A stretch of DNA of 64,000 nucleotides, from positions 909,501-973,500 of the forward strand of contig NZ_CP051630.1 in assembly GCF_012848855.1 (NCBI RefSeq), read 5' to 3'. Below the pieces are notes generated by a model. The model ran no database searches, had not been told where the DNA came from, and saw nothing but the letters and a program-made list of their open reading frames with translations. Positions within the stretch are counted from its first letter, which is position 1. Every line of letters begins with the position of its first letter. The stretch is from Pyruvatibacter mobilis (GTDB lineage: Bacteria > Pseudomonadota > Alphaproteobacteria > CGMCC-115125). A program made the position numbers and the translations under genes. Below, piece by piece: positions 1 to 64,000 of this stretch.

Positions 1-1269
1 TTCGGCGGCTCCTGCCAGGCGTGGGGTGAGCGCGAGGGTGAGATTTGCCAGCCCGTGGTTGAGCAGGCTGGCGCGCTGCGGCTCGGGGGCCGTGCCCGCA
101 AGCTGGATATCGCCGAAGCGTTCAAGCACCGCCCGCAGCAATTCGCGTGCTTCGGCCCGCGCAAGCGCTGAGCCCAGGCAATGGTGAATGCCCACGCCGA
201 AGGTCAGCTGCTTGTTGAGATTGGGCCGGTCGATGTCAAAGGCCTGCGGATCGGCGAACATGGCCGGGTCGTGATTGGCCGCGGCGAAGAACAGCGCCAC
301 CCAGTCGCCCTTGCGGATCAGCGCGTCGCCGATCTGCGTGTCCGCCTCGGCGATGCGGAACAGGCGCTGGGGCGGGCCTGAATGGCGCAGGCTCTCATCG
401 ATGAAGGCGTCGATCTTTGCAGGCTCCGCCCGCAGCCGCGCCTGCATGTCCGGCATGGTCGCCAGCTCATGCAGCAGATTGCCGAGCAGGAAGGTGGTGG
501 TCTCGGCGCCCGCCACCACCAGCGTCAGGCAAAAGCGGATCACTTCGTCGGTTGTCAGCTTGCGGCCGTCGGCTTCCGCCGTCAGCAGGGCGCGCATCAG
601 GCTGTCGGGCACGTCGGCGCCTGCCGCGAGATCCGCTTCCATCTGCGTCACGGTCCTGGCGAAATAGGTGAACAGGTCCACGTTGGAGCGCTCGCGTTCC
701 TCCGGCGTCAGGTCGGCGGACAGCATGAAGGCGGTTGCCCAGTGGCGGAAGCGGTCGGCGATCTCCGGCGGCAGGCCGAGCAGATGCACCATCACGCGGG
801 CCGGCAGCACCGCGCATATCTCGCCCATGACTTCAATACTCGTGGTGCCGGCCCGGGTCACCTCCTCCAGCAGGTCATGCACCATGCGGTTCACATGCGG
901 CGACAGATCCTCGATGCGCTTGCGCGAGAAGGCGAGGTTCACCACCGCGCGCAGGCGGTCATGCTCCGGGTTGTCGTGGTTCACCAGCATCAGCGTCGGT
1001 GCCGAGGAGCTTTCCTGCAGCGGGTCGCGCGACGAGAAAGTGCGGTGGTCGCGTGCGACCTTCGACACATGGTCGTAGTCCAGCAGCACCCACGCATTCA
1101 CCGGCTCGTCCGCCCCCGGCACCGTGCCCGGCGGATAATCCCGGTAGCCCTTGACCGGCGCATAGGCCCGCAGCTTGTCATAGAGCGGGTAGGGGTTGGC
1201 GATGGTGTCGCCCGTCGGCAGCGCCGCCACCAGCGCGGCGATGTCCGCCGCCTGTTCCGTGTCAGCCAT
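1..1269 (-). CDS. cytochrome P450 (3' end beyond the window)
   Basis: Heme-thiolate monooxygenase, expected to hydroxylate a hydrophobic substrate with electrons from a separate ferredoxin system. The frame is open from the ATG at 1269 to base 1, so the C-terminus is missing, but 423 residues are present and the fold is nearly complete. The I-helix motif AGAETTT lies at about residues 253-259, the ExxR motif (E292/R295) follows, and the heme loop [10 protein letters not shown] has the ligand Cys364. GGGAGGAG precedes the ATG. It is a soluble bacterial class I type without a membrane anchor. No ferredoxin or reductase gene is adjacent. A 21-bp inverted repeat just upstream suggests control by a TetR-type repressor. 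The CYP family cannot be assigned by eye. Confidence 0.93.
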
Positions 1270-1300
1270 GATGTCTCCTCCCTTATTGTTCCTTAAGTGT

Positions 1301-1321
1301 ATTGTTTACATAGTGAACAAT
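1301..1321. promoter_or_regulatory. inverted-repeat operator upstream of the P450 gene
   Basis: The arms ATTGTTTAC and GTGAACAAT flank the spacer ATA, with one mismatch in nine positions. The site is 32 bp upstream of the P450 start codon, in an AT-rich patch unlike the flanking DNA. The size and symmetry are typical of TetR/AcrR operators. No regulator gene is next to it in this window, so the partner is unknown. Confidence 0.5.
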
Positions 1322-1354
1322 CAAGATGGAGTCCGACCCCCCACTAATACGTAT

Positions 1355-1484
1355 CCCTCCGGCTTGACCGGAGGGCCCACTCGCATCTGCTGTTGGGCAC
1401 GGCATTCGCGGCCCCTGCCGTGCCGCAGCCACGCGCGCTGCGGCAGGCTGATTTGAGAGTAGACCCTCCGGTCAAGTCGGAGGG
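1355..1484. repeat. inverted pair of CCGG-CTTGA-CCGG palindromes (130-bp element)
   Basis: The palindrome CCTCCGGCTTGACCGGAGG at the left and its reverse complement at the right bound about 88 bp of less conserved sequence. Outside the palindromes the ends continue as mirror sequences (GGGCCCACTC at the left, GAGAGTAGACCC at the right). The same architecture recurs at 6747-6875 and 31334-31475, so it is a dispersed element rather than a simple terminator. REP/BIME-like; no coding capacity. Confidence 0.85.
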
Positions 1485-1533
1485 ATGCGGGAGAGGGGGC
1501 GCAGCGGGACACACCTTTTTCCCACACCCATGT

Positions 1534-1627
1534 GTCATTCCGCGACTTGATCGCGGAATCCAGGGCGACCAACTCATGCGGTGCCGCGTGGCCCTGGACC
1601 CCGCGATCAAGTCGCGGGGTGACATGG
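1534..1627. repeat. inverted pair of CGCGA-CTTGA-TCGCG palindromes (94-bp element)
   Basis: The left arm starts GTCATTCCGCGACTTGATCG and runs on to GGAATCCAGGGC. The right arm reads GCCCTGGACCCCGCG and ends GTCGCGGGGTGACA. The arms are mirror images with compensating changes in the stem (CCGCGA against CCCCGCGA). A second copy is at 6918-7010. Both copies sit downstream of a gene beside the CCGG-type elements. Confidence 0.85.
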
Positions 1628-1662
1628 GGAGGGCTAACACCCCACCCCAAACAAACCGCCTT

Positions 1663-1683
1663 CCCTCCGGCTCGACCGGAGGG
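1663..1683. repeat. solitary CCGG-CTCGA-CCGG palindrome
   Basis: A single copy of the dispersed palindrome in which the loop reads CTCGA instead of CTTGA. It lies about 30 bp downstream of the histidine phosphatase stop codon, so it may also act on that transcript's 3' end. Confidence 0.75.
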
Positions 1684-1713
1684 TCTCCCTCAGTCCGCCT
1701 GAGCCCGCGCCGC

Positions 1714-2478
1714 TTACCCCTGCCGCGCTTCCTGCAGCCTGTGCGCCAGGTCTTCCAGCGTGGTCAGGTGCCGGTCGCGCTTGGGCGGGTCGTAGGTGGT
1801 GGCGTTCACTGCGCGCACCAGCACCCGGCGGACGGCGAGACTGTCCGGGTCCTGATCGATGTCCAGCACATTGAGGCAGCAAGTGTCCTGCTCGAACTGG
1901 CCGAAGGTCTTGAGGCCCGTGCCCAGCGCCCAGCCCAGCAGCACCCGGTTGACGCCGCCATGGGCGACCAGGGTCATGTTGTGCCAGTCAGGATGCTTCA
2001 GCAGCCCTTCGAAAGCCGGCACCACGCGGCCCTCGAAATCAGCGAACACTTCGCCGTTGCGGTAACGCATGCCCGGCTCATGGGCATTGAGAAACGCGTA
2101 GGCCACCTCGCTCAGGTCGTCGGGCAGGGGCACGGGGTCCGGCGCGCCGCCCTGCTCATAGGCGGCTTGGGCGCGGTCCGAGCGCAGCTCTTCGAGATCG
2201 GGCACTTCTTCCACCGGCAGGTCGCGGTCGCCCAGAATGCGTGCCAGCGTCTGACGGGTGCGCGGCAGTCCGGAGCACACGGCCTTGTCCACCGGCACAT
2301 CCGCCATCATCCGTCCCATGGCGTCCGCCTCTTCCTGCCCCTGCCGGGTCAGGTGGACCTGGCGCGGGTCCGCCACGATCGACCCGTCATTGGTCACATA
2401 GGCCACGTCCCCGTGGCGGAACAGATAGACACGCCGGCGCAGCGCGCCATCAAAAGCAATGCGGGGGGACATGGTCAT
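1714..2478 (-). CDS. histidine phosphatase family protein (phosphoglycerate mutase-like)
   Basis: A 254-residue phosphatase of the RHG superfamily. The motif FRHG at residues 20-23 carries the phospho-accepting His22. A second histidine sits in the C-terminal VAHGG motif, and Arg and Glu residues of the active site are in the PRTRQT and EELRSDR segments. The start at 2478 was chosen because GGAGTG lies six bases upstream; an in-frame ATG two codons later is possible. The substrate is unknown: the family includes sugar-phosphate, nucleotide and phosphoprotein phosphatases. It is monocistronic, followed by a solitary palindrome and preceded by about 600 bp without genes. Confidence 0.9.
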   Translation of the reverse strand: MTMSPRIAFDGALRRRVYLFRHGDVAYVTNDGSIVADPRQVHLTRQGQEEADAMGRMMADVPVDKAVCSGLPRTRQTLARILGDRDLPVEEVPDLEELRSDRAQAAYEQGGAPDPVPLPDDLSEVAYAFLNAHEPGMRYRNGEVFADFEGRVVPAFEGLLKHPDWHNMTLVAHGGVNRVLLGWALGTGLKTFGQFEQDTCCLNVLDIDQDPDSLAVRRVLVRAVNATTYDPPKRDRHLTTLEDLAHRLQEARQG

Positions 2479-3075
2479 GGGCTTCACTCCGAAACAGGCT
2501 GTTTGCTGGTCGCCCCCAGTATAGGCCCCCACGCGACACTTGTGTGGCGGACGGAAAAGGAGGATCGGAGAGGGTGCCCACGCCAAACCCTCCGCGCACG
2601 GCATTGCCGCTGCGGTGAGACGGGAGAGCAGGACGCGCCCGGCGCTCACGCGGCGCCGGTAGGAGCAATAAACAGATTTGGGTCGCAAGCCTCAGGCGCG
2701 TCCCGCGCGGATGGCTGCCAGCGGTGGCCGGACCGGGGCGGGGCAGGCATTACCCTGCGTGTCCAACCCCGCGAACCCTGCTTCCACCCTCCACACTTTG
2801 GAACGGGCCTGGACGCGGTGGGGCCAGCTTTTTCAGGGCGTGACCGGGTTCGGGACACCACCACCCATCTAATGCGCACCCGTTACTTGCGCATCGCGAC
2901 CCGGCGCGCGTACCCCACGTTCCCAAGGGGCCGCCTCTCGCCCAACCTTCCGGGCATCCGCCCTCCCGCCCAGGTCCGGTCGGCCCGGCTGCCCGTGTGG
3001 CGGGAGGTCATGGCAACGAGTATGCGGCAGGAGGCAGGGGCCGGGGAAAACTATCGTGCGGATCAAATTCTCGCG
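2479..3075. other. gene-free stretch, nothing recognised
   Basis: About 600 bp between the histidine phosphatase and the AT-rich orphan gene. Only short unconvincing frames cross it, with no recognisable domain or ribosome-binding site. I see no tRNA, clear terminator or dispersed palindrome here. Composition is GC-rich up to about 3060 and then falls sharply. Confidence 0.5.
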
Positions 3076-3654
3076 TTAGGAAGGCTGTTGCTGAGATGTC
3101 TCGACTTCTGTCGACTCTATTATCATGGCTCTGACCTCCTCTAAGTCATTGTCCCTGAGAGGAAGTGCGAGACTTTTCAATATTCTTGCGGTTTCTAGAG
3201 CGTTCTCAGAGGAGTCAATTTCAAGGCGTGGTGCGTGCCCAAACCCACGCAAGAAATCAAACTTCAAACTCAGCAATGACGAACTTAGTCTCGTTAGGTA
3301 GATATTGTTTCTATCTGCTAATGGTGCGGCTGCTTCAGCGTCCAGTGCTAATTGTTCGCATTCGTCTGCCATTGCTTGTGTGCTTATTGGCTTGTTTCCA
3401 ATACGCGTTATGTAATTCCTTGCTGCTTGAGTTTTAAGTCCTGCAATATAGCTAGCTATGCACAAATAGACTGTTATCGCTGTGCCGCTCTTGATCATTT
3501 CCCAAATAGCTTGAACCCACTCGGGCGATTGCTGCATCGCAAATATCAATAACTGGTCGATGCCAAGAAATTCAGCGAACTTCTCAATGTTTAATGCAGC
3601 AATGACGAACGCAGCGAAGCCTAAAATCCATAGAATTCTTCGTGCAAAAAGCAT
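3076..3654 (-). CDS. hypothetical membrane protein, AT-rich orphan
   Basis: I do not recognise this 192-residue protein. It has a hydrophobic N-terminal segment (about residues 7-24) and a second one (about 53-72), then a soluble C-terminal part with no cysteine or histidine cluster. It ends in a Thr/Glu/Gln-rich tail. Base composition from about 3060 to 3720 is markedly AT-richer than the neighbours and codon use differs, which points to recent acquisition. No strong ribosome-binding site precedes the ATG at 3654. It sits directly behind purB on the same strand. Function unknown. Confidence 0.6.
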   Translation of the reverse strand: MLFARRILWILGFAAFVIAALNIEKFAEFLGIDQLLIFAMQQSPEWVQAIWEMIKSGTAITVYLCIASYIAGLKTQAARNYITRIGNKPISTQAMADECEQLALDAEAAAPLADRNNIYLTRLSSSLLSLKFDFLRGFGHAPRLEIDSSENALETARILKSLALPLRDNDLEEVRAMIIESTEVETSQQQPS

Positions 3655-3743
3655 GTTGAACCCAAACCAAGCGTTTCAGTAAATACCAACGCCAGTTTAG
3701 GCTCATTCCGCCCATTTGCCGATACTCAGAACAGGCGCTCCCC

Positions 3744-5042
3744 CTAAGCCCCGAACACCCGCTTGAAGATCGTGTCGACATGTTTGGTGTGGTAGCCGAG
3801 GTCGAACAAATCCTCGAGTTCCGCGTCCGACAACACCACCTCCTCGTCCTTCTTCAGGAGATCGAGGAAATTGCCTTCGCCGCGCCACACCGGCATGGCG
3901 TTGCGCTGGACCAGCCGGTAGCTGTCCTCGCGGCTGACGCCCTTCTGGGTGAGGGCCAGCAGCACGCGCTGGGAGTGCATGAGGCCGCCGAGCTTGTTCA
4001 TGTTGGCCAGCATGTTTTCCGGGTAGACCACCAGGTTCTCGATCACCCCGGCCAGGCGCACCAGCGCGAAGTCCAGCGTCACCGTGGCGTCCGGGCCGAT
4101 CATGCGCTCGACTGATGAGTGCGAGATATCGCGCTCGTGCCACAGGGCGACATTCTCCAGCGCCGGGGTCACCATGCCGCGCACGATGCGGGCGAGGCCC
4201 GTCAGGTTTTCCGTCAGCACCGGGTTGCGCTTGTGCGGCATGGCGGAGGAGCCCTTCTGGCCGGCGGAGAAGAATTCCTCGGCCTCCAGAACTTCCGTGC
4301 GCTGAAGATGGCGGATCTCGGTGGCAACCCGCTCGACCGACGAGGCGATCACGCCCAGCACGGCGAAGAACTGCGCGTGCCGGTCACGCGGGATCACCTG
4401 GGTGGAGACGGGTTCGGGCACAAGGCCCATTTCCATGGCCACATGTTCTTCCACCCGCGGGTCGATATTGGCGAAGGTGCCGACGGCACCGGAAATGGCG
4501 CAGGTGGCGATGTCGGCGCGGGCCTGTTCCAGCCGCATCTTGCCGCGCTCGAATTCCGCATAGGCCTGCGCCAGCTTCACCCCGAAGGTGGTGGGCTCGG
4601 CGTGGATGCCGTGCGAGCGGCCGATGGTGATTGTGTCCTTGTGCTCGTAGGCGCGCTTCTTGAGGGCAGCCAGCACCTTGTCCATGTCTTCCAGCAGCAG
4701 GTCAGCGGCGCGGGTAAGCTGGACGGAGAGGCAGGTATCCAGCACGTCCGACGAGGTCATGCCCTGGTGGACGAAGCGGCTGTCGTCGCCGATGAATTCC
4801 GCCAGATGGGTCAGGAAAGCGATCACGTCGTGCTTCACCTCGCGCTCGATCTCGTCGATGCGCGCCACGTCGAACTCGGCCTTTGAGCCCTTCTCCCAGA
4901 TGTTCTTCGCCGCTTCCTCGGGGATCACGCCCAGCTCGGCCAGCGCCGTGCAGGCATGGGCCTCGATCTCGAACCAGATGCGGAACTTGCTCTCGGGCGA
5001 CCAGATATCGGCCATTTCCTGGCGGCTGTAGCGGGGGATCAT
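3744..5042 (-). CDS. purB: adenylosuccinate lyase
   Basis: A fumarase/aspartase-superfamily enzyme that releases fumarate from SAICAR and from adenylosuccinate in purine synthesis; cytoplasmic homotetramer. The 432-residue protein carries the superfamily signature GSSAMPHKRNP, the MTSSDVLDT segment and the FVHQG motif, in the family's usual order and length. The start MIPRYSRQEMADIW is preceded by AAGGAG at a good distance; a longer frame beginning upstream lacks conservation. It is apparently monocistronic. Housekeeping gene with ordinary local composition, unlike the AT-rich gene behind it. Confidence 0.97.
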   Translation of the reverse strand: MIPRYSRQEMADIWSPESKFRIWFEIEAHACTALAELGVIPEEAAKNIWEKGSKAEFDVARIDEIEREVKHDVIAFLTHLAEFIGDDSRFVHQGMTSSDVLDTCLSVQLTRAADLLLEDMDKVLAALKKRAYEHKDTITIGRSHGIHAEPTTFGVKLAQAYAEFERGKMRLEQARADIATCAISGAVGTFANIDPRVEEHVAMEMGLVPEPVSTQVIPRDRHAQFFAVLGVIASSVERVATEIRHLQRTEVLEAEEFFSAGQKGSSAMPHKRNPVLTENLTGLARIVRGMVTPALENVALWHERDISHSSVERMIGPDATVTLDFALVRLAGVIENLVVYPENMLANMNKLGGLMHSQRVLLALTQKGVSREDSYRLVQRNAMPVWRGEGNFLDLLKKDEEVVLSDAELEDLFDLGYHTKHVDTIFKRVFGA

Positions 5043-5204
5043 GTGCGGCGGCTCCTTGGGGCGGTCCGGGCGGGACGGATGGTGAGTCTTGTGGATTTGG
5101 CCCCGTTGATACGCCAAGCCCCCGCACCCCTCAACCGCCGTTGGCGCAGGCGAGGGATGCGGGGGGCGGGACGCGTCCGGCCCGGTGCGGGAATGGAGAC
5201 GACC

Positions 5205-5657
5205 CTAGCGGGCCGCTGCGGACGCAGTCCGGCCGGCGAGCGGGGAGCGCAGGGCATAGGCCCCGTCCCCCAGCAGCGCCTGCACGGCATTGGCGGCGAT
5301 CCAGAAGACCGGGAATTCCCAGCCGCCGCCCGGGTTGGAGAACACCCAGCCATTGGGCAGGTGGACGAGGGCAGCGCCTGCCAGCACCGGGATCAGGGCC
5401 AGGGCCACGGCGCGGGTATGCAGGCCGAGGATCAGCGCCGCGCCACCGGCAAGCTCAGCCAGGATCACCGCATAGGCGGTGATGCCGGGAAAGCCCTGGC
5501 TCTCGAAGAAGGCCACCGTGCCGGCGGGGGTAAACACCAGCACTTTCAGCAGCCCGTGGGCGAGGAAGGCCGTGCCGAGGGTGAGCCGCAGCAGGGTCGC
5601 CGCCAGCGGCGCGGTGGCTGTGTCGAGGGTCGTCTGGTCAAGGAATCTGGTCAGCAT
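5205..5657 (-). CDS. DoxX family membrane protein
   Basis: A 150-residue integral membrane protein of the DoxX/SURF4 group with four expected transmembrane helices. The conserved segments LRLTLGTAFLAHGLLKV, FFESQGFPG and ILAELAGGAALILG are present. Relatives take part in membrane redox or quinone-linked thiol chemistry, but the role here is unknown. The start at 5657 has GGAGACGG upstream. It is divergent from a LysR regulator gene 133 bp away, a common arrangement in which the LysR protein controls the divergent gene. Confidence 0.88.
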   Translation of the reverse strand: MLTRFLDQTTLDTATAPLAATLLRLTLGTAFLAHGLLKVLVFTPAGTVAFFESQGFPGITAYAVILAELAGGAALILGLHTRAVALALIPVLAGAALVHLPNGWVFSNPGGGWEFPVFWIAANAVQALLGDGAYALRSPLAGRTASAAAR

Positions 5658-5714
5658 GGGTCCGTCTCCATTTGCTGCCGAGGCCGTGCGCCCCGGCGAT
5701 GGGGCAAAGCTATG

Positions 5715-5746
5715 CATTCCAGTTCTGCGAATAATCGGCTAGAATG
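5715..5746. promoter_or_regulatory. inverted repeat between doxX-like and lysR-like genes
   Basis: CATTCCAG and CTAGAATG form an imperfect inverted repeat (one mismatch) with a 16-bp spacer, in the only AT-rich part of the divergent promoter region. It could be the LysR-type binding site. The spacer is longer than a simple T-N11-A box, so the assignment is weak. Confidence 0.3.
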
Positions 5747-5790
5747 GAACAAGATTGTTTCTCTTGCAGGGATGAACGGAGGGCAAGCCC

Positions 5791-6708
5791 ATGGACCGTC
5801 TGGCGATGCTCGAGGTCTTCGTGGCGGTGGCGGAGCGGGGGAGTTTTTCCAAGGCCGCCGAGGCGCTGGAGATGTCCAACTCCGCCGTCTCCAAGCATGT
5901 GGCAGCGCTCGAGGACCGGCTCGGTGCCCGTCTGCTGAACCGCACCACCCGCCGTGTCAGCCTCACCGATATCGGACAGGCCTATTGCGAGCGGGCGCGG
6001 GCGGTGCTGGCGGATCTCGACAGCGCCGATGCCGCTGCCTCCAGTCAGCAGGAGGAGGCGCGCGGGGTTCTCAAGCTGTCCGTCCCGTTCTCCTTTGCCA
6101 TCCGGCATCTGGGGCCGGTGGTGGCCGACTTCATGGCGCAGCATCCGCAGCTCGAAGTGGACATGGTGCTGAACGACCGCTTCGTGGACATCGTGGATGA
6201 GGGCTTCGATCTCGCCTTGCGCATCGGCGAGCTTGCGGATTCAAGCCTGAAGGCGCGGCGCATCGCGCCTGTCCGGCTGGTGCTGGCGGCGTCACCCGCC
6301 TTCCTTGACCGGCATGGCCGGCCCGCAACGCCGGATGATTTGTCTACGGATCATTTCCTGCGCTACTCGATCGGCGGCGATCAGGTGGCGCTGGCCCGCG
6401 AGGCGGCCCCGCAGGAGGTGGTTACACGGGTGCGCGCGGCCGGGCCGCTCAAGGTCAATAATGGCGACATGCTGCGTGAGGCCATGCTGGCCGGGACGGG
6501 CTTTGCCAGCCTGCCCACCTTCATCATCGGCGATGATCTCAAATCCGGCGCGCTGGAGCGCGTGCTGCCCGACTGGTGCGTGCCCCCCATTGCCCTTCAC
6601 GCAGTCTATCCCCCCGGCAAGGCGCTGTCCGCCAAGGTCCGCCTGATGATCGACCACCTCGTCACCACCTTCAGCCCCGTCCCGCCCTGGGATGCGTTCG
6701 AGGGGTAG
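5791..6708 (+). CDS. LysR family transcriptional regulator
   Basis: A 305-residue LysR-type regulator. The N-terminal winged helix-turn-helix spans about residues 1-60 (MDRLAMLEVFVAVAERGSFS onward, then SNSAVSKHVAALEDRLG). The substrate-binding domain follows from about residue 90. The family usually represses itself and activates a divergent gene, here the DoxX-type gene. The start at 5791 has GGAGGG eight bases upstream. It resembles the common proteobacterial subgroup whose targets include oxidoreductase and DoxX genes. The inducer is unknown. Confidence 0.95.
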   Translation: MDRLAMLEVFVAVAERGSFSKAAEALEMSNSAVSKHVAALEDRLGARLLNRTTRRVSLTDIGQAYCERARAVLADLDSADAAASSQQEEARGVLKLSVPFSFAIRHLGPVVADFMAQHPQLEVDMVLNDRFVDIVDEGFDLALRIGELADSSLKARRIAPVRLVLAASPAFLDRHGRPATPDDLSTDHFLRYSIGGDQVALAREAAPQEVVTRVRAAGPLKVNNGDMLREAMLAGTGFASLPTFIIGDDLKSGALERVLPDWCVPPIALHAVYPPGKALSAKVRLMIDHLVTTFSPVPPWDAFEG

Positions 6709-6746
6709 GAGCGGGCGGCACTTGCCCCCCCCCAACACCCCCGTAC

Positions 6747-6875
6747 CCCTCCGGCTTGACCGGAGGGCCCACTCGCCTTGGAAAATGAGCACAGCGCCGG
6801 GGGGCTCCGCCGTCCGTAGCACCGCCCGCTGCGGCAAGCACCGCTGAGAGTAGACCCTCCGGTCAAGCCGGAGGG
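6747..6875. repeat. inverted pair of CCGG-CTTGA-CCGG palindromes
   Basis: Second copy of the ~130-bp element, 38 bp downstream of the LysR gene. Left palindrome 6747-6767, right palindrome 6855-6875. The inner borders GGGCCCACTC and GAGAGTAGACCC match the copy at 1355, while the middle is mostly different apart from a CTGCGGCAAGC-like stretch. Confidence 0.85.
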
Positions 6876-6917
6876 ATGCGGGAGAAGGGGGGTGATCTTG
6901 TCCCCACTTTTGCATTT

Positions 6918-7010
6918 GTCATTCCGCGACGTGATCGCGGAATCCAGAGCAAACCGCTCAGCCCGTGCCGTATGGCCCTGGACCCCGCGATCACGTCGCG
7001 GGGTGACACA
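6918..7010. repeat. inverted pair of CGCGA-CGTGA-TCGCG palindromes
   Basis: Second copy of the GTCATTCCGCGA element. Compared with 1534-1627, the loop is changed from CTTGA to CGTGA in the left arm and correspondingly to TCACG in the right arm, so both arms changed together. The outer arms (GTCATTCC, GGGGTGACA) are conserved. Confidence 0.85.
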
Positions 7011-7058
7011 GAGGATTGGGAGAAAGAGGGTCGGGAGCAGGTACCAACACACCGCTTT

Positions 7059-7121
7059 CCCTCCGGCTTGACCGGAGGGCCCATGGGCAGCTCGGATAGA
7101 CCCTCCGGTCAAGCCGGAGGG
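7059..7121. repeat. close inverted pair of CCGG-CTTGA-CCGG palindromes
   Basis: Palindromes at 7059-7079 and 7101-7121 in opposite orientation, separated by only 21 bp: a shortened form of the 130-bp element. It lies 42 bp from the radC stop codon. Confidence 0.85.
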
Positions 7122-7163
7122 AAAGCGTATGAGGTGGGGTTCTCTCCCTAATCAACCACCCGC

Positions 7164-8006
7164 CTACAGCAACCCCAACTGCCGCAGGCTCGCGTGCTGA
7201 CCCTTGCCGATCACAAGGTGATCATGCACGGCGACGCCGAGGGGCTTGGCGGCGTCTTCTATCTTCTTGGTCATTTCCACATCCGCCCGGCTGGGGGAGG
7301 GGTCGCCGGAGGGGTGGTTGTGGACGAGAATGATGGCGCTGGCGCCCAGTTCCAGCGCCCGTTTTATGACCTCGCGGGGATAGACCGGCGTGTGGTCGAT
7401 GGTGCCGCGGCTCTGGATTTCATCCGCGATCAGAACATTCTTGCGGTCGAGAAACAGCACGCGGAATTGTTCGGTGGTCTCGTAGGCCATGGCCGCCGAG
7501 CAGTAATCCACCAGCGCCGACCAGCTTGAGATCGCCGGCCGGTCCATCACCGCTGATTTCGCCAGCCGCAGGGCTGCCGCCTGGATCAGTTTCAGCTCCG
7601 TCGCCACGCCTTCGGACACGCCCGTCACCTCCGTCAGCCGATCAACCGGCGCGGTGATGACTTCATTGAAGCTGCCGAAATGCGCGATCAGCGCCTTGGC
7701 CAGCGGCTTGGTGTCCCGGCGGGGAATGGCACGGAACAGCACCATCTCCAGCAATTCATAATCGGGCAGGGCGTCCGGCCCGCCCTCGATGAAGCGGGCG
7801 CGCAGGCGCTGGCGGTGGCCCGCATGGGAGGGAGCGGCTGCCTTGCTGCGGGGGGCGGATTTCTCCGCGCTGCGGGGCGCGGGCTTTTCCGGTGCACCGG
7901 TTCCGGGCGCGGGGGCGGGGTCCGCACCCTGTTTTGCGCCAGCATCCCTTGTGTCAGGTTGCAGGCGCGGGAGCGGCTTACCGCCTGTGTCCTCGAAACC
8001 TGACAT
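7164..8006 (-). CDS. radC: RadC family JAB1/MPN domain protein (UPF0758)
   Basis: A 280-residue protein. Residues 1-60 are a Pro/Ala-rich, probably disordered tail. A helix-hairpin-helix region spans about residues 70-150. The C-terminal JAMM metalloprotease-like domain has the motif [16 protein letters not shown], with ligands H229, H231 and D242. The family was named for DNA repair, but its biochemical role is not settled. It follows map by 21 bp on the same strand, and the sfsA-map-radC order is conserved in many Alphaproteobacteria. Confidence 0.95.
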
Positions 8007-8027
8007 CAGCGCGCCTGGAGCCTGTTG

Positions 8028-8849
8028 CTAGAGATAGGGCGGGCAGTCGAAGCCGCCCGGGGAGCCGGTGAAGATCTCAACGCCATCCGCAGTCACGCCG
8101 ACCGAGTGCTCGAACTGCGCCGACAGGGAGCGGTCGCGGGTCACCGCCGTCCAGCCGTCGGACAGCAGCTTCACATGCGGGCGGCCGAGATTGATCATCG
8201 GCTCGATGGTGAAGAACATGCCTTCCTTCAGCGTCTGGCCTTCGCCGCGCTTGCCGTAATGCAGGATGTTGGGCGCGTCGTGGAACACCTTGCCCAGCCC
8301 GTGGCCGCAGAAGTCGCGCACCACGCCGCAGCGCTGGCTTTCGGCATAGGTCTGGATGGCGGCGCCGATGTCGCCCAGCGTCGCGCCCGGCTTCACCGCC
8401 TCGATGCCCAGCATCATGGATTTGTACGTCACCTCGATGAGGCGCTCCGCCTTGCGGTTGATGTCGCCCACCGGGAACATGCGGCTGGTGTCGCCGTGCC
8501 AGCCATCCACCAGCAGCGTCACGTCGATATTGACGATGTCGCCGTTCTTCAGCGCCTTGTCGCCGGGGATGCCGTGGCACACCACGTGGTTGATTGAGGT
8601 GCAGGAGGAATGCCGGTAGCCGCGATAGCCGTAGGTGGCGGGCACCACGCCGTGATCTAGCGCGAAGTCCAGCACCAGCTTGTCCAGCTCGCCGGTGGTC
8701 ACGCCCGGCTTCACATGCGGCACCAGCATGTCGAGGGCCGCCGCCGACAGCTGCCCGGCCTTGCGCATACCGGCAAAATCCTCCGGCCCATGCAGCTTGA
8801 TGGCCCCGGTATTGATCAGCGGCGCGTCGAAGGCGTCCACATAGTTCAT
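8028..8849 (-). CDS. map: type I methionine aminopeptidase
   Basis: Dinuclear metallopeptidase that removes the initiator methionine from nascent proteins; cytoplasmic. The 273 residues show the pita-bread fold ligands in order: NIDVTLLVDGWHGDTSR (two Asp), GHGLGKVFHDAP (His), FTIEPM (Glu) and QFEHSVGV (Glu). The substrate-binding CTSINHVVCHGIPG segment is present. It lies between sfsA and radC, all on the minus strand and probably partly co-transcribed. Confidence 0.97.
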   Translation of the reverse strand: MNYVDAFDAPLINTGAIKLHGPEDFAGMRKAGQLSAAALDMLVPHVKPGVTTGELDKLVLDFALDHGVVPATYGYRGYRHSSCTSINHVVCHGIPGDKALKNGDIVNIDVTLLVDGWHGDTSRMFPVGDINRKAERLIEVTYKSMMLGIEAVKPGATLGDIGAAIQTYAESQRCGVVRDFCGHGLGKVFHDAPNILHYGKRGEGQTLKEGMFFTIEPMINLGRPHVKLLSDGWTAVTRDRSLSAQFEHSVGVTADGVEIFTGSPGGFDCPPYL

Positions 8850-8904
8850 TGGCTTTGTTGCCTCTTCGTCGGGTCCCGCATTCTCAGGTCCCAGATTGCG
8901 GGGT

Positions 8905-9606
8905 TCAGTCCAGTTCAGGCGAGAGCCGGTGGGTCAGCTCGATCGCGTCTGTTGTGATGTCACAACCATAACATAGGGCTTCCACACCGCGAGCGCGCGC
9001 TTTTTTGAGGGCTTCGGCGTACTTGGGGTCGATATCGGCGGCCAGGCGGAAGCGCGTGGTGCCGGGATATTGCACCACATAGAGCATCACCGCCCGGTGG
9101 CCGGCCTCGGCCATGTCGCCCAGCTCTTCCAGGTGCTTGGCGCCGCGGGCGGTCACGCTGTCGGGGAATTCCGCCAGTCCCGCTTCCCGCATCAGGTGGA
9201 CGTTCTTCACCTCCACATAGGTCAGCGGCTTGCCGTCATCCTCCAGCAGGATGTCGATGCGGCTCGACTTGCCGTATTTCACCTCGCGGCGGAGGGTTTC
9301 ATAGCCCGCCAGTTCCGGAATGCGCCCGGCGAGGATCGCTTCCTCCGCCAGCTTGTTGGGCATGCCGGTATTGATCCCCACCAGCGTGCCGTCCACTTCC
9401 ACCAGCTCCCACGAATAGGCGAGCTTGCGCTTGGGGTTGTCCGATTTCGACAGCCACACCCGGTTGCCCGGCGCATGCAGCCCCATCATCGCACCCGGAT
9501 TGGCGCAATGGGCCGTCAGCGTCTCGCCGCTGTCGAGCTCGACATCAGCCAGAAACCGCTTGTACCGCTTGATGAGCGTGCCCGGCACGAGAGGAGGGAG
9601 TTTCAT
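8905..9606 (-). CDS. sfsA: SfsA family DNA/RNA nuclease (sugar fermentation stimulation protein)
   Basis: A 233-residue protein with an N-terminal OB-like part and a C-terminal PD-(D/E)XK-type nuclease core, seen as SRIDILLE followed by YVEVKN. It shows the family signature ANPGAMMGL. The gene was named for a maltose-metabolism phenotype; the domain is now regarded as a nuclease. It is first of the sfsA-map-radC run, 55 bp from map. Upstream are dispersed repeats. Confidence 0.95.
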
Positions 9607-9656
9607 GGGTCGGCATATGCCCGCCGCGACAGGCAGCGGTCAAGGCCGGAACCATG

Positions 9657-9820
9657 CCCCTCTCCCCTTGCGGCAGAGGGAGGGGCCCGCGGGCGCAAGC
9701 CCGTGGGAGGGTGAGGGGGCGGCAGCAGTGGTGTTCGATTTCTGACGACGCGGTAGGTGACAGGCCCACCCCCTCACCCGGTGCTCACGCACCGACCTCT
9801 CCCGCAAGGGGAGAGGTGAC
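9657..9820. repeat. composite GC-rich inverted-end repeat (about 165 bp)
   Basis: The left end has CCCTCTCCCCTTGCGG, then AGGGAGGGGCCCGCGGGCGC and GTGGGAGGGTGAGGGGGC. The right end has CCCCCTCACCCGGTGCTCAC and then CCTCTCCCGCAAGGGGAGAG. The ends are mirror images, and the middle has a conserved TGATTTCTGAC-like stretch in the copy at 11548-11711. Other copies lie at 32946-33106 and 33221-33380. Similar G+C-rich repeats are common in Rhizobiales and relatives; there is no coding content. Confidence 0.85.
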
Positions 9821-9856
9821 TTTCCGCGGGCGCTCGCCGCTCCTTCTCCCCGCTGT

Positions 9857-9936
9857 CCCGGACTTGATCCGGGGCCTACTCGCCGACGCCTCACCCCGCA
9901 GCGCAAGCGAGTGGACCCTCCGGTCAAGCCGGAGGG
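9857..9936. repeat. hybrid element with two different end palindromes
   Basis: The left palindrome is CCCGGACTTGATCCGGG, a third stem type, followed by GGCCTACTC. The right palindrome (9916-9936) is the CCGG-TCAAG-CCGG type, preceded by GCAAGCGAGTGGA. The inner borders match those of the CCGG-type elements, so the left end seems to have been exchanged for a different stem with the same CTTGA loop. Confidence 0.75.
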
Positions 9937-10011
9937 AAGCGGGGCAAAAGCAACGCGCAGCCAGTTCTCAATCGCTGTCCCCGCAGCGCGTGCGTGCTAT
10001 ATCCTCGGCCC

Positions 10012-10779
10012 ATGAGCGACACAGACAAAAAAGTCACTGCGGCGGTCATCATGATCGGCGACGAGATCCTGTCCGGGCGGACGCAGGACAAGAACCTCAA
10101 TTTCATCGCCACCTGGCTGGGTGAGCGGGGCATCCGGGTGATGGAAGCCCGCGTGGTGCCGGACATCGAGGACGAGATCGTCGACGCGGTGAACACGCTG
10201 CGCGCCAAGTTCGACTATGTCTTCACCTCCGGCGGTATCGGCCCCACCCATGACGACATCACCGCCGATTCCATTGCCAAGGCCTTCGGTGTGCCCATCG
10301 GCCATCATCCCGAAGCCATGGCGCGGCTCACCGCCCATTACGAGGCGCAGGGGATCGAGTTCAACGAGGCCCGCCAGCGGATGGCGCGCATCCCGGATAC
10401 CGCGACGCTGATCGACAACCCGGTCTCCAAGGCGCCGGGCTTTCAGATCGGCAATGTCTTCGTGATGGCGGGCATCCCCTCGGTGATGCAGGCGATGATC
10501 ACCGGCATCGAGGACCGGCTCACGGGCGGGGCGCGCATGCTGGCCTGCTCGGTCGCCGGGCAGATCGCCGAAGGCATGGTGGCAGGCCCCCTCGGGGCGC
10601 TGCAGGAGAAGTATCCCGCCGTCTCCATGGGCAGCTATCCCTACTACAAGGACGGCACCTTCGGCGCGAATCTCGTCTTCCGCTCGACGGACCCGGCGCT
10701 TCTCGAAGCGGTGAAGCAGGAAGCTGTCGAGATGGTCCGCTCGCTGGGTGTCGAGCCTGTCATCGGCGATGGCACGTGA
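10012..10779 (+). CDS. competence/damage-inducible protein A-type molybdopterin-binding protein (CinA N-terminal domain)
   Basis: A 255-residue MoaB/Mog-fold protein with the signature IGDEILSGRTQDKN and the TSGGIGPTHDD motif. It consists only of the N-terminal CinA (COG1058) domain; the nicotinamide-mononucleotide deamidase domain of full CinA is absent, which is usual in Alphaproteobacteria. Such proteins can have ADP-ribose/FAD pyrophosphatase activity; the role here is not known. The ATG at 10012 is preferred on family alignment; a GTG six codons upstream is possible. Confidence 0.92.
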   Translation: MSDTDKKVTAAVIMIGDEILSGRTQDKNLNFIATWLGERGIRVMEARVVPDIEDEIVDAVNTLRAKFDYVFTSGGIGPTHDDITADSIAKAFGVPIGHHPEAMARLTAHYEAQGIEFNEARQRMARIPDTATLIDNPVSKAPGFQIGNVFVMAGIPSVMQAMITGIEDRLTGGARMLACSVAGQIAEGMVAGPLGALQEKYPAVSMGSYPYYKDGTFGANLVFRSTDPALLEAVKQEAVEMVRSLGVEPVIGDGT

Positions 10780-10912
10780 GCGCTAAGTGTCTGGCCGCGC
10801 TGCGTTAACGCTGATTGCGTGACAGTTTGGCAACAGACATCCCAACATTACGAAGATTTCAGGCTATCAGCCGCGGAATCCAGTAGTATGACGGTCAGGA
10901 GCGGTTATCGTT

Positions 10913-11085
10913 CCACCCCATAAAGGGTGGTGCGGTGCGCATCACGCCGGTGAGGGGAGTGGCACCCGCATGGTCCGTCAGGACCCGGGTGCCGGTTTAC
11001 CGGCGAGGGCATCTGCCGCCCATCAATGAACGACAGGCGTGCAAGCCTGTCAGTCAGGGAATTGCACCCCGGAGAATAACCGGGG
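10913..11085 (+). ncRNA. multi-hairpin structured 5' leader (candidate regulatory RNA)
   Basis: Five hairpins with fully paired arms lie in tandem just upstream of the small secreted-protein gene. They are CCACCC/GGGTGG (10913-10930), GGCACCCG/CGGGTGCC enclosing GGTCC/GGACC (10961-10993), CCGG-TTTA-CCGG (10992-11003), GACAGGC/GCCTGTC (11032-11051) and CCCCGG/CCGGGG (11067-11085). The ribosome-binding site GAGGGAG follows at about 11100. I do not recognise a known riboswitch core: no cobalamin, SAM, TPP, glycine or similar consensus is visible. The stretch 10780-10912 upstream shows no gene. It could be a riboswitch, a protein-binding leader or a separate small RNA. Confidence 0.55.
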
Positions 11086-11116
11086 CCTAGGAAACGTCAC
11101 GAGGGAGACACTCAGC

Positions 11117-11368
11117 ATGAAAAAGATTCTCGCAGGCGCATTCGGTCTTGCCGCTGGCGCGCTGATCATGACCGGTCAGGCGTTCGCTCTGGACTCCAGC
11201 TTTGAAGCCATGAGCAAGTCCGGCACCCACCAGTTCTACGTCTGGTGCACCGGTGGCGCCGACAGCCAGACCACCCAGGACGGTGCCAACATGGAAGAAG
11301 CCATGGCCGCCGTGCAGGGCACCCTTGGCGGTAACTGCAAGGCCGTCTGGCAGGGCCTCGTCAACTAA
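11117..11368 (+). CDS. small secreted two-cysteine protein, function unknown
   Basis: An 83-residue precursor with a clear Sec signal peptide: MKK followed by a hydrophobic stretch to about residue 24, with likely cleavage after AFA. The mature protein is about 59 residues with two cysteines (Cys44 and Cys74), which would form one disulfide in the periplasm, and several Trp/Tyr. The start at 11117 follows GAGGGAGAC. The gene stands alone between a strongly structured leader and a clear intrinsic terminator, which suggests tight and possibly high expression. I do not recognise a family. Confidence 0.8.
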   Translation: MKKILAGAFGLAAGALIMTGQAFALDSSFEAMSKSGTHQFYVWCTGGADSQTTQDGANMEEAMAAVQGTLGGNCKAVWQGLVN

Positions 11369-11423
11369 GACGCGCCCCAAACGCGTATCCAAGCTTCTTC
11401 GCGAACTCACCCTTCGCACGTCA

Positions 11424-11453
11424 AACGGCGGTCCCACACGGGCCGCCGTTTTT
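11424..11453 (+). terminator. intrinsic terminator of the small secreted-protein gene
   Basis: A GC-rich stem (ACGGCGGTCC paired with GGGCCGCCGT around a CACAC-type loop) followed by TTTTT, 55 bp after the stop codon. Confidence 0.85.
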
Positions 11454-11490
11454 CGTTGGCGCAGGGAAGGCCCCCGCCACCTCCCATGGC

Positions 11491-11511
11491 CCCTCCGGTC
11501 AAGCCGGAGGG
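11491..11511. repeat. solitary CCGG-TCAAG-CCGG palindrome
   Basis: Single copy in the reverse orientation, next to the composite repeat at 11548. Confidence 0.8.
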
Positions 11512-11547
11512 ACAGCGGATCTCGTGTGCCATACCTCTCCAAAACTT

Positions 11548-11711
11548 CCCTCTCCCCTTGCGGGAGAGGGAGGGGCCCGCGGGCGCAAGCCCGTGGGAGG
11601 GTGAGGGGGCGGCAGCAGTAGCGTTTGATTTCTGACCTGATGCCGGTAGGAAGGCCCACCCCTTTCACCCGGTGCTCGCACACCGACCTCTCCCGCAAGG
11701 GGAGAGGTGAC
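11548..11711. repeat. composite GC-rich inverted-end repeat
   Basis: Second copy of the 9657-9820 element with nearly identical ends (CCCTCTCCCCTTGCGGGAGA at the left; CTCTCCCGCAAGGGGAGAGG at the right) and the conserved GATTTCTGAC in the middle. Confidence 0.88.
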
Positions 11712-11783
11712 TTGGTGCCGCCACATTCTCCGAATCCAGCTCGGAAAGCGAATTGGCTCATATCTGCGCCCACGCACCGCTCG

Positions 11784-11804
11784 CCCTCCGGCTTGACCGG
11801 AGGG
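11784..11804. repeat. solitary CCGG-CTTGA-CCGG palindrome
   Basis: Single copy in the forward orientation about 100 bp upstream of the thioesterase gene. With 11491-11511 it brackets the composite repeat in inverted orientation. Confidence 0.8.
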
Positions 11805-11907
11805 CCTATCGGAAGCTTCGGGTCTTGCCGGCCCTTACGCCCCGCGTAATCGCCATCACCCGCCGCGCCGGCGATAGCTGTGCCTCCACCCGCATCAGGA
11901 GGCCCCG

Positions 11908-12318
11908 ATGACCGATACCCCGGACACCGTCACCCAGCTCAACGCCAACCCGCTGCCGCTTGCCCGCCATCTGGGCATCCGCTTCGTCGCCGCCACGGCG
12001 GATGAGGTGGTGGCCGAGCTGGAGGTCACCGAAGCGCTCTGCACCGCGGGGCATATCCTGCATGGCGGCACCGCAATGGCGCTGGCCGACACGGTGGGCG
12101 CGGTCGCCACCTTCCTCAATCTGCCCGAGGGTGCCGGCGGCACCACCACCATCGAGAGCAAGACCAATTTCCTCGCCGCCTGTCCCGCGGGGCAGGTGGT
12201 GCGGGCCACCGCCACGCCGGTCCATCGCGGCCGCCGCACCCAGATGTGGCAGACGCGGATTACCCGCGCGGACGGCAAGCTCGTCGCCGTCACCAGCCAG
12301 ACGCAGATGGTGCTCTAG
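11908..12318 (+). CDS. PaaI family hotdog-fold thioesterase
   Basis: A 136-residue single hotdog-domain protein. The helix motif HILHGGTAMALADTVGA carries the HGG and catalytic Asp positions of the PaaI/4-hydroxybenzoyl-CoA thioesterase type, followed by TIESKTNFL. It is predicted to hydrolyse an aromatic or medium-chain acyl-CoA in the cytoplasm. AGGAGG precedes the ATG. It lies alone, 240 bp before the tRNA-Leu insertion site. Confidence 0.92.
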   Translation: MTDTPDTVTQLNANPLPLARHLGIRFVAATADEVVAELEVTEALCTAGHILHGGTAMALADTVGAVATFLNLPEGAGGTTTIESKTNFLAACPAGQVVRATATPVHRGRRTQMWQTRITRADGKLVAVTSQTQMVL

Positions 12319-12560
12319 GCCCGCACTTATCCTCGCGGGCGTGAGTCTGTGGGCATGTGGAGCGATGCGGATTATCGAGTCTTGTCAGTGGCCTGACGGG
12401 ATATCCACAAGACCCTGAATCGCAATTGCCCACAGCCCGGGGCGGCGTGTCTGCCTCCCGGCCCCGCGCGCCGCGCCACTCGCCGACGCCTGATGTTGCA
12501 CGCCTGCCCGCAGCCGCTATGGTCGCGCGGTTGTCGGCCACGGGGTGATTCCGGGCGCAT

Positions 12561-12599
12561 GCGGGCTTGGTGGAATTGGTAGACACAAGGGACTTAAAA
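12561..12599 (+). pseudogene. 5' half of a split tRNA-Leu(UAA) gene
   Basis: The acceptor strand GCGGGCT, D-arm GTGGAATTGGTAGACAC and the 5' side of the anticodon arm AGGGACTTAAAA are intact, but the sequence then changes to unrelated DNA. The matching 3' half is at 13808-13868. Joined across the 11-bp shared block, the two halves make a canonical tRNA-Leu: acceptor GCGGGCT/AGCCCGC, anticodon stem AGGGA/TCCCT, anticodon TAA, variable arm GGACG/CGTCC, T-arm GCCGG/CCGGC. As a linear gene it is disrupted. It could function only if the 1.2-kb insert were excised from DNA or, less likely, spliced from RNA. Confidence 0.88.
12589..12599 (+). repeat. left junction direct repeat (attL-like)
   Basis: GGGACTTAAAA, identical to 13808-13818. 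On the element side it continues CGACTTTTAGTCCC, making an imperfect inverted repeat around the junction as in tyrosine-recombinase core sites. Confidence 0.75.
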
Positions 12600-12845
12600 C
12601 GACTTTTAGTCCCCATCCTGAAGAAACAACGACTTGTGGAGAAAGTTAGAACTGTTCCTTGCTCACAAGTCCCTGAACCTATGGGGGTATCAAGTCACCC
12701 TTGGATTGATTGGGTGAGGATTTCAGCCAAAAAAATCTGTTTCTGCAACAAAGTCCCCTGCTAATTGCAGGGGTGGATTAGTGAAGCTCTTTCGGTGAGG
12801 TGATTGTTGCGGCAGTTGCTGCAATGCAACCTTTCCTATCCTCGT
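12600..12845 (+). other. structured gene-free left arm of the element
   Basis: Perfect hairpins are GACTTGTG/CACAAGTC (12631-12671, 25-nt loop) and CCCCTGC-TAATT-GCAGGGG (12755-12773). There is also an almost perfect palindrome TTGCGGCAGTTGCTGCAA near 12807. The motif AGTCCC/AAGTCCC, complementary to the GGGACTT of the tRNA anticodon arm, recurs near 12609, 12667 and 12752, with a variant AAGTCACCC at 12692. These could be recombinase arm sites or parts of a transcribed RNA. Group I intron core elements were sought and not seen. Confidence 0.5.
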
Positions 12846-12932
12846 GCGGGCGTGGCGAAACTGGTATACGCACAAGACTTAAAATCTTGGGTCCGATAGG
12901 ACGTGCGGGTTCGATCCCCGCCGCCCGCACCA
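12846..12932 (+). tRNA. tRNA-Leu(UAA), intact, carried on the element
   Basis: Acceptor GCGGGCG pairs with CGCCCGC, discriminator A, encoded CCA. D-arm GCG/CGC; anticodon stem CAAGA/TCTTG around CTTAAAA with anticodon TAA at 12880-12882; long variable arm GTCC-GATA-GGAC; T-arm GCGGG-TTCGATC-CCCGC. It has the same anticodon as the disrupted host gene but differs throughout the D, anticodon-stem, variable and T regions, so it is not a local duplicate. It probably replaces the destroyed gene. The downstream DUF4145 start codon is only 15 nt away. Confidence 0.93.
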
Positions 12933-12947
12933 TAGGATTAATTGCAT

Positions 12948-13715
12948 ATGGAACCACCTTTTTCTTGGACCTGCCCCTACTGCGGGCAACCGACTACGAT
13001 AACCGCTGCAAGCATCAAAAACCAAACTGTCGTCATGGCTTCTGTCCAGAAAAAAAAGCCCTCTATCGCCCTGAGGGCACAGGCCATTGGCTGTCCTAAT
13101 CCTAATTGTGGAGAGCTCACGCTTTCGGTGGCCGCTTGGTACGCCAAGGGGAGCGGGGGGCAACGTGTCAAACAAGAAGAAATTGGTATTTGGAAGCTTC
13201 TACCGGAATCGAATGCAAAGCCGATCCCGGAGTACGTGCCGGAGGCCATAAGGGATGCCTATCAGCAAGCGGCAAGAATAGTTGAACTCAGTCCGAACGC
13301 GTCTGCGGCGCTTTCTCGTCGCTGTCTGCAAGGCATCATTCGTGATTTTTGGAATTTGCCGGAAGGCAAAAGAGGCAAATTAGGTGCGGAGATCAGTTCG
13401 CTTTCCGATCAAATTGACCCTGAACTTCTGAAAGAAATTGAGGCAATACGGGCGATCGGAGACATCGGCGCGCATATGGACAAGCACGTTGATATGGTCG
13501 TGGATGTCGAGCCAGAGGAAGCCCGCCTTCTCGTAGCTCTCATCGAAATTCTAATCGACCGTTGGTACGTCAACCGCAAGAAGCGTTCGGAGCAAACCGC
13601 CAAGCTTCATGAGATTGTGGCGAATAAACGGGCACAAAAACGGAAAAACAAACAGGAAAAAAAGGCATCTGACGGCCCTTCTGTGACCAACTTAGAGAAT
13701 GAGCAAGGGACCTAG
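12948..13715 (+). CDS. zinc-ribbon plus DUF4145 (HEPN-like) protein
   Basis: A 255-residue protein. The N-terminus has a zinc ribbon (CPYC at residues 9-12 and CPNPNC at 49-54). Residues about 95-205 match DUF4145: LSRRCLQGIIRDFW, then IEAIRAIGDIGAH with R168 and H176, the conserved Arg/His pair of this HEPN-related fold. The C-terminus is a long basic tail rich in Lys/Arg. DUF4145 domains are often found in restriction and other defence contexts and the fold includes RNases; catalytic activity here is inference. The ATG at 12948 has AGGA ten bases upstream and lies 15 nt past the tRNA. Composition is AT-rich and foreign-looking. Confidence 0.85.
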   Translation: MEPPFSWTCPYCGQPTTITAASIKNQTVVMASVQKKKPSIALRAQAIGCPNPNCGELTLSVAAWYAKGSGGQRVKQEEIGIWKLLPESNAKPIPEYVPEAIRDAYQQAARIVELSPNASAALSRRCLQGIIRDFWNLPEGKRGKLGAEISSLSDQIDPELLKEIEAIRAIGDIGAHMDKHVDMVVDVEPEEARLLVALIEILIDRWYVNRKKRSEQTAKLHEIVANKRAQKRKNKQEKKASDGPSVTNLENEQGT

Positions 13716-13807
13716 TCTCCTTACTTTTTTTGTTGCCGCAACTGTTGCCGGAAATGCGACTGGCTGCATTTTCTTCCAGCTAAGTGCTTGAATTTCTTAG
13801 GGGTTTG

Positions 13808-13868
13808 GGGACTTAAAATCCCTCGGACGGTAACGTCCATGCCGGTTCAAGTCCGGCAGCCCGCACCA
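13808..13868 (+). pseudogene. 3' half of the split tRNA-Leu(UAA) gene, with right junction repeat
   Basis: Begins with the direct repeat GGGACTTAAAA (13808-13818, attR-like) and continues TCCCT, variable arm GGACGGTAACGTCC, T-arm and acceptor AGCCCGC with encoded CCA at 13866-13868. All parts pair correctly with the 5' half at 12561-12599. It is separated from its promoter-proximal half by the element, so it is presumably not expressed as tRNA. Confidence 0.88.
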
Positions 13869-13925
13869 CCGCACGCTATCTTGCAGCATCCGGGTACTGT
13901 CCCGACGCGCGATGAGGTCATCGCC

Positions 13926-14333
13926 ATGGCAGAGAACAAGACCGTTCCCACACGGGCCTCCGTGAATGCCTTTCTGGATGGTGTTGCCCCCGCGCGGCGT
14001 CAGGCGGATGCGCGGGTGGCGCTTGAGATCTATCGGCGCGTCACGGGGCTTGAGCCCGTCATGTGGGGGCCGTCGATCATCGGGTTCGGTGAGCGGCGCT
14101 ACACCACGGATGCCGGTCGCGCGGGGCGGGTACCCGCAGCCTGCTTCTCGCCGCGCAAGGCCAACATGACCTTCTATGTGCGTGACAGCTTCCCCGAAGC
14201 TGAGACGCTTTACGCCCGGCTCGGCAAGCATCGCCGTTCCGTCGCCTGCCTTTACATCAACAAGCTGGATGATGTGGATCTCGCTGTGCTGGAAGAGATC
14301 ATCGCCCGGCAATATGCGGCGGACATCGCCTGA
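13926..14333 (+). CDS. DUF1801 domain-containing protein
   Basis: A 135-residue protein of the DUF1801 (YdhG-like) family, with the segments VARR-type VAPARRQADA, EPVMWGPSIIGFG and a C-terminal LYINKLDDVDLAVLEEII. The family is widespread and small; the biochemical role is unknown and some members are iron-chaperone-like. The ATG at 13926 was chosen because GAGG precedes it and upstream sequence belongs to the tRNA half. It is the first host gene after the tRNA insertion. Confidence 0.85.
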   Translation: MAENKTVPTRASVNAFLDGVAPARRQADARVALEIYRRVTGLEPVMWGPSIIGFGERRYTTDAGRAGRVPAACFSPRKANMTFYVRDSFPEAETLYARLGKHRRSVACLYINKLDDVDLAVLEEIIARQYAADIA

Positions 14334-14342
14334 GCCGCGGGC

Positions 14343-15818
14343 CTAGCCGGCAGCCTCCAGACATCGCCGCGCCGTCGTCAGGTCGGCCAGCATGTTGCCG
14401 CGCAATTGCCGCGCGGCCTCGGCATTGCGCTGACGCAGCAGGGCGGAGGGGTGGTTGGTCACCACCAGTTGCGTGCCGTCCGCCATGTCGTGAACTGCGC
14501 CGCGCATGGCGTTGAGGGTCACAGTTTGGCCTGTCAGTGCGCGGGCGGCGGTCACGCCGAGGGCGACGACTACGCGCGGGCGCACCAGCTCCAGCTCTTT
14601 TGCCAGCCACCATTGGCAATGGGCCACTTCGCCCGCATCGGGCGAGCGGTGCAGCCGCCGCCTGCCGCGCAGCTCGAACTTGAAGTGCTTCACCGCATTG
14701 GTGACGAAAGCGCGGTCCCGCAGGATGCCTGTCTCGCGCAGCACGTCATTCAGCACATCGCCCGCCGGTCCCACAAAGGGTTTGCCGGCGATGTCCTCAT
14801 GGTCGCCGGGCTGTTCGCCCACCAGCATCAGCGGCGCATCCCCCGGCCCCGCGCCGGGCACGGCCTGGGTCGCGCCGCAATGAAGCGGGCAGCGGGTGCA
14901 GCTGCGGCCCGCCGCTGCAAGGTCGTCGAGCGAGCGGATCGGCGCGTCCGCTGCGCGGCTGCCTGCCTCATGGTCGCGGCGGACACGGGTCGAGCGGGCG
15001 GGGGCGCGGGGCGCTGTGTCCTGCATTGCCTGGTGGCGCTTTTGCGCGTCGGCGATCAGCGGGTCGATCAGCTGCGCCTCGGGCAGGTTCTTCCAATATT
15101 TCTTCGGCATCTCCGCCGTCATCGCCTTCACCATCAGCCGGGCGGGGTTGAAGGTGCTGGCAAAATAGGTGCGCCACAGATCTTCCGCCGGGTCACCGTC
15201 GGGCGCCTGGCTGCGCGGCACGCCGGGGGTGAAGGACAGGGTTTCGCCATCCCAATGGGCGCAGCGCTCGGGCGTCAGGATCGACCAGCTCTGGCCCGCA
15301 AAGCGGCGCATGAAGAAGGGGGCCGTGGCATCGACAATGTGATGGTCCGGCTCGAACCAGGCGACGAAATGCGGGCGGTCATCCGCACCCTGATCGGGTG
15401 TCACCTCGCGGAACCGCACGAAGGCTTTCATCTTGTGCGCGTCGCGGGAGACGGCCTTGGCCATCAGATGCGCCCGGTGCATGTCGTCATCGCCGGCGTC
15501 CGACAAAAGCTGCGGCTCTTCGCGCAGGCGGCGGAACAGGCGGTAGGCGAGGGTGAAGCGGTCATCCGCGCTGTGGCAGATCAGCTTCTGCGCCAGCGAC
15601 ACAAACGCCCCCGGCACGGTGCGCGCGGCGTTGCCTGTGGGCAGCTCCTGGTAGGGGCGCGCTGCGGGCAACAGAAAGTCCGGCTGCGGATCACCCTCGC
15701 AGCGCCATTGCACGCAGCCGGGCTGCACATGGTTGGCGTCCAGCCTGCGGGCGGCGCTGCGCCAGCCGGTGAAGTCGGCGTCATGAGCAAGGGTGACGGC
15801 ATATGTGACGGGCATCAT
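14343..15818 (-). CDS. DUF4130 plus UdgX family uracil-DNA binding protein
   Basis: A 491-residue fusion. Residues 1 to about 270 form the TIGR03915/DUF4130 domain; about 290-491 form a UdgX-type uracil-DNA glycosylase domain. The UdgX motif GEQPGDHED is at 334-342. The CTRC pair upstream of it belongs to the 4Fe-4S cluster of this family. The R-loop RRRLHRSP has His390, the residue that in characterised UdgX becomes covalently linked to the abasic site after uracil excision. Its start overlaps the stop of the radical SAM gene (ATGA), so the two are translationally coupled. Confidence 0.93.
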   Translation of the reverse strand: MMPVTYAVTLAHDADFTGWRSAARRLDANHVQPGCVQWRCEGDPQPDFLLPAARPYQELPTGNAARTVPGAFVSLAQKLICHSADDRFTLAYRLFRRLREEPQLLSDAGDDDMHRAHLMAKAVSRDAHKMKAFVRFREVTPDQGADDRPHFVAWFEPDHHIVDATAPFFMRRFAGQSWSILTPERCAHWDGETLSFTPGVPRSQAPDGDPAEDLWRTYFASTFNPARLMVKAMTAEMPKKYWKNLPEAQLIDPLIADAQKRHQAMQDTAPRAPARSTRVRRDHEAGSRAADAPIRSLDDLAAAGRSCTRCPLHCGATQAVPGAGPGDAPLMLVGEQPGDHEDIAGKPFVGPAGDVLNDVLRETGILRDRAFVTNAVKHFKFELRGRRRLHRSPDAGEVAHCQWWLAKELELVRPRVVVALGVTAARALTGQTVTLNAMRGAVHDMADGTQLVVTNHPSALLRQRNAEAARQLRGNMLADLTTARRCLEAAG

Positions 15819-17080
15819 GGCGCGTCGAACAGCTCCATTTGCTTGGGCGGGCGCAGGCTTGCCTCCAGCCCTGCCGCATCCAGCATCTGTGTCGGCCGCC
15901 AGTCAGCAGCGACAAGGAAGGGCAGAGCGCGTTTCAGGGCGCGGGTCATCTTGCTGAGGTCATCCAGCCGCAGGCTGCGGTGGCGGCGGGTTTTCAGGAT
16001 GGCCTTCACCGCCGTTGTGCCGATACCGGGGATGCGCAGCAGCATCTCGCGGTCGGCCTTGTTGACGTCCACCGGAAACACATGCCGGTTGCGCAGGGCC
16101 CAAGCGAGCTTGGGGTCGATATCGAGATCGAGCATGCCGCCGGTGGTCGCCGCCTCAATCTCCGGCATCTCGAAGCCGTAAAACCGGTGCAGCCAGTCCG
16201 CCTGATAGAGCCGGTGCTCGCGTTTAAGCGGCGGGGCCTTGAGCGGCAGCACGGCGGAGGGGGCGGGGATGGGGCTGAAGGCCGAGTAATAGACCCGCCG
16301 CAGCCCGTAGCCCGCATAGAGGGTGGCGCTGGTGGTCAGGATCTCCGCGTCGCTTGCCGCGTCAGCCCCCACGATCATCTGGGTGGATTGCCCGCCGGGC
16401 GCAAAGCGCGGTGGCTTGGCGCGGCGCAGGGTCCTGTCGCGCCTGGCGTCCTTGGCGTCTTCGATGCGGCTGCGCACATGGCCCATGGCGGTGCGGATCG
16501 TGGTCTCGTCCTTTTCCGGTGCCAGCTGCTTCAGCCCGGCGCGGGTCGGCAGTTCCACATTGATCGACAGTCGGTCGGCCAGCCGCCCCGCTTCGCTCAT
16601 CAGCTCCGGCGAACATTCGGGGATGGTCTTGAGGTGCACATAGCCGGAAAAGCGGTGCTCGGTGCGCAGCAGCCGCACCGCTTCCAGCATCAGTTCCATC
16701 GTGTAATCCGAGGTGCGGATGATGCCGGACGACAGGAACAGCCCTTCGATGTAGTTGCGGCGGTAAAACGCCATTGTCAGGTCCGCCACCTCCGCAGGGG
16801 TGAAGGCGGCCCGCTCCACATTGCTCGACACCCGGTTGATGCAATAGGCGCAGTCATAGATGCACGCATTGGTCAGCAGGATCTTCAGCAGCGAAATGCA
16901 CCGGCCGTCCGGCGCATAGGCGTGACAAATACCCATGCCCTCGGTGGAGCCGATGCCCTTGTCCTTCAGCGCGTTGCGGTTGCCGGCACCGGATGACGCG
17001 CAGGAGGCGTCATATTTCGCAGCGTCGGCGAGGATGGCGAGACGGTCCTGGAGGGATTTTTGCGGCATGGCCCCGGGCAT
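15815..17080 (-). CDS. putative DNA modification/repair radical SAM protein
   Basis: A 421-residue radical SAM protein matching the family known to be linked to UdgX-type genes (TIGR03916). The cluster motif CIYDCAYC gives Cys73, Cys77 and Cys80. A helix-hairpin-helix DNA-binding motif LLRIPGIGTTAVKAIL lies near residue 350, and the C-terminus ends MELFDAP. It is expected to bind DNA and use S-adenosylmethionine chemistry on damaged or modified bases; the substrate is unknown. It is the first gene of a two-gene operon overlapping the DUF4130-UdgX gene by 4 bp. A downstream in-frame ATG at 17068 is an alternative start. Confidence 0.92.
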   Translation of the reverse strand: MPGAMPQKSLQDRLAILADAAKYDASCASSGAGNRNALKDKGIGSTEGMGICHAYAPDGRCISLLKILLTNACIYDCAYCINRVSSNVERAAFTPAEVADLTMAFYRRNYIEGLFLSSGIIRTSDYTMELMLEAVRLLRTEHRFSGYVHLKTIPECSPELMSEAGRLADRLSINVELPTRAGLKQLAPEKDETTIRTAMGHVRSRIEDAKDARRDRTLRRAKPPRFAPGGQSTQMIVGADAASDAEILTTSATLYAGYGLRRVYYSAFSPIPAPSAVLPLKAPPLKREHRLYQADWLHRFYGFEMPEIEAATTGGMLDLDIDPKLAWALRNRHVFPVDVNKADREMLLRIPGIGTTAVKAILKTRRHRSLRLDDLSKMTRALKRALPFLVAADWRPTQMLDAAGLEASLRPPKQMELFDAP

Positions 17081-17185
17081 TGAGAACGGACGGACAGGAA
17101 CGGTTTGTTCCTGTTATGTTCTATGGCGGGGCGACCGAAGGTCAAGGCTGATCGGGCAAGCCGGGCAAAGAAAAAGGGGAGGCTG

Positions 17186-17446
17186 CTACCGCCGGTCCGG
17201 GTCGGTGGCTTCCGGCACCAGGATCGCGCCCGCGGGGACGCTTTCGGTCGGGGCCAGCTTTTCGTTGTAGCGGTAGACGGTCGAGCAATAGGGGCAGATC
17301 GTTTCCGTGTCGCCGCCCATGTCCAGATAGACATGCGGGTGGTCGTGCGGCGCGCTGGCGCCCGTGCAGTAGAATTCCTTCACGCCGACCTCGATCACCG
17401 CGACCGCGTCGTCATTCCTGAATTTCGGCACCACTGCTCCGGCCAT
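17186..17446 (-). CDS. zinc-finger CHCC domain protein
   Basis: An 86-residue protein of the zf-CHCC family, related to the NDUFS6 accessory subunit of complex I. Conserved ligands are FYCTG, the following HDHPHVYLDMG histidines and the C-terminal CPYCSTVYRY. AGGACAGG precedes the ATG at 17446. The usual role in Alphaproteobacteria is a small complex I-associated zinc protein; here it stands alone. Confidence 0.88.
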   Translation of the reverse strand: MAGAVVPKFRNDDAVAVIEVGVKEFYCTGASAPHDHPHVYLDMGGDTETICPYCSTVYRYNEKLAPTESVPAGAILVPEATDPDRR

Positions 17447-17543
17447 GGGTTCGCCTGTCCTCTAGAACTGAATCACCGCGCCGGCCAATGCGGCGCGCCG
17501 GGCCTTTCTAGCCCTTCGATGCGGCCAGCCGCAAGCGTGCGCT

Positions 17544-18497
17544 TCAGCGCGCGGGCGCGCCGGGGCCCTCGGTAAAGAACGTGACCAGAAGCGGGTTGGC
17601 GTCGGCGTGGCGCTTGTAATTGAGGCCGTGGTCGGCCCCCTCCAGCACGTGGACAGTCGCGGCGGGCACGGTTTCCTCCAGCCGCGCGGCGCTTGATACC
17701 TGGACGGTGGGGTCATCGGCGCCGAACAGGGCAGTCACCGGCAGGCCGGTTTCCGCCAGCCGTGCGAAGGTGTCCTCGCGGCCGGTCAGCTTCATGTGGC
17801 GCATGGTGGAGAGCAGGGCGTGGAAATAGCCGCGATACTGCATCTGCTCTGCCACGTCGCCCGCCAGGCGGTTTTCCGGCTCCAGGCCCTCTTCCTGGTA
17901 TTGCGGGTCACCCAGCAGGATGCTTTCGCCCGCCACGCGCCAGATGAGGTCGCCGATCAGCGGCGTGCGCACCAGCCGGGCAGCGGTGCTGTCGGTGCCG
18001 GCCACGTCGAAGCCCGCGGGCACGAACAGGAACACGCCGGACACCCGTTCCGGGTGCCGGGCGGCGAATTCCGCGACGATCGGCCCGCCCATCGACAGGC
18101 CCACGAGCCCCACCGGCGCGGTCAGCCCCTCGGCGTCCATCAGCTCCAGCAGCGCCCGGTCATAGAAATCCGTGTCATAGGGCCCCATCGGCCGGTCCGA
18201 CCAGCCGCGCCCGAAATGATCAAAGCGGATCACCCGCAGACCCGCTTCCGTCAGCGCCGCCACATTCTGTTCGAAGATGAAATTGGGCGTGGAGAAGCCG
18301 TGAACCATCACCACCACCGGCCCGTCAGCCGGGCCGTCGCGGCGCACATGCAGCCTGCCGGCGCTCACCTGCACCAGGTCGCCGGGTGCCTTGGCGCGGG
18401 CGGCCTCGTCCATCGGCTTGCGTGCCATGCCGGCCGCCACATAGGCCAGTGCCGCCGCAGCCAGAAGAATGCCGAGACCGATGACGATCCATTTCAT
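17544..18497 (-). CDS. alpha/beta hydrolase with N-terminal membrane anchor
   Basis: A 317-residue alpha/beta-hydrolase. The N-terminal segment WIVIGLGILLAAAALAYV is a membrane anchor or uncleaved signal, placing the catalytic domain outside the cytoplasm. The oxyanion region MVHGFSTP, nucleophile elbow GLSMGG and C-terminal GADHGL supply a Ser-Asp-His triad. The substrate is unknown; lipase/esterase or epoxide-hydrolase-like activity is possible. The start at 18497 was chosen because the anchor follows at once; a longer frame upstream is implausible. Confidence 0.9.
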   Translation of the reverse strand: MKWIVIGLGILLAAAALAYVAAGMARKPMDEAARAKAPGDLVQVSAGRLHVRRDGPADGPVVVMVHGFSTPNFIFEQNVAALTEAGLRVIRFDHFGRGWSDRPMGPYDTDFYDRALLELMDAEGLTAPVGLVGLSMGGPIVAEFAARHPERVSGVFLFVPAGFDVAGTDSTAARLVRTPLIGDLIWRVAGESILLGDPQYQEEGLEPENRLAGDVAEQMQYRGYFHALLSTMRHMKLTGREDTFARLAETGLPVTALFGADDPTVQVSSAARLEETVPAATVHVLEGADHGLNYKRHADANPLLVTFFTEGPGAPAR

Positions 18498-18637
18498 GAT
18501 CCAACCCCCCGATGGCGCGGTGCGGATGCCCGCGCTTTTTGTTTGTTCGTTAGTCTGTGTGTCAGGGCCGTGTGACCCCCCGCGTCGCCCCATGGGGGTA
18601 GCCGTGTCCCGCGTCCCTGTCCAGCGCCTGAAAAGGT

Positions 18638-19564
18638 CTAGCCCCCCGCTTCGATCCCCAGGGCCCGCGCCAGCCAGTAAAGCGGCCACAGCAGGGACTT
18701 TGCCGCAGCGAGCGCCAGCGATACACCCCAGCGCCAGCTGTCCCAGGCCAGCGCGGCGTGACCGCCTGCAGCCACCACATCCTCCCACACCAGCGCCATC
18801 ACGCTGCCCGCAAAGCCGACGCCGTAGAGGGCACGCAGGGGCCGCAGGCGCGGCAGGCGCAGGGCAGGGGCGGCCGGTTCAGCTGTCTGTGCTCTCGCCC
18901 GGCCCGCATAGATGCGCCGCGGCGAGGGCGGGGTGGCGCCTGCGCTGAACAGGCATTTTTCCACCAGCGCCCGGCTGATGCTGACTGACAGGTCGGCGGA
19001 GGGCACGGCCCGGCCGTGGGGATGGCTTGACGGCGCAAACGCACTGGCAAAGCGGATGTCGCGGTTCTGCTGGCGTGCCGCCGTGCGCGTGTCCTGCGCC
19101 AGCGCCATGAAGCCCGGGCCCGCGCCCATTACCATCAGGATGCCGATATTCCGGTCACGGAGCTGTGCCGTGCCGTCCAGCGCCATGCGCAGGGTCACGT
19201 CGCCGGGCTGGGTTGTCAGCCTCGCGCTGGTGCCGCCCACGCGCTTGAGCCAGGCTGCGCGGGTGCCGGTGTCGTCCAGGAGCGTGTCAGACGTGTTATC
19301 CGTGTGCGGATCGCTGGAGGCATAGACGGTGAGGCGGGCAAGATCCCAGCCGCGTTCGGCTGCCAGCCGTTCCGCGAGCGCCTGCGGGTTGACGGATGCG
19401 TAGCCGGGGCCGAAGGCATGGGCGAGGCTGGCGCGCAGATTGTCGGCATGGCACAGCACCGCTACCCGCGCCGGAGAACCGGTGCCCGTGCCGGTCCCGC
19501 CGCCGTCCTCCCGGTCAGGTGCGGTCGTGCCGGTGCCGCCGGGCGCCTCTGTCTGCGTGGTCAT
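18638..19564 (-). CDS. NYN/LabA-like protein with hydrophobic C-terminus
   Basis: A 308-residue protein. After a Gly/Thr-rich N-terminal tail (residues 1-30), VAVLCHADNLRASL resembles the first strand and acidic-residue motif of NYN (LabA-like PIN-fold) domains. Then come GDVTLRMALDG and a strand-loop ILMVMGAGPGFMALAQDTRTA in the position of the usual SGDSDF motif. The expected Asp residues are partly replaced, so nuclease activity is doubtful. Residues about 235-305 are hydrophobic or amphipathic and could associate with membrane. The assignment is by pattern only. Monocistronic. Confidence 0.6.
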   Translation of the reverse strand: MTTQTEAPGGTGTTAPDREDGGGTGTGTGSPARVAVLCHADNLRASLAHAFGPGYASVNPQALAERLAAERGWDLARLTVYASSDPHTDNTSDTLLDDTGTRAAWLKRVGGTSARLTTQPGDVTLRMALDGTAQLRDRNIGILMVMGAGPGFMALAQDTRTAARQQNRDIRFASAFAPSSHPHGRAVPSADLSVSISRALVEKCLFSAGATPPSPRRIYAGRARAQTAEPAAPALRLPRLRPLRALYGVGFAGSVMALVWEDVVAAGGHAALAWDSWRWGVSLALAAAKSLLWPLYWLARALGIEAGG

Positions 19565-19979
19565 GGATCCCCGTTCCCCCGATCGTCCCGCACCGCTGAT
19601 GCGGATCATGGCTCCGCACCTGCTGCCTCCCGGTGCCTGCGTTCATCTCCACCGCTGTCACCAGCCGCCCCCCGGTGGTGTGTGACGTCGCTTATGTGAA
19701 ATGACCGCCGGACATGTGGCCGGACAGGTGCAGTGTGCGGCGTCGCTGTGTCTGCTGCAACGCACAAATCACCGGTTTTTTGACCCTGCGTGAGACGCTT
19801 TGCCTTCTCTGCCAATATCTTTGTGCGTATCATCGGCAAGAATAACAACGTGAGTGCGACCGCTTCATCACAGGAAGCGCGTTTAATCAGCCATCACAAA
19901 AAGGGGCCGGAGGCCCGGCGCATGCAGCCGGGGCATTCGCGCGCCACAGGGGACGTGACCCAGGGAGGTATTGGGCCGC
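19565..19979. other. gene-free stretch upstream of the transporter pair
   Basis: About 415 bp between the divergently transcribed NYN-like gene and the first GPH transporter. I see no convincing small gene, RNA or dispersed palindrome. It must hold both promoters. The transporter's ribosome-binding site AGGGAGG is at 19962-19968. Confidence 0.5.
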
Positions 19980-21410
19980 ATGGAGAGTCGTATTGCGCCG
20001 GACACGACCGGCGCTTCCGGACAGAGTGATCAGCCGCGCCTCGGCAACTGGACCAAGACAGCCTTCGCTCTTCCCGCCGCGCCGATCGCCGCCATGGGGC
20101 TTCCCATTGTGGTCTATCTGCCGCCGTTCTACGCCAATGAAATGGGTCTCGGCCTGGCGCTGGTGGGCTACATCTTCATGATCACCCGGTTTTGGGACGT
20201 GTTCACCGATCCCGTCCTCGGCGTGCTTTCCGACAAGTACAAGACCCGGTGGGGCAGGCGGCGGCACTGGATCGTGCTGTCCGTGCCCATCATGCTGGTG
20301 TCGGTCTGGATGGTGTTCATGCCGGAGGCGCCGGTCAGCGGCGGCTACCTGCTGATCTGGATGGTCATCCTTTACATTGGCTGGACGCTGCTCACCCTGT
20401 CGCACATGTCGTGGGGGGCGGAGCTGACGCCCGACTACAATGAGCGCTCCTCCGTGCAGGCCTTCCGCGAGATGGCGCTCATTGGCGGCATGATCCTGGT
20501 GCTGCTGATGCCGGTCTTCATCGAGGCGATGGAGCCTGAAAATCTCGGCGCGGCGCGTGTGGCCTCCATGGGCTGGTTCGTGCTCATCCTGCTGCCGATC
20601 ACCGTCGCCATCGCCGTGTGGGTGGTGCCCGAGCGCCGGGTGCCGGACCCGGTCCATGTGCGCTGGCAGGAGGCGGTGCGCGTGCTGGTCGCCAATGCGC
20701 CGCTGCGCCGTGTGCTGGTGGCTGATCTCATCAGCGGTGTGTCCGGCGGCATCGTCACCGGCCTGTTCCTGTTCCTCGCCGCCGATGTGCTGGACCTCAA
20801 GAACGCCAGCCTGCTGATCCTCGTCTATCTCACCTCCGGCTGCCTGTTCGTGCCGATCATCGTGCGGCTGTCCTACAAATGGGGCAAGCACCGCACGCTG
20901 GCCTATTCGTCGCTGTTCTCCGCCGTTACCGTGCCGCTCATCTTCCTGGTGTCGCCGGGCGATCTTTTGTTCGCGGTGTTCATCTGGATCTGCCTGGGCG
21001 TGAACATGGGGGCTGGGCCGTTCCTGTTCCGCTCCATCATGGCGGATGTGGCTGACCATGACGAAGTGCAGGGCCACAATCAGCGTACCGGGCTGTTCTA
21101 TTCGCTGCTCACGCTCACCAACAAGGTGGGGGCGGCGCTGGCGGTGGGCATCACCTATCCGGCGCTTGAGCTTGTGGGCTTTGTTCCGGGGGTTGAGAAT
21201 GCGTCCGCCGCCGAGATGGGGCTGCGGATGATCTATGTGCTGCCGCCCATGGCCATCGGCTTCATCGTGGCGTGGGTCATGTGGAATTTCCCCATCGACG
21301 AGGAAACCCAGAGCGAGAACCGGCGCATCCTGTCCCAGCGGGCTGCGGCGGCGGAAGGGGCGGGCGGCAATGCCGGTGCCTCCATCGCCCCCCTTGGCGG
21401 ATCAGACTGA
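19980..21410 (+). CDS. GPH-type MFS transporter (MelB-like), copy 1
   Basis: A 476-residue, twelve-helix transporter of the glycoside-pentoside-hexuronide:cation type within the major facilitator superfamily. The loop 2-3 signature DKYKTRWGRRRHW and the SHMSWGAELTPDYNER motif are clear. Substrates of the alphaproteobacterial members are mostly unknown. The ATG at 19980 is preferred: AGGGAGG lies eleven bases upstream, and a TTG three codons earlier would be too close. A close paralogue follows 41 bp downstream, and a third is at 41529, suggesting local duplication and divergence. Confidence 0.92.
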   Translation: MESRIAPDTTGASGQSDQPRLGNWTKTAFALPAAPIAAMGLPIVVYLPPFYANEMGLGLALVGYIFMITRFWDVFTDPVLGVLSDKYKTRWGRRRHWIVLSVPIMLVSVWMVFMPEAPVSGGYLLIWMVILYIGWTLLTLSHMSWGAELTPDYNERSSVQAFREMALIGGMILVLLMPVFIEAMEPENLGAARVASMGWFVLILLPITVAIAVWVVPERRVPDPVHVRWQEAVRVLVANAPLRRVLVADLISGVSGGIVTGLFLFLAADVLDLKNASLLILVYLTSGCLFVPIIVRLSYKWGKHRTLAYSSLFSAVTVPLIFLVSPGDLLFAVFIWICLGVNMGAGPFLFRSIMADVADHDEVQGHNQRTGLFYSLLTLTNKVGAALAVGITYPALELVGFVPGVENASAAEMGLRMIYVLPPMAIGFIVAWVMWNFPIDEETQSENRRILSQRAAAAEGAGGNAGASIAPLGGSD

Positions 21411-21451
21411 GCCCCCATATCTCCTGAAGCGACAGACACAGAAGAGTGCCC

Positions 21452-22807
21452 ATGTCCTCCCTCTCCCTGACGCCGCTCAGGCTGCTTGCCTTTGCCTCGC
21501 CGGCCATTCCCATCGCGGCAATGGGCCTGCCCATCTCGGTCTATCTGCCGCCGTTCTATGCCAACGAAATGGGGCTGGGGCTCGCGCTCGTCGGCACCAT
21601 CTTCATGCTGGCGCGGTTCTGGGATGTGTTCACCGATCCCGTCCTCGGTGTCCTGTCAGACAAGTTCGTCACCCGCTGGGGGCGCCGGCGGCACTGGATC
21701 GTGCTGTCGGTGCCGATCATGCTGCTGGCCACGGTCATGCTGTTCATGCCCACGGCACCTGTTTCAGGCAGTTATCTGCTGATCTGGATGGTGGTGCTCT
21801 ATGTGGGGTGGACGCTGCTCACCCTGTCGCACATGTCCTGGGGTGCCGAGCTTACGCCTGATTACAATGAGCGGTCGCTGGTGCAGGGCTGGCGCGAGGG
21901 TGCGCTTATTCTCGGCATGCTGCTGGTGCTCATCACGCCTGCGGTGATCGATTATCTGGGGGCGGAAGATGTGGGCAAGGCCCGTGTCGCCGCCATGGGC
22001 TGGTTCGTCGTCATCCTGCTGCCCATCACCGTAGCCTTCGCCGTCACCACCGTCGGTGAACGCGATGTGCCGCCGCCCAAGCATGTGCCGTTCCGCGAGG
22101 CGGTGGGCGTGATGCTGCGCAACCGCTATCTGCGCCGGCTGCTGGCAGCCGATCTCGCCAATGGTCTCGGCAGCGGCACCATGGCGGCGCTGTTCATCTT
22201 CGTGGCGTCCGATGTGCTCCAGATGGGCGGGTGGTCGAGTGTCATCCTGCTCGCCTATTTCGGCGCGGGCGTCATCTTCGTCCCGCTGATCGTCCGGCTG
22301 TCCTACCGCTTCGGAAAGCATCTCACCCTGGCAGTGTCGGCGCTGGCCAATGGTATCGGCCTGCCGCTGATGTATCTCGTGGGCCCGGGCGATGTGTTGC
22401 TGATGGTGATCTTCACCGCCCTGTTCGGCATCAATCTCGGCGCGGGCTCGTTCCTGCTGCGGTCGGTGATGGCGGATGTGGCGGACCATGACCAGGTGGA
22501 GACGGGCAATCAGCGCACGGGCCTGTTCTTCTCGCTGCTGACGATGACCAGCAAGGTCGGGGCCGCGATTGCCGTCGGTGTCACCTATGCGCTGATCGAC
22601 GGGCTCGGCTTCATGCCCGGCAAGGAGAACACGCCGCAGGCGCTTGAGGCCGTGCGCGCCACCTTCATCTGGTTGCCGACGCTCATGTATTTCGCGGTGG
22701 CGGGCATCATGTGGCACTTCCCGCTGGACGAAGCGCGGCAGAAGGAAAACCGCCGCATCATCATGGAACGCGCCGAACGCGAGCCGCCCATCGTGCCGTT
22801 CGAATAG
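21452..22807 (+). CDS. GPH-type MFS transporter (MelB-like), copy 2
   Basis: A 451-residue, twelve-helix transporter very similar to the preceding gene along its whole length: the same IAAMGLPI-VYLPPFYANEMG block, DKFVTRWGRRRHW loop and SHMSWGAELTPDYNER motif. It lacks the longer polar N-terminus of copy 1. The two genes are probably co-transcribed (41-bp gap). Tandem paralogues with matching helices could have diverged in substrate. A GTG two codons upstream is possible, but the ATG at 21452 is simpler. Confidence 0.92.
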   Translation: MSSLSLTPLRLLAFASPAIPIAAMGLPISVYLPPFYANEMGLGLALVGTIFMLARFWDVFTDPVLGVLSDKFVTRWGRRRHWIVLSVPIMLLATVMLFMPTAPVSGSYLLIWMVVLYVGWTLLTLSHMSWGAELTPDYNERSLVQGWREGALILGMLLVLITPAVIDYLGAEDVGKARVAAMGWFVVILLPITVAFAVTTVGERDVPPPKHVPFREAVGVMLRNRYLRRLLAADLANGLGSGTMAALFIFVASDVLQMGGWSSVILLAYFGAGVIFVPLIVRLSYRFGKHLTLAVSALANGIGLPLMYLVGPGDVLLMVIFTALFGINLGAGSFLLRSVMADVADHDQVETGNQRTGLFFSLLTMTSKVGAAIAVGVTYALIDGLGFMPGKENTPQALEAVRATFIWLPTLMYFAVAGIMWHFPLDEARQKENRRIIMERAEREPPIVPFE

Positions 22808-22835
22808 GGAAGAGCCGCTGTAAGGCTCCCGTGCC

Positions 22836-24092
22836 TCAGCAGCAGCCGCAGCCGCCGATCTCGGCCAGCCCGTCCGGATTGTAGGCCATGGAGACCGCGT
22901 TGCGGGACACTTCGGCGGTTTCCTCGAACTCTGCCCTGGCAGCCGCCTGCATGTCCGGGGACATCAGGAAATCGAGCGCTGTCATCGCCAGTGCCTTCGC
23001 GCCGTCCACCACTGCCTTGTCGCCAAGGTCGGAGCCCGCCCATTTGGCGAATTCCGGATTGTGGATCACCACATTGGCCGGGGCGCAGGAGATCATCGGG
23101 TGGATTGACGGCACCCGGTGGGAGACATTGCCCATGTCGGTGGACCCGGCCGAGCTCGACGGCAGCAGCGACAGGTCGATGAAGTCGCGGCCGAGTGCCG
23201 TCGCATTGGCCACATAGGCCTGGGACAGGGGCCAGCTCGTCTTCATGTCCAGATAATCCGCTTTCGCCCATTCCACCTCCGCCGTGCAGCCCGACGACAG
23301 TGCACCGGCGTCGAAGCAGGCCTGCACGCGGGTCTTGAGCTGGGCGAGGTCGTTGGCGTTCTTGGCGCGCACATAGAACAGGCCCGAGGCCTTGTCCGGC
23401 ACGATGTTGGGCGCAAGGCCCGTCTCGGTGAAAATGCCGTGGATGCGCTCCGTCGGCCGGATGTGCTGACGCAGCTGCGCCAGTGTCTGGTAGGCGGTCA
23501 CCAGCGCGTCCAGCGCGTTGAGGCCCGCATGGGGCATGGCCGAGGCATGGGCTGACTTGCCGTGATAGGTCACGCGCACTTCACTCACGCAGATGCAGGG
23601 CATGGTCTCAAGGTCGATGCCTGCCGGATGCACCATCATGGCGGCATCCAGCCCGTCAAACGCGCCGTCCTGTGCCATCAGTTCCTTGCCGCCGCCCATT
23701 TCCTCAGCCGGGGTGCCGAGATAGCGGATGCGGCCGGGCAGGCGGCCATTCAGCGCCGCAAGGCCAAGCGCTGCGCCAAGGCCGGTCGTGGCGATGATGT
23801 TGTGGCCGCAGGCATGGCCGATGCCGGGCAGGGCGTCATACTCAGACAGGATCGCCACTTCCGCGCCGCCCTCGCCGAAGCTTGAGGCATAGGCTGTCTC
23901 GAGGCCGAAGGCGTTGCGGGTGGCGGGCACGTCATGCTTGTCGAGGGTGTCCGCCAGCAGGCCTGCTGCGAAATGCTCGTGAAAGGCCAGTTCCGGGCGC
24001 GCGTGAATCTGGTGGCTGATGTCGATCAGTTCCGGCGCCAGGGCGTCGATGCGGTCGCAGGTTTCGCGCTTCAGCGTGGCCAGATCACTCAC
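22836..24092 (-). CDS. M20 family metallopeptidase / amidohydrolase
   Basis: A 418-residue zinc hydrolase of the M20D branch (aminoacylase, carboxypeptidase or AbgB-like). The metal motif GIGHACGHNIIATTGLG and PAEEMGGGKELM catalytic Glu region are present, followed by the dimerisation domain (HGKSAHASAMPHAGLNALDA) and a return to the catalytic domain. It is likely to cleave an N-acyl or N-aminobenzoyl amide. The GTG at 24092 has AGGA at good spacing and is used; an ATG at 24110 is the alternative. The C-terminus ends in an unusual Gly/Cys tail (GGCGCC). Divergent from a hydrolase gene. Confidence 0.9.
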   Translation of the reverse strand: MSDLATLKRETCDRIDALAPELIDISHQIHARPELAFHEHFAAGLLADTLDKHDVPATRNAFGLETAYASSFGEGGAEVAILSEYDALPGIGHACGHNIIATTGLGAALGLAALNGRLPGRIRYLGTPAEEMGGGKELMAQDGAFDGLDAAMMVHPAGIDLETMPCICVSEVRVTYHGKSAHASAMPHAGLNALDALVTAYQTLAQLRQHIRPTERIHGIFTETGLAPNIVPDKASGLFYVRAKNANDLAQLKTRVQACFDAGALSSGCTAEVEWAKADYLDMKTSWPLSQAYVANATALGRDFIDLSLLPSSSAGSTDMGNVSHRVPSIHPMISCAPANVVIHNPEFAKWAGSDLGDKAVVDGAKALAMTALDFLMSPDMQAAARAEFEETAEVSRNAVSMAYNPDGLAEIGGCGCC

Positions 24093-24159
24093 GGGGCATC
24101 GTCCTTTCATGTCATAAGGTGCGAAACTCTACACGACCCACGGGCAGGTTAAACAGGCG

Positions 24160-24927
24160 ATGTCGAAAACGGTCACGCGCGGTGACGCGCACATTCACGT
24201 GTATCAGAGTGAGGCTGCGGGCGAGGCGGGGCGCATGCCGCTCGTGCTGGTGCACGGCTTTGCATCGGACCATGTTACCAACTGGGTTGGCCCCGGCTGG
24301 ATTGCCCCGCTGGAAGAAGCAGGCTTTGCGGTCTTCGCGCCCGACATGCGCGGCCACGGCAAGAGCACGGCGTTTTATGCGCCCGAGGATTACGCGCTTG
24401 ATGAAATGGCGGCGGATGTGGCCGCGGTCATCGAGGATGTGTCCGATGGTCCGGTGGCGCTGATGGGCTATTCCATGGGCGGCTTCATCTCCGCAACGCT
24501 TGCCGCCGCGCGGCCTGATCTCGTGTCGCGGCTGGTGCTGGCGGGCGTCGGGGAAAACATGCTGCGGGATGCCTCGCGCCGCAACGGGGAGATCGCCGCG
24601 GGCCTGCTGTCAGAGGACGTGCCGCCCGCCGGGCAGGAAGTCGCCCGCCGCTTCCGCCTGTTCGCCGATCAGACGGGCGCTGACAAGCGGGCGCTTGCGG
24701 CCTGCATTCGCGGCATCACCAGGCAATTCACCGCAGACGAGCTGGGCCGCATCGCAGCCCCCACACTTGTCATTGCCGGGGAGACGGATGATGTGGCGCG
24801 TGACCCGGCCCCGCTGGCGGACCTTGTTCCGGGTGCGGAGTGTGTGATCGTGCCCCGGCGCGATCACATGCGCGCGGTGGGCGACAAGGTCACCAAGCAG
24901 GAGGTGCTGGCTTTCCTTGCGCGCTGA
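24160..24927 (+). CDS. alpha/beta hydrolase
   Basis: A 255-residue cytoplasmic alpha/beta hydrolase. LVLVHGFASDH gives the oxyanion region, GYSMGGF the nucleophile elbow, and the His is in RRDHMRAVGDK near the C-terminus. Active-site loops resemble esterase/carboxylesterase-type enzymes; the substrate is unknown. It is divergent from the M20 gene with 67 bp between start codons, so the two may share control and act on related amide or ester substrates. This is inference. Confidence 0.9.
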   Translation: MSKTVTRGDAHIHVYQSEAAGEAGRMPLVLVHGFASDHVTNWVGPGWIAPLEEAGFAVFAPDMRGHGKSTAFYAPEDYALDEMAADVAAVIEDVSDGPVALMGYSMGGFISATLAAARPDLVSRLVLAGVGENMLRDASRRNGEIAAGLLSEDVPPAGQEVARRFRLFADQTGADKRALAACIRGITRQFTADELGRIAAPTLVIAGETDDVARDPAPLADLVPGAECVIVPRRDHMRAVGDKVTKQEVLAFLAR

Positions 24928-24947
24928 CGCGGTTTCCGCGGCCGACA

Positions 24948-24999
24948 AATAAAAAGGGCCGGACCGCGCAAAGCCCCCACTTGCAACGCGATCCGGCCC
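24948..24999 (-). terminator. intrinsic terminator of the TorF porin gene
   Basis: Read on the minus strand, GGGCCGGATCGCG pairs with CGCGGTCCGGCCC (one mismatch) and is followed by TTTTTATTT. It lies about 40 bp downstream of the porin stop codon and also between convergent genes. Confidence 0.85.
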
Positions 25000-25038
25000 G
25001 GCAAGGAGGGACGAGCTCCTTGGGGTTGGGTGTCCTGC

Positions 25039-25788
25039 CTAGAAGGCGTAGGACACGCCGAAGGTCAGTGCCTCATTGTCGGAGGTGCCGAGATCGACGG
25101 TCTCCGAATAGGTAAGGCTCAGATCCAGGTCCCAGACGGTGTAGCTGAGGCCGATGTTCCAGTCGGAGTAATCGTCCTGCGCGCCTTCCTGGAATTCCTG
25201 GAAGTTGTAGCCGGCGGAAATGCCGATGTCGTAGGGCAGGGGCACATCAACGCCGAACTGGTAGTAGAAGGCGTCGCCGGTGTCGCCGAAGAATTCCGGC
25301 GAATAGGCAATGCCCACGCTCGCGGCGGCGAAATCGAAGTCGTAGGACAGCGAGCCGTAGACTTCCCAGAAGTCGTAGTCGAGGCTCGAGGCCGCGCCCG
25401 GGTACCAGTAATAGAGGAAGCCGAAGTCGTAGGAGAGTTCCGGCAGGCTGTCGATCGAGTTGGCGAAGCCCGCATAGACGTCGACTTCGATGGAGGCCTG
25501 GTCCCCGTCATTGAAGTCCACGTTGGAGCCCCAGGCGCCCACATAGAAACCTGAGTCATGGCCCCAGTCGATGCCGCCCTGGATGGCCGCCTCGTTGTCG
25601 GTCTGCGTGACGCCGCGATAGATGTAGTCGGTGAAGAACCCCACATTGCCCGACAGCGAACCGCCCAGCACCTTGCCTTCGTCTTCCTCGGCCAGCGCCG
25701 GCTGCGCGGTCAGTGCCGCCGCGGCAAGCAGTGCCGCCGATGCCGTCATGGTAAGGCCGCGCGTGGTGAGCACCCCAATATTCTTCAT
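25039..25788 (-). CDS. TorF family putative outer-membrane porin
   Basis: A 249-residue precursor. The signal peptide ends at about residue 33 (AQPALA). The mature chain is an acidic, Tyr/Phe-rich beta-barrel starting GSLSGNVGFFTDYIYRGVTQ, the signature of the TorF putative porin family (TIGR02001), with alternating strands and a terminal aromatic FGVSYAF. Located in the outer membrane; the substrate is unknown. The gene has its own terminator and a long AT-rich upstream region with two palindromes, consistent with strong regulated expression. Confidence 0.9.
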   Translation of the reverse strand: MKNIGVLTTRGLTMTASAALLAAAALTAQPALAEEDEGKVLGGSLSGNVGFFTDYIYRGVTQTDNEAAIQGGIDWGHDSGFYVGAWGSNVDFNDGDQASIEVDVYAGFANSIDSLPELSYDFGFLYYWYPGAASSLDYDFWEVYGSLSYDFDFAAASVGIAYSPEFFGDTGDAFYYQFGVDVPLPYDIGISAGYNFQEFQEGAQDDYSDWNIGLSYTVWDLDLSLTYSETVDLGTSDNEALTFGVSYAF

Positions 25789-26154
25789 GTATAAACCCCG
25801 TTTATCTTGCGCGTGAGGGGCTGGTTTACTTCCCTGTCAAAAGGGTGAGCATTACCGCTCGCAAAACAGCCCGTTTTGCGCTGGAGGAAACAGTCGTTTC
25901 CAGTCTTAGTGCTGCGGTGCGTGCCGGGAGGATTGGCGCGTCACCGACTTCACCGCTAACAGTGTTGTTGCGGTGCGTCAAAGACTCTAAGCCATTGAGT
26001 TAATTGGTTTATCGCCCAAGTATTCATCAATCCGTCATGGAAAATGCACAAATTGCAGGCGGCTTGGTGAAATGCCTGGAAACTGCGCGAAAAATTCTGC
26101 ACAGGGCAAAGATCCGGATGCGTCATATTTGGGCGATAAAAATGTCACACAAAC
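25789..26154. other. AT-rich gene-free stretch upstream of the TorF porin
   Basis: About 365 bp holding the porin promoter and, towards the right, the downstream flank of the RidA gene. It contains the paired palindromes at 25861-25903. No small gene or RNA is evident. It is visibly AT-richer than the average of the window. Confidence 0.5.
25861..25903. promoter_or_regulatory. two adjacent palindromes upstream of the TorF porin
   Basis: GCAAAAC-AGCCC-GTTTTGC (25861-25879) and CTGG-A-GGAAAC-AGTC-GTTTCC-AG (25881-25903) lie side by side about 75 bp upstream of the porin start. Perfect arms of 7 and 6 bp suggest regulator binding sites or an RNA structure in the untranslated leader. Confidence 0.4.
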
Positions 26155-26182
26155 AAAAAAGCCGCCGAAACCGGCGGCTTTT
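26155..26182 (-). terminator. intrinsic terminator of the RidA/SDR transcript
   Basis: GCCGCCG-AAAC-CGGCGGC flanked by A-runs on one side and TTTT on the other, so it can work in both directions. On the minus strand it follows the RidA stop codon by about 60 bp and ends in TTTTTTG. Confidence 0.85.
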
Positions 26183-26241
26183 CCGTGTTGTGGGCGATGT
26201 GTCCGGGCCCGAATCCCGGGCCCCGGCGGCACCGTGAGGCG

Positions 26242-26640
26242 CTATTTGACGCCCATCACCTCGATTTCGATCTTCAGCTCCGGCATGGCCAGGGAGCTGA
26301 CACCGATCATGGTGACGCAGGGGGCGGGGCCGCCAAAGAAGCCCGCGAGCGGCCCGGCGGCTTCTGCGCTGTTTTCCGCCGTCAGCCCCACCACATAGAC
26401 GCGCATGGCGGTCACATTGGCCGGGCCCGCGCCCACGGCTTCGAGCCCCAAGCGGACATTGTCGATGGCGATCTGCGCCTGCTCGCCCAGGCTGTCGGGC
26501 ACCGGTGAGCCATCCCGCCGCCAGGCCACCTGGCCGGACATGCAGATGAGGTCGCCTGCGGGGGCAGTGGTCACCTGGGTGTAGCCCATGCGGGCGGAGT
26601 CCGGCAGCGTGTCCGGGTTGTGTCGTGAGACCTCTGTCAT
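26242..26640 (-). CDS. RidA family protein
   Basis: A 132-residue member of the YjgF/YER057c/UK114 (RidA) family: trimeric enamine/imine deaminases or related detoxifiers. Segments ICMSGQVAW, AQIAIDNVRLGLEAVGA and MRVYVV are conserved. The Arg that binds the carboxylate in true RidA (normally within a C-terminal CxRxxxxV-type segment) is not evident: the equivalent region reads CVTMIGVSSL. It may therefore belong to a subgroup with another substrate. It follows an SDR gene by 27 bp and is probably co-transcribed. Confidence 0.88.
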   Translation of the reverse strand: MTEVSRHNPDTLPDSARMGYTQVTTAPAGDLICMSGQVAWRRDGSPVPDSLGEQAQIAIDNVRLGLEAVGAGPANVTAMRVYVVGLTAENSAEAAGPLAGFFGGPAPCVTMIGVSSLAMPELKIEIEVMGVK

Positions 26641-26667
26641 CGGGTCTTTCCTTCCTGAAGGTTCAAG

Positions 26668-27456
26668 TCAGCGTGCCACCAGCGGGGCATAGCCAAGATG
26701 CATGCCCGCGTCGGTGATCAGTGTTTCCCCCGTGATGTGTTCGCCGCCCTCGCAGGCGAAGAACACGGCTGCGTCTGCCACCAGTTCCGGTGTGCCTGCC
26801 TGTTTCAGCGGCATGGTTGCTTCCTGGTCCGCGACGATCGACTGGAATGCGTTGTCGCCGAACTTGTCCTTGAACCAGCGCGTGCCGATGAAGCCCGGGC
26901 AGATCGCGTTCACCCGCACTTCCGGCGCCAGCGAGCGGGCCAGCGAGATCGTCATGGTGTTGAGCGCGCCCTTGGACGCGGCATAGGCCACCGAGGAGCC
27001 GATGCCCGCCACGCCCGCGATGGACGAGACATTCACCACCTTGCCCTTGCCGTTCTCCTTGAGCTGCGGCAGGCAGGCGCGGATCATCTGGTAGGGGCCC
27101 ACCACGTTGAGGCCGTAGATCCAGTGGAAGTCGTCGGCGTCCAGCTCGTCCATGTTGGCGTGGTCGGCGAACTTCGTGCCGCCGGCATTGTTCACCAGGA
27201 TGTCGATGCCGCCGAAGGCCTCGACCGTCTCCTGCGCCATGCGGCGGCAGTCCTCGTCCTTGGACACGTCCGCCTGGCACAGCAGCGCCTTTGCGCCGGC
27301 CGCTTCGCAGGCCTTCGCCGTCTCTTCGGCTTCGGTTTTGCTCTTGGTGTAGTTGATCACCACATTGGCACCGCGTTCGGCCAGCTTGATGGCGATGGCA
27401 GCGCCCAGCCCTGTGGCCGAGCCCGTGATGATGGCGGTCTGTCCGTCGATGCGCAT
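26668..27456 (-). CDS. short-chain dehydrogenase/reductase (SDR)
   Basis: A 262-residue classical SDR. Cofactor motif TGSATGLG near the N-terminus, NNAG motif in ILVNNAGG, catalytic Ser in VNVSSIAG and YxxxK in YAASK. The fold closes with a GGEHITGETLITDAG C-terminus typical of 3-oxoacyl-ACP reductase-like proteins. GGGGAGGGGC precedes the ATG at 27456. It shares a transcript with the RidA gene, so both may serve one catabolic route. The cofactor preference is not certain. Confidence 0.93.
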   Translation of the reverse strand: MRIDGQTAIITGSATGLGAAIAIKLAERGANVVINYTKSKTEAEETAKACEAAGAKALLCQADVSKDEDCRRMAQETVEAFGGIDILVNNAGGTKFADHANMDELDADDFHWIYGLNVVGPYQMIRACLPQLKENGKGKVVNVSSIAGVAGIGSSVAYAASKGALNTMTISLARSLAPEVRVNAICPGFIGTRWFKDKFGDNAFQSIVADQEATMPLKQAGTPELVADAAVFFACEGGEHITGETLITDAGMHLGYAPLVAR

Positions 27457-27609
27457 ATGCGCCCCTCCCCGATAGGCGACACGATGGTGCGATAGGCGCA
27501 CCACCCCGGTCAGCGGGACCGTGTCTTGTTGTTATGTGCGTGCTGACCCAACATAAGGGCATAGCGGGGGCACGGTTCAAGAACCAAACAGACAGCAAGG
27601 AACACGGCC

Positions 27610-28026
27610 ATGTCCGGATCAGACACTGAAACAGCGCGCACGGTTTCCGGCGCCATGCTGCCCTCGAAACTCGCGCAATATCCCGGCCGCATCCGGCTGG
27701 AGCCTGTGGCAGGCGAGGTTACCGTCACCATGGGCGGTGTGAGCCTCGCGCGGACCAGTAACGCAATCCGCCTGCACGAGGGCGATTACCCGCCCGTGCT
27801 CTATGTGCCGCGGGCGGATGCCGACATGTCGGTTCTCACGGCCACCGATCACAGCACCTATTGTCCGTTCAAGGGGGCGGCGTCTTATTTCTCCGTCCAG
27901 GCTGATAGTGCAGGTAAAGACGGCACAAATGCTGTATGGTCCTATGAAGATCCGTTTGAAGAGCTGGCTGGCATCAAGGACCATCTGGCCTTTTATACGG
28001 ACCGCGTAGACGTCCGGGAGGACTAG
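27610..28026 (+). CDS. DUF427 domain-containing protein
   Basis: A 138-residue protein with a DUF427 domain over most of its length: RIRLEPVAGEVTVTMGGVSLARTSNAIRL-type strands, then YPPVLYVPRADADM and the typical TYCPFKGAASYFS segment (Cys and Lys conserved). The family forms a small beta barrel of unknown function. AAGGAA precedes the ATG. It is divergent from the SDR gene and followed 40 bp later by a secreted-protein gene. Confidence 0.9.
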   Translation: MSGSDTETARTVSGAMLPSKLAQYPGRIRLEPVAGEVTVTMGGVSLARTSNAIRLHEGDYPPVLYVPRADADMSVLTATDHSTYCPFKGAASYFSVQADSAGKDGTNAVWSYEDPFEELAGIKDHLAFYTDRVDVRED

Positions 28027-28066
28027 TCCCTCCGGGTCATCTCAAGATGAACAGGGGATCATATTC

Positions 28067-28657
28067 ATGCGCAGTCTTGCCGCAGCCATCTCGGCTGCCG
28101 CCGTCTTCTTTGCAGCCGGCCATGCTCTGGCCGAGCCGGTCAGCAAATATTCCGACATCGATCTCGACAACTGCCCGAAGGGGCAGAAATTCGAGGACGA
28201 GCCTGCCTATGAGGTGATCTGCCCCGGGCCCGATGGCTGGGAGCTGCGTGTGCTGGAGGGAGATCTGCGCTTCTGGGTGGAGCCGCGCCCGGCCGGCAGC
28301 AGCACCGACATCCGCTTCGAGACCCTGTCTCCGTTCAACACCATCAACACCAAGGCTGAATGGCGCGGCGAGACGGAGGGCGGCACCTTCAAGCCCTATG
28401 CGATGATCCTGCGCTATTTCACCGATGACGGCATCGGTGATCCGGCAAGCCGCGGCAATGTGCTGGTGGTCACCAAGGTGCCGCGGGATGCGTCCGAGCA
28501 GTCCTGCCACGTCGCCTATGTAAACACCCGCGCGGTCAGTAATGCCAATGCGGTGGCGGCCCATGCGGCGGACACGATGGCGCGTGATTTTGACTGCGGC
28601 CTGCATCAGCCGGTCACCGTCATGCCGGGCGAACCCGCCAACATGCAACCCCGATAG
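28067..28657 (+). CDS. secreted protein of unknown function
   Basis: A 196-residue precursor with a Sec signal peptide (cleavage near residue 22, GHALA). The mature protein has four cysteines (in DNCPKGQKF, VICPGPDG, QSCHVAYV and DFDCGLH), enough for two periplasmic disulfides, and many aromatic/charged strands. I do not recognise a named family. It is probably co-transcribed with the DUF427 gene. Confidence 0.75.
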   Translation: MRSLAAAISAAAVFFAAGHALAEPVSKYSDIDLDNCPKGQKFEDEPAYEVICPGPDGWELRVLEGDLRFWVEPRPAGSSTDIRFETLSPFNTINTKAEWRGETEGGTFKPYAMILRYFTDDGIGDPASRGNVLVVTKVPRDASEQSCHVAYVNTRAVSNANAVAAHAADTMARDFDCGLHQPVTVMPGEPANMQPR

Positions 28658-28669
28658 GGCGGGGCGGGC

Positions 28670-29440
28670 CTATTCGCCTGTGAAGCGTGGCGGGCGTTTT
28701 TCCATGAAGGCCTGCCGCCCTTCGGCGAAGTCGGCGCTTGAACCGCACCGCATGATCAGCTCTTCCGCCTGCTGAAGGCTGTCGTCCTGCCGGGTCAGCG
28801 CCGTGATGGTGGCCTTGGCGGCGCGCACCGTCAGCGGCGCATTGGCAGCGATCTGTCGGGCCAGGGCCTCGGCGCGGGGAAATACGTCATCTGTCCCCAC
28901 CACTTCTGTCACGAGATTGCGTGTCAGCGCTTCGTCGGCCGCATACCGCCGGGCGGTTGCCAGCACCTCGAAGGCACCGGCCGGTCCTGCCGCCCGCATC
29001 AGCCGGGCCACGGCGGGGGCCGCATAGCCCAGCCCCAGGCGCGCGGCGGGGATCGCGAAGCTTGTATCATCGCCTGCCACCCGCATGTCGCAGCAAAGCG
29101 CCAGCGCCAGCCCGCCGCCCATGCAGGGGCCTTTTATGGCGGCGATCACGGGCAGGGGGCAAGCCTCAAGGCTTGCCTGCGCCGCCTCGAACTTCTCTTC
29201 GAAGTCGGCCAGCGCCGCCGGGTCGCTGCCCATGCGCTGCAACTCACCGATATCCGCTCCCGCGGCAAAGGCCGTATTGCCCGCCCCGCGCAGGATGATG
29301 GCGCGCACGCCGTCCGTCTCGCACAGCGTCCGCACCGCGCGTGGAATGTCAGCCCACATGGCGGTGGACAGGGCATTGCGCTGGCCGGGCCGGTCGATGA
29401 TGAGCCAGCCGATGGCCCCATCTGTCTCGGTACGGATCAT
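28670..29440 (-). CDS. enoyl-CoA hydratase/isomerase family protein lacking both catalytic Glu
   Basis: A 256-residue crotonase-fold protein. The oxyanion-hole regions AFAAGADI and KGPCMGGGLALALCCD are present. The two acidic residues of hydratases (Glu144 and Glu164 of the rat mitochondrial enzyme) align with Ala112 (GGGLAL) and Ala132 (IPAARLG). Hydratase activity is therefore unlikely; it may catalyse a different crotonase reaction or bind an acyl-CoA. It overlaps the upstream hydrolase gene by 4 bp (ATGA). Confidence 0.9.
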   Translation of the reverse strand: MIRTETDGAIGWLIIDRPGQRNALSTAMWADIPRAVRTLCETDGVRAIILRGAGNTAFAAGADIGELQRMGSDPAALADFEEKFEAAQASLEACPLPVIAAIKGPCMGGGLALALCCDMRVAGDDTSFAIPAARLGLGYAAPAVARLMRAAGPAGAFEVLATARRYAADEALTRNLVTEVVGTDDVFPRAEALARQIAANAPLTVRAAKATITALTRQDDSLQQAEELIMRCGSSADFAEGRQAFMEKRPPRFTGE

Positions 29441-30264
29441 GCGTCGTCTCCCGGTGTGCCGGTCACAAAGCTGATGATGTCGGCCCAGGCCCGGGCGTCC
29501 TGCAGCAGGAACAGGTGCCCGCCCTCATACATGCGCAGCGTCGCTGACGGGATGCGCTCTGCCAGGCGCGCCTGTGTCTCCGGCGTGGCGATGCCGTCAT
29601 ACTTGCCGCCGCAGATCAGTACGTCCTGCCTGATCGCGCCGAGGCTGTCCCAGGCATCGTGATGCCGGCGCGCGTCGAGCTGGAGGAAGGCGCCCTCGGC
29701 CCGGCGCGGCTCGTCCCGGTAGGGCGCTTCGCCGTCAATCTGCATACGGATGAGGCCCTCGACCAGCTCCTTGTTGTCGGCCTGCCAGGCGGGCGTGTGG
29801 CGCGTGTCGGAGATCGGCATCATGAAGCGGATGCGCTCTTCCTCCTGCATCGCCGCCACCTCGTGCAATGGATAGGAACTGCCGCCATCGCCGCCCGGTG
29901 ATGTGCAGCAGAGCACGAGGCGTGTCACGCGGGCCGGGTGCCGGGCCACCAGGTGCTGCGCCACCATGCCGCCGAAGGACACGCCGATCACATGGGCGTC
30001 ATCCCAGCCCAGGGCCGCCATCAGCCCGGCCGCATCATCTGCATAGTCTTCCATGCTGTAGGGCCCGTCGGGCTTCGATGTCCGGCCCAGTCCGCGCTGG
30101 TCGAAGGTCAGGACATGGGCGCTTTTAGCCAGCGGCCCGTCGAAGACATTCGGTGTCTTGCGCAGGTCGCCGCCGGTGCCGCCGATGAACAGCACGCGCG
30201 GGCCTGCCACATTGCCCCGCATCTCCCAGTGGATGTCGATGTCATTGACGGTTGAAACCGGCAT
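29437..30264 (-). CDS. alpha/beta hydrolase
   Basis: A 275-residue alpha/beta hydrolase. LFIGGTGGD occupies the oxyanion position, GVSFGGMVAQ the nucleophile elbow, and YEGGHLFLLQ gives the His. Composition and pattern resemble the 3-oxoadipate enol-lactonase/haloperoxidase-like subgroup. Its stop overlaps the start of the crotonase gene, so the two are co-translated and may act on one ester or CoA intermediate. Confidence 0.9.
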   Translation of the reverse strand: MPVSTVNDIDIHWEMRGNVAGPRVLFIGGTGGDLRKTPNVFDGPLAKSAHVLTFDQRGLGRTSKPDGPYSMEDYADDAAGLMAALGWDDAHVIGVSFGGMVAQHLVARHPARVTRLVLCCTSPGGDGGSSYPLHEVAAMQEEERIRFMMPISDTRHTPAWQADNKELVEGLIRMQIDGEAPYRDEPRRAEGAFLQLDARRHHDAWDSLGAIRQDVLICGGKYDGIATPETQARLAERIPSATLRMYEGGHLFLLQDARAWADIISFVTGTPGDDA

Positions 30265-30450
30265 CGCGATGCCTACCTCCCTAAAATCCCCCGATCTGGA
30301 TTGGGAGATTAGTCATTCGTTCGCTGCCACCATATGTGGTATTTCTGCAGCGGCGTAAACCTGCCCATGGCGTGCCGGCAATGGCACTGTCTGCGGGCGG
30401 TGGGAGAGGGGCGCTTGCGTATCACGCCCCGGCAAGTGTGGGAGGGTTCC

Positions 30451-31290
30451 ATGTCTCAGCCGATTGAAACAGCCGGCGCGTCGCTGGCGCAGGTCGATCC
30501 CGTCTGGGACCGTATCCGCCGCGAGGCCGAGGACTGGGCACGGTCCGAACCGCTTCTGGCGAGCTATCTGCACGCCGCCATTCTCAATCACCGCAGTTTT
30601 GAAAGCTCGCTCAGCTATCACCTGGCCGAGAAGCTGGCGAATGACCAGGTCGGCGCCATGCTGCTGCAGCAGGTGTTCGACGATGCCTATGACCACACGC
30701 CGGAAATCGCCGAGACCGTGCGCGCCGACATTGTCGCCGTGTTCGACCGCGATCCGGCCTGCGATTTCTTCCTGCAGCCCTTGCTCTACTTCAAGGGCTT
30801 CCAGGCCATCGAAGGTTACCGGGTCGCCCATTGGTGCTGGACCCAGGGCCGTATCGCCATGGCCTATCACCTGCAGAGCCGCATTTCCGAAGTGTTCGGC
30901 GTGGACATCCACCCCAATGCGAAGATCGGCCGCGGCGTGATGATGGATCACGCAACCTCCGTCGTGATCGGCGAAACCGCCGTCGTCGGGGATGATGTCT
31001 CCATGCTGCATTCGGTGACCCTCGGCGGCACCGGCAAGGAAGACGGCGACCGCCACCCGAAGATCGGCCGCGGCGTCATGCTGGGGGCCGGTGCCAAGGT
31101 GCTGGGCAACATCACCGTCGGCAATTGCGCCCGCGTGGCGGCAGGCTCGGTTGTCACCAAGGCCGTCCCCGCCAACACCACCGTCGCCGGCGTACCCGCC
31201 AAGGTCATCGGCGAAGCCGGCTGCCCCGAACCCGCCCGCTCCATGGACCAGATGGTCGGTGGCTGCGACGACGAAGGCGCGGCGATCTAG
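30451..31290 (+). CDS. cysE: serine O-acetyltransferase
   Basis: A 279-residue enzyme that makes O-acetylserine from L-serine and acetyl-CoA, the first step of cysteine synthesis; cytoplasmic. The N-terminal helical domain has SYHLAEKLAND and GYRVAHW. Then left-handed beta-helix hexapeptide repeats follow (DIHPNAKIGRGVMMDHAT, VVIGETAVVGDDVSML, HSVTLGGTG), with the catalytic His in MMDHATSVV. The ATG at 30451 has GGGAGG upstream. The C-terminal tail is about the family's length and ends in acidic residues, where cysteine-synthase binding and feedback usually occur. Confidence 0.96.
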   Translation: MSQPIETAGASLAQVDPVWDRIRREAEDWARSEPLLASYLHAAILNHRSFESSLSYHLAEKLANDQVGAMLLQQVFDDAYDHTPEIAETVRADIVAVFDRDPACDFFLQPLLYFKGFQAIEGYRVAHWCWTQGRIAMAYHLQSRISEVFGVDIHPNAKIGRGVMMDHATSVVIGETAVVGDDVSMLHSVTLGGTGKEDGDRHPKIGRGVMLGAGAKVLGNITVGNCARVAAGSVVTKAVPANTTVAGVPAKVIGEAGCPEPARSMDQMVGGCDDEGAAI

Positions 31291-31333
31291 GCTCCGCCGA
31301 CGCCCCGCACTCCATCCCTTTTTCATGCCGTGT

Positions 31334-31475
31334 CCCTCCGGCTTGACCGGAGGGCCCACTCTCAGTGCAACTTGTCTGGGCAGTGGTCGGGCATGCGCAC
31401 TTGGCCACGCGTGCAGCCCTCATTTCCTCTGCGGCAAGCAGCCGAGCGAGTAGGCCCTCCGGTCAAGCCGGAGGG
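31334..31475. repeat. inverted pair of CCGG-CTTGA-CCGG palindromes
   Basis: Third copy of the long element (142 bp): left palindrome 31334-31354 followed by GGGCCCACTC, right palindrome 31455-31475 preceded by GCGAGTAGGC. The interior again contains a CTGCGGCAAGCA stretch. Confidence 0.85.
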
Positions 31476-31574
31476 CAACGGAGATTTTTCTGTGGGAGGG
31501 AAGTGCCCCGCACATCTTTCCCCATATCCCGCGCACGCCGAGAGACAGGCGCACGCGCATTAGGTCCCCGCACT

Positions 31575-31646
31575 CCCTCCGGCTTGACCGGAGGGTCTCG
31601 GGCAACAGGGCAGAGCCTTTAAGAGATCCTCCGGTCAAGCCGGAGG
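31575..31646. repeat. short inverted pair of CCGG-CTTGA-CCGG palindromes
   Basis: Palindromes at 31575-31595 and 31628-31646 in opposite orientation, 32 bp apart. An almost identical pair with the same internal GGCAGAGCC-AAGAGATCC pattern lies at 33127-33198. Confidence 0.82.
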
Positions 31647-31674
31647 AATAGCGGTGGTTTGATGATCGGCCGTC

Positions 31675-31986
31675 TCAGCCAGCCGCCGCTGCGCCGGTGA
31701 TTGCGTAGGACAACTCGCTGCGCGTATCGCACACCGCCTCGCACAGATCCATCGCCGCTTCCCACGGGGCCGTGTCGGTGATGTCCTCGATGGCGTCGAG
31801 GCTTTCCCAGTAGGACAAGAGCCCCGCGGTTTCGCCATCCTTGCCCTCGATCACCACGGCGGAGAGAAAGCCCTTCGGTGCGGACCGGGCCAGCTCGCGT
31901 TCCACATAGCCGCGCAGATTTGAGGCAACCGTGTCGGCCGACCCCGTGAAGCTGATGAGGTGGACGAAGGCTGTATCGCTGGCCAT
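31675..31986 (-). CDS. small hypothetical protein, possibly dimeric alpha/beta-barrel
   Basis: A 103-residue protein that begins MASDTAFVHLISFTG with AGGAGTT upstream. The pattern of strand-helix-strand with KGFLSAVVIEGKDG and LLSYWESLDAIEDI resembles the antibiotic biosynthesis monooxygenase/ABM dimeric barrel (ferredoxin-like) fold, but key residues are not diagnostic. Function unknown. Divergent from an SDR gene 117 bp away. Confidence 0.65.
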   Translation of the reverse strand: MASDTAFVHLISFTGSADTVASNLRGYVERELARSAPKGFLSAVVIEGKDGETAGLLSYWESLDAIEDITDTAPWEAAMDLCEAVCDTRSELSYAITGAAAAG

Positions 31987-32102
31987 GGAGAACTCCTGTC
32001 GGGACTTACGTTGCGGGTTGCGCTTCATGCGGCGGGCGTCACAATACGTGACCGAAATCTGGACGCAACAACCAACAACAACACGAAAAACTCAGGGAAC
32101 AG

Positions 32103-32930
32103 ATGGCTCAGCAGGACAAACAGGAACTCGCCGGCAAGGTGGCGCTGGTGACCGGTGCCGCACGCGGTCTCGGCGCGGCGGCAGCGGAAGGTCTGGCGCG
32201 CGAGGGCGCCAGCATCTTGGTGACGGATATGCGCGCCGATGAAGGCCAGGCGGTGGTGGACCGCATCGCCGGGGCAGGCGGCAAGGCGGCTTTCTTTCCG
32301 CTCGACGTCACGCAGGAAGATCAGTGGGAAGCAGCTGTCGCCAAGGCCGAGGAGCTGTTCGGCGCGCTGCATATCCTGGTCAACAACGCGGGCGTGGCAC
32401 CGGCGGGCGAATATATAGAAAACCTCGCCTTCGAGGACTGGAAGCGCGTCACCGCGATTGACCTCGACAGTGTGTTCCTCGGCTGCAAGCACGGCATCCG
32501 CACCATCAAGAAGTATTCGAGCCCCAAGGCCAATGACGGGGCGATCATCAATATCTCGTCGGTCATGGGCATCGTCGGGTTCCCGCGCAATGCGGACTAC
32601 AACGCGTCAAAAGGCGGTGTCCGGATCATGACCAAGGTGGCGGCCCTTGAATGTGCCGAGCTTGGCTACGGCATCCGCGTCAATTCCATCCATCCCGGTT
32701 TCATTGACACGGCCCTTGTGCGCGACGCGGTGGAGGAGGGCACCAAGCGGCCGGATGCCGTGCTGCAGAGCGCCAACGAGATGATCGACATGCTAGTCAT
32801 GGCACATCCCATCGGCCGCCTCGGCGAAACCCGCGATATCGGTGACGCCGTCGTCTTCCTCGCCAGCCCCCGCTCCGGCTTCATGACCGGCTCCGAACTC
32901 GTCGTCGACGGCGGCTACACCGCGCGCTAG
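32103..32930 (+). CDS. short-chain dehydrogenase/reductase (SDR)
   Basis: A 275-residue classical SDR: TGAARGLG cofactor loop, LVNNAGVAP, INISSVMG with the catalytic Ser, YNASK with Tyr/Lys. The sequence resembles 3-alpha/3-beta-hydroxysteroid- or cyclopentanol-dehydrogenase-like members. The C-terminus FMTGSELVVDGGYTAR is intact. No ribosome-binding site stronger than CAGGGAAC is seen at the ATG. Composite repeats begin 16 bp after the stop. Confidence 0.93.
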   Translation: MAQQDKQELAGKVALVTGAARGLGAAAAEGLAREGASILVTDMRADEGQAVVDRIAGAGGKAAFFPLDVTQEDQWEAAVAKAEELFGALHILVNNAGVAPAGEYIENLAFEDWKRVTAIDLDSVFLGCKHGIRTIKKYSSPKANDGAIINISSVMGIVGFPRNADYNASKGGVRIMTKVAALECAELGYGIRVNSIHPGFIDTALVRDAVEEGTKRPDAVLQSANEMIDMLVMAHPIGRLGETRDIGDAVVFLASPRSGFMTGSELVVDGGYTAR

Positions 32931-32945
32931 GTTACCGGTCTTCTT

Positions 32946-33106
32946 CCCTCTCCCCTGGCGGGAAAGGGAGGGGCCCGCGGGCGTAAGCCCGTGGGAGGGT
33001 GAGGGGGCGGCAGCGGCACCTCGATCTCAGACGCTGAAAGCTTTGCGCCGCCCATCCCCCTCACCCGGTGCTGCGCACCGACCTCTCCCGCGAGGGGAGA
33101 GGTGAC
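32946..33106. repeat. composite GC-rich inverted-end repeat, tandem unit 1
   Basis: Same element as 9657-9820 with diverged interior (GATCTCAGACGCTGAAAG). Left end CCCTCTCCCCTGGCGG; right end CTCTCCCGCGAGGGGAGAGG. It is followed by a CCGG palindrome pair, and the whole block is repeated at 33221. Confidence 0.88.
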
Positions 33107-33126
33107 TTTTTCTCCTTCGCCGCTCG

Positions 33127-33198
33127 CCCTCCGGCTTGACCAGAGGGCCTCTATCGACACGGCAGAGCCACCAAGAGATCCTCCGGTCAAGCCGGAGG
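33127..33198. repeat. short inverted pair of CCGG palindromes
   Basis: Left palindrome 33127-33147 has a stem mismatch (GACCAGAGGG); right palindrome 33180-33198 is perfect. Close copy of 31575-31646, including the internal GAGCCACCAAGAGATCC-like spacer. Confidence 0.82.
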
Positions 33199-33220
33199 AA
33201 TAGCGGGTGTGGCTATCATT

Positions 33221-33380
33221 CCCTCTCCCCTTGCGGGAGAGGGAGGGGCCCGCGGGCGTAAGCCCGTGGGAGGGTGAGGGGGCGGCAGAGGCGCCTCGGT
33301 CTCAGACGCCGAAAGCCTAGTGCCCCCATCCCCCTCACCCGGTGCTGCGCACCGACCTCTCCCGCGAGGGGAGAGGTGAC
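33221..33380. repeat. composite GC-rich inverted-end repeat, tandem unit 2
   Basis: Repeats unit 1 at a 275-bp offset, with the same interior motif (TCTCAGACGCCGAAAGC) and the same following bases GACTTTTTCTCCT. It is therefore a local duplication rather than an independent insertion. Confidence 0.88.
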
Positions 33381-33401
33381 TTTTTCTCCTCCTCCGCTCG
33401 C

Positions 33402-33422
33402 CCCCCGGCTTGACCGGAGGGC
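33402..33422. repeat. solitary CCGG-CTTGA-CCGG palindrome after tandem unit 2
   Basis: Equivalent of the left palindrome at 33127 in the second tandem copy (CCCCCGGCTTGACCGGAGGG). It lies 56 bp from the PepSY gene stop, at the 3' end of the metal operon. Confidence 0.78.
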
Positions 33423-33477
33423 CTATCAGAGGCTGCGGCGACAGCCGGAGGCTGTGGCCATGGTGCCTCAGCGCCCG

Positions 33478-34743
33478 TCAGGCATTCGCCCCTGTGCGCC
33501 GTGCCCACACCCATTCGCCGGCCAGGATCAGCAGAACCGACAGGGCGAACAGCGGAAGGATGAGGGCGAGGGCTGTGGCGATGGTCAGCACACCGATTGA
33601 CAGCCGCGTGTCTCGCGGCACAACGGGCGGTGCCAGCTTCCCTTTCGGCCGCCGTTTCCACCACATGACGGGACCCGTCAACGCCAGGGCGATCAGGATG
33701 AGGATCGCCGCCAGGTTGATGATCTGGTTGGCGGGCCCGAACAGGCGGCCTTCATGGAACTGCACGCCGATGGTCGAGGCGCGGCCGAGCGCGCCCAGAT
33801 CATCCCAGCGCAGATCCGTCAGTACCGCGCCGGAGCGGCGGTCGAGGAACAGATAGGCCATCTCCTCGGCCTGACCGATCTGCCGCAGGGGCATCACCGC
33901 ATAGACGCCGTTGGCGAACCACGGATAATCGATCTTGTAGGCCAGCGGCACGCTCTGCGCGGTGATGCGGGTGACGAGCTCATTCATGGTGACGTCCGGC
34001 ATTGCCGCGTCACTCACCGAGTGCGGCCGCTCGGTGAAGATGGCTGCAGGCAGCCCTTCGCCGGTGGCCTTGCCGATCGCCGCATAGGCGCCGCCCCACA
34101 GGATCGACCAGGGCAGGCCGGTGACGATGATGGCGGCAATCCAAAGTCCGGCCCAGGCGCCGGGCACCGCGTGCCAGTCCCGCCAGAAAGCACGGCCCCT
34201 GATTTTGGCGCGGGGCAGGGCCGTCCCGACAGTGCGTGTCTTGCGCGGCCACCACAGGAACAGGCCGGTTGCCACCATCACCAGCGTCCAGCAGGCGACC
34301 AGTTCGACGATGACGTCCCCCGGCTTGCCGAGCATCAGCCCGCCGTGAATCTTGCGGGCCAGGGTCATCGGCCGCCAGTCCTCGGCCACGGTGCCGAGGA
34401 TGTCGCCGGTGGCAGGCGAGAGATAGGCGGTCAGGCGGTCACCGGTTTGCGTGGTCAGGTCCACGGCTGCTGAATGCTCCGGCCCCTGGGGCGGGGTATA
34501 GGCGTGGAGGCGGACAGCCTCCAGGCGCGTTGTCGCGGTGGCAATCAGGGCATCATGATCGACAGGACCCGTATGGGGGTCCGGCAGATAAAGAAGCTCT
34601 CCATACAGAGCATCCTCGATCTGCGGCTGCAGGAGATACATTCCCCCCGTCACCGACATGATGATCAGGACGGGGGCAATGATCAGGCCCGCATAGAAGT
34701 GCCAGCGCCACAGACGGGCATACTGGTTTCCTGCTTCAGCCAT
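33478..34743 (-). CDS. PepSY-associated transmembrane protein (iron-regulated type)
   Basis: A 421-residue inner-membrane protein with four main transmembrane segments: an N-terminal anchor WRWHFYAGLIIAPVLIIMSV, GKPGDVIVELVACWTLVMVATGLFLWW, the ITGLPWSILWGG region and LILIALALTGPVMWW, plus a C-terminal hairpin. Periplasmic PepSY segments lie between them. Relatives accompany TonB-dependent siderophore receptors and are thought to be ferric or metal-complex reductases using heme. It is the last gene of a six-gene operon, 11 bp from the preceding receptor gene, suggesting it processes metal brought in by these receptors. Confidence 0.9.
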   Translation of the reverse strand: MAEAGNQYARLWRWHFYAGLIIAPVLIIMSVTGGMYLLQPQIEDALYGELLYLPDPHTGPVDHDALIATATTRLEAVRLHAYTPPQGPEHSAAVDLTTQTGDRLTAYLSPATGDILGTVAEDWRPMTLARKIHGGLMLGKPGDVIVELVACWTLVMVATGLFLWWPRKTRTVGTALPRAKIRGRAFWRDWHAVPGAWAGLWIAAIIVTGLPWSILWGGAYAAIGKATGEGLPAAIFTERPHSVSDAAMPDVTMNELVTRITAQSVPLAYKIDYPWFANGVYAVMPLRQIGQAEEMAYLFLDRRSGAVLTDLRWDDLGALGRASTIGVQFHEGRLFGPANQIINLAAILILIALALTGPVMWWKRRPKGKLAPPVVPRDTRLSIGVLTIATALALILPLFALSVLLILAGEWVWARRTGANA

Positions 34744-34754
34744 TGTGTGTGTCC

Positions 34755-36830
34755 TCAGAAGCTGACGCGCAGCCCGGCAAAGACCTGGCGGCCCTGGCCG
34801 GGATAGAACACCGACGTATTGCCGGCGGTGTTCACGATGGTGCTGAAGGTAGAGATGTATTCCTGGTCCAGCAGGTTGCGGCCGTTGACATAGACGCTGA
34901 CAGTGTCCGTCACGTCCATACCGGCCGTCAGGCCGATGATGCCGTAGCCGGGGGCGTCCAGGGTGTTGGCGAAATCAACGTCTGCCTTGCTCGCGGCTTC
35001 CCAGTCGAGTGCCGTGAACCAGCCATCGGCGGCGTCGTAGCGCAGCTCCGTCTGGAAGAAGTGCTTCGGCTGACCGGCGATGTCGTTGTCACCGAACTGC
35101 CGGTCCCCGTCGAAGAAGAAGTCGCTGAAGGTGTACGCGTTGCGCCACGTAAGGCCGTCCCCGTCGCTGAAGACGTCCGATGCCACATCGACATCAAGCC
35201 CCAGTTCAACGCCCTGGTGCACCGTGTCCTGTGCATTGAAGGTGGCCGCCGGAACGCCGGGGCCTGTGGTGAACTGCAGCACTTCGCCGTCCAGCCATGC
35301 CCTGTAGAGCGCAATGTCCCAGGCCACCCGGCCGGCGCTGCCACGGGAGCCGACTTCAACGGTCCAGGCTTCCTGCTCATCAATCGGCGTGAACCCGGTC
35401 GTGCCGCCCTGGGTCAGCTCGCTGAAGGTCGGCGTTTCGAAGCTCTTGCTGACATTGGCAAAGACCTGCGTGCCCGGCTCCGGTTCGTAGATCGCACCGA
35501 CCTTGGGACTGAAGCCGGTATAGCTGCGGGTATCATTCTCAGCCGGGGTTAGCAGATCCTTGAGTTCCCGCTCCGACCAGGTGAACTGCCCGCCCGCGAT
35601 CAGCGACAGCTCCGGCGTCACGTAAAAGGCGTTCTCGCCATAGACCGCCACGTTACGGGATTTCTGATCCGCATTGGCCGTGAGCGCACCGCGCGAGCCG
35701 CCGACATTCTGGAACAGCTTGGCCTTCACCTTGCCGAACTGCGAGGTCACGCCGACGCGGAAGGTGTTGCGGTGCCCGGCAATGTCATAGTCGCCGCCCG
35801 CCTGGGCAAAGACGCCGTAATCCGTGCTTTCCTGGTCGATCAGCCCCACGAAAGGCGTGATGGGGTGGAACAGTTCCTTCACGTTCACGAAGGCGCCCAC
35901 ATCCACGGTCTCGCCGCCGGAAAGCTCGAAGCTCGTCTTGTTGGACAGGCGCACCGAGCGGATGTCGCGGGCCCAGTCCGAAGTCACGGAGGAGGGATTG
36001 GCCGCCTCCGGATCATTCAGAGCGGTTGCGCGGGAAACGCTGCCCGCCAGCTCCTGGTCGATGATGTTGGCACTCAGATAAAAGCGCGTCTCGGCCGTGT
36101 CAGACAGCGCAAGGCCCACATTGCCGTTGAACTTGGCGTTCTCCTGGTCCTCGTGCTCGCGGAAGCCTTCGCTCAGCGTGCCGGTGAGGCTCACGAACAT
36201 GTCCGAATTCTCGAACACGCGGCCCGCCTGCAGGTTGGCGCGGAAGGTGCTGTCGGACCCGGCTTCAAAGCGGACCTGGTTGCCTGGGTGGCTCTGGCCG
36301 GTCTTGGAGACCATGTTCACCGCGCCGCCCAGGGTGGTGCTGCCATATTGCAGGGCGTTGGCACCCTTGAAGACTTCAAGGCGCTGGAACGCAAGCGCGT
36401 CGGCTTCCTGGAAGTCACCCGAGCCATCGGCCAGGTTGAAGGGGATGCCGTCCTGCAGCAGCGTCAGGCCGCGCAGGTGAAACCCGCGTGACAGGCCGGA
36501 GCCGCGGATGGCGATGCGCACTTCCTCGGCGAAGCGCTTCTGCGCGTAGACGCCCGGGGTCAGCCTCAGCGTGTCTTCAAAGCTCAGCGCGTAGGTGTCC
36601 TCGAAATCCTCCGAGGGCACCACCGCCACGCTGCCGGGCGTGCGGCGGATCTGCCGCTCCGCTTCGGCATTGCCCGGGACAGTGCGTGTGCCGGTTATTT
36701 CGTCACCGGTGACGATGACGGGCGCAAGCTCCACTGCGTCATCTTCCGCCAGGGCGGCGGAGGTAAATGCAGGGGAGACAAGGGCAGTGCCCGTGCACAG
36801 CACGGCGAGCAATTGGCGTGACGGTTTCAT
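34755..36830 (-). CDS. TonB-dependent receptor (FecA-like)
   Basis: A 691-residue outer-membrane receptor. Signal peptide to about residue 28, TonB-box-like VELAPVIVTG, plug domain with DTLRLTPGVYAQK, IRGSGLSRGFHLRG and KGANALQYGSTTLGGAVNMV, then a 22-strand barrel ending FAGLRVSF. The plug resembles receptors for ferric citrate/siderophore-type ligands. The start MKPSRQ at 36830 is chosen because a signal peptide follows directly. It lies 49 bp behind the copper receptor gene and 11 bp before the PepSY gene, a receptor-reductase pairing typical of iron uptake, embedded here in a copper operon. Confidence 0.92.
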   Translation of the reverse strand: MKPSRQLLAVLCTGTALVSPAFTSAALAEDDAVELAPVIVTGDEITGTRTVPGNAEAERQIRRTPGSVAVVPSEDFEDTYALSFEDTLRLTPGVYAQKRFAEEVRIAIRGSGLSRGFHLRGLTLLQDGIPFNLADGSGDFQEADALAFQRLEVFKGANALQYGSTTLGGAVNMVSKTGQSHPGNQVRFEAGSDSTFRANLQAGRVFENSDMFVSLTGTLSEGFREHEDQENAKFNGNVGLALSDTAETRFYLSANIIDQELAGSVSRATALNDPEAANPSSVTSDWARDIRSVRLSNKTSFELSGGETVDVGAFVNVKELFHPITPFVGLIDQESTDYGVFAQAGGDYDIAGHRNTFRVGVTSQFGKVKAKLFQNVGGSRGALTANADQKSRNVAVYGENAFYVTPELSLIAGGQFTWSERELKDLLTPAENDTRSYTGFSPKVGAIYEPEPGTQVFANVSKSFETPTFSELTQGGTTGFTPIDEQEAWTVEVGSRGSAGRVAWDIALYRAWLDGEVLQFTTGPGVPAATFNAQDTVHQGVELGLDVDVASDVFSDGDGLTWRNAYTFSDFFFDGDRQFGDNDIAGQPKHFFQTELRYDAADGWFTALDWEAASKADVDFANTLDAPGYGIIGLTAGMDVTDTVSVYVNGRNLLDQEYISTFSTIVNTAGNTSVFYPGQGRQVFAGLRVSF

Positions 36831-36879
36831 GGCTTTCAGTTTTTTCCTCTGAAACAGGGGTGAGTAATATGGGTCATGG

Positions 36880-39000
36880 TCAGAAGGTGATCCGCCCCCG
36901 GACGAAGACAGACCGGCCCGGTTCGTTGACGCGGACTTCCGTGGGGTCTGAGATGTTCGACCGGTTGAGGTGGTTGGCGTAGGTGGCATCGAGCAGGTTG
37001 GTGACGCCTGCAGACAGCTCTACGCCGTCCACCGGTGTCACGGCTGCCCGCATGTCGAGAGCCGCATAGCCGCCCGTTTTGCCGACATCCCGGCCGGTGG
37101 CTGTGGTGGCGTTGGTGTCCACGCGGGTCTGGCGTGCTGCGAAGCGGGTGGATGCACCCAGTTCCAGCCATTCGGTGGTCTGCCAGTCCAGGTGCAGGGC
37201 GCCCTGCAGCGGCGGGATCTGCGGCAGTGCCCGGTCCGCGTCGCGGTCTTCGCCATAGGTATAGGCGGCGTCCGCGCGCAGGCTCAGGCTATCGCTCATG
37301 GCCCACTCGCCGGCCAGTTCGAGACCCGCCAGCAGGGCATCAATGTTGCGGTAGATGTCCGCATTGGCTGATGTGATGAGGATGCCGTCCTGGCCGCGGG
37401 CCGCATCGCGCAGGATGTAATCGTCCACCAGATTGGCGTAGGCGGTGGCGCTCACCTGCCAGTCCATGCCGCCGGTCAGCATGCCGGCTTCTACCTGGTG
37501 GTGCTTTTCCGGATCGATTTCCGGGTTGCCAACCCAGGAGCTGTTGTTGGCACCGAGGCCCTGGTCGTTGGCCAGGCCGCGTTCTGTTGCGTCTGCCGTG
37601 CGCACGCTGCGGCTGATGCTGCCGAACAGGGCCGTATCGTCTGTCAGGTCATATTCGAGCCGGGCCAGCGCGCTGACATTGGTCTCGGTCTGGTCAGACG
37701 CGGTTACGCCATAAAACGCGCGGTAGAGATCATTGGCGGTGCGCCCGGTCATCTGGGCGCGTTCGTTGGGGCGGCCATAGTCAACGGTCACCCGGTCGAT
37801 CCGGGCACCGGTGGTGAGCATTGTCCGCTCCCCGAGTGTCAGGCTGGTTTCCGCAGCAAATCCCAGTTCGGCGATGGTGATGTCCGGCCACAGGAAAGCC
37901 TGGGTGCGGGTCACAGCCCCCGCATTGGGGCCGACCGAGCGTATGGCCTCACGGTTGTTGCGCCGGTAGTCGATGGCGGTCTGCACGATCTGGCCGCCGA
38001 TATCGAGATCGGCCTTCACCGAACCGCCGATGGTGTCGGATTCCGACGGGACGCGGGCAAAGGGGGCGGCCAGCCGGGTGCGCAGGCTGAAATTGTCCAT
38101 GACATGGTCCACCTGCGTCGCATAAGCGGTCACGTCGATGCGCCTGACGATGCCTGTGCCGAATTCATGCTCCAGCCCGGCGCTGTAGCTGCGTGTCTCG
38201 GCGGTCGGCGAGTCCATGCCGGCGCCGGGAAACAGTGCGTCTTCCACGTCGTGATAGGCGTAGCTCAGGCGGATATGGGTGTTGTTGCCGGGCGTGACGC
38301 CGAGGGTGAACCCGGCCTGGCGCTCGGAGAACGAGCTGCGGACCGAGTTGCCGTCGCCGTCTTCGTAGTTCTCGGCGTCTTTCAGCCCGAGCGTCAGCCG
38401 CGCATAGGCATCCTGCGTGCCCGTCAGCACATAGGCGTCGGCGGAGCGGGTCACGCCATTGCCGTCATATCCGGCAGCCGCGCTGCCGCGGGCGGTCAGG
38501 GTCTCGCCCAGCTCCGGCTTGTCATGGCTCAGGATCACCGCACCGCCGGGCGCGCCGGGGCCGTTGAGCACCGACTGGTAGCCGCGCACGACCTTGATGC
38601 GGTCATAGCTTTCAATCGCCGCATAGGAGGAAGGCGGGTCCATGCGGTTCGGGCAGGCGCCATAGGTGGTCGCGCCATTGGCAGTGATGTTCAGCTGGTT
38701 CTGCGACTGGCCGCGGATGACCGGCTCCAGACCGTGTCCGCCGAAGCGTCCGGCGGTAACGCCCGGCACCGAGCGCAGGAAGTCGCCGCCATCGGAATGG
38801 GGCGTGGGGGCCGGTGTTTCCTGCGGCCGGGTTTCACTCTCCGCCGGCAGGCTCATGCGCGGTGCATAAACGGAGATTGCCGGCAGCGTCACGTCAGCGG
38901 CAGCCGGGGCGGAAGAGGTGTCCTGCTGCTGTGCCAGGGCAGGGGCCGCAAGTGCGGTGGTGGACAGCAGGCAGGCTGCGAATGCGAGTTTGGTTTGCAT
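36880..39000 (-). CDS. TonB-dependent copper receptor (OprC/NosA type)
   Basis: A 706-residue outer-membrane receptor. Signal peptide to about residue 28. Plug domain with FLRSVPGVTAGRFGGHG, IRGQSQNQLN and the diagnostic TYGACPNRMDPPSSY, whose Cys116-x3-Met120 matches the CxxxM copper-binding motif known from OprC. The barrel ends GRSVFVRGRITF. The start MQTKLAF at 39000 is preferred over an ATG five codons upstream. Neighbours encode a PCu(A)C chaperone and a DUF2946 protein, supporting copper as substrate. Confidence 0.95.
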   Translation of the reverse strand: MQTKLAFAACLLSTTALAAPALAQQQDTSSAPAAADVTLPAISVYAPRMSLPAESETRPQETPAPTPHSDGGDFLRSVPGVTAGRFGGHGLEPVIRGQSQNQLNITANGATTYGACPNRMDPPSSYAAIESYDRIKVVRGYQSVLNGPGAPGGAVILSHDKPELGETLTARGSAAAGYDGNGVTRSADAYVLTGTQDAYARLTLGLKDAENYEDGDGNSVRSSFSERQAGFTLGVTPGNNTHIRLSYAYHDVEDALFPGAGMDSPTAETRSYSAGLEHEFGTGIVRRIDVTAYATQVDHVMDNFSLRTRLAAPFARVPSESDTIGGSVKADLDIGGQIVQTAIDYRRNNREAIRSVGPNAGAVTRTQAFLWPDITIAELGFAAETSLTLGERTMLTTGARIDRVTVDYGRPNERAQMTGRTANDLYRAFYGVTASDQTETNVSALARLEYDLTDDTALFGSISRSVRTADATERGLANDQGLGANNSSWVGNPEIDPEKHHQVEAGMLTGGMDWQVSATAYANLVDDYILRDAARGQDGILITSANADIYRNIDALLAGLELAGEWAMSDSLSLRADAAYTYGEDRDADRALPQIPPLQGALHLDWQTTEWLELGASTRFAARQTRVDTNATTATGRDVGKTGGYAALDMRAAVTPVDGVELSAGVTNLLDATYANHLNRSNISDPTEVRVNEPGRSVFVRGRITF

Positions 39001-39107
39001 TGGTATCGTCGGCACGCGCGGGCGTGCCGTTTCCTGTTTTGGAAAGGGAGAAATGGCCGCGCGGGCCCCTAGCTTTCCCGCGCGGCCGGTGGGTCGGAAT
39101 GACCGGG

Positions 39108-40199
39108 TCAGAAGGCGTATTGCCAGCCGACGGTCAGGGTCCAGTCACGCTTCATCTGCGGACCATTCAGGTCCTGATGAATCGGTGCGACAGCCTCGAT
39201 GGCGATGCGCTGTCCGCGCAGGATGCCTTCCTGGCCAACGAGGTTGAGGCCGATGCCCGCTTCCACGAAGCGGCCGCCTTGATTGTCCGGGTCGGCGGTC
39301 TGTACAGGGCCCATGATGCGCGCGTCGCGGCCGTCAATCTGGCCGATGGTCTGGCCCCTCACGCGGGCGGAGGCGGAAATCCACGGTGCGAACTGATAGG
39401 CGCCCCAGGCGGTTACTTCGCCCATGTCGCCCAGCTTGTAGTCCTCGCTGTTCCGGTTGCCGCGAATGGTCGCGGAGGCCTGGCCGCCGAAGGAGAAATC
39501 GTCGATGCGGTTTGAATAGGTGATGCCCGGCAGCACATCTACCGTGCCGGAGCCCAACTGCATGGGGTAGGGCAGGCGTACCCGCTGGGTGGTGCCCATC
39601 GGCGTGAAGATCGTGTCTTCTTCGGTGATGGAGCCGGTCGGCAGGCTGACGCCGAGGTTGAGATGGGCCTTTTCGTTGCCGTCTTCGTGCAGGCGGATCA
39701 GTGCGGACACCCGCGTGTCGCCGAAACCGCGCGTGGTGGTGGTGAACCCGCCGATCTGCGCTGTGCCCATCGGGTTGAAGGTGATGTGATCCATGTCCTT
39801 TTCGACATACATCCCCATCACCATCAGGGTGACATAGTCGCTCGGCGCATACATCGCGCCCACCATGTGCATCTCCATGGTCATCTCGGTCGGGATGATG
39901 CGCAGGCCCGGCGGCTGCATGGGCATGCCGAAGAAGCGGTTGGGCGTCGCAAGAACATCAGCGTTGGACAGATCGCTGGTGCCGTCGCGCACATCGGACA
40001 TCTCCATCCGCATGTAGCGGTAGGAGAACATGATCTCGCCCTCCTTGTGCATGTGGTCGCCCATCACCCCGATGGGGGCGTGGCCGTCGGCGCGAATGGG
40101 TGCCGGGGCTGAATGGTCGATGCCGTCATGGGCAAGCGTAGGAAGGGTGGCAGCAAGGCTGAAGGCGGCAGCAGCGGCCGCTGTTAGACGCAATGTCAT
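39108..40199 (-). CDS. outer-membrane beta-barrel protein, Met/His-rich, copper-locus type
   Basis: A 363-residue precursor with a signal peptide (MTLRLTAAAAAAFSLAATLP). The mature N-terminus is rich in His and Met (HDGIDHSAP, GDHMHKEGEIMFSYRYMRMEM, MTMEMHMVGAMY), consistent with metal handling. The rest is a porin-like barrel of the phenol-degradation MetA type (PF13557-like), ending TVGWQYAF. Such barrels often sit beside copper TonB receptors. It may be a passive copper-related channel; this is inference from context and composition. Confidence 0.8.
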   Translation of the reverse strand: MTLRLTAAAAAAFSLAATLPTLAHDGIDHSAPAPIRADGHAPIGVMGDHMHKEGEIMFSYRYMRMEMSDVRDGTSDLSNADVLATPNRFFGMPMQPPGLRIIPTEMTMEMHMVGAMYAPSDYVTLMVMGMYVEKDMDHITFNPMGTAQIGGFTTTTRGFGDTRVSALIRLHEDGNEKAHLNLGVSLPTGSITEEDTIFTPMGTTQRVRLPYPMQLGSGTVDVLPGITYSNRIDDFSFGGQASATIRGNRNSEDYKLGDMGEVTAWGAYQFAPWISASARVRGQTIGQIDGRDARIMGPVQTADPDNQGGRFVEAGIGLNLVGQEGILRGQRIAIEAVAPIHQDLNGPQMKRDWTLTVGWQYAF

Positions 40200-40322
40200 C
40201 GGAGGTCTTCCTGAAAAAGTCGCGGGGAAGCCCGCCCGATCAGCACATGCACGCGGGCACGGGACAATGCTGTCCCGTGCCGGTCACGCGGCATTCGCGA
40301 GTCGGACCGGCCGTGTCGGTTT

Positions 40323-40793
40323 TCAGGACGTGTGCGGCGGGGCGCGGGGCGGGCTTGTCCGCAGCTGCGGGGCCCGGTAAGCCGGGCGGGTGTCCGCCAC
40401 GGGCGCATGGTCGGCCGGTGTATATTCCACCGGCTCGATGAGGAGTGCGGGAGCCGTGTCCACGGCCACGGGGGCTGCGGCCTGCAGCGACAGGGCGCAG
40501 GCGGAGCGGGGTATCTTTGTGGGTGCCTCGCCATCGCCGATGTCGACGCCCAGGTCGCGGGCGTCCAGCGTCACCGGTCCGTTGACGGTACAGATGACAA
40601 TCTCGAAGGGTTCCGCCTCGGCGGCGGCAAGGGCCGTGGCCACGGGCATGATCGCCCCCAGCGCGAAGGCCGCCAGGTGCACGGCCATTGCCGCGAGCCC
40701 CGCAAGGGAAATTCCCCTGCGCTGCCAGCGGTCACGCCAGCTCTTGCGCTGGTGTGTATGACGGTGCGTTGTCACCTGTGCTGAAGCCCCCAA
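40323..40793 (-). CDS. DUF2946-like copper-locus protein
   Basis: A 156-residue protein with a basic, His-containing N-terminus (THRHTHQRKSWRDRW), a hydrophobic segment (ISLAGLAAMAVHLAAFALGAIMPV) and an exported part with VICTVNG and the RSACAL cysteine. This is the layout of DUF2946, found next to copper genes in many Proteobacteria, although the classical CxxC pair is not complete. The tail is Pro-rich and carries the HAPVADTRPAYRAP segment. It is second in the operon, 23 bp behind the PCu(A)C gene. Confidence 0.75.
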   Translation of the reverse strand: MGASAQVTTHRHTHQRKSWRDRWQRRGISLAGLAAMAVHLAAFALGAIMPVATALAAAEAEPFEIVICTVNGPVTLDARDLGVDIGDGEAPTKIPRSACALSLQAAAPVAVDTAPALLIEPVEYTPADHAPVADTRPAYRAPQLRTSPPRAPPHTS

Positions 40794-40816
40794 GCCCCAC
40801 TTGTTTGTTTGTCGGA

Positions 40817-41380
40817 TCAGTGGCCCGAATGGCCGTGACCCCCATTATCGTGGTCCATCTCACCATGGTCCATCTCACCATGGTTCATTTGGCCGTGATC
40901 CATCTTCTCGTGACCCGCCTTGTGGCCGATGGTGTCGCCGATGGCAACGACAGAAACGTCGATGGTGATATCCCCGGCCTTCTCAAAGCTCAAGGTCAGC
41001 GGAAAGCTTTCGCCTTTCGCCAGCGGTGCTGCGAGGTCGAACAGCATGATGTGGTTACCGCCGGGTTGAAGCTTTAGGTCGCTTTGTGCGGGAACGGGGA
41101 AGGCCTCGACCTTCCGCATGCGCATGATCTCGCCGTCCTTTTCGTGGGTGTGCAGTTCCACCTTGCCGGCGGCGGGGGTGGCGCCGGCCAGCAGCGTGTC
41201 GTCCTCGCTGCCCGCATTGCTCACGGTCAGGAAGGCAGCGCCGGTCTTGCCGAGACCGATGGTCTCGCGCGCAAAGGCGTCGGTCACGGTGAGGGGCGTG
41301 TCTTCAGTCTCGCCGGGCGCGGCGGCTGCAAGGCCAAGGCTCGCGGCCAGGGTCAGGGCGAGAAAGGTGCGGCGCATCAT
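40817..41380 (-). CDS. periplasmic copper chaperone PCu(A)C
   Basis: A 187-residue precursor with a signal peptide (about residues 1-21). The copper site H77-x10-M88-x21-H110-x-M112 matches the PCu(A)C consensus exactly. A C-terminal extension (about residues 153-187) is a His/Met-rich tail built of HGxM-like units (GHEKMDHGQMNHGEM, then DHGEMDHDNGGHGHSGH), able to hold extra copper. Relatives deliver Cu(I) to cytochrome oxidase. First gene of the six-gene operon. Confidence 0.95.
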   Translation of the reverse strand: MMRRTFLALTLAASLGLAAAAPGETEDTPLTVTDAFARETIGLGKTGAAFLTVSNAGSEDDTLLAGATPAAGKVELHTHEKDGEIMRMRKVEAFPVPAQSDLKLQPGGNHIMLFDLAAPLAKGESFPLTLSFEKAGDITIDVSVVAIGDTIGHKAGHEKMDHGQMNHGEMDHGEMDHDNGGHGHSGH

Positions 41381-41475
41381 GATGTGGCTCCTGTCCGGCG
41401 GCGGCCTCTTCAGGGCGGCACCGCGTTGGATACAGCGTCGGAATCTGGCGGCCAGTATCCGCCGCGGGAGAGGGA

Positions 41476-41521
41476 GGGAAAGCGCGCGCTTTGCCGCAGG
41501 GGGCGGGAGCGGCGCTTTCCC
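41476..41521. other. long perfect hairpin between transporter and copper operon
   Basis: GGGAAAGCGC and GCGCTTTCCC are perfect 10-bp arms with a GC-rich 26-nt loop, lying 7 bp after the GPH transporter stop and about 95 bp upstream of the copper operon start. There is no clean T-run, so it may be a weak or Rho-assisted terminator, or a regulatory structure ahead of the copper genes. Confidence 0.5.
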
Positions 41522-41528
41522 GGTCTGT

Positions 41529-42935
41529 TTAGTCCTCTGCCAGTGCCTTGTCTGCGGCGTGCATTTCCGCGAGTTTCCGGCGGATTTCGGCCTGGGCAGC
41601 GTGGTCGATGGGGTAGTTCCAGATCAGTGCGATGGCGGCAGCCAGGAACAGGATCGGCAGCAGCGCGAAGATGAGGCGCAGGCCGTCCAGTGCCTGGGCG
41701 GAGTTCTCCGAGCCCGTCGCCGGGTCGAATCCAACCCACGCCAGCAGCGGGTAAGTCATGCCGACGGAGATCGCCGCGCCCACCTTCGCGGTGGTAGTCA
41801 GCATCGCGTAGAGCAGGGCGGTGCGGTTCTGGCCCGTTTCCAGACGGTCCTTGTCGCACACATCGGCCATCATGGAGCGGAGCAGGAACGGACCCGCCCC
41901 GAAGGCAAAGCCGAGGAAGAAGGTGGCGAACAGCGCCAGCGCGAAATCGCCCGGCCCGGGAATGAGATAGACCAGCTGCGCGACGATGCTCCAGATCAGC
42001 GCCACGCACAGGGCGCGGTGCTTGGACATCCGCTTGGCCAGCCACATCCAGAACGGCATGCCCGCAAAGCCGAGCACGAAATAGCCCAAGAGCATGATCG
42101 AGGAATATTGCGGCAGCTCCCACACGAAGCGGGCAAGGAACAGGTAGCTTGAGCCGATGATGCCGGTGGCCAGCGCCGTGAACATGTCGGCTGCCACGAT
42201 GCGGCCCATGCTCCAGTTGGTGAAGAGGATGCGTAGCCCCTCCTTCAGCTCCAGCGACTGGCCGGTCTTCACCTTGGTCACGTGGTCGGGCACCAGCAGC
42301 ACCGCGGCAATGGCGGTAATCGGCAGGGTGATGATCAGGAACCAGCCCATGGCGCCAACCTTGCCGAAGGCATCAGCGCCCGCGGTGATCTCCAGCACGG
42401 CGGGCAGTCCCAGCACCGACACCATGCCGAGGATGATCGCCACCTCGCGCCAGCCATAGATGCGGTTGCGCTCCGCATAGTCGGCAGACAGTTCAGCGCC
42501 CCAGCTCTGGTGGGCAATGGTCAGCATCGTGTAGCCCACATAGAGCACCAGCATCCATGTCAGCAGATAGGCGCCGCCTGCGCCCACCGGCGGGAAATAG
42601 ATGAAGATGGCGGAGATCAGCAGGATCGGCACCGACAGGGCGATCCAGTGCCGCCGCCGTCCCCAGCGGGTGGGGTAGTGGTCGATGATGACGCCCATGA
42701 TCGGATCGGTGATCACGTCGAAGATGCGGGTGATCATGAACAGGAAGCCGACCAGCGACAGGCCCAACCCCACATCGGTGGCATAGAGCGGTGGCAGATA
42801 GACCGTGATCGGAAGACCCAGCCCCCCCATTGGGAAAGTCAGCGCCGCATAGGCAGCGAGGGGGGTGGTACGCAGGCGGTCGGTCATGCTGGCGGACGCA
42901 CCCTTGGGGGCGCCAGCAGGGGAAGTGTCAGCCAA
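41529..42935 (-). CDS. GPH-type MFS transporter (MelB-like), copy 3
   Basis: A 468-residue twelve-helix transporter of the same GPH group as those at 19980 and 21452, but more diverged: DHYPTRWGRRRHW, AHQSWGAELSADYAERN. I place the start at a TTG (42935) because GGAGG lies just upstream and no ATG is close; an ATG at 42887 would give a shorter N-terminus. Its position upstream of the copper operon is probably coincidental, since a strong hairpin separates them. Confidence 0.9.
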   Translation of the reverse strand: MADTSPAGAPKGASASMTDRLRTTPLAAYAALTFPMGGLGLPITVYLPPLYATDVGLGLSLVGFLFMITRIFDVITDPIMGVIIDHYPTRWGRRRHWIALSVPILLISAIFIYFPPVGAGGAYLLTWMLVLYVGYTMLTIAHQSWGAELSADYAERNRIYGWREVAIILGMVSVLGLPAVLEITAGADAFGKVGAMGWFLIITLPITAIAAVLLVPDHVTKVKTGQSLELKEGLRILFTNWSMGRIVAADMFTALATGIIGSSYLFLARFVWELPQYSSIMLLGYFVLGFAGMPFWMWLAKRMSKHRALCVALIWSIVAQLVYLIPGPGDFALALFATFFLGFAFGAGPFLLRSMMADVCDKDRLETGQNRTALLYAMLTTTAKVGAAISVGMTYPLLAWVGFDPATGSENSAQALDGLRLIFALLPILFLAAAIALIWNYPIDHAAQAEIRRKLAEMHAADKALAED

Positions 42936-43141
42936 TGTTTCCTCCGGCGGCCCCGCCGCCCCTCTGCGAGGGCGTGGTGGATGGGGCCTGAACGTCACTA
43001 GAGATTTTTATCTCCTGCTCGATAGCACGCCGCCCGTGACAGGCGAAAGCACCGGCAGGTTGCACCTTTGCCCTTGCGGTGCCTTGCAGCTTCGCGCCAT
43101 CCTGCCACGAAATGACCGGAAGTCATAAACAGGAGGCGTGG

Positions 43142-43960
43142 ATGGACAGTTTCGACGGCAAGGTGGTGGTGATCACAGGCGGGGCCACGGGCATCGGGTT
43201 CTCCTTCGCCAAGCGGTTCGGGGAGGACGGGGCCAGGCTCGTCATTGCCGGTCGCCGGAAAGACCGGGTCGATGAGGCCGTCGCCGCCCTTGAGGCGCTC
43301 GGCTATCAGGCGGCGGGCGCGGCGTGCGACGTGGCAAAGCGCGGCGACGTGGAGGCGCTGGCTGATTTCGCCTGGTCCACTTTCGGGCAAGCGGACGTGC
43401 TGCTCAATAATGCAGGTGTCAGCCAGACGGCGCGCGGTTCCATCCTGACGCTGGATCTCGGTGAATATGACCGGGTCTATGGCATCAACATCTACGGTAT
43501 GCTGCACGGCATCCAGGTGTTCGGCACCCGCTTCGTGGAGCAGGGCACCCCGGCGGCCATCTACAATGTGGGCTCGGAAAACAGCTTCTTTCCCGCCGTA
43601 CCCGGATCATCCGCCTATATCTCTTCCAAGCATGCGGTGCTCGCCATCACCGAGCAGCTGGCGGAAGACGTGCCGGACTTCATCGACGTGTCGCTGATCA
43701 CGCCCGGCTGGGTCGCGTCTGAAATGACTGACGGCTTCCCCGGCGCCATGGAGACGGACCGCTACACCGCCATCGTCATGCCGCAGCTCAAGGCGGGTCA
43801 TTTCTTCGCGGTGTCCCATGCCTACAACATGGTCCATATCGACAAGCGTCATGATGCCCTGCGCGCAGCCTTTGACACCTATGCGCCGCGCTATGACGGG
43901 GATGATGAATTTGACGTGCGCACGGCCATTGCCAGGGCCATGGCGCGCGCCAAACGCTAG
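43142..43960 (+). CDS. short-chain dehydrogenase/reductase (SDR)
   Basis: A 272-residue SDR: TGGATGIG, LLNNAGVS, and YISSK as the catalytic Tyr/Lys, with Ser in the NVGSENSFF segment. The C-terminal part (DTYAPRYDGDDEFD) is less conserved than in fatty-acid-type SDRs and may shape a bulky substrate pocket. The start MDSFDGK at 43142 has AGGAGG upstream. Divergent from the transporter gene, so linked regulation is possible. Confidence 0.92.
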   Translation: MDSFDGKVVVITGGATGIGFSFAKRFGEDGARLVIAGRRKDRVDEAVAALEALGYQAAGAACDVAKRGDVEALADFAWSTFGQADVLLNNAGVSQTARGSILTLDLGEYDRVYGINIYGMLHGIQVFGTRFVEQGTPAAIYNVGSENSFFPAVPGSSAYISSKHAVLAITEQLAEDVPDFIDVSLITPGWVASEMTDGFPGAMETDRYTAIVMPQLKAGHFFAVSHAYNMVHIDKRHDALRAAFDTYAPRYDGDDEFDVRTAIARAMARAKR

Positions 43961-44067
43961 GACGATGGACGCCTGTGTGGCCGTGGGGCCCGCGGGTTTA
44001 CACCGCCCCTCAAGGGACGCTACATGGGAGCCACTTCCTGCCGCCCCCCAAATCCGGAGCTTTCCCC

Positions 44068-44283
44068 GTGGACCAATCAGAAATCGTGCGCCTTGAAAAT
44101 TACCTGCGGAAGAAGTTCCGGCTCGATCTGCTGGAAGTCCGCCAGCGCCCGACCAAGGATGATTCCGTCGAGGTCTATCTGGTCGATGAGTTCCTGGGCG
44201 TGATCTTCAAGGACGACGAGGACGGCGAAGTCTCCTACGACTTCAACATGGCCATTCTCGGCTTCGACCTCGACAACGACTGA
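44068..44283 (+). CDS. DUF3126 family protein
   Basis: A 71-residue protein beginning with GTG (VDQSEIVRLENYLRKKF) preceded by GGAGC. It contains the DUF3126 pattern: an N-terminal helix, LDLLEVRQRPTKDDSVEVYL, then GVIFKDDEDGEVSYDFNM. This is a very small, highly conserved family found almost only in Alphaproteobacteria; function unknown, probably cytoplasmic. The conservation confirms the short reading frame. Confidence 0.88.
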   Translation: MDQSEIVRLENYLRKKFRLDLLEVRQRPTKDDSVEVYLVDEFLGVIFKDDEDGEVSYDFNMAILGFDLDND

Positions 44284-44342
44284 TCCGGCGTCCGCGACGG
44301 ACGTTGTTCACGACACGCCATGCGGGGCGGCGCGGGATCAGA

Positions 44343-45146
44343 TCATTCCGCGGTTTCGCCCCGCAGCTCTTCCGGCGCCGACACGGATGTGCGCGCCCCC
44401 GATGATGCGTCAGCCTGCGCGTTCCGGCGGAAGCCCGCGACAAGGGCAATGACCCCGTCGTCGATCTCCTTCCAGTCGGCCAGATAGGCCCGCTTGAACC
44501 GGTAGCGCAGCACCACCGTCTCGCTCAGCAGGATTTCGCGCCTGCACCACAACAGCGGTGCATCGCGCGCGCACAGCAGAATGGCCGGCGCGTTGGCCGG
44601 GCCCACACCCACATACATGTCCTGCCCGGCAAAGCCCGTCTCGTTGCGGAAGACGTAGTGGCGCAGGCCGAAGGGACCTTCCTCGCCTTCATGGTTGGTG
44701 ACGGCGGGCAGGTAGATGAGTTCCAGCCGCGGCTGGGCGGCCAGCACGCTGTCGGTTTCGGCGATGCGGATGTGCAGAACCGGTGACATGGGATCTGACC
44801 GGTCGAATTCCGCCCGCTGGCGTTCGGTAAAGGGGTCGAGATCCGGCAGCAGCGCATGCAGGTCCACCCGCTTCTTGGCGCCGCCGGAGCGGGCGGCGGA
44901 AAAGCGGGTGAAATTGGCGGGGATCGACAGGGCCACGTCACCCACCGTCACCTGTACCTCGCGCACCTGGTCGGTCGCTTCCGGTGCCAGGCCCAGCAGT
45001 TCATCGGTGCTGGGGCCCACATAGTACCAGAGGAAGATCGCGGCGAAGGTGATGACGCCGACCGCCACCACCACGGGGATAAGCCATGGCGGCCGCTCGA
45101 CGACTTCGTCCTGGCGCTGGCGGGACTGGTTCTGGGGCCGGGCCAT
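44343..45146 (-). CDS. membrane-anchored hypothetical protein
   Basis: A 267-residue protein with a basic N-terminal cytoplasmic tail, one transmembrane segment (about residues 22-43, LIPVVVAVGVITFAAIFLWYYV) and a large periplasmic domain containing two Cys (LLCARDAPLLWCRRE). This type is common as an uncharacterised conserved protein in alphaproteobacterial genomes. AAGGAC precedes the ATG at 45146. Convergent with the DUF3126 gene. No function assigned. Confidence 0.75.
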   Translation of the reverse strand: MARPQNQSRQRQDEVVERPPWLIPVVVAVGVITFAAIFLWYYVGPSTDELLGLAPEATDQVREVQVTVGDVALSIPANFTRFSAARSGGAKKRVDLHALLPDLDPFTERQRAEFDRSDPMSPVLHIRIAETDSVLAAQPRLELIYLPAVTNHEGEEGPFGLRHYVFRNETGFAGQDMYVGVGPANAPAILLCARDAPLLWCRREILLSETVVLRYRFKRAYLADWKEIDDGVIALVAGFRRNAQADASSGARTSVSAPEELRGETAE

Positions 45147-45500
45147 GGGGGTCCTTTTCGGAATGCCGCGCTCAATGGCGCAAATGGCAGGGTGGGGCAG
45201 GGTGCCGGGTACGGTCAGAGCCCGCAGTCTATCGGATTCGCGTCCCGCACCCTCCCGTGCTGTGATGACGTCCTGATATGGCACGGGCCTGGTTGCCGAA
45301 CTGTGTCACCGCGCAACGGCGGCGGCGTGATTTATGCGCATCGCCCCGGATTTGCTGCCTTTTCAGGCGGTATTGCCCCGAACGGGGCCCATCGCGACTG
45401 GTATGGCGCTTGCCCTTGTCAGACCCGGGAGCCCCGTTTCCGCCGCCGGATGTCCGGTGATGGCGCAGGGGCAGTGAAGGGTCACATCCGGGGTCTGCTC
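45147..45500. other. gene-free stretch between divergent genes
   Basis: About 350 bp between two divergently transcribed membrane-protein genes. No RNA gene, dispersed palindrome or convincing operator was seen. A long open frame crosses it but has no recognisable protein content. Confidence 0.4.
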
Positions 45501-45812
45501 ATGACCGAATTAACAGCCTTCGCCCTGGCGGTTGCCACGGGCATCGTCACGGCGGGTCTTACGTCGAGTTTCTACCGGCTGGTCACCAACCGGCCGCTGA
45601 GCTTCAGCCTGCTTGCCGCCTCGGTGCCGGAAGTGGTCACGGGCGTTGCCACGCTGGTTTTTGCGGGGCCGATGGTCATCATGCGCAACGCCGTGCGGGC
45701 ACGAGTGCTGGAGCAGCGGCCCCTGGTCTGGCTGGCCCTGTCGGCTTCGATCTCGGTCTTCTGGGCCTTCATGTCCGGTGTCTTCGTCATGAGCCTGATC
45801 CTGGCCCGCTGA
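45501..45812 (+). CDS. small membrane protein, function unknown
   Basis: A 103-residue protein with three hydrophobic segments: FALAVATGIVTAGLTSSFYRLV, VTGVATLVFAGPMVIM and WLALSASISVFWAFMSGVFVMSLIL. A small arginine-rich loop (RNAVRARVLEQR) lies between the second and third. I do not recognise a named family with certainty. The ATG at 45501 lacks a strong ribosome-binding site; an in-frame GTG at 45474 is an alternative. Probably inner-membrane. Confidence 0.65.
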   Translation: MTELTAFALAVATGIVTAGLTSSFYRLVTNRPLSFSLLAASVPEVVTGVATLVFAGPMVIMRNAVRARVLEQRPLVWLALSASISVFWAFMSGVFVMSLILAR

Positions 45813-46100
45813 CGCTTCCCGCACCGTTCTCCTCAGAACATGGTCACCTGGCCGCCTGCTGCCCCTGGTAGGGGACGCGGGGACGCCTTTTTGTGCGTTT
45901 TGCCGTGCCCGCCTGCCTCTGTTGCGGCGCAATAAGCCCTGCGCCTCCGCATGGCTGGCATTCCCGAATGAGAATGATCCGGGAATTGTTCAGGATTCAT
46001 AAACCGAGCTTGGGCCGGTTCGAAGCCTGTTCAGTCCAGAAAATCGATATAAATCAATAGATTGGATATTTTGACGCTGGTTTTGACAAGAAGTCATACT

Positions 46101-46129
46101 TTGGTAGGCATATCGGATCGTTATATAAA
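46101..46129 (+). promoter_or_regulatory. candidate sigma-70-type promoter for the small membrane protein
   Basis: TTGGTA and TATAAA separated by 17 bp, in the AT-rich 425-bp gap 45813-46238, about 110 bp upstream of the start at 46239. A second TTGACA lies at about 46084. The gap otherwise holds no gene. Confidence 0.35.
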
Positions 46130-46238
46130 TTCGTAACCACACCCAGGCGCCCTGTCTTGACCCTGTCACAATAGAGACCTACCTACAGGATCAAGTTCAG
46201 TCATTTGATGCGCTGCAGCAGCAGCCGGGAGCCACACC

Positions 46239-46529
46239 ATGCAGAGCCTGATCGGTAACATCCTTGCCGCCATTGCCATGGTTGCGACTGTCGTCCTCTT
46301 CGAGTTCGGCTTCATGGCCCCGGGTGACGCGTTCTTCGTGGTGGGTTTTGTGGTTCTGCTGTTCACGGCAAACCAGCTCATCGCCCGCGAGAACCAGCAG
46401 CTGCGCGATGCCATCGTCAGCATGTTCACCAACCCGGCCTCCTATGCGGGCCGTGGCGCATTCGCTGCCTATGTCGGGTCCACCGCCGTCGGCGCGATCG
46501 TCATCTTCCAGACCCTCGCCTATCTCTAG
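46239..46529 (+). CDS. small two- or three-helix membrane protein
   Basis: A 96-residue protein with hydrophobic segments at about residues 5-24 (IGNILAAIAMVATVVLFEFG), 28-46 and 72-93. A polar central stretch ENQQLRDAIVSMFTNPASYA lies between helices two and three. GGGAG precedes the ATG. It has its own promoter-like region and a strong terminator, so it is a monocistronic unit expressed from an AT-rich control region. Function unknown. Confidence 0.75.
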   Translation: MQSLIGNILAAIAMVATVVLFEFGFMAPGDAFFVVGFVVLLFTANQLIARENQQLRDAIVSMFTNPASYAGRGAFAAYVGSTAVGAIVIFQTLAYL

Positions 46530-46588
46530 GACGGTCTGACACCGGAATTCCTCAAGACGACGCATTCCTCCCTGACGTCTTGATTACT

Positions 46589-46627
46589 GGGCGCTTCTCC
46601 CCTCCTCGGAGAAGCGCCCATTTTTTT
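46589..46627 (+). terminator. strong intrinsic terminator
   Basis: GGGCGCTTCTCC and GGAGAAGCGCCC are perfect 12-bp arms followed by ATTTTTTT, about 60 bp after the small membrane-protein gene. Confidence 0.92.
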
Positions 46628-46680
46628 GCGCCGGTGGCCGGGGTGAGGGGATAATCGAATTTCTCAAGAGACGCCGCAGC

Positions 46681-46709
46681 CCGCCGGCCTGACCGGAGGG
46701 GCCCACTCT
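46681..46709. repeat. degenerate CCGG-type palindrome
   Basis: CCGCCGGCCTGACCGGAGG followed by GGCCCACTC: a decayed copy of the dispersed palindrome with loop CCTGA and a disrupted left stem. No partner palindrome is found nearby, so it looks like a remnant. Confidence 0.6.
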
Positions 46710-46773
46710 AATTTGCGCTTGCGCAAGTACGAAGGGTGGGGATGGCAGTGCTTGCGCCTTGCCCATGGGTCCG

Positions 46774-47865
46774 TCAGGCCAGCTTGTTGGGCTGGGCTGC
46801 AGCGCGGGCCTCGGCGACACGGGTGCGGCGGCGGCGCAGTACGCGGCGGCCGCCGGCCATGCCCAGCCAGCCGAGCACGGCCACGCCCAGCGCCCACACC
46901 CATTCAAGCGCCCAGCGGATCAGGTTGATGGCGCCCTTGAAGGCACGCAGGGACGTCTTGCCGGTGAGCAGGATGACGCCGCGCGTCTTCACGCCCAGGG
47001 TCCTGGTCATGTCGGCGATATTGTCGAGATCATCCGTGTTGCGCACATACTTCATCAGCCGCACGCTCTCCGCGGGGCCGACGGATTTCTGCACGTCGTT
47101 CATCCGCGCCAGCACGGGAAAGATCTCCGCGCTCTTCACATTGTCCGCATAGGCGGTCACTGCGCGCCGGGTGGCATTCGGGTTCGACAGGGACACGTCC
47201 GACAGGGTGCGGCGCAGGGCGGGGAAGTCCACGGCCTTGGAGACCAACCTGCCGAGCTGCTTGGAGAAGGACTTGGTCATGGTGCCGGCCTTCTTCGCCA
47301 CCTTCAGCAGTGACACGCCCACACGGGCGGGCAGGCCGCCGCCGCCGGAGGCAACCGTGCCTGCGGTGACCGCAAGGCCGACGACCGAGAGGCCGAGAAT
47401 GACCTCGCTGTATTCCTCGCCCGCCACGAGCTTCGAGCCTTCCGAGCCGATGTCGCGGATATCACCGATCACGGTCAGGTCCGAGGTCACGGCTCCCGCG
47501 AAGGAGGCGTTGTCGCTGCCCTCGCCTGTGACGAAGCCCTCGAAGAAGCTGCCGGTGTTGCGGATGACGGTGGCGCTGGTGGTCTGCGAGGCGGCAAGCG
47601 CGGCTGCGGCGTCCTCGCCCAGCGGGCGGTCCATATAGACCGCGATTTCGGCGTACATTTCCGCGTCGTCCTGGCGGCCCTCTTCCAGCGCCTCAAGCAC
47701 GCGGGCGTCCAGCTCCTCGGGCGACACGGTGGCGTGCAGCTCCTGCAGGATCAGCGTTTCGGTGGGAATGTCCTCGAGATAGGCGTCAAGAAGCCCCGCC
47801 TCCAGCGCCAGGAACAGGCCGCCGGGAATGACGATCGCCAGGAAAACAACCACGAATGCGCGCAT
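46774..47865 (-). CDS. hypothetical membrane protein with long helical periplasmic part
   Basis: A 363-residue protein. N-terminal hydrophobic segment (AFVVVFLAIVIPGGLFLALE), then an acidic helical stretch, a central Gly/Ala-rich hydrophobic region (ILGLSVVGLAVTAGTVASGGGG), and a C-terminal hydrophobic pair (LIRWALEWVWALGVAVLGWLGM) ending in an Arg-rich tail (RRVLRRRRTR). The start at 47865 has GGAGGGGCGTC directly upstream. No recognised domain; topology suggests an inner-membrane protein with a periplasmic domain. Confidence 0.75.
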   Translation of the reverse strand: MRAFVVVFLAIVIPGGLFLALEAGLLDAYLEDIPTETLILQELHATVSPEELDARVLEALEEGRQDDAEMYAEIAVYMDRPLGEDAAAALAASQTTSATVIRNTGSFFEGFVTGEGSDNASFAGAVTSDLTVIGDIRDIGSEGSKLVAGEEYSEVILGLSVVGLAVTAGTVASGGGGLPARVGVSLLKVAKKAGTMTKSFSKQLGRLVSKAVDFPALRRTLSDVSLSNPNATRRAVTAYADNVKSAEIFPVLARMNDVQKSVGPAESVRLMKYVRNTDDLDNIADMTRTLGVKTRGVILLTGKTSLRAFKGAINLIRWALEWVWALGVAVLGWLGMAGGRRVLRRRRTRVAEARAAAQPNKLA

Positions 47866-48011
47866 GACGCCCCTCCAGACATTCAAACAATGTCATGGCC
47901 CCTACAGTTCCCAAGGGTGCGGGATCGGGCGGCGCGATGCAATGGAGCGGGCGGCAACAGGCTTAATTTGCGTCCGGCCTGTGTCCTTTTGGCGGGTAAG
48001 TGGGGGCAGGC

Positions 48012-48443
48012 TCAGCCCTTCATCTTCTCCAGCATGGCGCCCATCGCCGCGTGGACGGCGTTCACCGCCTGAAGCGGGCGGATCATCACGCGGAATTCGG
48101 TGATCTTGCCCTCGTCATTGCAGGTGATGATGTCCACGCCGTTCACATATTTGCCGTTCATCTCGGTTTCGAACTCGAGCACGGCGTGGTTCCCGGCGAG
48201 GACTTCCTTGGTGTATTTGAACTTGCCTGCGTTCTCCGCCGGCGTGTCAACGCCCGGTGCGCCCTGACCGCCCAGCGTGCCGCCCGCCGCCGTCAGATAG
48301 GCAATGGTGATGTCGCGGCCCACCTGCGGGGTAAACACCACGGGCGACAGGAACACGCAGTCCTCGGCGATCAGCTCTTCAAGGGCGCCCGGCTTCTTGC
48401 GGAAGATGTAGTCGTGCCAGCCGTCAATGCATTTCTCGATCAT
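48012..48443 (-). CDS. NTF2-like (SnoaL/nuclear transport factor 2 family) protein
   Basis: A 143-residue single-domain cone-fold protein: KCIDGWHDYIFRKKPGALEELIAEDCVFLSPV, then EFETEMNGKYVNGVDIITCNDEGKITEFRVMI. The pattern fits ketosteroid-isomerase-like or SnoaL-type members with unknown small-molecule ligands. Cytoplasmic. It follows phoX on the same strand by 123 bp. Confidence 0.85.
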   Translation of the reverse strand: MIEKCIDGWHDYIFRKKPGALEELIAEDCVFLSPVVFTPQVGRDITIAYLTAAGGTLGGQGAPGVDTPAENAGKFKYTKEVLAGNHAVLEFETEMNGKYVNGVDIITCNDEGKITEFRVMIRPLQAVNAVHAAMGAMLEKMKG

Positions 48444-48566
48444 GGTCGTGTCCCCGCTTTGAGTGCATTGCTGGCGACACTAGCGAATTGGCAGGCGGCG
48501 GGAAGGTCCAATTTCTTCCCGCCGCGTGTTCAGGAATGAACAGACCATTCGGCCCGCGCTGTTCGA

Positions 48567-50672
48567 TCAGCCGATCGGCCCGCCGCCTTCCTTCCGGATC
48601 GCCACCACAGACGGCCGGGGCGGGGTGGCCTCGTTGAAGTCCGGCCAGCGGGTCATAGGGTCTTCGAAGTCGGACGCGCGGGCGTGCTCGTCAAAGGCCA
48701 GCGCGCCATCGGTGCCGGGGTGCTGCACGGCAACGAACAGCGTGTCGCCGGTGGGCGTGAAACAGGGGCCGCACATCTCGGCGCCAGCCGGCACGCGGTA
48801 GAACATGGCGCTGATGCCCCGGTCCTCGCCCTCGGTGCCGACGCACCACACGCCATCCGCGGAGCCCGAGATCTGTGCCCAGCCGCCGCCCTGGTCGGTG
48901 GTCACCCACAGGCGGCCGGAGGGGTCCACGGCCAGGTTGTCCGGGCAGGCGAACCAGCCATTGGCGCTGGTCCCTTCGGCGAATTGCGCGCCCGTCACCG
49001 GCACGGACGGGTCGCCGCCCTTCACCAGAATGTCCCAGCTGAAGCTGTCCGCTGCGTGGTCGCCGTCCGGAGGGGTCATTTCCACGATCAGGCCCCAGTA
49101 ATTGGGCGCGCGGTCATGCACCGCGTCCCGCTGCGCGGGTCCGCGCTTGGAATTGTTGGTGAGCGCCACATAGACCTTGCCGGTCTTCGGGTTGGGTTCC
49201 ACGTCCTCCGGCCGGTCCATCGGCGTGGCCCCCAGCAGGTCGGCGGCGCGGCGGGTTTCGATCATCACGTCGGCCTGGCTGTCGAACCCGTTTTCTGCCG
49301 TCAGCGGTCCGGTCCCGTGCACCAGCGGCATCCAGGTGACGGTGCCGTCCTCGCTGAACTTCGCGACGCTCAGCACGCCTGTGTCGAGCAGGCCGAAATT
49401 CGCCGCGCGGTCGGTCTCGTTCACCGTGCCGTCGGTGACGAAGCGGTAGAGATAATCGAACCGCTGGTCATCACCCATATAGATGACCAGGCGGCCATCC
49501 CTGTTGGTGATGCTTTCCGCACCTTCATGTTTGAAGCGGCCCAGCGCCGTACGCTTCACGGGTGTTGATGTCGGGTCCAGCGGATCGACTTCCACCACCC
49601 AGCCGAAACGGTTGGCCTCGTTGGGCTCCTTGTTGATGTCGAAGCGGTCCACATGGCGGCCCCAGTCATAGCCGCCGCCCATGGCCACGCCGTAGCGGCA
49701 ATAGTTCCGCGCCTCGGGGTGAGTTGCGTCACCGGCGGCGCATGCGGCTTCAAGGTCGCCCGCCGTCCGCCAGAGCCGGTCGCTGTCGTCCAGCTTGCCG
49801 CGGAAATAGAAGTGGAAGTTCTCTTCCGCCATCAGGTAGCTGTTGTAAGGCGTGATGCCGCCGGCGCAATTGTTCAGGGTACCGATCACCCGCGTGCCCG
49901 CCGGGTCAGCGCTTGTCTGCATGCGGGGATGTCCGGCTGCGGGGCCTGAGATATCCATCGCGGTCGAGCGGGCGGTGATGCGGCGGTTATAGGTGCTGTC
50001 CTGTACCGTGACCCAGCGGCCGTCACTCTGCTGCGCGATTTCGATGATGGTGCCGCCATGGGCCGCCATTTCGGTTTCGGCCAGTTCCTTCGGGCTGTTG
50101 AAGCGCAGGTCATAGGGGAACATGACGCTGCGGGAGGTGAACTCGTGGTTCACGCACAGCAGCCCGCGTGTGCCCGCCTCATTGAGCGGCACGAAGCCGA
50201 GGAAATCATTGTTGTAGCCGAACTGCTTTTCCTGCGCGTCCGGGTCCGCCTTGCCGGGAACGAAGGCGGGCGCATCCGCCGTCACCGGGTCGCCCCAGCG
50301 GATCAGGATGTCGGCCTCATAGCCCGGTGCCACCACATGGTCCTTTGAGACGCCGTGGCTGATTTCGGGAAAGCGGGCGAGCGAGCCGGGTTGGTAGGTG
50401 GATGCCTTGATGTCCTGTGCGGCGTTGGCTGCCGGATCGCTTGCTACCTTGTCGGTTTCATCGTCGCCGCAGGCTGCCAGCAGGGAGGCGGGGGCGATCG
50501 CAAGTGCCGCATAGGCGGTGGTGCCCATGGCCCCCTTGAGGAAGCCCCGGCGGCCCATGCGGGCGGCGGCCACTTCGCCGAAGGTGGCTTCGGTAGCGGG
50601 GCTCGACCGCACGTCTTCGGTCGGCTCCAGGGCAACACCGCAATTGGGATCGGTCCGGTCCGGATAGGACAT
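48567..50672 (-). CDS. phoX: PhoX family alkaline phosphatase (DUF839)
   Basis: A 701-residue Tat-exported phosphatase. Twin-arginine motif GRRGFLKG (Arg41-42), a hydrophobic stretch and a lipobox-like LLAAC (Cys68). The mature chain contains PhoX signatures: LLCVNHEFTS, GGTIIEI, LNNCAGGITPYNSYLMAEEN, YCRYGVAMGGGYDWGRH, HEGAE, PEDVEPNPKTGKVYVALTNN. PhoX enzymes use calcium and iron to release phosphate from organic esters when phosphate is scarce. AAGGAG precedes the ATG. A PHO-box-like direct repeat lies 69 bp upstream. Confidence 0.96.
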   Translation of the reverse strand: MSYPDRTDPNCGVALEPTEDVRSSPATEATFGEVAAARMGRRGFLKGAMGTTAYAALAIAPASLLAACGDDETDKVASDPAANAAQDIKASTYQPGSLARFPEISHGVSKDHVVAPGYEADILIRWGDPVTADAPAFVPGKADPDAQEKQFGYNNDFLGFVPLNEAGTRGLLCVNHEFTSRSVMFPYDLRFNSPKELAETEMAAHGGTIIEIAQQSDGRWVTVQDSTYNRRITARSTAMDISGPAAGHPRMQTSADPAGTRVIGTLNNCAGGITPYNSYLMAEENFHFYFRGKLDDSDRLWRTAGDLEAACAAGDATHPEARNYCRYGVAMGGGYDWGRHVDRFDINKEPNEANRFGWVVEVDPLDPTSTPVKRTALGRFKHEGAESITNRDGRLVIYMGDDQRFDYLYRFVTDGTVNETDRAANFGLLDTGVLSVAKFSEDGTVTWMPLVHGTGPLTAENGFDSQADVMIETRRAADLLGATPMDRPEDVEPNPKTGKVYVALTNNSKRGPAQRDAVHDRAPNYWGLIVEMTPPDGDHAADSFSWDILVKGGDPSVPVTGAQFAEGTSANGWFACPDNLAVDPSGRLWVTTDQGGGWAQISGSADGVWCVGTEGEDRGISAMFYRVPAGAEMCGPCFTPTGDTLFVAVQHPGTDGALAFDEHARASDFEDPMTRWPDFNEATPPRPSVVAIRKEGGGPIG

Positions 50673-50740
50673 CAGGGTACTCCTTCGCTCGCACGCGACA
50701 GGTCAGGGGAGGGATTTGCCGCAGACGGTAAGGGTGGCAG

Positions 50741-50758
50741 ATGACGCATCCATGACGC
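50741..50758 (-). promoter_or_regulatory. PHO-box-like direct repeat upstream of phoX
   Basis: On the minus strand GCGTCAT-GGAT-GCGTCAT forms a 7-4-7 direct repeat. The PhoB box consensus in alphaproteobacteria is CTGTCAT-N4-CTGTCAT; the last five bases of each half match. A perfect CTGTCAT half-site occurs on the other strand at 50786-50792, towards the divergent gamma carbonic anhydrase gene. The position relative to phoX fits PhoB activation under phosphate limitation. Confidence 0.6.
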
Positions 50759-50865
50759 AGCGGGGTTTGCCGCTTCCATGACGGCCTGTCATGGGGGCGG
50801 GGGACGTGGCAAACTTACAGGGATTCACGCTTTCCCCAATTGCACAATCAACAAGAGGAAACCCC

Positions 50866-51399
50866 ATGGCGATCTACGCGCTTGATGGCACTGAACCGCA
50901 GCTTCCCGAATCCGGCCGCTACTGGGTGGCGCCCAGCGCCTCGGTGATGGGCAATGTCATTCTCGAGGAGGATGCCAGTGTCTGGTTCGGTGCGACGATC
51001 CGCGGCGACAATGACCCCATCCGCATCGGCGCGCGCGCCAACGTTCAGGATGGCTCGGTGCTGCATACGGATCCCGGCATGCCGCTTACCATCGGCCCGG
51101 ATGTCACCATCGGGCACATGGTCATGCTGCATGGCTGCACCATCGGTGAAGGCTCGCTGATCGGCATCGGCGCGACGGTGCTCAACGGCGCGAAGATCGG
51201 CAAGGGCTCGATCATCGGCGCGCATGCGCTGGTTACCGAGGGCAAGGAGATCCCCGACGGCGTGCTGGCGGTGGGGTCCCCCGCCAAGGTCGTACGGGAG
51301 CTGACGCCGGAGGACAGCGCCGCCCTCAAATTGTCCGCACATCACTACGTGGAAAACTGGAAAAAATTTACCAAGGAACTGCGCAAGCTGGCCGATTGA
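50866..51399 (+). CDS. gamma carbonic anhydrase family protein
   Basis: A 177-residue left-handed beta-helix protein with hexapeptide repeats ([50 protein letters not shown]). The zinc-type histidines of gamma-class enzymes are in LHTD, IGHM and LHGC. Such proteins may be carbonic anhydrases or complex I-associated homologues. Divergent from phoX. AAGAGGAAA precedes the ATG at 50866. An 83-bp gap precedes the crotonase gene on the same strand. Confidence 0.92.
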
Positions 51400-51482
51400 G
51401 CCGCATTCGGGCCTTGGCGGTTGGCGCGGGGCCCGAAACGGGCCTAGGCTTTCTGCGAACAAAAAGACAGGGGGGACGTCCC

Positions 51483-52307
51483 ATGAGTGAAGCGCATGAC
51501 CTTTCGGCTGCTGCCGAAGACGAGGTGCTGTACGAGGTGGATGGCCATATCGCTACCATCACCCTCAACGCGCCGGACCGCATGAATACCATTTCGCGCG
51601 ACATGCTGGCGCGGCTGACGGAACTGATGGTGGTGGCGGAGGAAGACACAGCCGTCCGCTGCGTCATTCTCACCGGACGGGGGCGGGCTTTCTGCGCCGG
51701 TCTCAATCTCGAGGAAGCGCGCTCCGGCGGAGGTATTTCCGGCGGCATCAATTCCGGCCCGCGCCCGACGCTGGACCTGCGCAACACGCCGCCCACCGTC
51801 ATGCATGCCATGGACACGCCCACCATCTGCGCCGTCAATGGCGGGGCGGCTGGCTATGGGCTCGACACGGCGCTTGGCTGCGACATCCGCCTGATGGCCG
51901 ACACGGCCAAGATGGCGGTGGCCTTCACCAAGCGCGGCGTGGTGCCGGAAAGCGGCGGCACGTGGTTCCTGCCGCGCATGCTCGGTTGGGAGAAGGCGGC
52001 GGAACTTATCTTTACCGGCCGCACGCTGTCGGCCGAGGAATCTGTCGAATGGGGCCTTGCCTCCCGCGTGGTGCCGGCGGCTGACCTGATGACCGAGGCG
52101 CGGGCCCTGGCTGAAGAGATCGCCGGCAATGCGCCACTCGCCGTGCAGGCCTCCAAGCGCATGATGCGCATGGGCATGAACGAGACCTTCGCCGACCATG
52201 TGCACCACGTCTATCTGCAGTTGCTGCCGCTGATGGGCTCGGACGACATGAAGGAGGGCATGATGGCCTTCCTTGAAAAGCGCAAGCCGGACTTCAAGGG
52301 ACGATAG
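51483..52307 (+). CDS. enoyl-CoA hydratase/isomerase family protein, variant active site
   Basis: A 274-residue crotonase. FCAGLNLEEA and NGGAAGYGLDTALGCDI form the acyl-CoA pocket. Aligned to rat enoyl-CoA hydratase, position 144 is Asp128 (GYGLDTAL) and position 164 is Phe148 (AFTKRG), while an acidic residue appears in PESGG (Glu156). This Asp/Glu arrangement is found in isomerase- and dehydrogenase-like crotonases rather than in simple hydratases. GGGGGG lies upstream of the ATG. It is followed 7 bp later by a secreted-protein gene. Confidence 0.92.
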   Translation: MSEAHDLSAAAEDEVLYEVDGHIATITLNAPDRMNTISRDMLARLTELMVVAEEDTAVRCVILTGRGRAFCAGLNLEEARSGGGISGGINSGPRPTLDLRNTPPTVMHAMDTPTICAVNGGAAGYGLDTALGCDIRLMADTAKMAVAFTKRGVVPESGGTWFLPRMLGWEKAAELIFTGRTLSAEESVEWGLASRVVPAADLMTEARALAEEIAGNAPLAVQASKRMMRMGMNETFADHVHHVYLQLLPLMGSDDMKEGMMAFLEKRKPDFKGR

Positions 52308-52314
52308 GACACAC

Positions 52315-53331
52315 ATGACAGGTTTGACGGGCATGCGTTTCATGCAGCGGATGCGGTATCAGGCCGCCGCCGTCTGTCTTGCCCTGGTGATGGCGGCAGG
52401 GGGGCTGCCCACGGTGCCGCTGCACGCGCAGGAGGAGCCGGAGAGCTTCTCCGGCCGCTATGTCGGTTTCGCCCTGTCCGATGGCGCGGTGGTAAGCCTC
52501 ATCGAGCGTGAGGGCCGCGTCGTTGGTCAGTATACGGATGCCAAGGGTAGGGTCTTCACGGTCAACGGCCAGCGCATGGGCAACCGGGCGCAAGGCCAGC
52601 TGGCGCGGGACGGGGCGAAGGCCTTCTTCCAGCTCGAGCCGCGTCCGCTCGGCATCCAGTTCCTGTTCATTCCGCCTGACGAGGCCGGCACACCCAATCT
52701 CGCCGCCGCCGTCCAGTCGGCGCTGGCGCGCGAGGATGTGGATGTGGAGACCATGCTGGGCACCGCGCCGCGCGACACAGAGGCCGGTCAGGTCTTCCTG
52801 CTCGAAGGGGCGGAGGGCACGCAGCTTGCCGACGCCTATCTCGGCCTGCCCGCGCGGGAGCGGGAACTGATCCGGCTGTTCGATCACGTGCAGGCCCACA
52901 TCACGGGCCGCATCTGCACGGCGGTGTCCGCCAGTGCGCTTGCGGTCACCCACAAGGCAGTGCCTCTGGCGCTCGAGCGTCAGCAGGCCGGGTGCAGCGT
53001 CATCGCCACCCTGCGGGACCGCGCCATGGGTGCTGAGAACTATGCGGGCTTTGAAGCGCGCCTTGCTGTGCAGCAGGAATTGCTGGTCACCACCATGTCC
53101 TGCAATGCGGGCGATCAGGATGCGGAGACCTGCCAAACGGCGGGGGCGATGAACGCTGCCATGTTCGAGCAATGGCGACGGGCTGCGGAGATCTTCGCCG
53201 ATGTGGCTGAGGAAGGGGGCACCGGTGCCGGTACCGCTGCCGCGGGTACAGGCGCGCCCTTGCCGTTGCGCCGGGTGGATGAGGGGGGTGGTGTCTCGTC
53301 AACGCCCGTGCCGTCACCCCGTCCGCGCTGA
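52315..53331 (+). CDS. exported protein of unknown function
   Basis: A 338-residue precursor. The N-terminus MTGLTGMRFMQRMRYQAAAVCLALVMAAGG reads as a signal sequence (basic stretch, hydrophobic core, Ala-rich cleavage region LHAQ). The mature part starts EEPESFSGRYVGFALSDGAVVSLIEREGRVVGQYT and carries several Cys. A Gly/Ala/Thr tail leads to a Pro/Arg end (TPVPSPRPR). It is probably co-transcribed with the crotonase gene. No recognised family. Later Met codons (residues 7, 10 or 13) are alternative starts. Confidence 0.75.
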   Translation: MTGLTGMRFMQRMRYQAAAVCLALVMAAGGLPTVPLHAQEEPESFSGRYVGFALSDGAVVSLIEREGRVVGQYTDAKGRVFTVNGQRMGNRAQGQLARDGAKAFFQLEPRPLGIQFLFIPPDEAGTPNLAAAVQSALAREDVDVETMLGTAPRDTEAGQVFLLEGAEGTQLADAYLGLPARERELIRLFDHVQAHITGRICTAVSASALAVTHKAVPLALERQQAGCSVIATLRDRAMGAENYAGFEARLAVQQELLVTTMSCNAGDQDAETCQTAGAMNAAMFEQWRRAAEIFADVAEEGGTGAGTAAAGTGAPLPLRRVDEGGGVSSTPVPSPRPR

Positions 53332-53378
53332 TCCTCCGCTGACGGATCAAGCATGGGCAGGCCCGGATTGCGGACGCG

Positions 53379-54053
53379 TCAGCCCTGTTTCCACACCTGG
53401 CGGATCTTCGCTTCGGTTTCAGGGCCCATATTGTACCAGGCGGTGCGGTTGCGCGTTGCGTCCACCACGAACAGACGGTCGCTCGACCCCAGGTGCTGGG
53501 TCAGCAGGTTCACCACTTCCGGCGCGCCGGAGGGCGTGTGCACCACCCAGGAATTCGCCGATACCTTGTAGGCCGGGCCCAACGACATGAGCGCTGTTTC
53601 CATCGGGCCGCTGGATCGCGACTTCACATCCGCGACGATCAGGATGTTGAAGGATGTCGGCTTGGCACGACGGTCGATCTGGTTCTTGCGCGGGCCGTAG
53701 GAGGGTGCGGGCTTGCCTGCGGCCGGTGTTGTGGCTGCCGGGGTCTGTTCCGGGGTCGCATGAAGCACCGGCTGGGTGCCTGGCTGAACAGATGGCTGGG
53801 CAGCAGGCTGCCCCATCGGCTGTGTCATGCCGCCGGGCTGAAACAGGATGCCGAGCACCGGGTCTTCGGCGGCGGGCATCCAGGTCTCTTCACCGGCAGG
53901 GCTGCCGGTCCGCGCCACGATGGAGTGGGGCACCACGCGCCCCTCGCGCGCATATTCCTTCAGCGCATGGCCCGTATAGGGGCCGTAGATGCGTCCGGCG
54001 ACCTGCAACACCCAGCGGGCGTCGAGCGGATCCTGATCTGTTTCAGCTTCCAT
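53379..54053 (-). CDS. GYF_2-like domain protein
   Basis: A 224-residue protein. Residues about 12-62 resemble the prokaryotic GYF_2 domain: RWVLQVAGRIYGPYTGHALKEYAREGRVVPHSIV followed by GEETWMPA. A Pro/Gln/Thr-rich linker (residues 70-120) leads to a C-terminal part with FNILIVADVKSRSSGPMETALMSLG and a possible nucleotide- or protein-binding fold. GYF_2 domains mediate protein interactions; partners unknown. Convergent with the preceding secreted-protein gene. Confidence 0.75.
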   Translation of the reverse strand: MEAETDQDPLDARWVLQVAGRIYGPYTGHALKEYAREGRVVPHSIVARTGSPAGEETWMPAAEDPVLGILFQPGGMTQPMGQPAAQPSVQPGTQPVLHATPEQTPAATTPAAGKPAPSYGPRKNQIDRRAKPTSFNILIVADVKSRSSGPMETALMSLGPAYKVSANSWVVHTPSGAPEVVNLLTQHLGSSDRLFVVDATRNRTAWYNMGPETEAKIRQVWKQG

Positions 54054-54389
54054 TGCGGATGTCTGCGCCGGTTATCGGTAAACTCTGGGTACGCATCATG
54101 CCCCGGTCGCCCATGCCCGGATGCAGGTGTGCCGATGCACGCGAAGGGGCAGCAGGCCCGAATCAACGCACCTGCTTGCGGCAAGGATAGGCGCGGGGTG
54201 ACGCAGGGTCCATCGGGGACGGGGCCGCCAGCGGCGCAAAACCGCGCCTGCGGGCTTGAAAGCCTGCCTCGGCCCGGCGCACTCTGCCGCCCGAACCCGG
54301 CTGCTGCGGCGCGCTGGTGAGCTGCGACCGCATAATCAAGAGCCCCCGGATCAGACAACACTGGAACAAACTGGAGAGAGACGCCTGTC
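54054..54389. other. gene-free stretch, nothing recognised
   Basis: About 335 bp between the divergent GYF_2-like and crotonase genes. GC-rich, without a convincing small gene, RNA or dispersed palindrome; it must hold the two promoters. Confidence 0.4.
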
Positions 54390-55181
54390 ATGAGTGACGC
54401 ATTCAGCAATCTCGAATTCGCCGCCGCCGAGCGCGACGGCCACGTCCTGAAGGTGACCATCAACCGGCCGGACCGCATGAACTCGCTGCATCCGCCGGCC
54501 AATTTCGAGCTCGAGAAGATTTTCGATGCCTTCGAGGCGGATGATGATCTGTGGGTCGCTATCATCACCGGTGCAGGCGAGCGCGCCTTCTCGGCGGGCA
54601 ACGACCTCAAATATCAGGCCGAGGGCAATGCCATCGAAGTGCCGAAGACGGGCTTTGCCGGTCTCACCGCGCGGTACGGCATCACCAAGCCGGTGATCGC
54701 CGCAGTCAACGGTGTCGCCATGGGAGGCGGTTTCGAGATCGCACTGGCGTGCGACCTCATCATCGCGGCTGACACGGCCACCTTCGCGTTGCCGGAGCCG
54801 AAAGTGGGTCTTGCGGCGCTGGCCGGTGGCCTGCACCGGCTGCCGCGGCAGATCCCGGTCAAGCAGGCCATGGGCATGATCCTCACGGGCCGCACCGTAC
54901 CGGCGGCCGAGGGCCAGGCGCTTGGCTTCGTCAACCAGGTTGTTCCGCAGGCGGAGCTCATGGATGCGGCGATGAAATGGGCCAAGCAGATCGAGGCGTG
55001 CAGCCCGATGTCGATCCGTGCGTCGAAGCAGAGTGTCTATGCGGGGCTCGACGAGGCCAATCTCGAGAAGGCCGTCACCGGCAAATACGACGCGGTGCAT
55101 GCGCTGTTCAAGAGCGAGGACCTGATCGAGGGCCCGCGCGCCTTCGCCGAGAAGCGCGCTCCCCAGTGGAAGGGCCGCTAG
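54390..55181 (+). CDS. enoyl-CoA hydratase family protein with intact catalytic Glu pair
   Basis: A 263-residue crotonase with both hydratase-type acids: Glu116 in MGGGFEIALACD and Glu136 in ALPEPKVG. SAGNDLKY forms the oxyanion region. Overall it resembles the CaiD/carnitinyl-CoA dehydratase and enoyl-CoA hydratase branch. GGAGAGAG precedes the ATG. Of the three crotonases in the window this is the only one with a canonical pair, so it is the most likely true hydratase. It is followed by a 16-bp-stem terminator. Confidence 0.93.
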   Translation: MSDAFSNLEFAAAERDGHVLKVTINRPDRMNSLHPPANFELEKIFDAFEADDDLWVAIITGAGERAFSAGNDLKYQAEGNAIEVPKTGFAGLTARYGITKPVIAAVNGVAMGGGFEIALACDLIIAADTATFALPEPKVGLAALAGGLHRLPRQIPVKQAMGMILTGRTVPAAEGQALGFVNQVVPQAELMDAAMKWAKQIEACSPMSIRASKQSVYAGLDEANLEKAVTGKYDAVHALFKSEDLIEGPRAFAEKRAPQWKGR

Positions 55182-55245
55182 GCGCTTCCCGCCAAAGTCA
55201 TGCGAAAGGGCCGCCAGGCGCTGTCTGAGAGCCCCTTCAAACGCG

Positions 55246-55292
55246 GAGGGCCCGATACCGCTGTCCGGCGGTATCGGGCCCTCTTTCATTTT
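55246..55292 (+). terminator. intrinsic terminator with 16-bp perfect stem
   Basis: GAGGGCCCGATACCGC and GCGGTATCGGGCCCTC pair perfectly around the loop TGTCCG and are followed by TTTCATTTT. It ends the crotonase transcript. Confidence 0.9.
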
Positions 55293-55346
55293 GGCCCCGC
55301 TGTCCGGCGGGGCCGGGGGATGGACCAGGCTGTCCGGCCCGGTCCA
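55293..55346. other. two further hairpins with the same TGTCCG loop
   Basis: GGCCCCGC-TGTCCG-GCGGGGCC (55293-55314) and TGGACC-A-GGC-TGTCCG-GCC-C-GGTCCA (55321-55346) follow the terminator directly. All three hairpins have the hexaloop TGTCCG closed by C-G but unrelated stems. They sit between convergent genes. Confidence 0.7.
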
Positions 55347-55390
55347 ACAAGGTTTCGTGGCAGAAAATCCCTCGTCGGGGTCGGCGCTTT

Positions 55391-56149
55391 TTAGAGGCCC
55401 GAAGGACCCTCCGCCACGAAGCTCGGAGACCGGGTATCGGAAGCCTTGGTAGACGCGGTGCGGGCAGCGGTGCCTTCACCGTTCAGCTTCACCCAGTGCA
55501 TGGGGTGCTGGCGCGACTGGCGCATGAGCCAGGTGTAGGGCGCCTTGTCGAAGGACACGATGCCCATCGTCATGTTGTCGAGAATGAGGTCGCCCTTATC
55601 GGTGACCACGGTCAGCACCGCGTGGCCCTCGCCATTGAGCTGGCGGACGACGGTGATGAGCAGCGCATCAGCAGGCCAGCCGCGGGCAATCAGGGCACGG
55701 CGCTTTTCAAGCACATAGTCCTCGCAGTCGCCGGCTGAGTTGATGGCGTAGTCCCACCATTCGATCTTCTGCACGAGATCGATGTCGTTCACCGGGCGAA
55801 TGGTGCTGTTGAAATAGCTGTTCACCTCGTTGAGCTCGCGCCACTTGCCGGCGGTCAGCGCCACGGCTGCCGGGGCGTTTGCTGCGCGCTGCATACCGGC
55901 GGCCATGCCGGTGGAGGCGGTGGTGAGGCTGCTGTCGGCAGGCTGACAGTCCTCCCGGTGCCGCAGGCAGAAGCCCACATAGCCGATAGGCGGACGTGCC
56001 CGGGCGCCTTCCTTCATGGCAGGTGCCGCATTGGGCGCCATGGCGGAGGCAGAATTGCTGGTGAGAGTGGCGGCGGTGCCGCCGGTGGTCTGGCAGGCCG
56101 CAAGTACGACGACGACTGCCAGCATAAGAACACTGCGAAGAATGATCAT
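55391..56149 (-). CDS. transglutaminase-like cysteine peptidase (BTLCP), lipoprotein
   Basis: A 252-residue bacterial transglutaminase-like cysteine proteinase homologue (DUF920 type). Signal peptide with lipobox LAAC (Cys19), then Cys61/Cys68. The catalytic triad is Cys142 (GDCEDY), His176 (GEGHAVLTV) and Asp191 (LILDNM). In Alphaproteobacteria such proteins (LapG relatives) can act in the periplasm on large surface proteins; no LapD partner or adhesin lies nearby. The start at 56149 has AAGGGG six bases upstream. An AT-rich region precedes it. Confidence 0.92.
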   Translation of the reverse strand: MIILRSVLMLAVVVVLAACQTTGGTAATLTSNSASAMAPNAAPAMKEGARARPPIGYVGFCLRHREDCQPADSSLTTASTGMAAGMQRAANAPAAVALTAGKWRELNEVNSYFNSTIRPVNDIDLVQKIEWWDYAINSAGDCEDYVLEKRRALIARGWPADALLITVVRQLNGEGHAVLTVVTDKGDLILDNMTMGIVSFDKAPYTWLMRQSRQHPMHWVKLNGEGTAARTASTKASDTRSPSFVAEGPSGL

Positions 56150-56437
56150 AACCAACCCCTTGGTTACCTCTAAAAGATGACCTGAGATTGGCTCTATCCT
56201 TTTTCTATATTTCTGATTTCCGCATCTATATTTAAGTCAAACGAAATGAAAAAGCGGCCTTGTTTCAAATAAACAGTCGGGTAATTTCAGATCGATTGTC
56301 GTTCGATTTTTATCCAGATTTATCTCTAGCTTTTGCTGCGCTGCAAAATGGCTCTGTTCTGCGGAAAATCGGGGGGCATCTGGCGTGCCGCGGCACCGCG
56401 CCGGCTGCAGCGTCTGCCGGGGCCGGGCAGCGGGACA
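56150..56437. other. AT-rich gene-free promoter region
   Basis: Most of the 440-bp gap between the BTLCP and glycine-zipper genes. It is strongly AT-rich near 56190-56340 and must hold the BTLCP promoter. No gene, RNA or dispersed palindrome seen. Confidence 0.45.
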
Positions 56438-56480
56438 CGAAAAAGGCGCGCCTTGCCGGGCAAAGCGCGCCTTGAAAAAA
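56438..56480 (-). terminator. intrinsic terminator of the glycine-zipper gene
   Basis: On the minus strand AAGGCGCGC pairs with GCGCGCCTT around a 13-nt loop and is followed by TTTTC; A-runs also flank the other side, so it may work both ways. It lies about 110 bp after the stop codon. Confidence 0.75.
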
Positions 56481-56591
56481 AGTGGTCGGGACCCGAAAAA
56501 AAATCACCGGCACCCGTTTTTGGGGGCGTCGGGGGCCGTCTCAGGCGGCCATTCTGATCATTTCGGGGTCTTCAGGAGGGCTCGTCAGGGG

Positions 56592-57101
56592 TCAGGAAAC
56601 GATCTGCCAGGACCCGTCGGGCTGCTTGCAGGCGGTGCCTGTGTCCTTCACCGGCTGGCCATTGACGTAGATTTCCTGCTCGAAGGCCCGGCATTCATAG
56701 CCGCGGGCGTCCGTATAGACCTCGCCAGGGCGCACTTCGCCGTAATTGCCGCTTTCCTCGTTGCGCCAGGTGGTCTCCTCGCCGGTTTCCAGCGATTCAT
56801 ATGTGGTGTCCTCCACATATTCCTCGTCTTCGCAGGTCAGTTCCTTGCCGAGCTGGTTGCCTGCAATGCCGCCAAGAATGACGCCGCCGATGGTGGCCGC
56901 CGTCTTGCCGCCGCCGGAGCCGAACTGGGAGCCGAGGAAGCCGCCCAAAGCCGCACCGGCAATGCCGCCCAGCACGCCGCCGGTATTGGTATTGCTGCAA
57001 TCGCTCTCCGCCCGCGCGGTGGTGGGGGTTGCGGCCAGCAGGAAGACCGCGGCCATGGCGGCAGCGGCGACGGTCAGGATGGGTTTTGCAAATGCCAGCA
57101 T
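56592..57101 (-). CDS. glycine zipper 2TM domain envelope protein
   Basis: A 169-residue precursor. Signal peptide to about residue 30 (ATPTTARA). The mature part opens with Cys followed by the glycine zipper GGVLGGIAGAALGGFLGSQFG and GKTAATIGGVILGGIAGNQLG, as in 17-kDa surface antigens. The C-terminal domain, acidic and aromatic, has Cys residues (ECRAFEQEIY, TACKQPDG). It probably inserts in or near the outer membrane. The start MLAFAKP has GGAGATC upstream. It is downstream of the LpxR-like gene on the same strand. Confidence 0.88.
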   Translation of the reverse strand: MLAFAKPILTVAAAAMAAVFLLAATPTTARAESDCSNTNTGGVLGGIAGAALGGFLGSQFGSGGGKTAATIGGVILGGIAGNQLGKELTCEDEEYVEDTTYESLETGEETTWRNEESGNYGEVRPGEVYTDARGYECRAFEQEIYVNGQPVKDTGTACKQPDGSWQIVS

Positions 57102-57205
57102 GGCGATGATCTCCGGATCATGAGGGCGCGGATGCACCCGCTCATACCAGTCTACCCCAAGCAGCGCCGAGCGGCACGGTTTGGGGCAGACTGGCAAATC
57201 TCAGG

Positions 57206-58282
57206 TCAGAAGTGGAACGCGGCCGAGATCGAGCCGAACTCGTCCCAGGCGTCCTGCTTCTTGAATTCCTTGCTGCGCCAGATGTTGGTGAAGGTCACCC
57301 GCGCCCGGCCGATGGTCAGCGCCACACCGGCCTGGAAATCCGCCACCAGCGTTTCCTTTTCCACCCGGTGGCTGGTCTGGAACGTGTTGCCGTCGAGGAA
57401 GATGTTGCGGGCCACCGCGCGCAGCTCAGCACCGCCGAATGCCTGCCAGGTGATGCCGTCCACCGGTTCAAAATAGCCCGAGCCCGGCAGGCTGGGGCGG
57501 ATGCGCGGCACGCCGTCGGTGGTGCTCAGGTCATCGCCGATGCGCAAGGTGGCGCCTGCGGCTGCATGGGTAAAGACATTGCCCAGTGAGAAGCCGAAAT
57601 GCGGTGTCGCATCCGCTTCCAGGTTGAAGGGCAGGGCGTCCTCGAACCACTGGATGTCCAGCCGGCGCGGCAGGCGGCGTTCATAGGTGAGCACGATGCC
57701 CGGCTCGTTCTCCAGCTGGTTGGCCCAGCCGCGCGGCTCCTGGGTGTCGATCCAGTCATGCCAGGTGGTCTGCACGTCATCGGCCTGCGACCACGGGCCG
57801 ATCACGCCGATCGCGACCTCCAGCGCATCGATGCGCGTTGTCGTGGAGGTGCCGTCCGGGGCGCAGTCCTGGTGAAAGGCAACCACGCCGAGGCCCAGAT
57901 TGAGCCAGCCCGCATAGGGCCGGTCATCCTTCTGCAGGGTCGGGATGGAAATGTCGTCCGGCGTGAAGATCGACTGGCCCACCGAGACCGAGAACTGCAT
58001 CCGGTCACTGCGCCCGAAGCCCGGCGTGCCGTGGCCGATGTCCTGCAGGATCTGCGGCACCGGCCCTCCCGAAATGAAGGTCGCCTGGGTGCCGTGGGTG
58101 TAGTGCCGGTCCGCCCCGTTGCCGAACAGGTCGTTTTCCGCCTGCACCGCCGCGATGCGGTGGCGCTCCTGTGAGCCGCATCCCGCGGCCAAAGCGGGGG
58201 AGGCACCGGCCAGGCTGAAAGCGCCCAGCAGGGACAGGACAGCGGCGCCGGAGCCCGCACGGAACAGGGAAAGACAGGTCAT
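57206..58282 (-). CDS. LpxR-type lipid A deacylase family protein (DUF2219)
   Basis: A 358-residue outer-membrane beta-barrel with a signal peptide (to about residue 33, ALAAG). The signature AENDLFGNGADRHYTHG and the following DRPYAGWLNLG match the LpxR/DUF2219 family, whose members remove 3'-acyloxyacyl chains from lipid A using Ca2+. The barrel ends FGSISAAFHF. The start MTCLSLF at 58282 is preferred because a signal peptide follows. It precedes the glycine-zipper gene by 104 bp. Confidence 0.9.
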   Translation of the reverse strand: MTCLSLFRAGSGAAVLSLLGAFSLAGASPALAAGCGSQERHRIAAVQAENDLFGNGADRHYTHGTQATFISGGPVPQILQDIGHGTPGFGRSDRMQFSVSVGQSIFTPDDISIPTLQKDDRPYAGWLNLGLGVVAFHQDCAPDGTSTTTRIDALEVAIGVIGPWSQADDVQTTWHDWIDTQEPRGWANQLENEPGIVLTYERRLPRRLDIQWFEDALPFNLEADATPHFGFSLGNVFTHAAAGATLRIGDDLSTTDGVPRIRPSLPGSGYFEPVDGITWQAFGGAELRAVARNIFLDGNTFQTSHRVEKETLVADFQAGVALTIGRARVTFTNIWRSKEFKKQDAWDEFGSISAAFHF

Positions 58283-58398
58283 GGATGCAGTATGCCGGTG
58301 AGGTGGGAACCCGATCCAGCATGCTTCCATGACAATTGTGGAAGATGTGTGGTGGTGAAGATCTGAGGCGGTGAAGACCTAAGGCGGTGTCGGCCCGG

Positions 58399-59052
58399 CT
58401 ACTGGATCGGGTCGAAGTGGCGCAGCACGGCCTTCGGCGTCGTGCCGACTTCCGAGAACTCAACGGCAAAGCCGTTCTCGTGATAGCGCACGACCTTGGC
58501 CTGCATGCGGCCCAGCTCCACGAATGCACCCAGCACGGGGCGCAGATGCGTTTCAACGGATGCACCCGACAGGGACATGTCGATGATGCGGCAATGGGCC
58601 GTCTGGCCGCTTGCAAGCTTCAGCTGGGTGGGCTTGTCCTCGATTTCCACGCGCCGGTGGCGGCGGATCTCTTCCAGCGCGGCGGCATCACCCTGGGCGA
58701 ATTTCTCCAGCGTTGCGGCAAAGCGGTCGCGCTTGGCCGGGGTCATGGAGAGTTCCAGGGCAAAGCCATCCTGGGTGCTGCGGACGACATCGCCCTCGAA
58801 GCGGCCCAGGCGGTCGATATAGGCAATGATGCGTTCGCGCATTTCCGGGCGGGTGCAGAATGCATCCAGCTCGATGAAGCAGCCGGAGGCCGAGATGTCG
58901 CGCACACGGCCTTCATACTCCCCGCCATCCGGCATCAGGCAGCGCGCGGACAGATTGACGGCCACGCGCGTATAGGTGCGCCGCTCATCTGTCGCCACAA
59001 ACGAGTGCGGCTGGCCTTCAGCCATCTCGAGGCCGGGTTGGCGGTCAGTCAT
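58399..59052 (-). CDS. protein with two tandem PilZ-type domains
   Basis: A 217-residue cytoplasmic protein. The first PilZ domain has ERRTYTR (RxxxR, Arg25/Arg29 region) and DISASGCFIEL at residues 52-62. The second, weaker copy has RRHRRVEIE (about residues 130-138) and DMSLSGASVET at 158-168. Tandem PilZ domains usually sense c-di-GMP and act on motility or envelope functions. GGAG precedes the ATG. Monocistronic; no diguanylate cyclase is adjacent. Confidence 0.88.
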   Translation of the reverse strand: MTDRQPGLEMAEGQPHSFVATDERRTYTRVAVNLSARCLMPDGGEYEGRVRDISASGCFIELDAFCTRPEMRERIIAYIDRLGRFEGDVVRSTQDGFALELSMTPAKRDRFAATLEKFAQGDAAALEEIRRHRRVEIEDKPTQLKLASGQTAHCRIIDMSLSGASVETHLRPVLGAFVELGRMQAKVVRYHENGFAVEFSEVGTTPKAVLRHFDPIQ

Positions 59053-59252
59053 TCATAAGCTCCGTGATGCGCCTGAGAATAGCGCGCACCTGCACATGGG
59101 TCAGAACCACGGGTTGAAGTGTTTCACGCCGCTGGTTAACGCGCCGTTGCAAAAACCGCTGGCATTGGGGGCCGCAGGCCCCATATCCGGGTTTCATTTC
59201 AGAACGCGTCGATCGCCTGTCGGGCGGGGCGCCGGGTGGGAGGATCACTTCA

Positions 59253-60011
59253 ATGCAGATCGACAAGGGCAAGGTGGCGCTGGTGGTGGGTGCCGGCGCT
59301 TCGGCGGGTATCGGCGGTGCCATTGCGCGCAGGGCAGCAGCGGAAGGGCTGCATGTCTTCGTTGCCGGGCGCACACAGGAAAAGCTGGATGCGCTGGTGA
59401 GCGAAATCGAGGCCGCCGGCGGCAAGGCCACCGCAATCGTAGCTGATACGACGCAGGCGGATGATGTCGCGCGCATGTTCGACGTGGCGGAGAAGGAAGC
59501 GGGGCTGCCTGACCTTGTGATCTACAATGCGGGCAATAACCGCTTTTCGCCGCTCACGGAGATGAGCGATTCCTTCTTTGAGGACCTCTGGCGGCTCTGC
59601 GCCTTTGGCGGCTTCCTTGTCGGGCGCGAGATGGCGCGGCGTGTGCTGCCCGAGGGTGACGGGGTGCGTGATACCCAGGCGACCCTCATTTTCACCGGTG
59701 CCACGGCTTCCATGCGCGCGCGGCCGCCATTCACAGCCTTTGCCTCCGCCAAGGCCGCGGAGCGCGCACTGGCCCACGGCATGGCGCGTGAATTTGGCAA
59801 GCGCGGCCTGCATGTGGCCCATGCGGTTATCGACGGCATTGTTGACGGCAATCAGGTGCGCAGCCGCCTGCCGGAATATCTCGACGCCAAGGGCGAGGAC
59901 GGCGGACTGAATCCTGACGCGGTCGCCGACGCCTACTGGACGCTGCACATGCAGAACCAGACCACCTGGACATTGGAAATGGACTTGCGGCCGGCCAAGG
60001 AAGAGTTCTAG
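59253..60011 (+). CDS. SDR family protein with Phe in place of catalytic Tyr
   Basis: A 252-residue short-chain dehydrogenase homologue. The cofactor loop GAGASAGIGG and YNAGNNRF (NAG-type) segments are present. The catalytic YxxxK motif is changed to FASAK: Phe163 stands where Tyr is required, while Lys167 remains. Conventional proton transfer is thus impaired; it may be a non-catalytic or atypical member. The Thr/Ser position is in FTGATASM. The start at 59253 follows GGGAGGATC. Confidence 0.9.
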   Translation: MQIDKGKVALVVGAGASAGIGGAIARRAAAEGLHVFVAGRTQEKLDALVSEIEAAGGKATAIVADTTQADDVARMFDVAEKEAGLPDLVIYNAGNNRFSPLTEMSDSFFEDLWRLCAFGGFLVGREMARRVLPEGDGVRDTQATLIFTGATASMRARPPFTAFASAKAAERALAHGMAREFGKRGLHVAHAVIDGIVDGNQVRSRLPEYLDAKGEDGGLNPDAVADAYWTLHMQNQTTWTLEMDLRPAKEEF

Positions 60012-60048
60012 GGCTTGCTCCGGACGCCTGTTTTGAAGGGAGCGTTCC

Positions 60049-60456
60049 ATGGCACCTGCCCGGGTGTATGAAGGTGGCTGCCTGTGCGGGTATATCCGGT
60101 ACCGTACCGAGGGGCAGCCGGTATTTCCGCATCTTTGCTCATGCCGCATGTGTCGCCGGTGGAGCGGCGCGCCAACGGTTGCGTGGGTCGAGTTTCCGAT
60201 GGATGAGATTGACTGGTGCGGCCCAGGCGGTGAGCCGCAGCTGTTTCGCAGTAGTGCGCGCACCCAGCGCGGCTCCTGTCCACTGTGTGGGAGCGGCTTA
60301 TGCGCCGTTGATGATGGATATGCCAATGTCTCCATCACAATTGGCAGTCTGGACCGGCCTAACCTGATCGTTCCGGACGCCCGCCACAGCCATGCTCGGA
60401 CACGGCCCAAATGGTGGGAGGCAAGGGTCATGCACTCCGGCAATGGAGGCGGCTGA
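60049..60456 (+). CDS. GFA/CENP-V family zinc protein
   Basis: A 135-residue protein of the glutathione-dependent formaldehyde-activating enzyme family. Zinc ligands are seen as GGCLCGYIRY (Cys11/Cys13), HLCSCRMCRRW (Cys30/32/35) and GSCPLCGSGL. These domains bind zinc and often act on S-hydroxymethylglutathione or other thiol adducts; the substrate here is unproven. It lies 37 bp behind the SDR gene and could be co-transcribed with it. Confidence 0.9.
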   Translation: MAPARVYEGGCLCGYIRYRTEGQPVFPHLCSCRMCRRWSGAPTVAWVEFPMDEIDWCGPGGEPQLFRSSARTQRGSCPLCGSGLCAVDDGYANVSITIGSLDRPNLIVPDARHSHARTRPKWWEARVMHSGNGGG

Positions 60457-60550
60457 AAACTGCCGGTTAGCAGCATTGGCCTTGCGCCTGCCGCCTGATA
60501 CTGTCCCGCCAAACGTGGTTAAGGACTCACGGTTGGGGATCAAGAAAAAG

Positions 60551-61414
60551 ATGCGGCAGTTCCTTCGTCTCGACATCCGTCACCTGCTCATGGTGGCGGT
60601 CGCGGTCATTCTGTCTTCCTGCGCCAGCTATCAGCTGGATGAGGCGCGGGACATGACGCCATCGGGGGATGCCTTCACCCAGGCCCTCTATGACGCCTAT
60701 CTCACCCATTCGGCGCGTGCTTTCGAGGAAGACAACGAAGAGCTGTCCAACGCCTTTGCTGCCCGCGCCATTGCTGCGGCGCGCGGCACGGTGGTGGCGC
60801 CGGTGGTGCCCATGGCCGATGCCCTGCAGCCCGGGGCGGCGCCGATCGCCAATTTCGACACGGCCCGCAGCCGCCTGATCGCCGCCCTCAATGCGGGGCG
60901 CAGCACCCAGCCGGTGCTGTCGGCCCAGGCCCAGGCAGCGTTTGACTGCTGGTATCTGCGCTCAATCGATCCTGAGTCTGACGCCGCCGCCATCAGCCGC
61001 TGCCGGTCCGAATTCGATACGGGTCTGGTGGGTCTTGAAGCCGCCATTACCCCGCCGGCTCCGGTGGTCGTGCTGCCGGATGCCGCCAGTTTCACCGCCT
61101 ATTTCGGCTTTGATGAGTGGTTCCTGCGTGCCGAGGCGCTGGATGTGATCGGCGAAGCGATGGAAACGGCCCGCGTCGGCGGCCACGGGGAAATCGTGCT
61201 CGGTGGGCATACGGATACCTCCGGCCCGGCCGGCTACAACGACACCCTGTCCCTGCGACGCGCCGAGGTGGTGAAGGCCACCATGGTCGAGCTGGGGGCG
61301 CTGCCGGATGCCATCCGCGTCATCGCCTATGGCGAGACTCAGCTTGCCGTTCCCACCGCCGATGGTGTGCGCGAAGCGCTCAACCGCCGCGTGGAAATTC
61401 AGCTGGTGCCGTAA
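60551..61414 (+). CDS. OmpA family lipoprotein
   Basis: A 287-residue protein. Signal sequence with lipobox LSSC (Cys24 when starting at MRQF). The middle region is helical and Ala-rich with a Cys pair (DCWYL, SRCRSEF). The C-terminal OmpA-like peptidoglycan-binding domain has GHTDTSGPAGYNDTLSLRRAE and ends NRRVEIQLVP. It anchors the outer membrane to peptidoglycan. The ATG at 60551 lacks a good ribosome-binding site; a TTG at 60533 has AAGGAC upstream and would add six basic residues, so it may be the true start. Confidence 0.9.
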   Translation: MRQFLRLDIRHLLMVAVAVILSSCASYQLDEARDMTPSGDAFTQALYDAYLTHSARAFEEDNEELSNAFAARAIAAARGTVVAPVVPMADALQPGAAPIANFDTARSRLIAALNAGRSTQPVLSAQAQAAFDCWYLRSIDPESDAAAISRCRSEFDTGLVGLEAAITPPAPVVVLPDAASFTAYFGFDEWFLRAEALDVIGEAMETARVGGHGEIVLGGHTDTSGPAGYNDTLSLRRAEVVKATMVELGALPDAIRVIAYGETQLAVPTADGVREALNRRVEIQLVP

Positions 61415-61442
61415 CGGTTTGGCGAGGTCTGCGGTATAAACT

Positions 61443-61456
61443 TGACGCAGGCGTCA
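61443..61456. promoter_or_regulatory. 14-bp palindrome upstream of the GMC oxidoreductase
   Basis: TGACGC-AG-GCGTCA is a perfect inverted repeat, 29 bp after the OmpA stop and about 140 bp upstream of the GMC start. It overlaps a TTGACG that could serve as -35. The most likely role is a binding site for a dimeric regulator of the dehydrogenase gene. Confidence 0.45.
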
Positions 61457-61597
61457 TCTTTTACGGTAATGTAACGCAAATCATGGCGCGGTTGCCCTTT
61501 CGGGGTGGCCGCGCCGCTGTATTGGCGCGTCGGCGGCCATTCCTGGCCCTCCGGTGAAGAGGGCGGGCCGCCATTGCAGAGAACAGGCAGGGATGAA

Positions 61598-63259
61598 ATG
61601 GACGCATTTGATTATGTGATCGTGGGTGCGGGCAGCGCGGGCTGCGTGCTGGCCAACCGGCTGAGCGAGGACGAAGGGGCCCGGGTGCTGATCCTGGAAG
61701 CCGGTCCGCGCGACAAGAACATGTTCATCCACATGCCTGCCGGCTACGCCCAGCTTGTCGGCACCAAGAACCCGCACAATTGGGGCTTCGAGACCGAAGG
61801 CCAGCCGCATCTCAACAACCGCAAGCTCTGGTGGCCGCGCGGCAAGGGGTGGGGCGGTTCGTCCTCGATCAATGCCATGGTCTATACGCGCGGTCATGCG
61901 CGCGACTACGACATGTGGCGGCAGATGGGCAATCCGGGCTGGTCCTATGCGGACTGCCTGCCGTACTTCAAGAAGGCCGAGCACTCCAACCGCGACGACA
62001 CCGTGTTCCACGGCCATGACGGCCCGCTGCATGTGCAGAAGTCCAACCGCACCAATGACCCGCTGCTCGATGTCTTCGTCGAGGCTGGTCATCAGGCCGG
62101 CCATCCGCTGACGGAGGATTTCAACGGCGCGCAGCAGGAAGGCTTCGCCCGCTACGAGCACACCATCAAGGGCTCCAAGCGCTGTTCGGCGGCGCAGGCC
62201 TATCTGGTGCCGGCGCTGAACCGCAAGAACCTGGTCGCGGAGACGGGTGCCCGCACCACGCGCATCCTGTTCAACGGCACAAAGGTCACCGGTATTGAGT
62301 ATGTGCAGAAGGGCGAGGTGAAGCAGGTTCAGGTCAACAAGGAGCTGATCCTCTCCGGCGGTGCCATTAACTCGCCGCAGCTCCTGCTGCTTTCGGGCAT
62401 CGGTAACGCGGATTACGTGAAGAAGTTCGGCATCCAGCCGGTGGCGGACGTCAAGGGCGTCGGCCAGAACCTGCAGGACCATCTGGGCGTGGTCAGCCAG
62501 TTCAACTGCACCCAGCCGATCACGCTGCACCGGTCAGCCGGCGCTGCGGCCCGCATCAAGGCCGGCCTGTCCTATCTGCTGTTCGGCAAGGGGGACGCGT
62601 CCTTCCCGCCGACCGCCGGCGGTGCCTTCATCAAGACCCGTCCGGACCTCGAAATTCCGGATGTGCAGCTGCACTATGTCAGCGTCGCCATGCCCGACAG
62701 CCACGGCCGCGAAGGCATCAACGAGGCGCACGGCTTCTCCTGCATCATGTATCCGGCCCGTCCGCAGAGCCGGGGCTTCCTCGGTCTCAAATCCGCGGAC
62801 CCGATGGATGATCCGCTGCTGCAGCCGATGTATCTGGAAGCCCCGGATGATCGCCGCGCCATGCGTGACGGCATTCGCGCCACCGAGGAGATCTTCCGCC
62901 AGCAAGCGTTCGATCCCTATCGCGGTGACCGGCTGAAGCCCCCTGCGGGCGTCAACACGGATGATGAGTATGACGCCTGGATCCGTGCCACGGCGGAGAC
63001 GCTCTATCACCCGGTCGGCACCTGCAAGATGGGCACCGACGACATGGCGGTGGTCGATCCGTCCATGAAGGTGCGTGGTGTTGAAGGTCTGCGCGTGGTG
63101 GATGCGTCCATCATGCCGACGCTGGTCGGGGCCAACACCAATGCGCCGACCATCATGATCGCCGAAAAGACCGCCGACATGATCCGCGGCCGTACGGCGC
63201 TTGCACCGGAATATGTCACCATCGCCGAAGACCGCGAGCCGGTGGCCGCCGCCGAATAG
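61598..63259 (+). CDS. GMC family oxidoreductase (choline dehydrogenase-like)
   Basis: A 553-residue FAD enzyme. The dinucleotide-binding motif VIVGAGSAGCVLANRL is at residues 6-21, followed by LEAGP, GWGGSSSINAMVYTRG and, near the C-terminus, HPVGTCKMG with the catalytic His and GANTNAPTIMIAEK. Composition fits alcohol dehydrogenases of the PEG- or choline-dehydrogenase-like type acting on primary alcohols. AGGGATGAA lies upstream of the ATG at 61598. Monocistronic, between a palindromic operator candidate and a hairpin. Confidence 0.95.
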   Translation: MDAFDYVIVGAGSAGCVLANRLSEDEGARVLILEAGPRDKNMFIHMPAGYAQLVGTKNPHNWGFETEGQPHLNNRKLWWPRGKGWGGSSSINAMVYTRGHARDYDMWRQMGNPGWSYADCLPYFKKAEHSNRDDTVFHGHDGPLHVQKSNRTNDPLLDVFVEAGHQAGHPLTEDFNGAQQEGFARYEHTIKGSKRCSAAQAYLVPALNRKNLVAETGARTTRILFNGTKVTGIEYVQKGEVKQVQVNKELILSGGAINSPQLLLLSGIGNADYVKKFGIQPVADVKGVGQNLQDHLGVVSQFNCTQPITLHRSAGAAARIKAGLSYLLFGKGDASFPPTAGGAFIKTRPDLEIPDVQLHYVSVAMPDSHGREGINEAHGFSCIMYPARPQSRGFLGLKSADPMDDPLLQPMYLEAPDDRRAMRDGIRATEEIFRQQAFDPYRGDRLKPPAGVNTDDEYDAWIRATAETLYHPVGTCKMGTDDMAVVDPSMKVRGVEGLRVVDASIMPTLVGANTNAPTIMIAEKTADMIRGRTALAPEYVTIAEDREPVAAAE

Positions 63260-63290
63260 GGCGGTCGGTGTAATTTTAGGAAAATTTGGT

Positions 63291-63328
63291 CAGTGTTCGG
63301 AGCGCCGGGTTAGGCGCTCCGGCACTGA
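63291..63328 (+). terminator. hairpin after the GMC gene
   Basis: CAGTG-T-TCGGAGCGCC pairs with GGCGCTCCG-G-CACTG, a long nearly perfect stem 31 bp after the stop. There is no T-run on either strand, so intrinsic termination is uncertain. Confidence 0.5.
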
Positions 63329-63372
63329 TCATCGCCTAGGCTGGTCCTTCAACAGAAGGTGTATCCGGCCTC

Positions 63373-64000
63373 ATGCAGCCTCCCCTGAACCAGCCCATCA
63401 CCCGTTCGGCCCCGGCTCATGTCCGGCTGCGGGCCCGGTCACCCCTGGGGCCGGGGGTCGCGCTTAACGGCGCATCGCCTGACATTCTGCCGTCACGCGT
63501 GGTGTCCTCGCAGGCACGGATGGGGGTGGAGATGCTGAAGGTGGCGCTTCTCCGCCACCACAAGTTCATCAAGGGCCTCAAGGGCGGGCAGCGCCTCGTC
63601 ATCTCCTTTCAGTGTATCGACGGCCTGGACCTGTCCGGCGCGGATCTGCGCGAAGCGGAATTCGTCGGCACCAGCGGCCGCAATGTCTGTCTCGACGGTG
63701 CGGACCTGTCGGGGGCCAATTTCTTCAGCTCCGATTTCAGCGAAGCGACCTTTCGCGGGGCGACGCTTGTGCGGGCCGACCTCCGGGGCGGGCTGTTTGT
63801 CGAAGCGGATTTCGAGGGTGCCAATCTCGATCACGCGGATATCCGCGACGGGATGATCATGACCCGCGACGGCGGTGGCAATCTTGCCTATTTCGCCAGC
63901 GGCGAGGGGACGACAACCCTCACCGGCGCCAGCATGTCGTCGGTCAATCTCACCGGCGCGCGTATGTTGCGGGCCAATCTGTCCGGCACGGTGCTGACCG
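63373..64000 (+). CDS. pentapeptide-repeat protein (3' end beyond the window)
   Basis: The frame is open from the ATG at 63373 to the right edge (209 codons). After a basic N-terminus and a short helical region (VEMLKVALLRHHKFIKGLKGGQ), pentapeptide repeats of the A(D/N)Lxx type begin: LDLSGADLREAEF, LDGADLSGANFF, ATFRGATLVRADLRG, FVEADFEGANLDHAD. Then comes a non-repeat stretch, and a second run resumes with SSVNLTGARMLRANLSG. The repeats form a right-handed quadrilateral helix; targets unknown. Start codon uncertain. Confidence 0.85.
   Translation, partial: MQPPLNQPITRSAPAHVRLRARSPLGPGVALNGASPDILPSRVVSSQARMGVEMLKVALLRHHKFIKGLKGGQRLVISFQCIDGLDLSGADLREAEFVGTSGRNVCLDGADLSGANFFSSDFSEATFRGATLVRADLRGGLFVEADFEGANLDHADIRDGMIMTRDGGGNLAYFASGEGTTTLTGASMSSVNLTGARMLRANLSGTVLT

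Follow-up and report, generated by a model that had tools for sequence, protein, structure and literature searches.

The window analysed here is a stretch of 64,000 nucleotides (64 kb) from the 3.33-Mb single-contig genome of a marine alphaproteobacterium of the genus Ca. Phaeomarinobacter, and the whole analysis was computational. At the locus of interest, map-like and sfsA-like genes on the minus strand (both named by eye from their translations) are followed by a cinA-like gene, an intergenic leader, a gene for a small exported protein, a terminator and a thioesterase gene (Table 1). Almost every locus with sufficient upstream DNA has the cinA-like gene immediately 5' of the small-protein gene, and a search for plasmid copies returned none. 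The locus is old, vertically inherited and not mobile. In several relatives, a tRNA gene is found ∼100-1300 nt 3' of the small-protein gene, as tRNA-Leu is in the window, and the neighbourhood of cinA, small gene and tRNA may be ancestral.

Table 1. Features of the cinA/small-protein locus (window coordinates, except in the last row, where positions are those of the relatives' loci)
Feature	Position	Strand	Basis and remarks
CinA-like/MoCF_biosynth protein gene	10012..10779	+	Molybdopterin-binding domain plus FLAD1_M; Pfam PF00994 E=5.5e-32, PF24102
Promoter-type element GCAACA-N7-CAACATTACGAAGATTTCAG	10830..10862	+	Invariant core CATTAC-GAA-N3-TTCA at 10846-10861
-10-like hexamer TAGTAT	10884..10889	+	21 nt after the motif; TACAAT in Parvibaculum; sequence and alignment
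Structured 5' leader, ∼220 nt	10896..11116	+	z ∼-5; ∼80% identity to three congeners
P1, GGAGCG..CGCATC with TATCGTTCCACCC/GGGTGGTGCGGTG	10898..10943 (core 10906-10937)	+	Includes first-pass stem 1
P2 compound hairpin, outer CGCCGGTGA/TTACCGGCG, inner GGCACCCG/CGGGTGCC, apical GGTCC/GGACC	10945..11005	+	Includes first-pass stems 2 and 3
P3, GACAGGC/GCCTGTC	11032..11051	+	First-pass stem 4; probability 1.0 in the window
P4, CCCCGG/CCGGGG	11067..11085	+	First-pass stem 5; probability 0.99-1.0
Shine-Dalgarno GAGGGAG	11101..11107	+	Sequence
83-residue exported protein (predicted)	11117..11368	+	Signal peptide ∼1-24; invariant Cys44 and Cys74; predicted beta-beta-alpha-beta domain
Intrinsic terminator hairpin and T-run, 3' of the small gene	11423..11454	+	12-pair stem, TTTTT at the 3' end
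Downstream tRNA genes in relatives	L023:2854, L018:2876, L043:3043, L031:3525, L016:4078	all +	

Two other elements were observed around the locus. A dispersed ∼170-bp palindromic intergenic repeat, which recurs in the genome dozens of times, in full or in part (72-91% identity), lies on both sides of it (9658-9822 and 11540-11720). Further downstream, the segment 12562-12610 resembles the 5' half of a tRNA-Leu (gcgggcttggtggaattggtagacacaagggacttaaaa) and precedes by ∼280 nt an intact tRNA-Leu(taa) at 12846. In this region ARAGORN called the intact gene alone, and the segment is possibly a duplicated or disrupted tRNA-Leu copy, or an attachment-site remnant.

The first-pass annotation had placed a structured stretch directly upstream of an 83-codon, two-cysteine ORF coding for an exported protein with its own terminator, and the structured stretch, the ORF and the terminator were borne out. 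The ORF directly follows the structured stretch and its product has a signal-peptide-like N-terminus (MKKILAGAFGLAAGALIMTGQAFA), and the terminator is recognizable as a hairpin and T-run. This hairpin alone (11421-11455) folds at -21.6 kcal/mol; it was absent from the list of a consensus terminator/promoter scanner. Proteins of this family, 80-100 residues long, carry a signal peptide, share two cysteines that never vary and have the core HQFYVWCTG...C(W)PVWQG (23-sequence alignment A1). In a sample of 385 genomes spread evenly across the class, 23 have the protein; in the Parvibaculum family it was found in 32 of 40 genomes, and in the window's genus in all four genomes compared. Sequence searches of Pfam, NCBIfam, PHROGs and PDB found no relative of it. 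AlphaFold2 gave block-mean pLDDT values >90 for residues 31 to 80 and a confident beta-beta-alpha-beta domain (36-81), in which Cys44 ends strand 1 and Cys74 starts strand 3. This modelled placement would suit a disulfide, and we infer that the protein is exported and carries one. Fold searches with the model gave best Z scores of 4-5, and Foldseek found no match at E <= 0.001. PurS, PaaB and YkzG, small beta-alpha-beta domains of the PDB, share the ∼50-residue beta-beta-alpha-beta layout; however, at such Z scores no function can be inferred from the likeness, nor is a weak or missing fold match evidence of a new fold.

The region between cinA and the leader looks like a promoter. Phaeomarinobacter, Parvibaculum and allied genera have a common motif, GCAACA-N7/8-CAACATTACGAA-N3-TTCAG, with constant spacing to the -10 box that follows. 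When up to 2 mismatches were allowed, the motif was found at the small-gene locus in 6/6 genomes searched, and a single second site, a weak one, occurred in one of these genomes (G012). A scan for a sigma-70 site found none and there is no consensus -35. Because a good -35 is lacking, an activator is likely, and the promoter of the small gene is likely to be activator-dependent. Given the position of the -10-like hexamer, the RNA start is predicted at ∼10896, so that the leader probably begins before position 10913, where the first-pass annotation had it start. A short ORF in the leader was considered and rejected: the congeners have a frame that begins with an ATG at the -10 box, but a 2-nt indel breaks it in the window, where a stop follows after 11 codons. 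Upstream short-ORF frames also differ between Parvibaculum subgroups. In another group of loci (L029-L034), the upstream regions contain another conserved motif (GAAATCTG(G/C)TG(G/A)AT.., CTTTCGAGAGACTCATGCG), which is perhaps a different promoter of the same small-protein gene.

The leader of the window is strongly structured. Over 241 nt, it folds at -113 kcal/mol against -89.8 +/- 4.7 for shuffled sequences (z = -4.96), none of the 200 shuffles being as good, and a second folding run on 225 nt of the leader gave z = -5.3. A z <= -5 was also reached by 7 of 214 other 225-nt stretches of the window (∼3%), so the leader is unusual, not unique; at least two other strongly folding stretches (9600 and 11400) overlap the dispersed palindromic repeat. 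An origin of the leader itself from a repeat element was rejected, since the leader is single-copy in the genome. The five perfect stems described previously are real as a hairpin leader, but they amount to four stem units (P1-P4), as stems 2 (10961-10968/10986-10993) and 3 (GCCGGT/ACCGGC, 10991-10996/10999-11004) overlap within the compound hairpin P2. The two are mutually exclusive because both use 10991-10993, and the loop of stem 3 would be 2 nt. Its predicted probability is 0.0 in the folded leader and 0.05-0.19 with the whole coding region. P2 alone folds at -41.5 kcal/mol. Its outer stem (10945-10951 with 10999-11005) has a probability of 0.98-0.99 in the ensemble of the leader alone, and this value falls to 0.2-0.5 when the whole coding region is folded in.

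We compared the window with three other Ca. Phaeomarinobacter genomes (the loci L010 and L013 are duplicates of one congener genome). The leader has ∼80% identity to the three congeners at aligned positions, with ∼45 gapped columns, whereas the 4-fold synonymous sites of cinA and of the small gene have 54-58% identity in the same genomes; the gapped alignment favours the leader value somewhat. Shuffled leaders never matched the real local alignment score within the genus. When the window structure was projected on the genus alignment, 82.8% of the cells were paired against 38-46% with one arm slid, a control that is generous because one row of this alignment was itself the source of the structure. 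Double changes are few in this alignment (two pairs). In P1, 17/17 pairs are kept and 100% of the cells are paired in the four congeners, with one double, compensatory change and two one-sided changes. Segment-wise folding of the four sequences gave the same P1, long P2 and P4 and a different P3. The outer stem of P2 is retained in the congeners while its inner part is rebuilt from other sequence, P4 becomes CCTCCG/CGGGGG at the same position, and two other hairpins occupy the site of P3. When given the genus alignment, RNAalifold favoured a long-range 5'/3' pairing, which we rejected as several of its pairs are broken in the window. Taken as alignments, these data indicate that selection keeps the leader within the genus. 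The conservation of the stems in homologous loci thus holds for P1, the outer part of P2 and P4 within the genus, but not for P3, which is rebuilt, and the exact stems are lost outside the genus.

Beyond the genus, the leader sequence cannot be aligned; the best local alignments to the window score no higher than the edge of what shuffled sequences give. This includes the leaders of Parvibaculaceae (∼140-220 nt), which have structures of their own: a P3-like stem with double changes in 3/6 pairs, a GGGU..ACCC hairpin that abuts the Shine-Dalgarno sequence, and common GGGU..ACCC-GGAGGGAG and GGGGGA-run elements. For P3 and P4 jointly, the Parvibaculaceae covariation score was reached by 0/500 shuffles. 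A covariance model built on the 3' half of the Parvibaculaceae leaders found the leader in 6/6 Parvibaculaceae genomes searched, and its few other matches were weak (E 0.014 or worse). The same model scored 8.4 bits (E = 7.3) on the window and had no match in the window's genome. However, most whole Parvibaculum leaders fold no better than shuffles (z ∼0.3 to -1.3). RNAalifold on the raw MAFFT alignment of the Parvibaculum leaders gave a poor consensus (-11.9 kcal/mol), and single helices were tested instead for this reason. A 5-bp stem of family f4 shows double changes in 4/5 pairs (three genomes), and genus g10 has three RNAalifold-consensus pairs with double changes. The f4 leaders (L048, L049 and L050) also contain a near-invariant block, TGGTAAGAAT..TGGGGA(C/T)GA(A/T)ACC, unlike that of the window, in front of the same gene. 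Some distant members (L045-L047 and L028) have short gaps with little structure. Covarying stems are therefore found within lineages, with no core common to the families; on these alignments, what the families have in common is a leader with some kept hairpins and not one RNA structure.

In Rfam 15 at the gathering cut-off, no family matched the leader, and in the window a tRNA alone was found. Up to E 10, the best sub-threshold matches of the leader reached 11-15 bits against cut-offs of 41-82, and the loci of eight relatives gave tRNAs only. The first-pass remark that no known riboswitch is recognizable agrees with this search, and no paper in the collection searched links Parvibaculum with riboswitches. 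Like the riboswitches and protein-responsive leaders of Rfam 15, the leader of the window is a conserved structured 5' leader before one gene. It differs from them in having no match at the gathering score, no expression platform found and no inter-family core, with a single target gene: the element occurs at one gene only. An attenuator was searched for, and no hairpin followed by a T-run exists within 10780-11116. The Shine-Dalgarno sequence of the window has a predicted unpaired fraction of 0.36 against 0.37 behind shuffled leaders; in most of 30 leaders, whose lineages are not independent, its predicted openness is at or above that with shuffled leaders. As regards an RNA thermometer, its predicted unpaired fraction is 0.39, 0.36 and 0.35 at 20, 30 and 37 C, and the predicted accessibility is flat over 20-37 C in nearly all relatives. 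According to these folding models, the ribosome site of the window is not sequestered.

Since no attenuator, thermal switch or Shine-Dalgarno sequestration was found, a stabilizing and insulating 5' UTR fits best. We tentatively favour, at a confidence somewhat below the even mark, a dedicated structured 5' UTR that acts mainly as an mRNA stabilizer and insulator in the manner of ompA, on a single-gene mRNA with its own conserved promoter. The small exported protein would be made from a single-gene mRNA whose conserved promoter is probably activator-dependent. The row of stable stems near the 5' end (P1-P4) would slow RNase attack, and the stems would insulate the downstream Shine-Dalgarno sequence from pairing. 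The outcome would be a long-lived, freely translated mRNA, and selection would keep the hairpins mainly for these effects. In PMC7509114, 5' stem-loops are described as known mRNA stabilizers for ompA, Acinetobacter recA and vacA, and the E. coli ompA 5' UTR is stated to work by mRNA protection (citing Emory et al. 1992). The window leader resembles the ompA 5' UTR in being long, with hairpins near the predicted RNA start and well 5' of an unsequestered Shine-Dalgarno sequence, and in having an exported-protein target. It differs in its 220 nt and four stem units and in serving a small exported protein instead of a porin, and the likeness is one of anatomy. By this analogy, a stabilizing role of the leader seems plausible. 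Moreover, a sequence that is free to change while hairpins persist is as expected for a mechanical and not a ligand-binding role. Several observations speak against it. As most whole Parvibaculum leaders are no more stable than shuffles, strong structure is not required everywhere; one arm of P1, 18 nt long, is invariant, which a purely mechanical stem would not call for; and shuffled leaders leave the window Shine-Dalgarno sequence just as open. In its codon usage the gene shows no sign of special abundance of the protein, and this weakens the abundance argument for a stabilizer: 18% of background genes score as high as the small-protein gene, and two of three congeners score low.

The invariance of P1 bears directly on the most serious alternative. 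P1 and its flanks are near-invariant in the genus, unpaired bases included (CAGGAGCGGTTATCGTTC, GCGCATC and CCGGTGAGG), and for this reason a sensing role deserves weight: binding of a metabolite, metal, sRNA or protein to P1 and these flanks, perhaps as part of an autoregulatory loop, could set translation or stability. The single-copy leader is specific to the small-protein gene, and the elements common to the Parvibaculaceae leaders would also suit a sensor. However, neither the window nor the eight relatives' loci matched an Rfam family, the Parvibaculaceae model does not extend to the window, and Shine-Dalgarno sequestration, a thermal effect, an attenuator and a second target gene were all lacking. 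We therefore regard sensing as unlikely, although well worth keeping in view. The first-pass proposal of a self-contained regulatory unit stands as far as its parts are concerned: a promoter-like region, a leader conserved in the genus and free of Rfam matches, a gene and a terminator, at a conserved position after cinA. Nothing in these data shows sensing or switching; a regulatory switch is unproven, and a structural leader is the likelier reading. A bolder version, to which we give little credence, is that the locus carries an undescribed, fast-evolving class of cis-regulatory leader at one ancient site (cinA, then the two-cysteine exported protein), sensing something connected with the protein; its architecture would be re-invented in each family, with hairpins and an open ribosome site being kept.

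Another possibility is that cinA and the small gene are merely separated by a G+C-rich spacer whose stems are a by-product and matter little, the promoter and Shine-Dalgarno sequence being the conserved parts. The unremarkable stability of most Parvibaculum leaders, the equally structured 3% of the window and the short spacer in some families would all agree with this. It appears improbable to us, as the leader is better conserved than synonymous sites in the genus and is not a copy of the dispersed repeat, P1 retains all its pairs with one double change, and compensatory changes occur in two other families. Finally, release or separate use of the leader as a trans-acting, 5'-UTR-derived sRNA, which its length, stability and one well-conserved 5' block might suggest, is very improbable, given that no terminator lies within it and that its sequence conservation ends at the genus.

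Should the structured leader do no more than stabilize mRNA, it is an unremarkable, though well-conserved, 5' UTR stabilizer; should it prove to be a sensor, it would count as a new regulatory RNA. An uncharacterized protein family has long been kept beside cinA in several alphaproteobacterial families, joined to its own promoter motif and to selected structured leaders. This offers two entry points into its biology, namely the activator of a single-target promoter and the reason why the leader must stay structured.

Follow-up and report, generated by a model that had tools for sequence, protein, structure and literature searches.

The host tRNA-Leu(UAA) gene of Pyruvatibacter mobilis is split by a 1.2-kb insert that holds, between the two host halves, a tRNA-Leu(UAA) that is intact, together with a single DUF4145 (HEPN) gene. 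We consider it highly probable (roughly 0.85) that this insert is an integrase-less mobile cassette that uses tRNA-dependent integration at the tRNA-Leu(UAA) anticodon loop. The features read from sequence are the split itself, an empty site in a relative, the presence of a sole copy of the tRNA, the repeats at the junctions, a sister element and integrase-bearing relatives with the same layout. Positions are those of the window, the whole 64,000-nt stretch analysed (contig NZ_CP051630.1, positions 909,501 to 973,500).

The split host gene and its replacement

The 5′ half of the host tRNA-Leu(UAA) gene (GCGGGCTTGGTGGAATTGGTAGACACAAGGGACTTAAAA; 12561–12599, plus strand, as are all features of this locus given here) equals bases 1–39 of the intact gene of a relative (G003) and ends with the last base of the anticodon loop, and the displaced 3′ half, identified from sequence and by comparison with G003, occupies 13819–13868. 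An 11-bp direct repeat, GGGACTTAAAA, spans the anticodon stem and loop and forms the attL core (12589–12599) and the attR core (13808–13818), so that a split host gene with this repeat at both junctions, as described in a first-pass annotation, is borne out by the sequence. The break had been placed after the 5′ side of the anticodon loop, but the left host part covers all 7 nt of the loop, because both repeat copies contain the entire anticodon loop. Neither junction has a complete host gene: the 3′ half is missing on the left and the 5′ half on the right. Joined, the halves form an 89-nt tRNA-Leu with 7/7 acceptor pairs, 5/5 anticodon-stem pairs and the discriminator base A.

The genus comparison comprised four genomes: that of the window (G000, a single complete contig), G001, G002 and G003. 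The orthologous locus of G003 contains an intact 89-nt tRNA-Leu(UAA) that is 100% identical to the joined halves of the window, in flanks that are syntenic with those of the window locus. The search of relatives for the same gene lacking the insert thus yielded an intact orthologue, and the possibility that the two halves are not orthologous to such a gene fell away. The same gene is split in the two further genus genomes, G001 and G002, and equivalent tRNA-Leu splits occur in five more genomes, so the split in the window is not a chance event. In all eight insertions for which both halves were located, the halves together give 7/7 acceptor and 5/5 anticodon-stem pairs, and they lie 1.2–40 kb apart or on separate contigs.

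The insert has a G+C content of 50%, against 65% for the window. Its left end (12600–12845) shares homology with that of the G001 element described below, contains no integrase remnant that we could find and has one TGTTGCS motif (12805–12811), a putative arm-type integrase site. The replacement tRNA-Leu(UAA) follows at 12846–12932; it is the one tRNA that ARAGORN reports in the window, as tRNA-Leu(taa), matches the Rfam tRNA model with 59.5 bits and has 11/17 anticodon-arm positions in common with the host gene. The right end (13716–13807), homologous to that of G001, carries paired TGTTGCC motifs at 13731 and 13743, with a 12-bp spacing, as putative arm-type sites. The element encodes a single protein and has no phage genes; its attL and attR flank DNA devoid of recombination genes, neither an integrase nor a remnant of one was found within it, and no integrase of the kind present in G002 was found in the G000 genome.

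The cargo gene (12948–13715) encodes a 255-residue protein with a zinc ribbon and a DUF4145 (HEPN) domain that resembles PD-T7-4 by PADLOC. Its ATG at 12948 lies 15 nt past the CCA end of the tRNA, with an AGGA 10 nt upstream. The protein scores 31 bits against Pfam PF13643 (DUF4145; curated cut-off 23.1), its zinc-ribbon match is weak, and residues 64–234 match positions 58–208 of the 211-position PADLOC PD-T7-4 model at 3.2e-11. In a check for the Rx4-6H motif, R168 and H176 were invariant in four relatives, though seven residues apart. An AlphaFold model of the protein, with a mean pLDDT of 46.9, was too poor for a fold search or a check for a helical bundle. DUF4145 and AbiV are members of the HEPN superfamily (PMC3710099), and the matches suggest an anti-phage function for the cargo. 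ARAGORN, Rfam and Pfam together confirm the content earlier attributed to the insert, namely an intact but divergent tRNA-Leu with the same anticodon and a zinc-ribbon/DUF4145 gene.

We searched the genomes with a pattern consisting of a TTAAAA anticodon loop followed by a T-loop. It matched only the element tRNA and the orphan host 3′ half in G000, the corresponding pair plus one non-tRNA match in G001, and in G003 the host gene as the only tRNA; no second tRNA-Leu(UAA) gene was found by this pattern search in G000, G001 or G003. A second host tRNA-Leu(UAA) in G000 was considered and rejected on these matches. The count of other such genes, proposed earlier as a check, therefore came to none found in G000, which supports the claim that the element inactivates the host gene and puts its own in its place, and the objection of a second intact copy fell away. 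The ORFs of the window do use UUA codons, though rarely: there are 7 among 16,870 codons, spread over 6 of the 50 ORFs. The element's tRNA-Leu(UAA) is, on this sequence evidence, likely essential. Loss of the element's tRNA had been expected to be costly, and for a deletion of that tRNA this should hold; precise attL × attR excision, however, would restore the host gene, as the empty site of G003 leads us to expect, and the element would for that reason be guarded against deletion and not against excision.

A sister element and integrase-bearing islands

In G001, the same tRNA-Leu(UAA) gene is split by a 1.1-kb insert that brings a tRNA-Leu(UAA) with 89% identity to the replacement in the window, and an AbiV gene (PF18728, 2.6e-13; PADLOC AbiV, 9.2e-9) whose ORF starts 13 nt past the CCA end. 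This replacement is identical to the host gene at 13/17 anticodon-arm positions. The non-coding left ends of the G000 and G001 elements are homologous, as are their right ends, with alignment scores above those of all 300 shuffles on each side; the cargo genes are unrelated. That the ends and the tRNA are common to both elements, and the cargo is not, suggests a modular cassette without an integrase. An integrase remnant was found in the ends of neither mini-element, and both have TGTTGCS pairs 12 bp apart.

These are the two mini-elements recognized. A scan of the genome contigs with the right-end motif returned chance matches in unrelated genes only; a class-wide arm-motif search gave no more recognizable mini-elements, its other matches falling in loci that lack a real tRNA-Leu gene, and the replacement tRNA, compared with sequences across the class, brought up mostly ordinary tRNA-Leu genes. 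The class covered by these searches is, judging by gene content, Alphaproteobacteria. No AbiV relatives scored above threshold in the class sample. Neither the G000 genome nor the class-wide arm-motif search yielded a helper integrase for the mini-elements. As a separate observation, G001 has a second, decayed tRNA-Leu(UAA) 3′ half downstream of the first (G001:C1:1921337-1921383; L020), with an AAA_18 kinase-like gene between the two; this second half is perhaps the trace of an older insertion at the same tRNA.

Tyrosine integrases, absent from the window element, are encoded by the elements of G002, G012, G103, G384, G326 and G118. In G002, downstream of the 5′ half of the orthologous host gene come a 393-aa tyrosine integrase and a replacement tRNA-Leu(UAA), in that order, the latter split by a group I intron (RF00028, E 1.1e-9). 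The displaced 3′ half lies on a different contig, and a HipA gene is present at that side of the island. Relatives of this integrase led to G012, G103, G384 and G326, which belong to four other families of the class. The order 5′ half, integrase, replacement tRNA, cargo and 3′ half is common to G002, G012, G103 and G326, and G384 has the same layout with its 3′ half not located. Group I introns interrupt the replacement tRNAs of all four of these further genomes. The spliced exons of the G002, G012, G103 and G384 replacements give tRNA-Leu(UAA), and the 3′ exon of G326 lies partly in a contig gap. The 3′ half is 20.4 kb from the 5′ half in G103, 27.6 kb away in G012 and on another contig in G326. 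In G118, a related integrase splits tRNA-Leu(UAG), and the island carries an intact tRNA-Leu(UAG); the integrase here adjoins the 3′ half and points away from it (L067, L098). Cargo analysis of the G103, G326 and G118 islands identified defence genes in each: a type I restriction–modification (R-M) system and AbiE in G103, ShosA/ShosT in G326 and, in G118, AbiE together with DruE1 (Druantia). The G002 integrase had no match in a search of known phages.

Other members of the integrase family adjoin tRNA-fMet or tRNA-Arg genes. Related integrases lie beside an intact tRNA-fMet at L074 (G012), L064, L068, L069, L070 and L072, and at L074 a second tRNA-fMet lies downstream of the integrase. At L060, also in G012, the attL upstream of the integrase has an element-borne 3′ half, lacking a variable arm, after the host 5′ half; it is a decayed restoring junction and possibly an evolutionary intermediate.

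Paired short repeats with an 11–12-bp spacing, like arm-type sites, are present at the ends of most elements. At the left ends of four integrase islands the repeats are TTACACA pairs with an 11-bp spacing, and two of these islands have pairs at the right end too, spaced by 12 bp; the motif of the mini-elements, in contrast, is TGTTGCS. The group I introns of the replacement tRNAs at L021, L060, L062, L063 and L066 lie inside the anticodon loop and interrupt what would be the integrase target, and they may shield the spare tRNA copy from the element's own integrase. Intron-bearing replacements match the host anticodon arm at 17/17 and 16/17 positions but at 13/17 in G002, and intron-less ones at 11/17, 13/17 and 9/17 but at 15/17 for the prophage described next; the former may thus keep a host-like arm from which the latter differ, a trend in these sequences that is suggestive only.

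Outside the window, a 40.6-kb T7-like prophage (G000:C1, about 77,625–118,290; L149–L151) splits a second tRNA-Leu gene of G000, tRNA-Leu(CAA), whose parts lie at about C1:77,625 and C1:118,270; the prophage carries an intact tRNA-Leu(CAA) beside its own integrase. Its repeat is the 15-bp CAGACTCAAAATCTG, and PHROG matches include a head-tail adaptor, tail, terminase, DNA polymerase, primase/helicase, internal virion protein and integrase. The integrase of this prophage was rejected as a helper of the window element, as the core CAGACTCAAAATCTG belongs to tRNA-Leu(CAA).

Proposed mechanism and competing explanations

In the scheme that we infer, which covers an integrase-mediated origin, trans-mobilization, co-transcription, anti-phage function and essentiality, a tyrosine recombinase would have integrated the 1.2-kb cassette site-specifically at the anticodon loop of the host tRNA-Leu(UAA) gene, with which the cassette's attP has some 11–16 bp in common. 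The anticodon stem and loop are the classical core of tyrosine-recombinase att sites (PMC8371274). With so short a common core neither junction would rebuild a tRNA, which is why the element would supply its own, offsetting the damage with a complete, sequence-divergent tRNA-Leu(UAA). The HEPN gene, which starts 15 nt past this tRNA, would probably be read from the tRNA transcript. The cassette would be moved in trans by an integrase from elsewhere and, with no cognate integrase recognized in the genome, would at present be stuck. Selection would keep tRNA and defence gene together because deletion would remove the only tRNA-Leu(UAA), and an integrase arriving in trans would excise the cassette precisely.

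We regard it as possible, though we do not favour it, that the window element is instead what is left of an island that lost its integrase and most of its cargo, an immobile remainder of ends, indispensable tRNA and one gene. In the autonomous relatives the order is the same, with the integrase between the left end and the tRNA, and an integrase-removing deletion in such an island would yield the mini layout; the tRNA could not be lost, which would preserve the core. Both mini-elements could be deletion derivatives that are no longer mobile. However, two elements with diverged but homologous ends have the same integrase-less layout and unrelated cargo, which suggests that a minimal form spread and swapped its cargo. 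Moreover, neither mini-element has yielded an integrase remnant, and their arm motifs are unlike those of the known integrase islands.

It is highly improbable that the cassette acts as toxin and antidote, with a HEPN protein that cleaves native tRNA-Leu(UAA) of host or phage and spares, or depends on, the element's variant. The HEPN ORF does start 13–15 nt past the replacement tRNA in both mini-elements, the replacement anticodon arms differ from the host's (11/17 and 13/17 identical), and HEPN families are mostly RNases (PMC3710099). But only these two cases are at hand, the broken host copy needs no sparing, and no tRNA-Leu was found next to the DUF4145 relatives encoded elsewhere in the class or on viral contigs. 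The earlier idea of tRNA-Leu(UAA) as a handle for a toxin finds no support: tRNA is replaced in the same way alongside unrelated cargo, non-HEPN genes included, namely type I R-M, AbiE, ShosA/T, Druantia, HipA and a T7-like prophage, and tRNA-dependent integration explains the architecture with no link to a toxin (PMC10865867). A functional pair in which the RNase would strike native-type tRNA-Leu(UAA), whether phage-supplied or restored, and the divergent tRNA of the element would resist is equally unlikely; were it true, the cassette would replace the broken gene and at the same time act as a trap, penalizing its own precise excision or any re-entry by the native tRNA.

That the insert behaves like an intron, spliced from the transcript of a still-working host gene, is barely credible: it does sit in the tRNA-Leu(UAA) anticodon loop, the classic site of group I introns, but no Rfam group I intron model matches 12400–14000 at E values up to 1 (on which basis we rejected a group I intron identity), although relatives do have such introns in their replacement tRNAs, and a copy of the loop stands at each end, as att sites would have it, with a separate intact tRNA inside.

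Relation to known systems

An integrase-less cassette that replaces its target tRNA has its closest counterpart in tRNA-dependent lysogeny, shown experimentally for actinobacteriophages by Guerrero-Bustamante and Hatfull in 2024 (PMC10865867). Both have a short attP/attB core in a tRNA gene (about 8–17 bp there, 11–16 bp here), junctions at which no functional tRNA is rebuilt, a same-isotype replacement tRNA and paired arm-type sites, putative in our case. The actinobacteriophages, however, are temperate and have an integrase, whereas the window element is 1.2 kb long, carries no integrase or phage genes and one putative defence gene, and sits in tRNA-Leu(UAA); its integrase-bearing relatives are mostly defence islands, with a group I intron in the replacement tRNA. 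Prophages of S. meliloti similar to Mesorhizobium phage Lo5R7ANS, integrated in tRNA-Leu(UAG) (PMC11476347), are likewise alphaproteobacterial mid-gene tRNA-Leu insertions that inactivate the gene and supply a foreign tRNA-Leu with the same anticodon. They differ in being integrated phages at tRNA-Leu(UAG), and the tRNA-Leu(CAA) prophage of G000 and the tRNA-Leu(UAG) island of G118 are nearer to them than the window element is.

CIMEs and other non-autonomous integrative elements are att-flanked, recombinase-less and dependent on an integrase in trans. The window element resembles them in its attL and attR, its lack of recombination genes and its apparent, putative in-trans dependence, but it is far smaller, at 1.2 kb, and carries a replacement for the target gene that it destroyed. 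With the group I introns of tRNA-Leu(UAA) it has in common the anticodon-loop location; such introns interrupt the replacement tRNAs of the G002, G012, G103, G384 and G326 islands, but the insertion in the window is not one and its replacement tRNA lacks one. The cargo genes have likenesses among single-gene anti-phage systems, to PD-T7-4 by PADLOC for the window, where Pfam gives DUF4145, and to AbiV by Pfam (2.6e-13) for G001, with the difference that the predicted relatives here ride on a tRNA-replacing cassette. On our reading, the integration mechanism shown for actinobacteriophages would here serve a non-phage, integrase-less defence cassette, probably mobilized in trans.

If our reading is right, tRNA-dependent integration is not confined to phages but is also used by islands and by a minimal defence unit, and the window element would come close to the smallest conceivable mobile defence unit, consisting of an att site, a replacement tRNA and one HEPN gene. 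The same process would account for some of the foreign and broken tRNA genes in bacterial genomes and would suggest a role for the group I introns of replacement tRNAs, that of protecting the spare tRNA gene against the integrase of the element itself. It would also show how a defence gene may be locked into a chromosome without a toxin–antitoxin pair.
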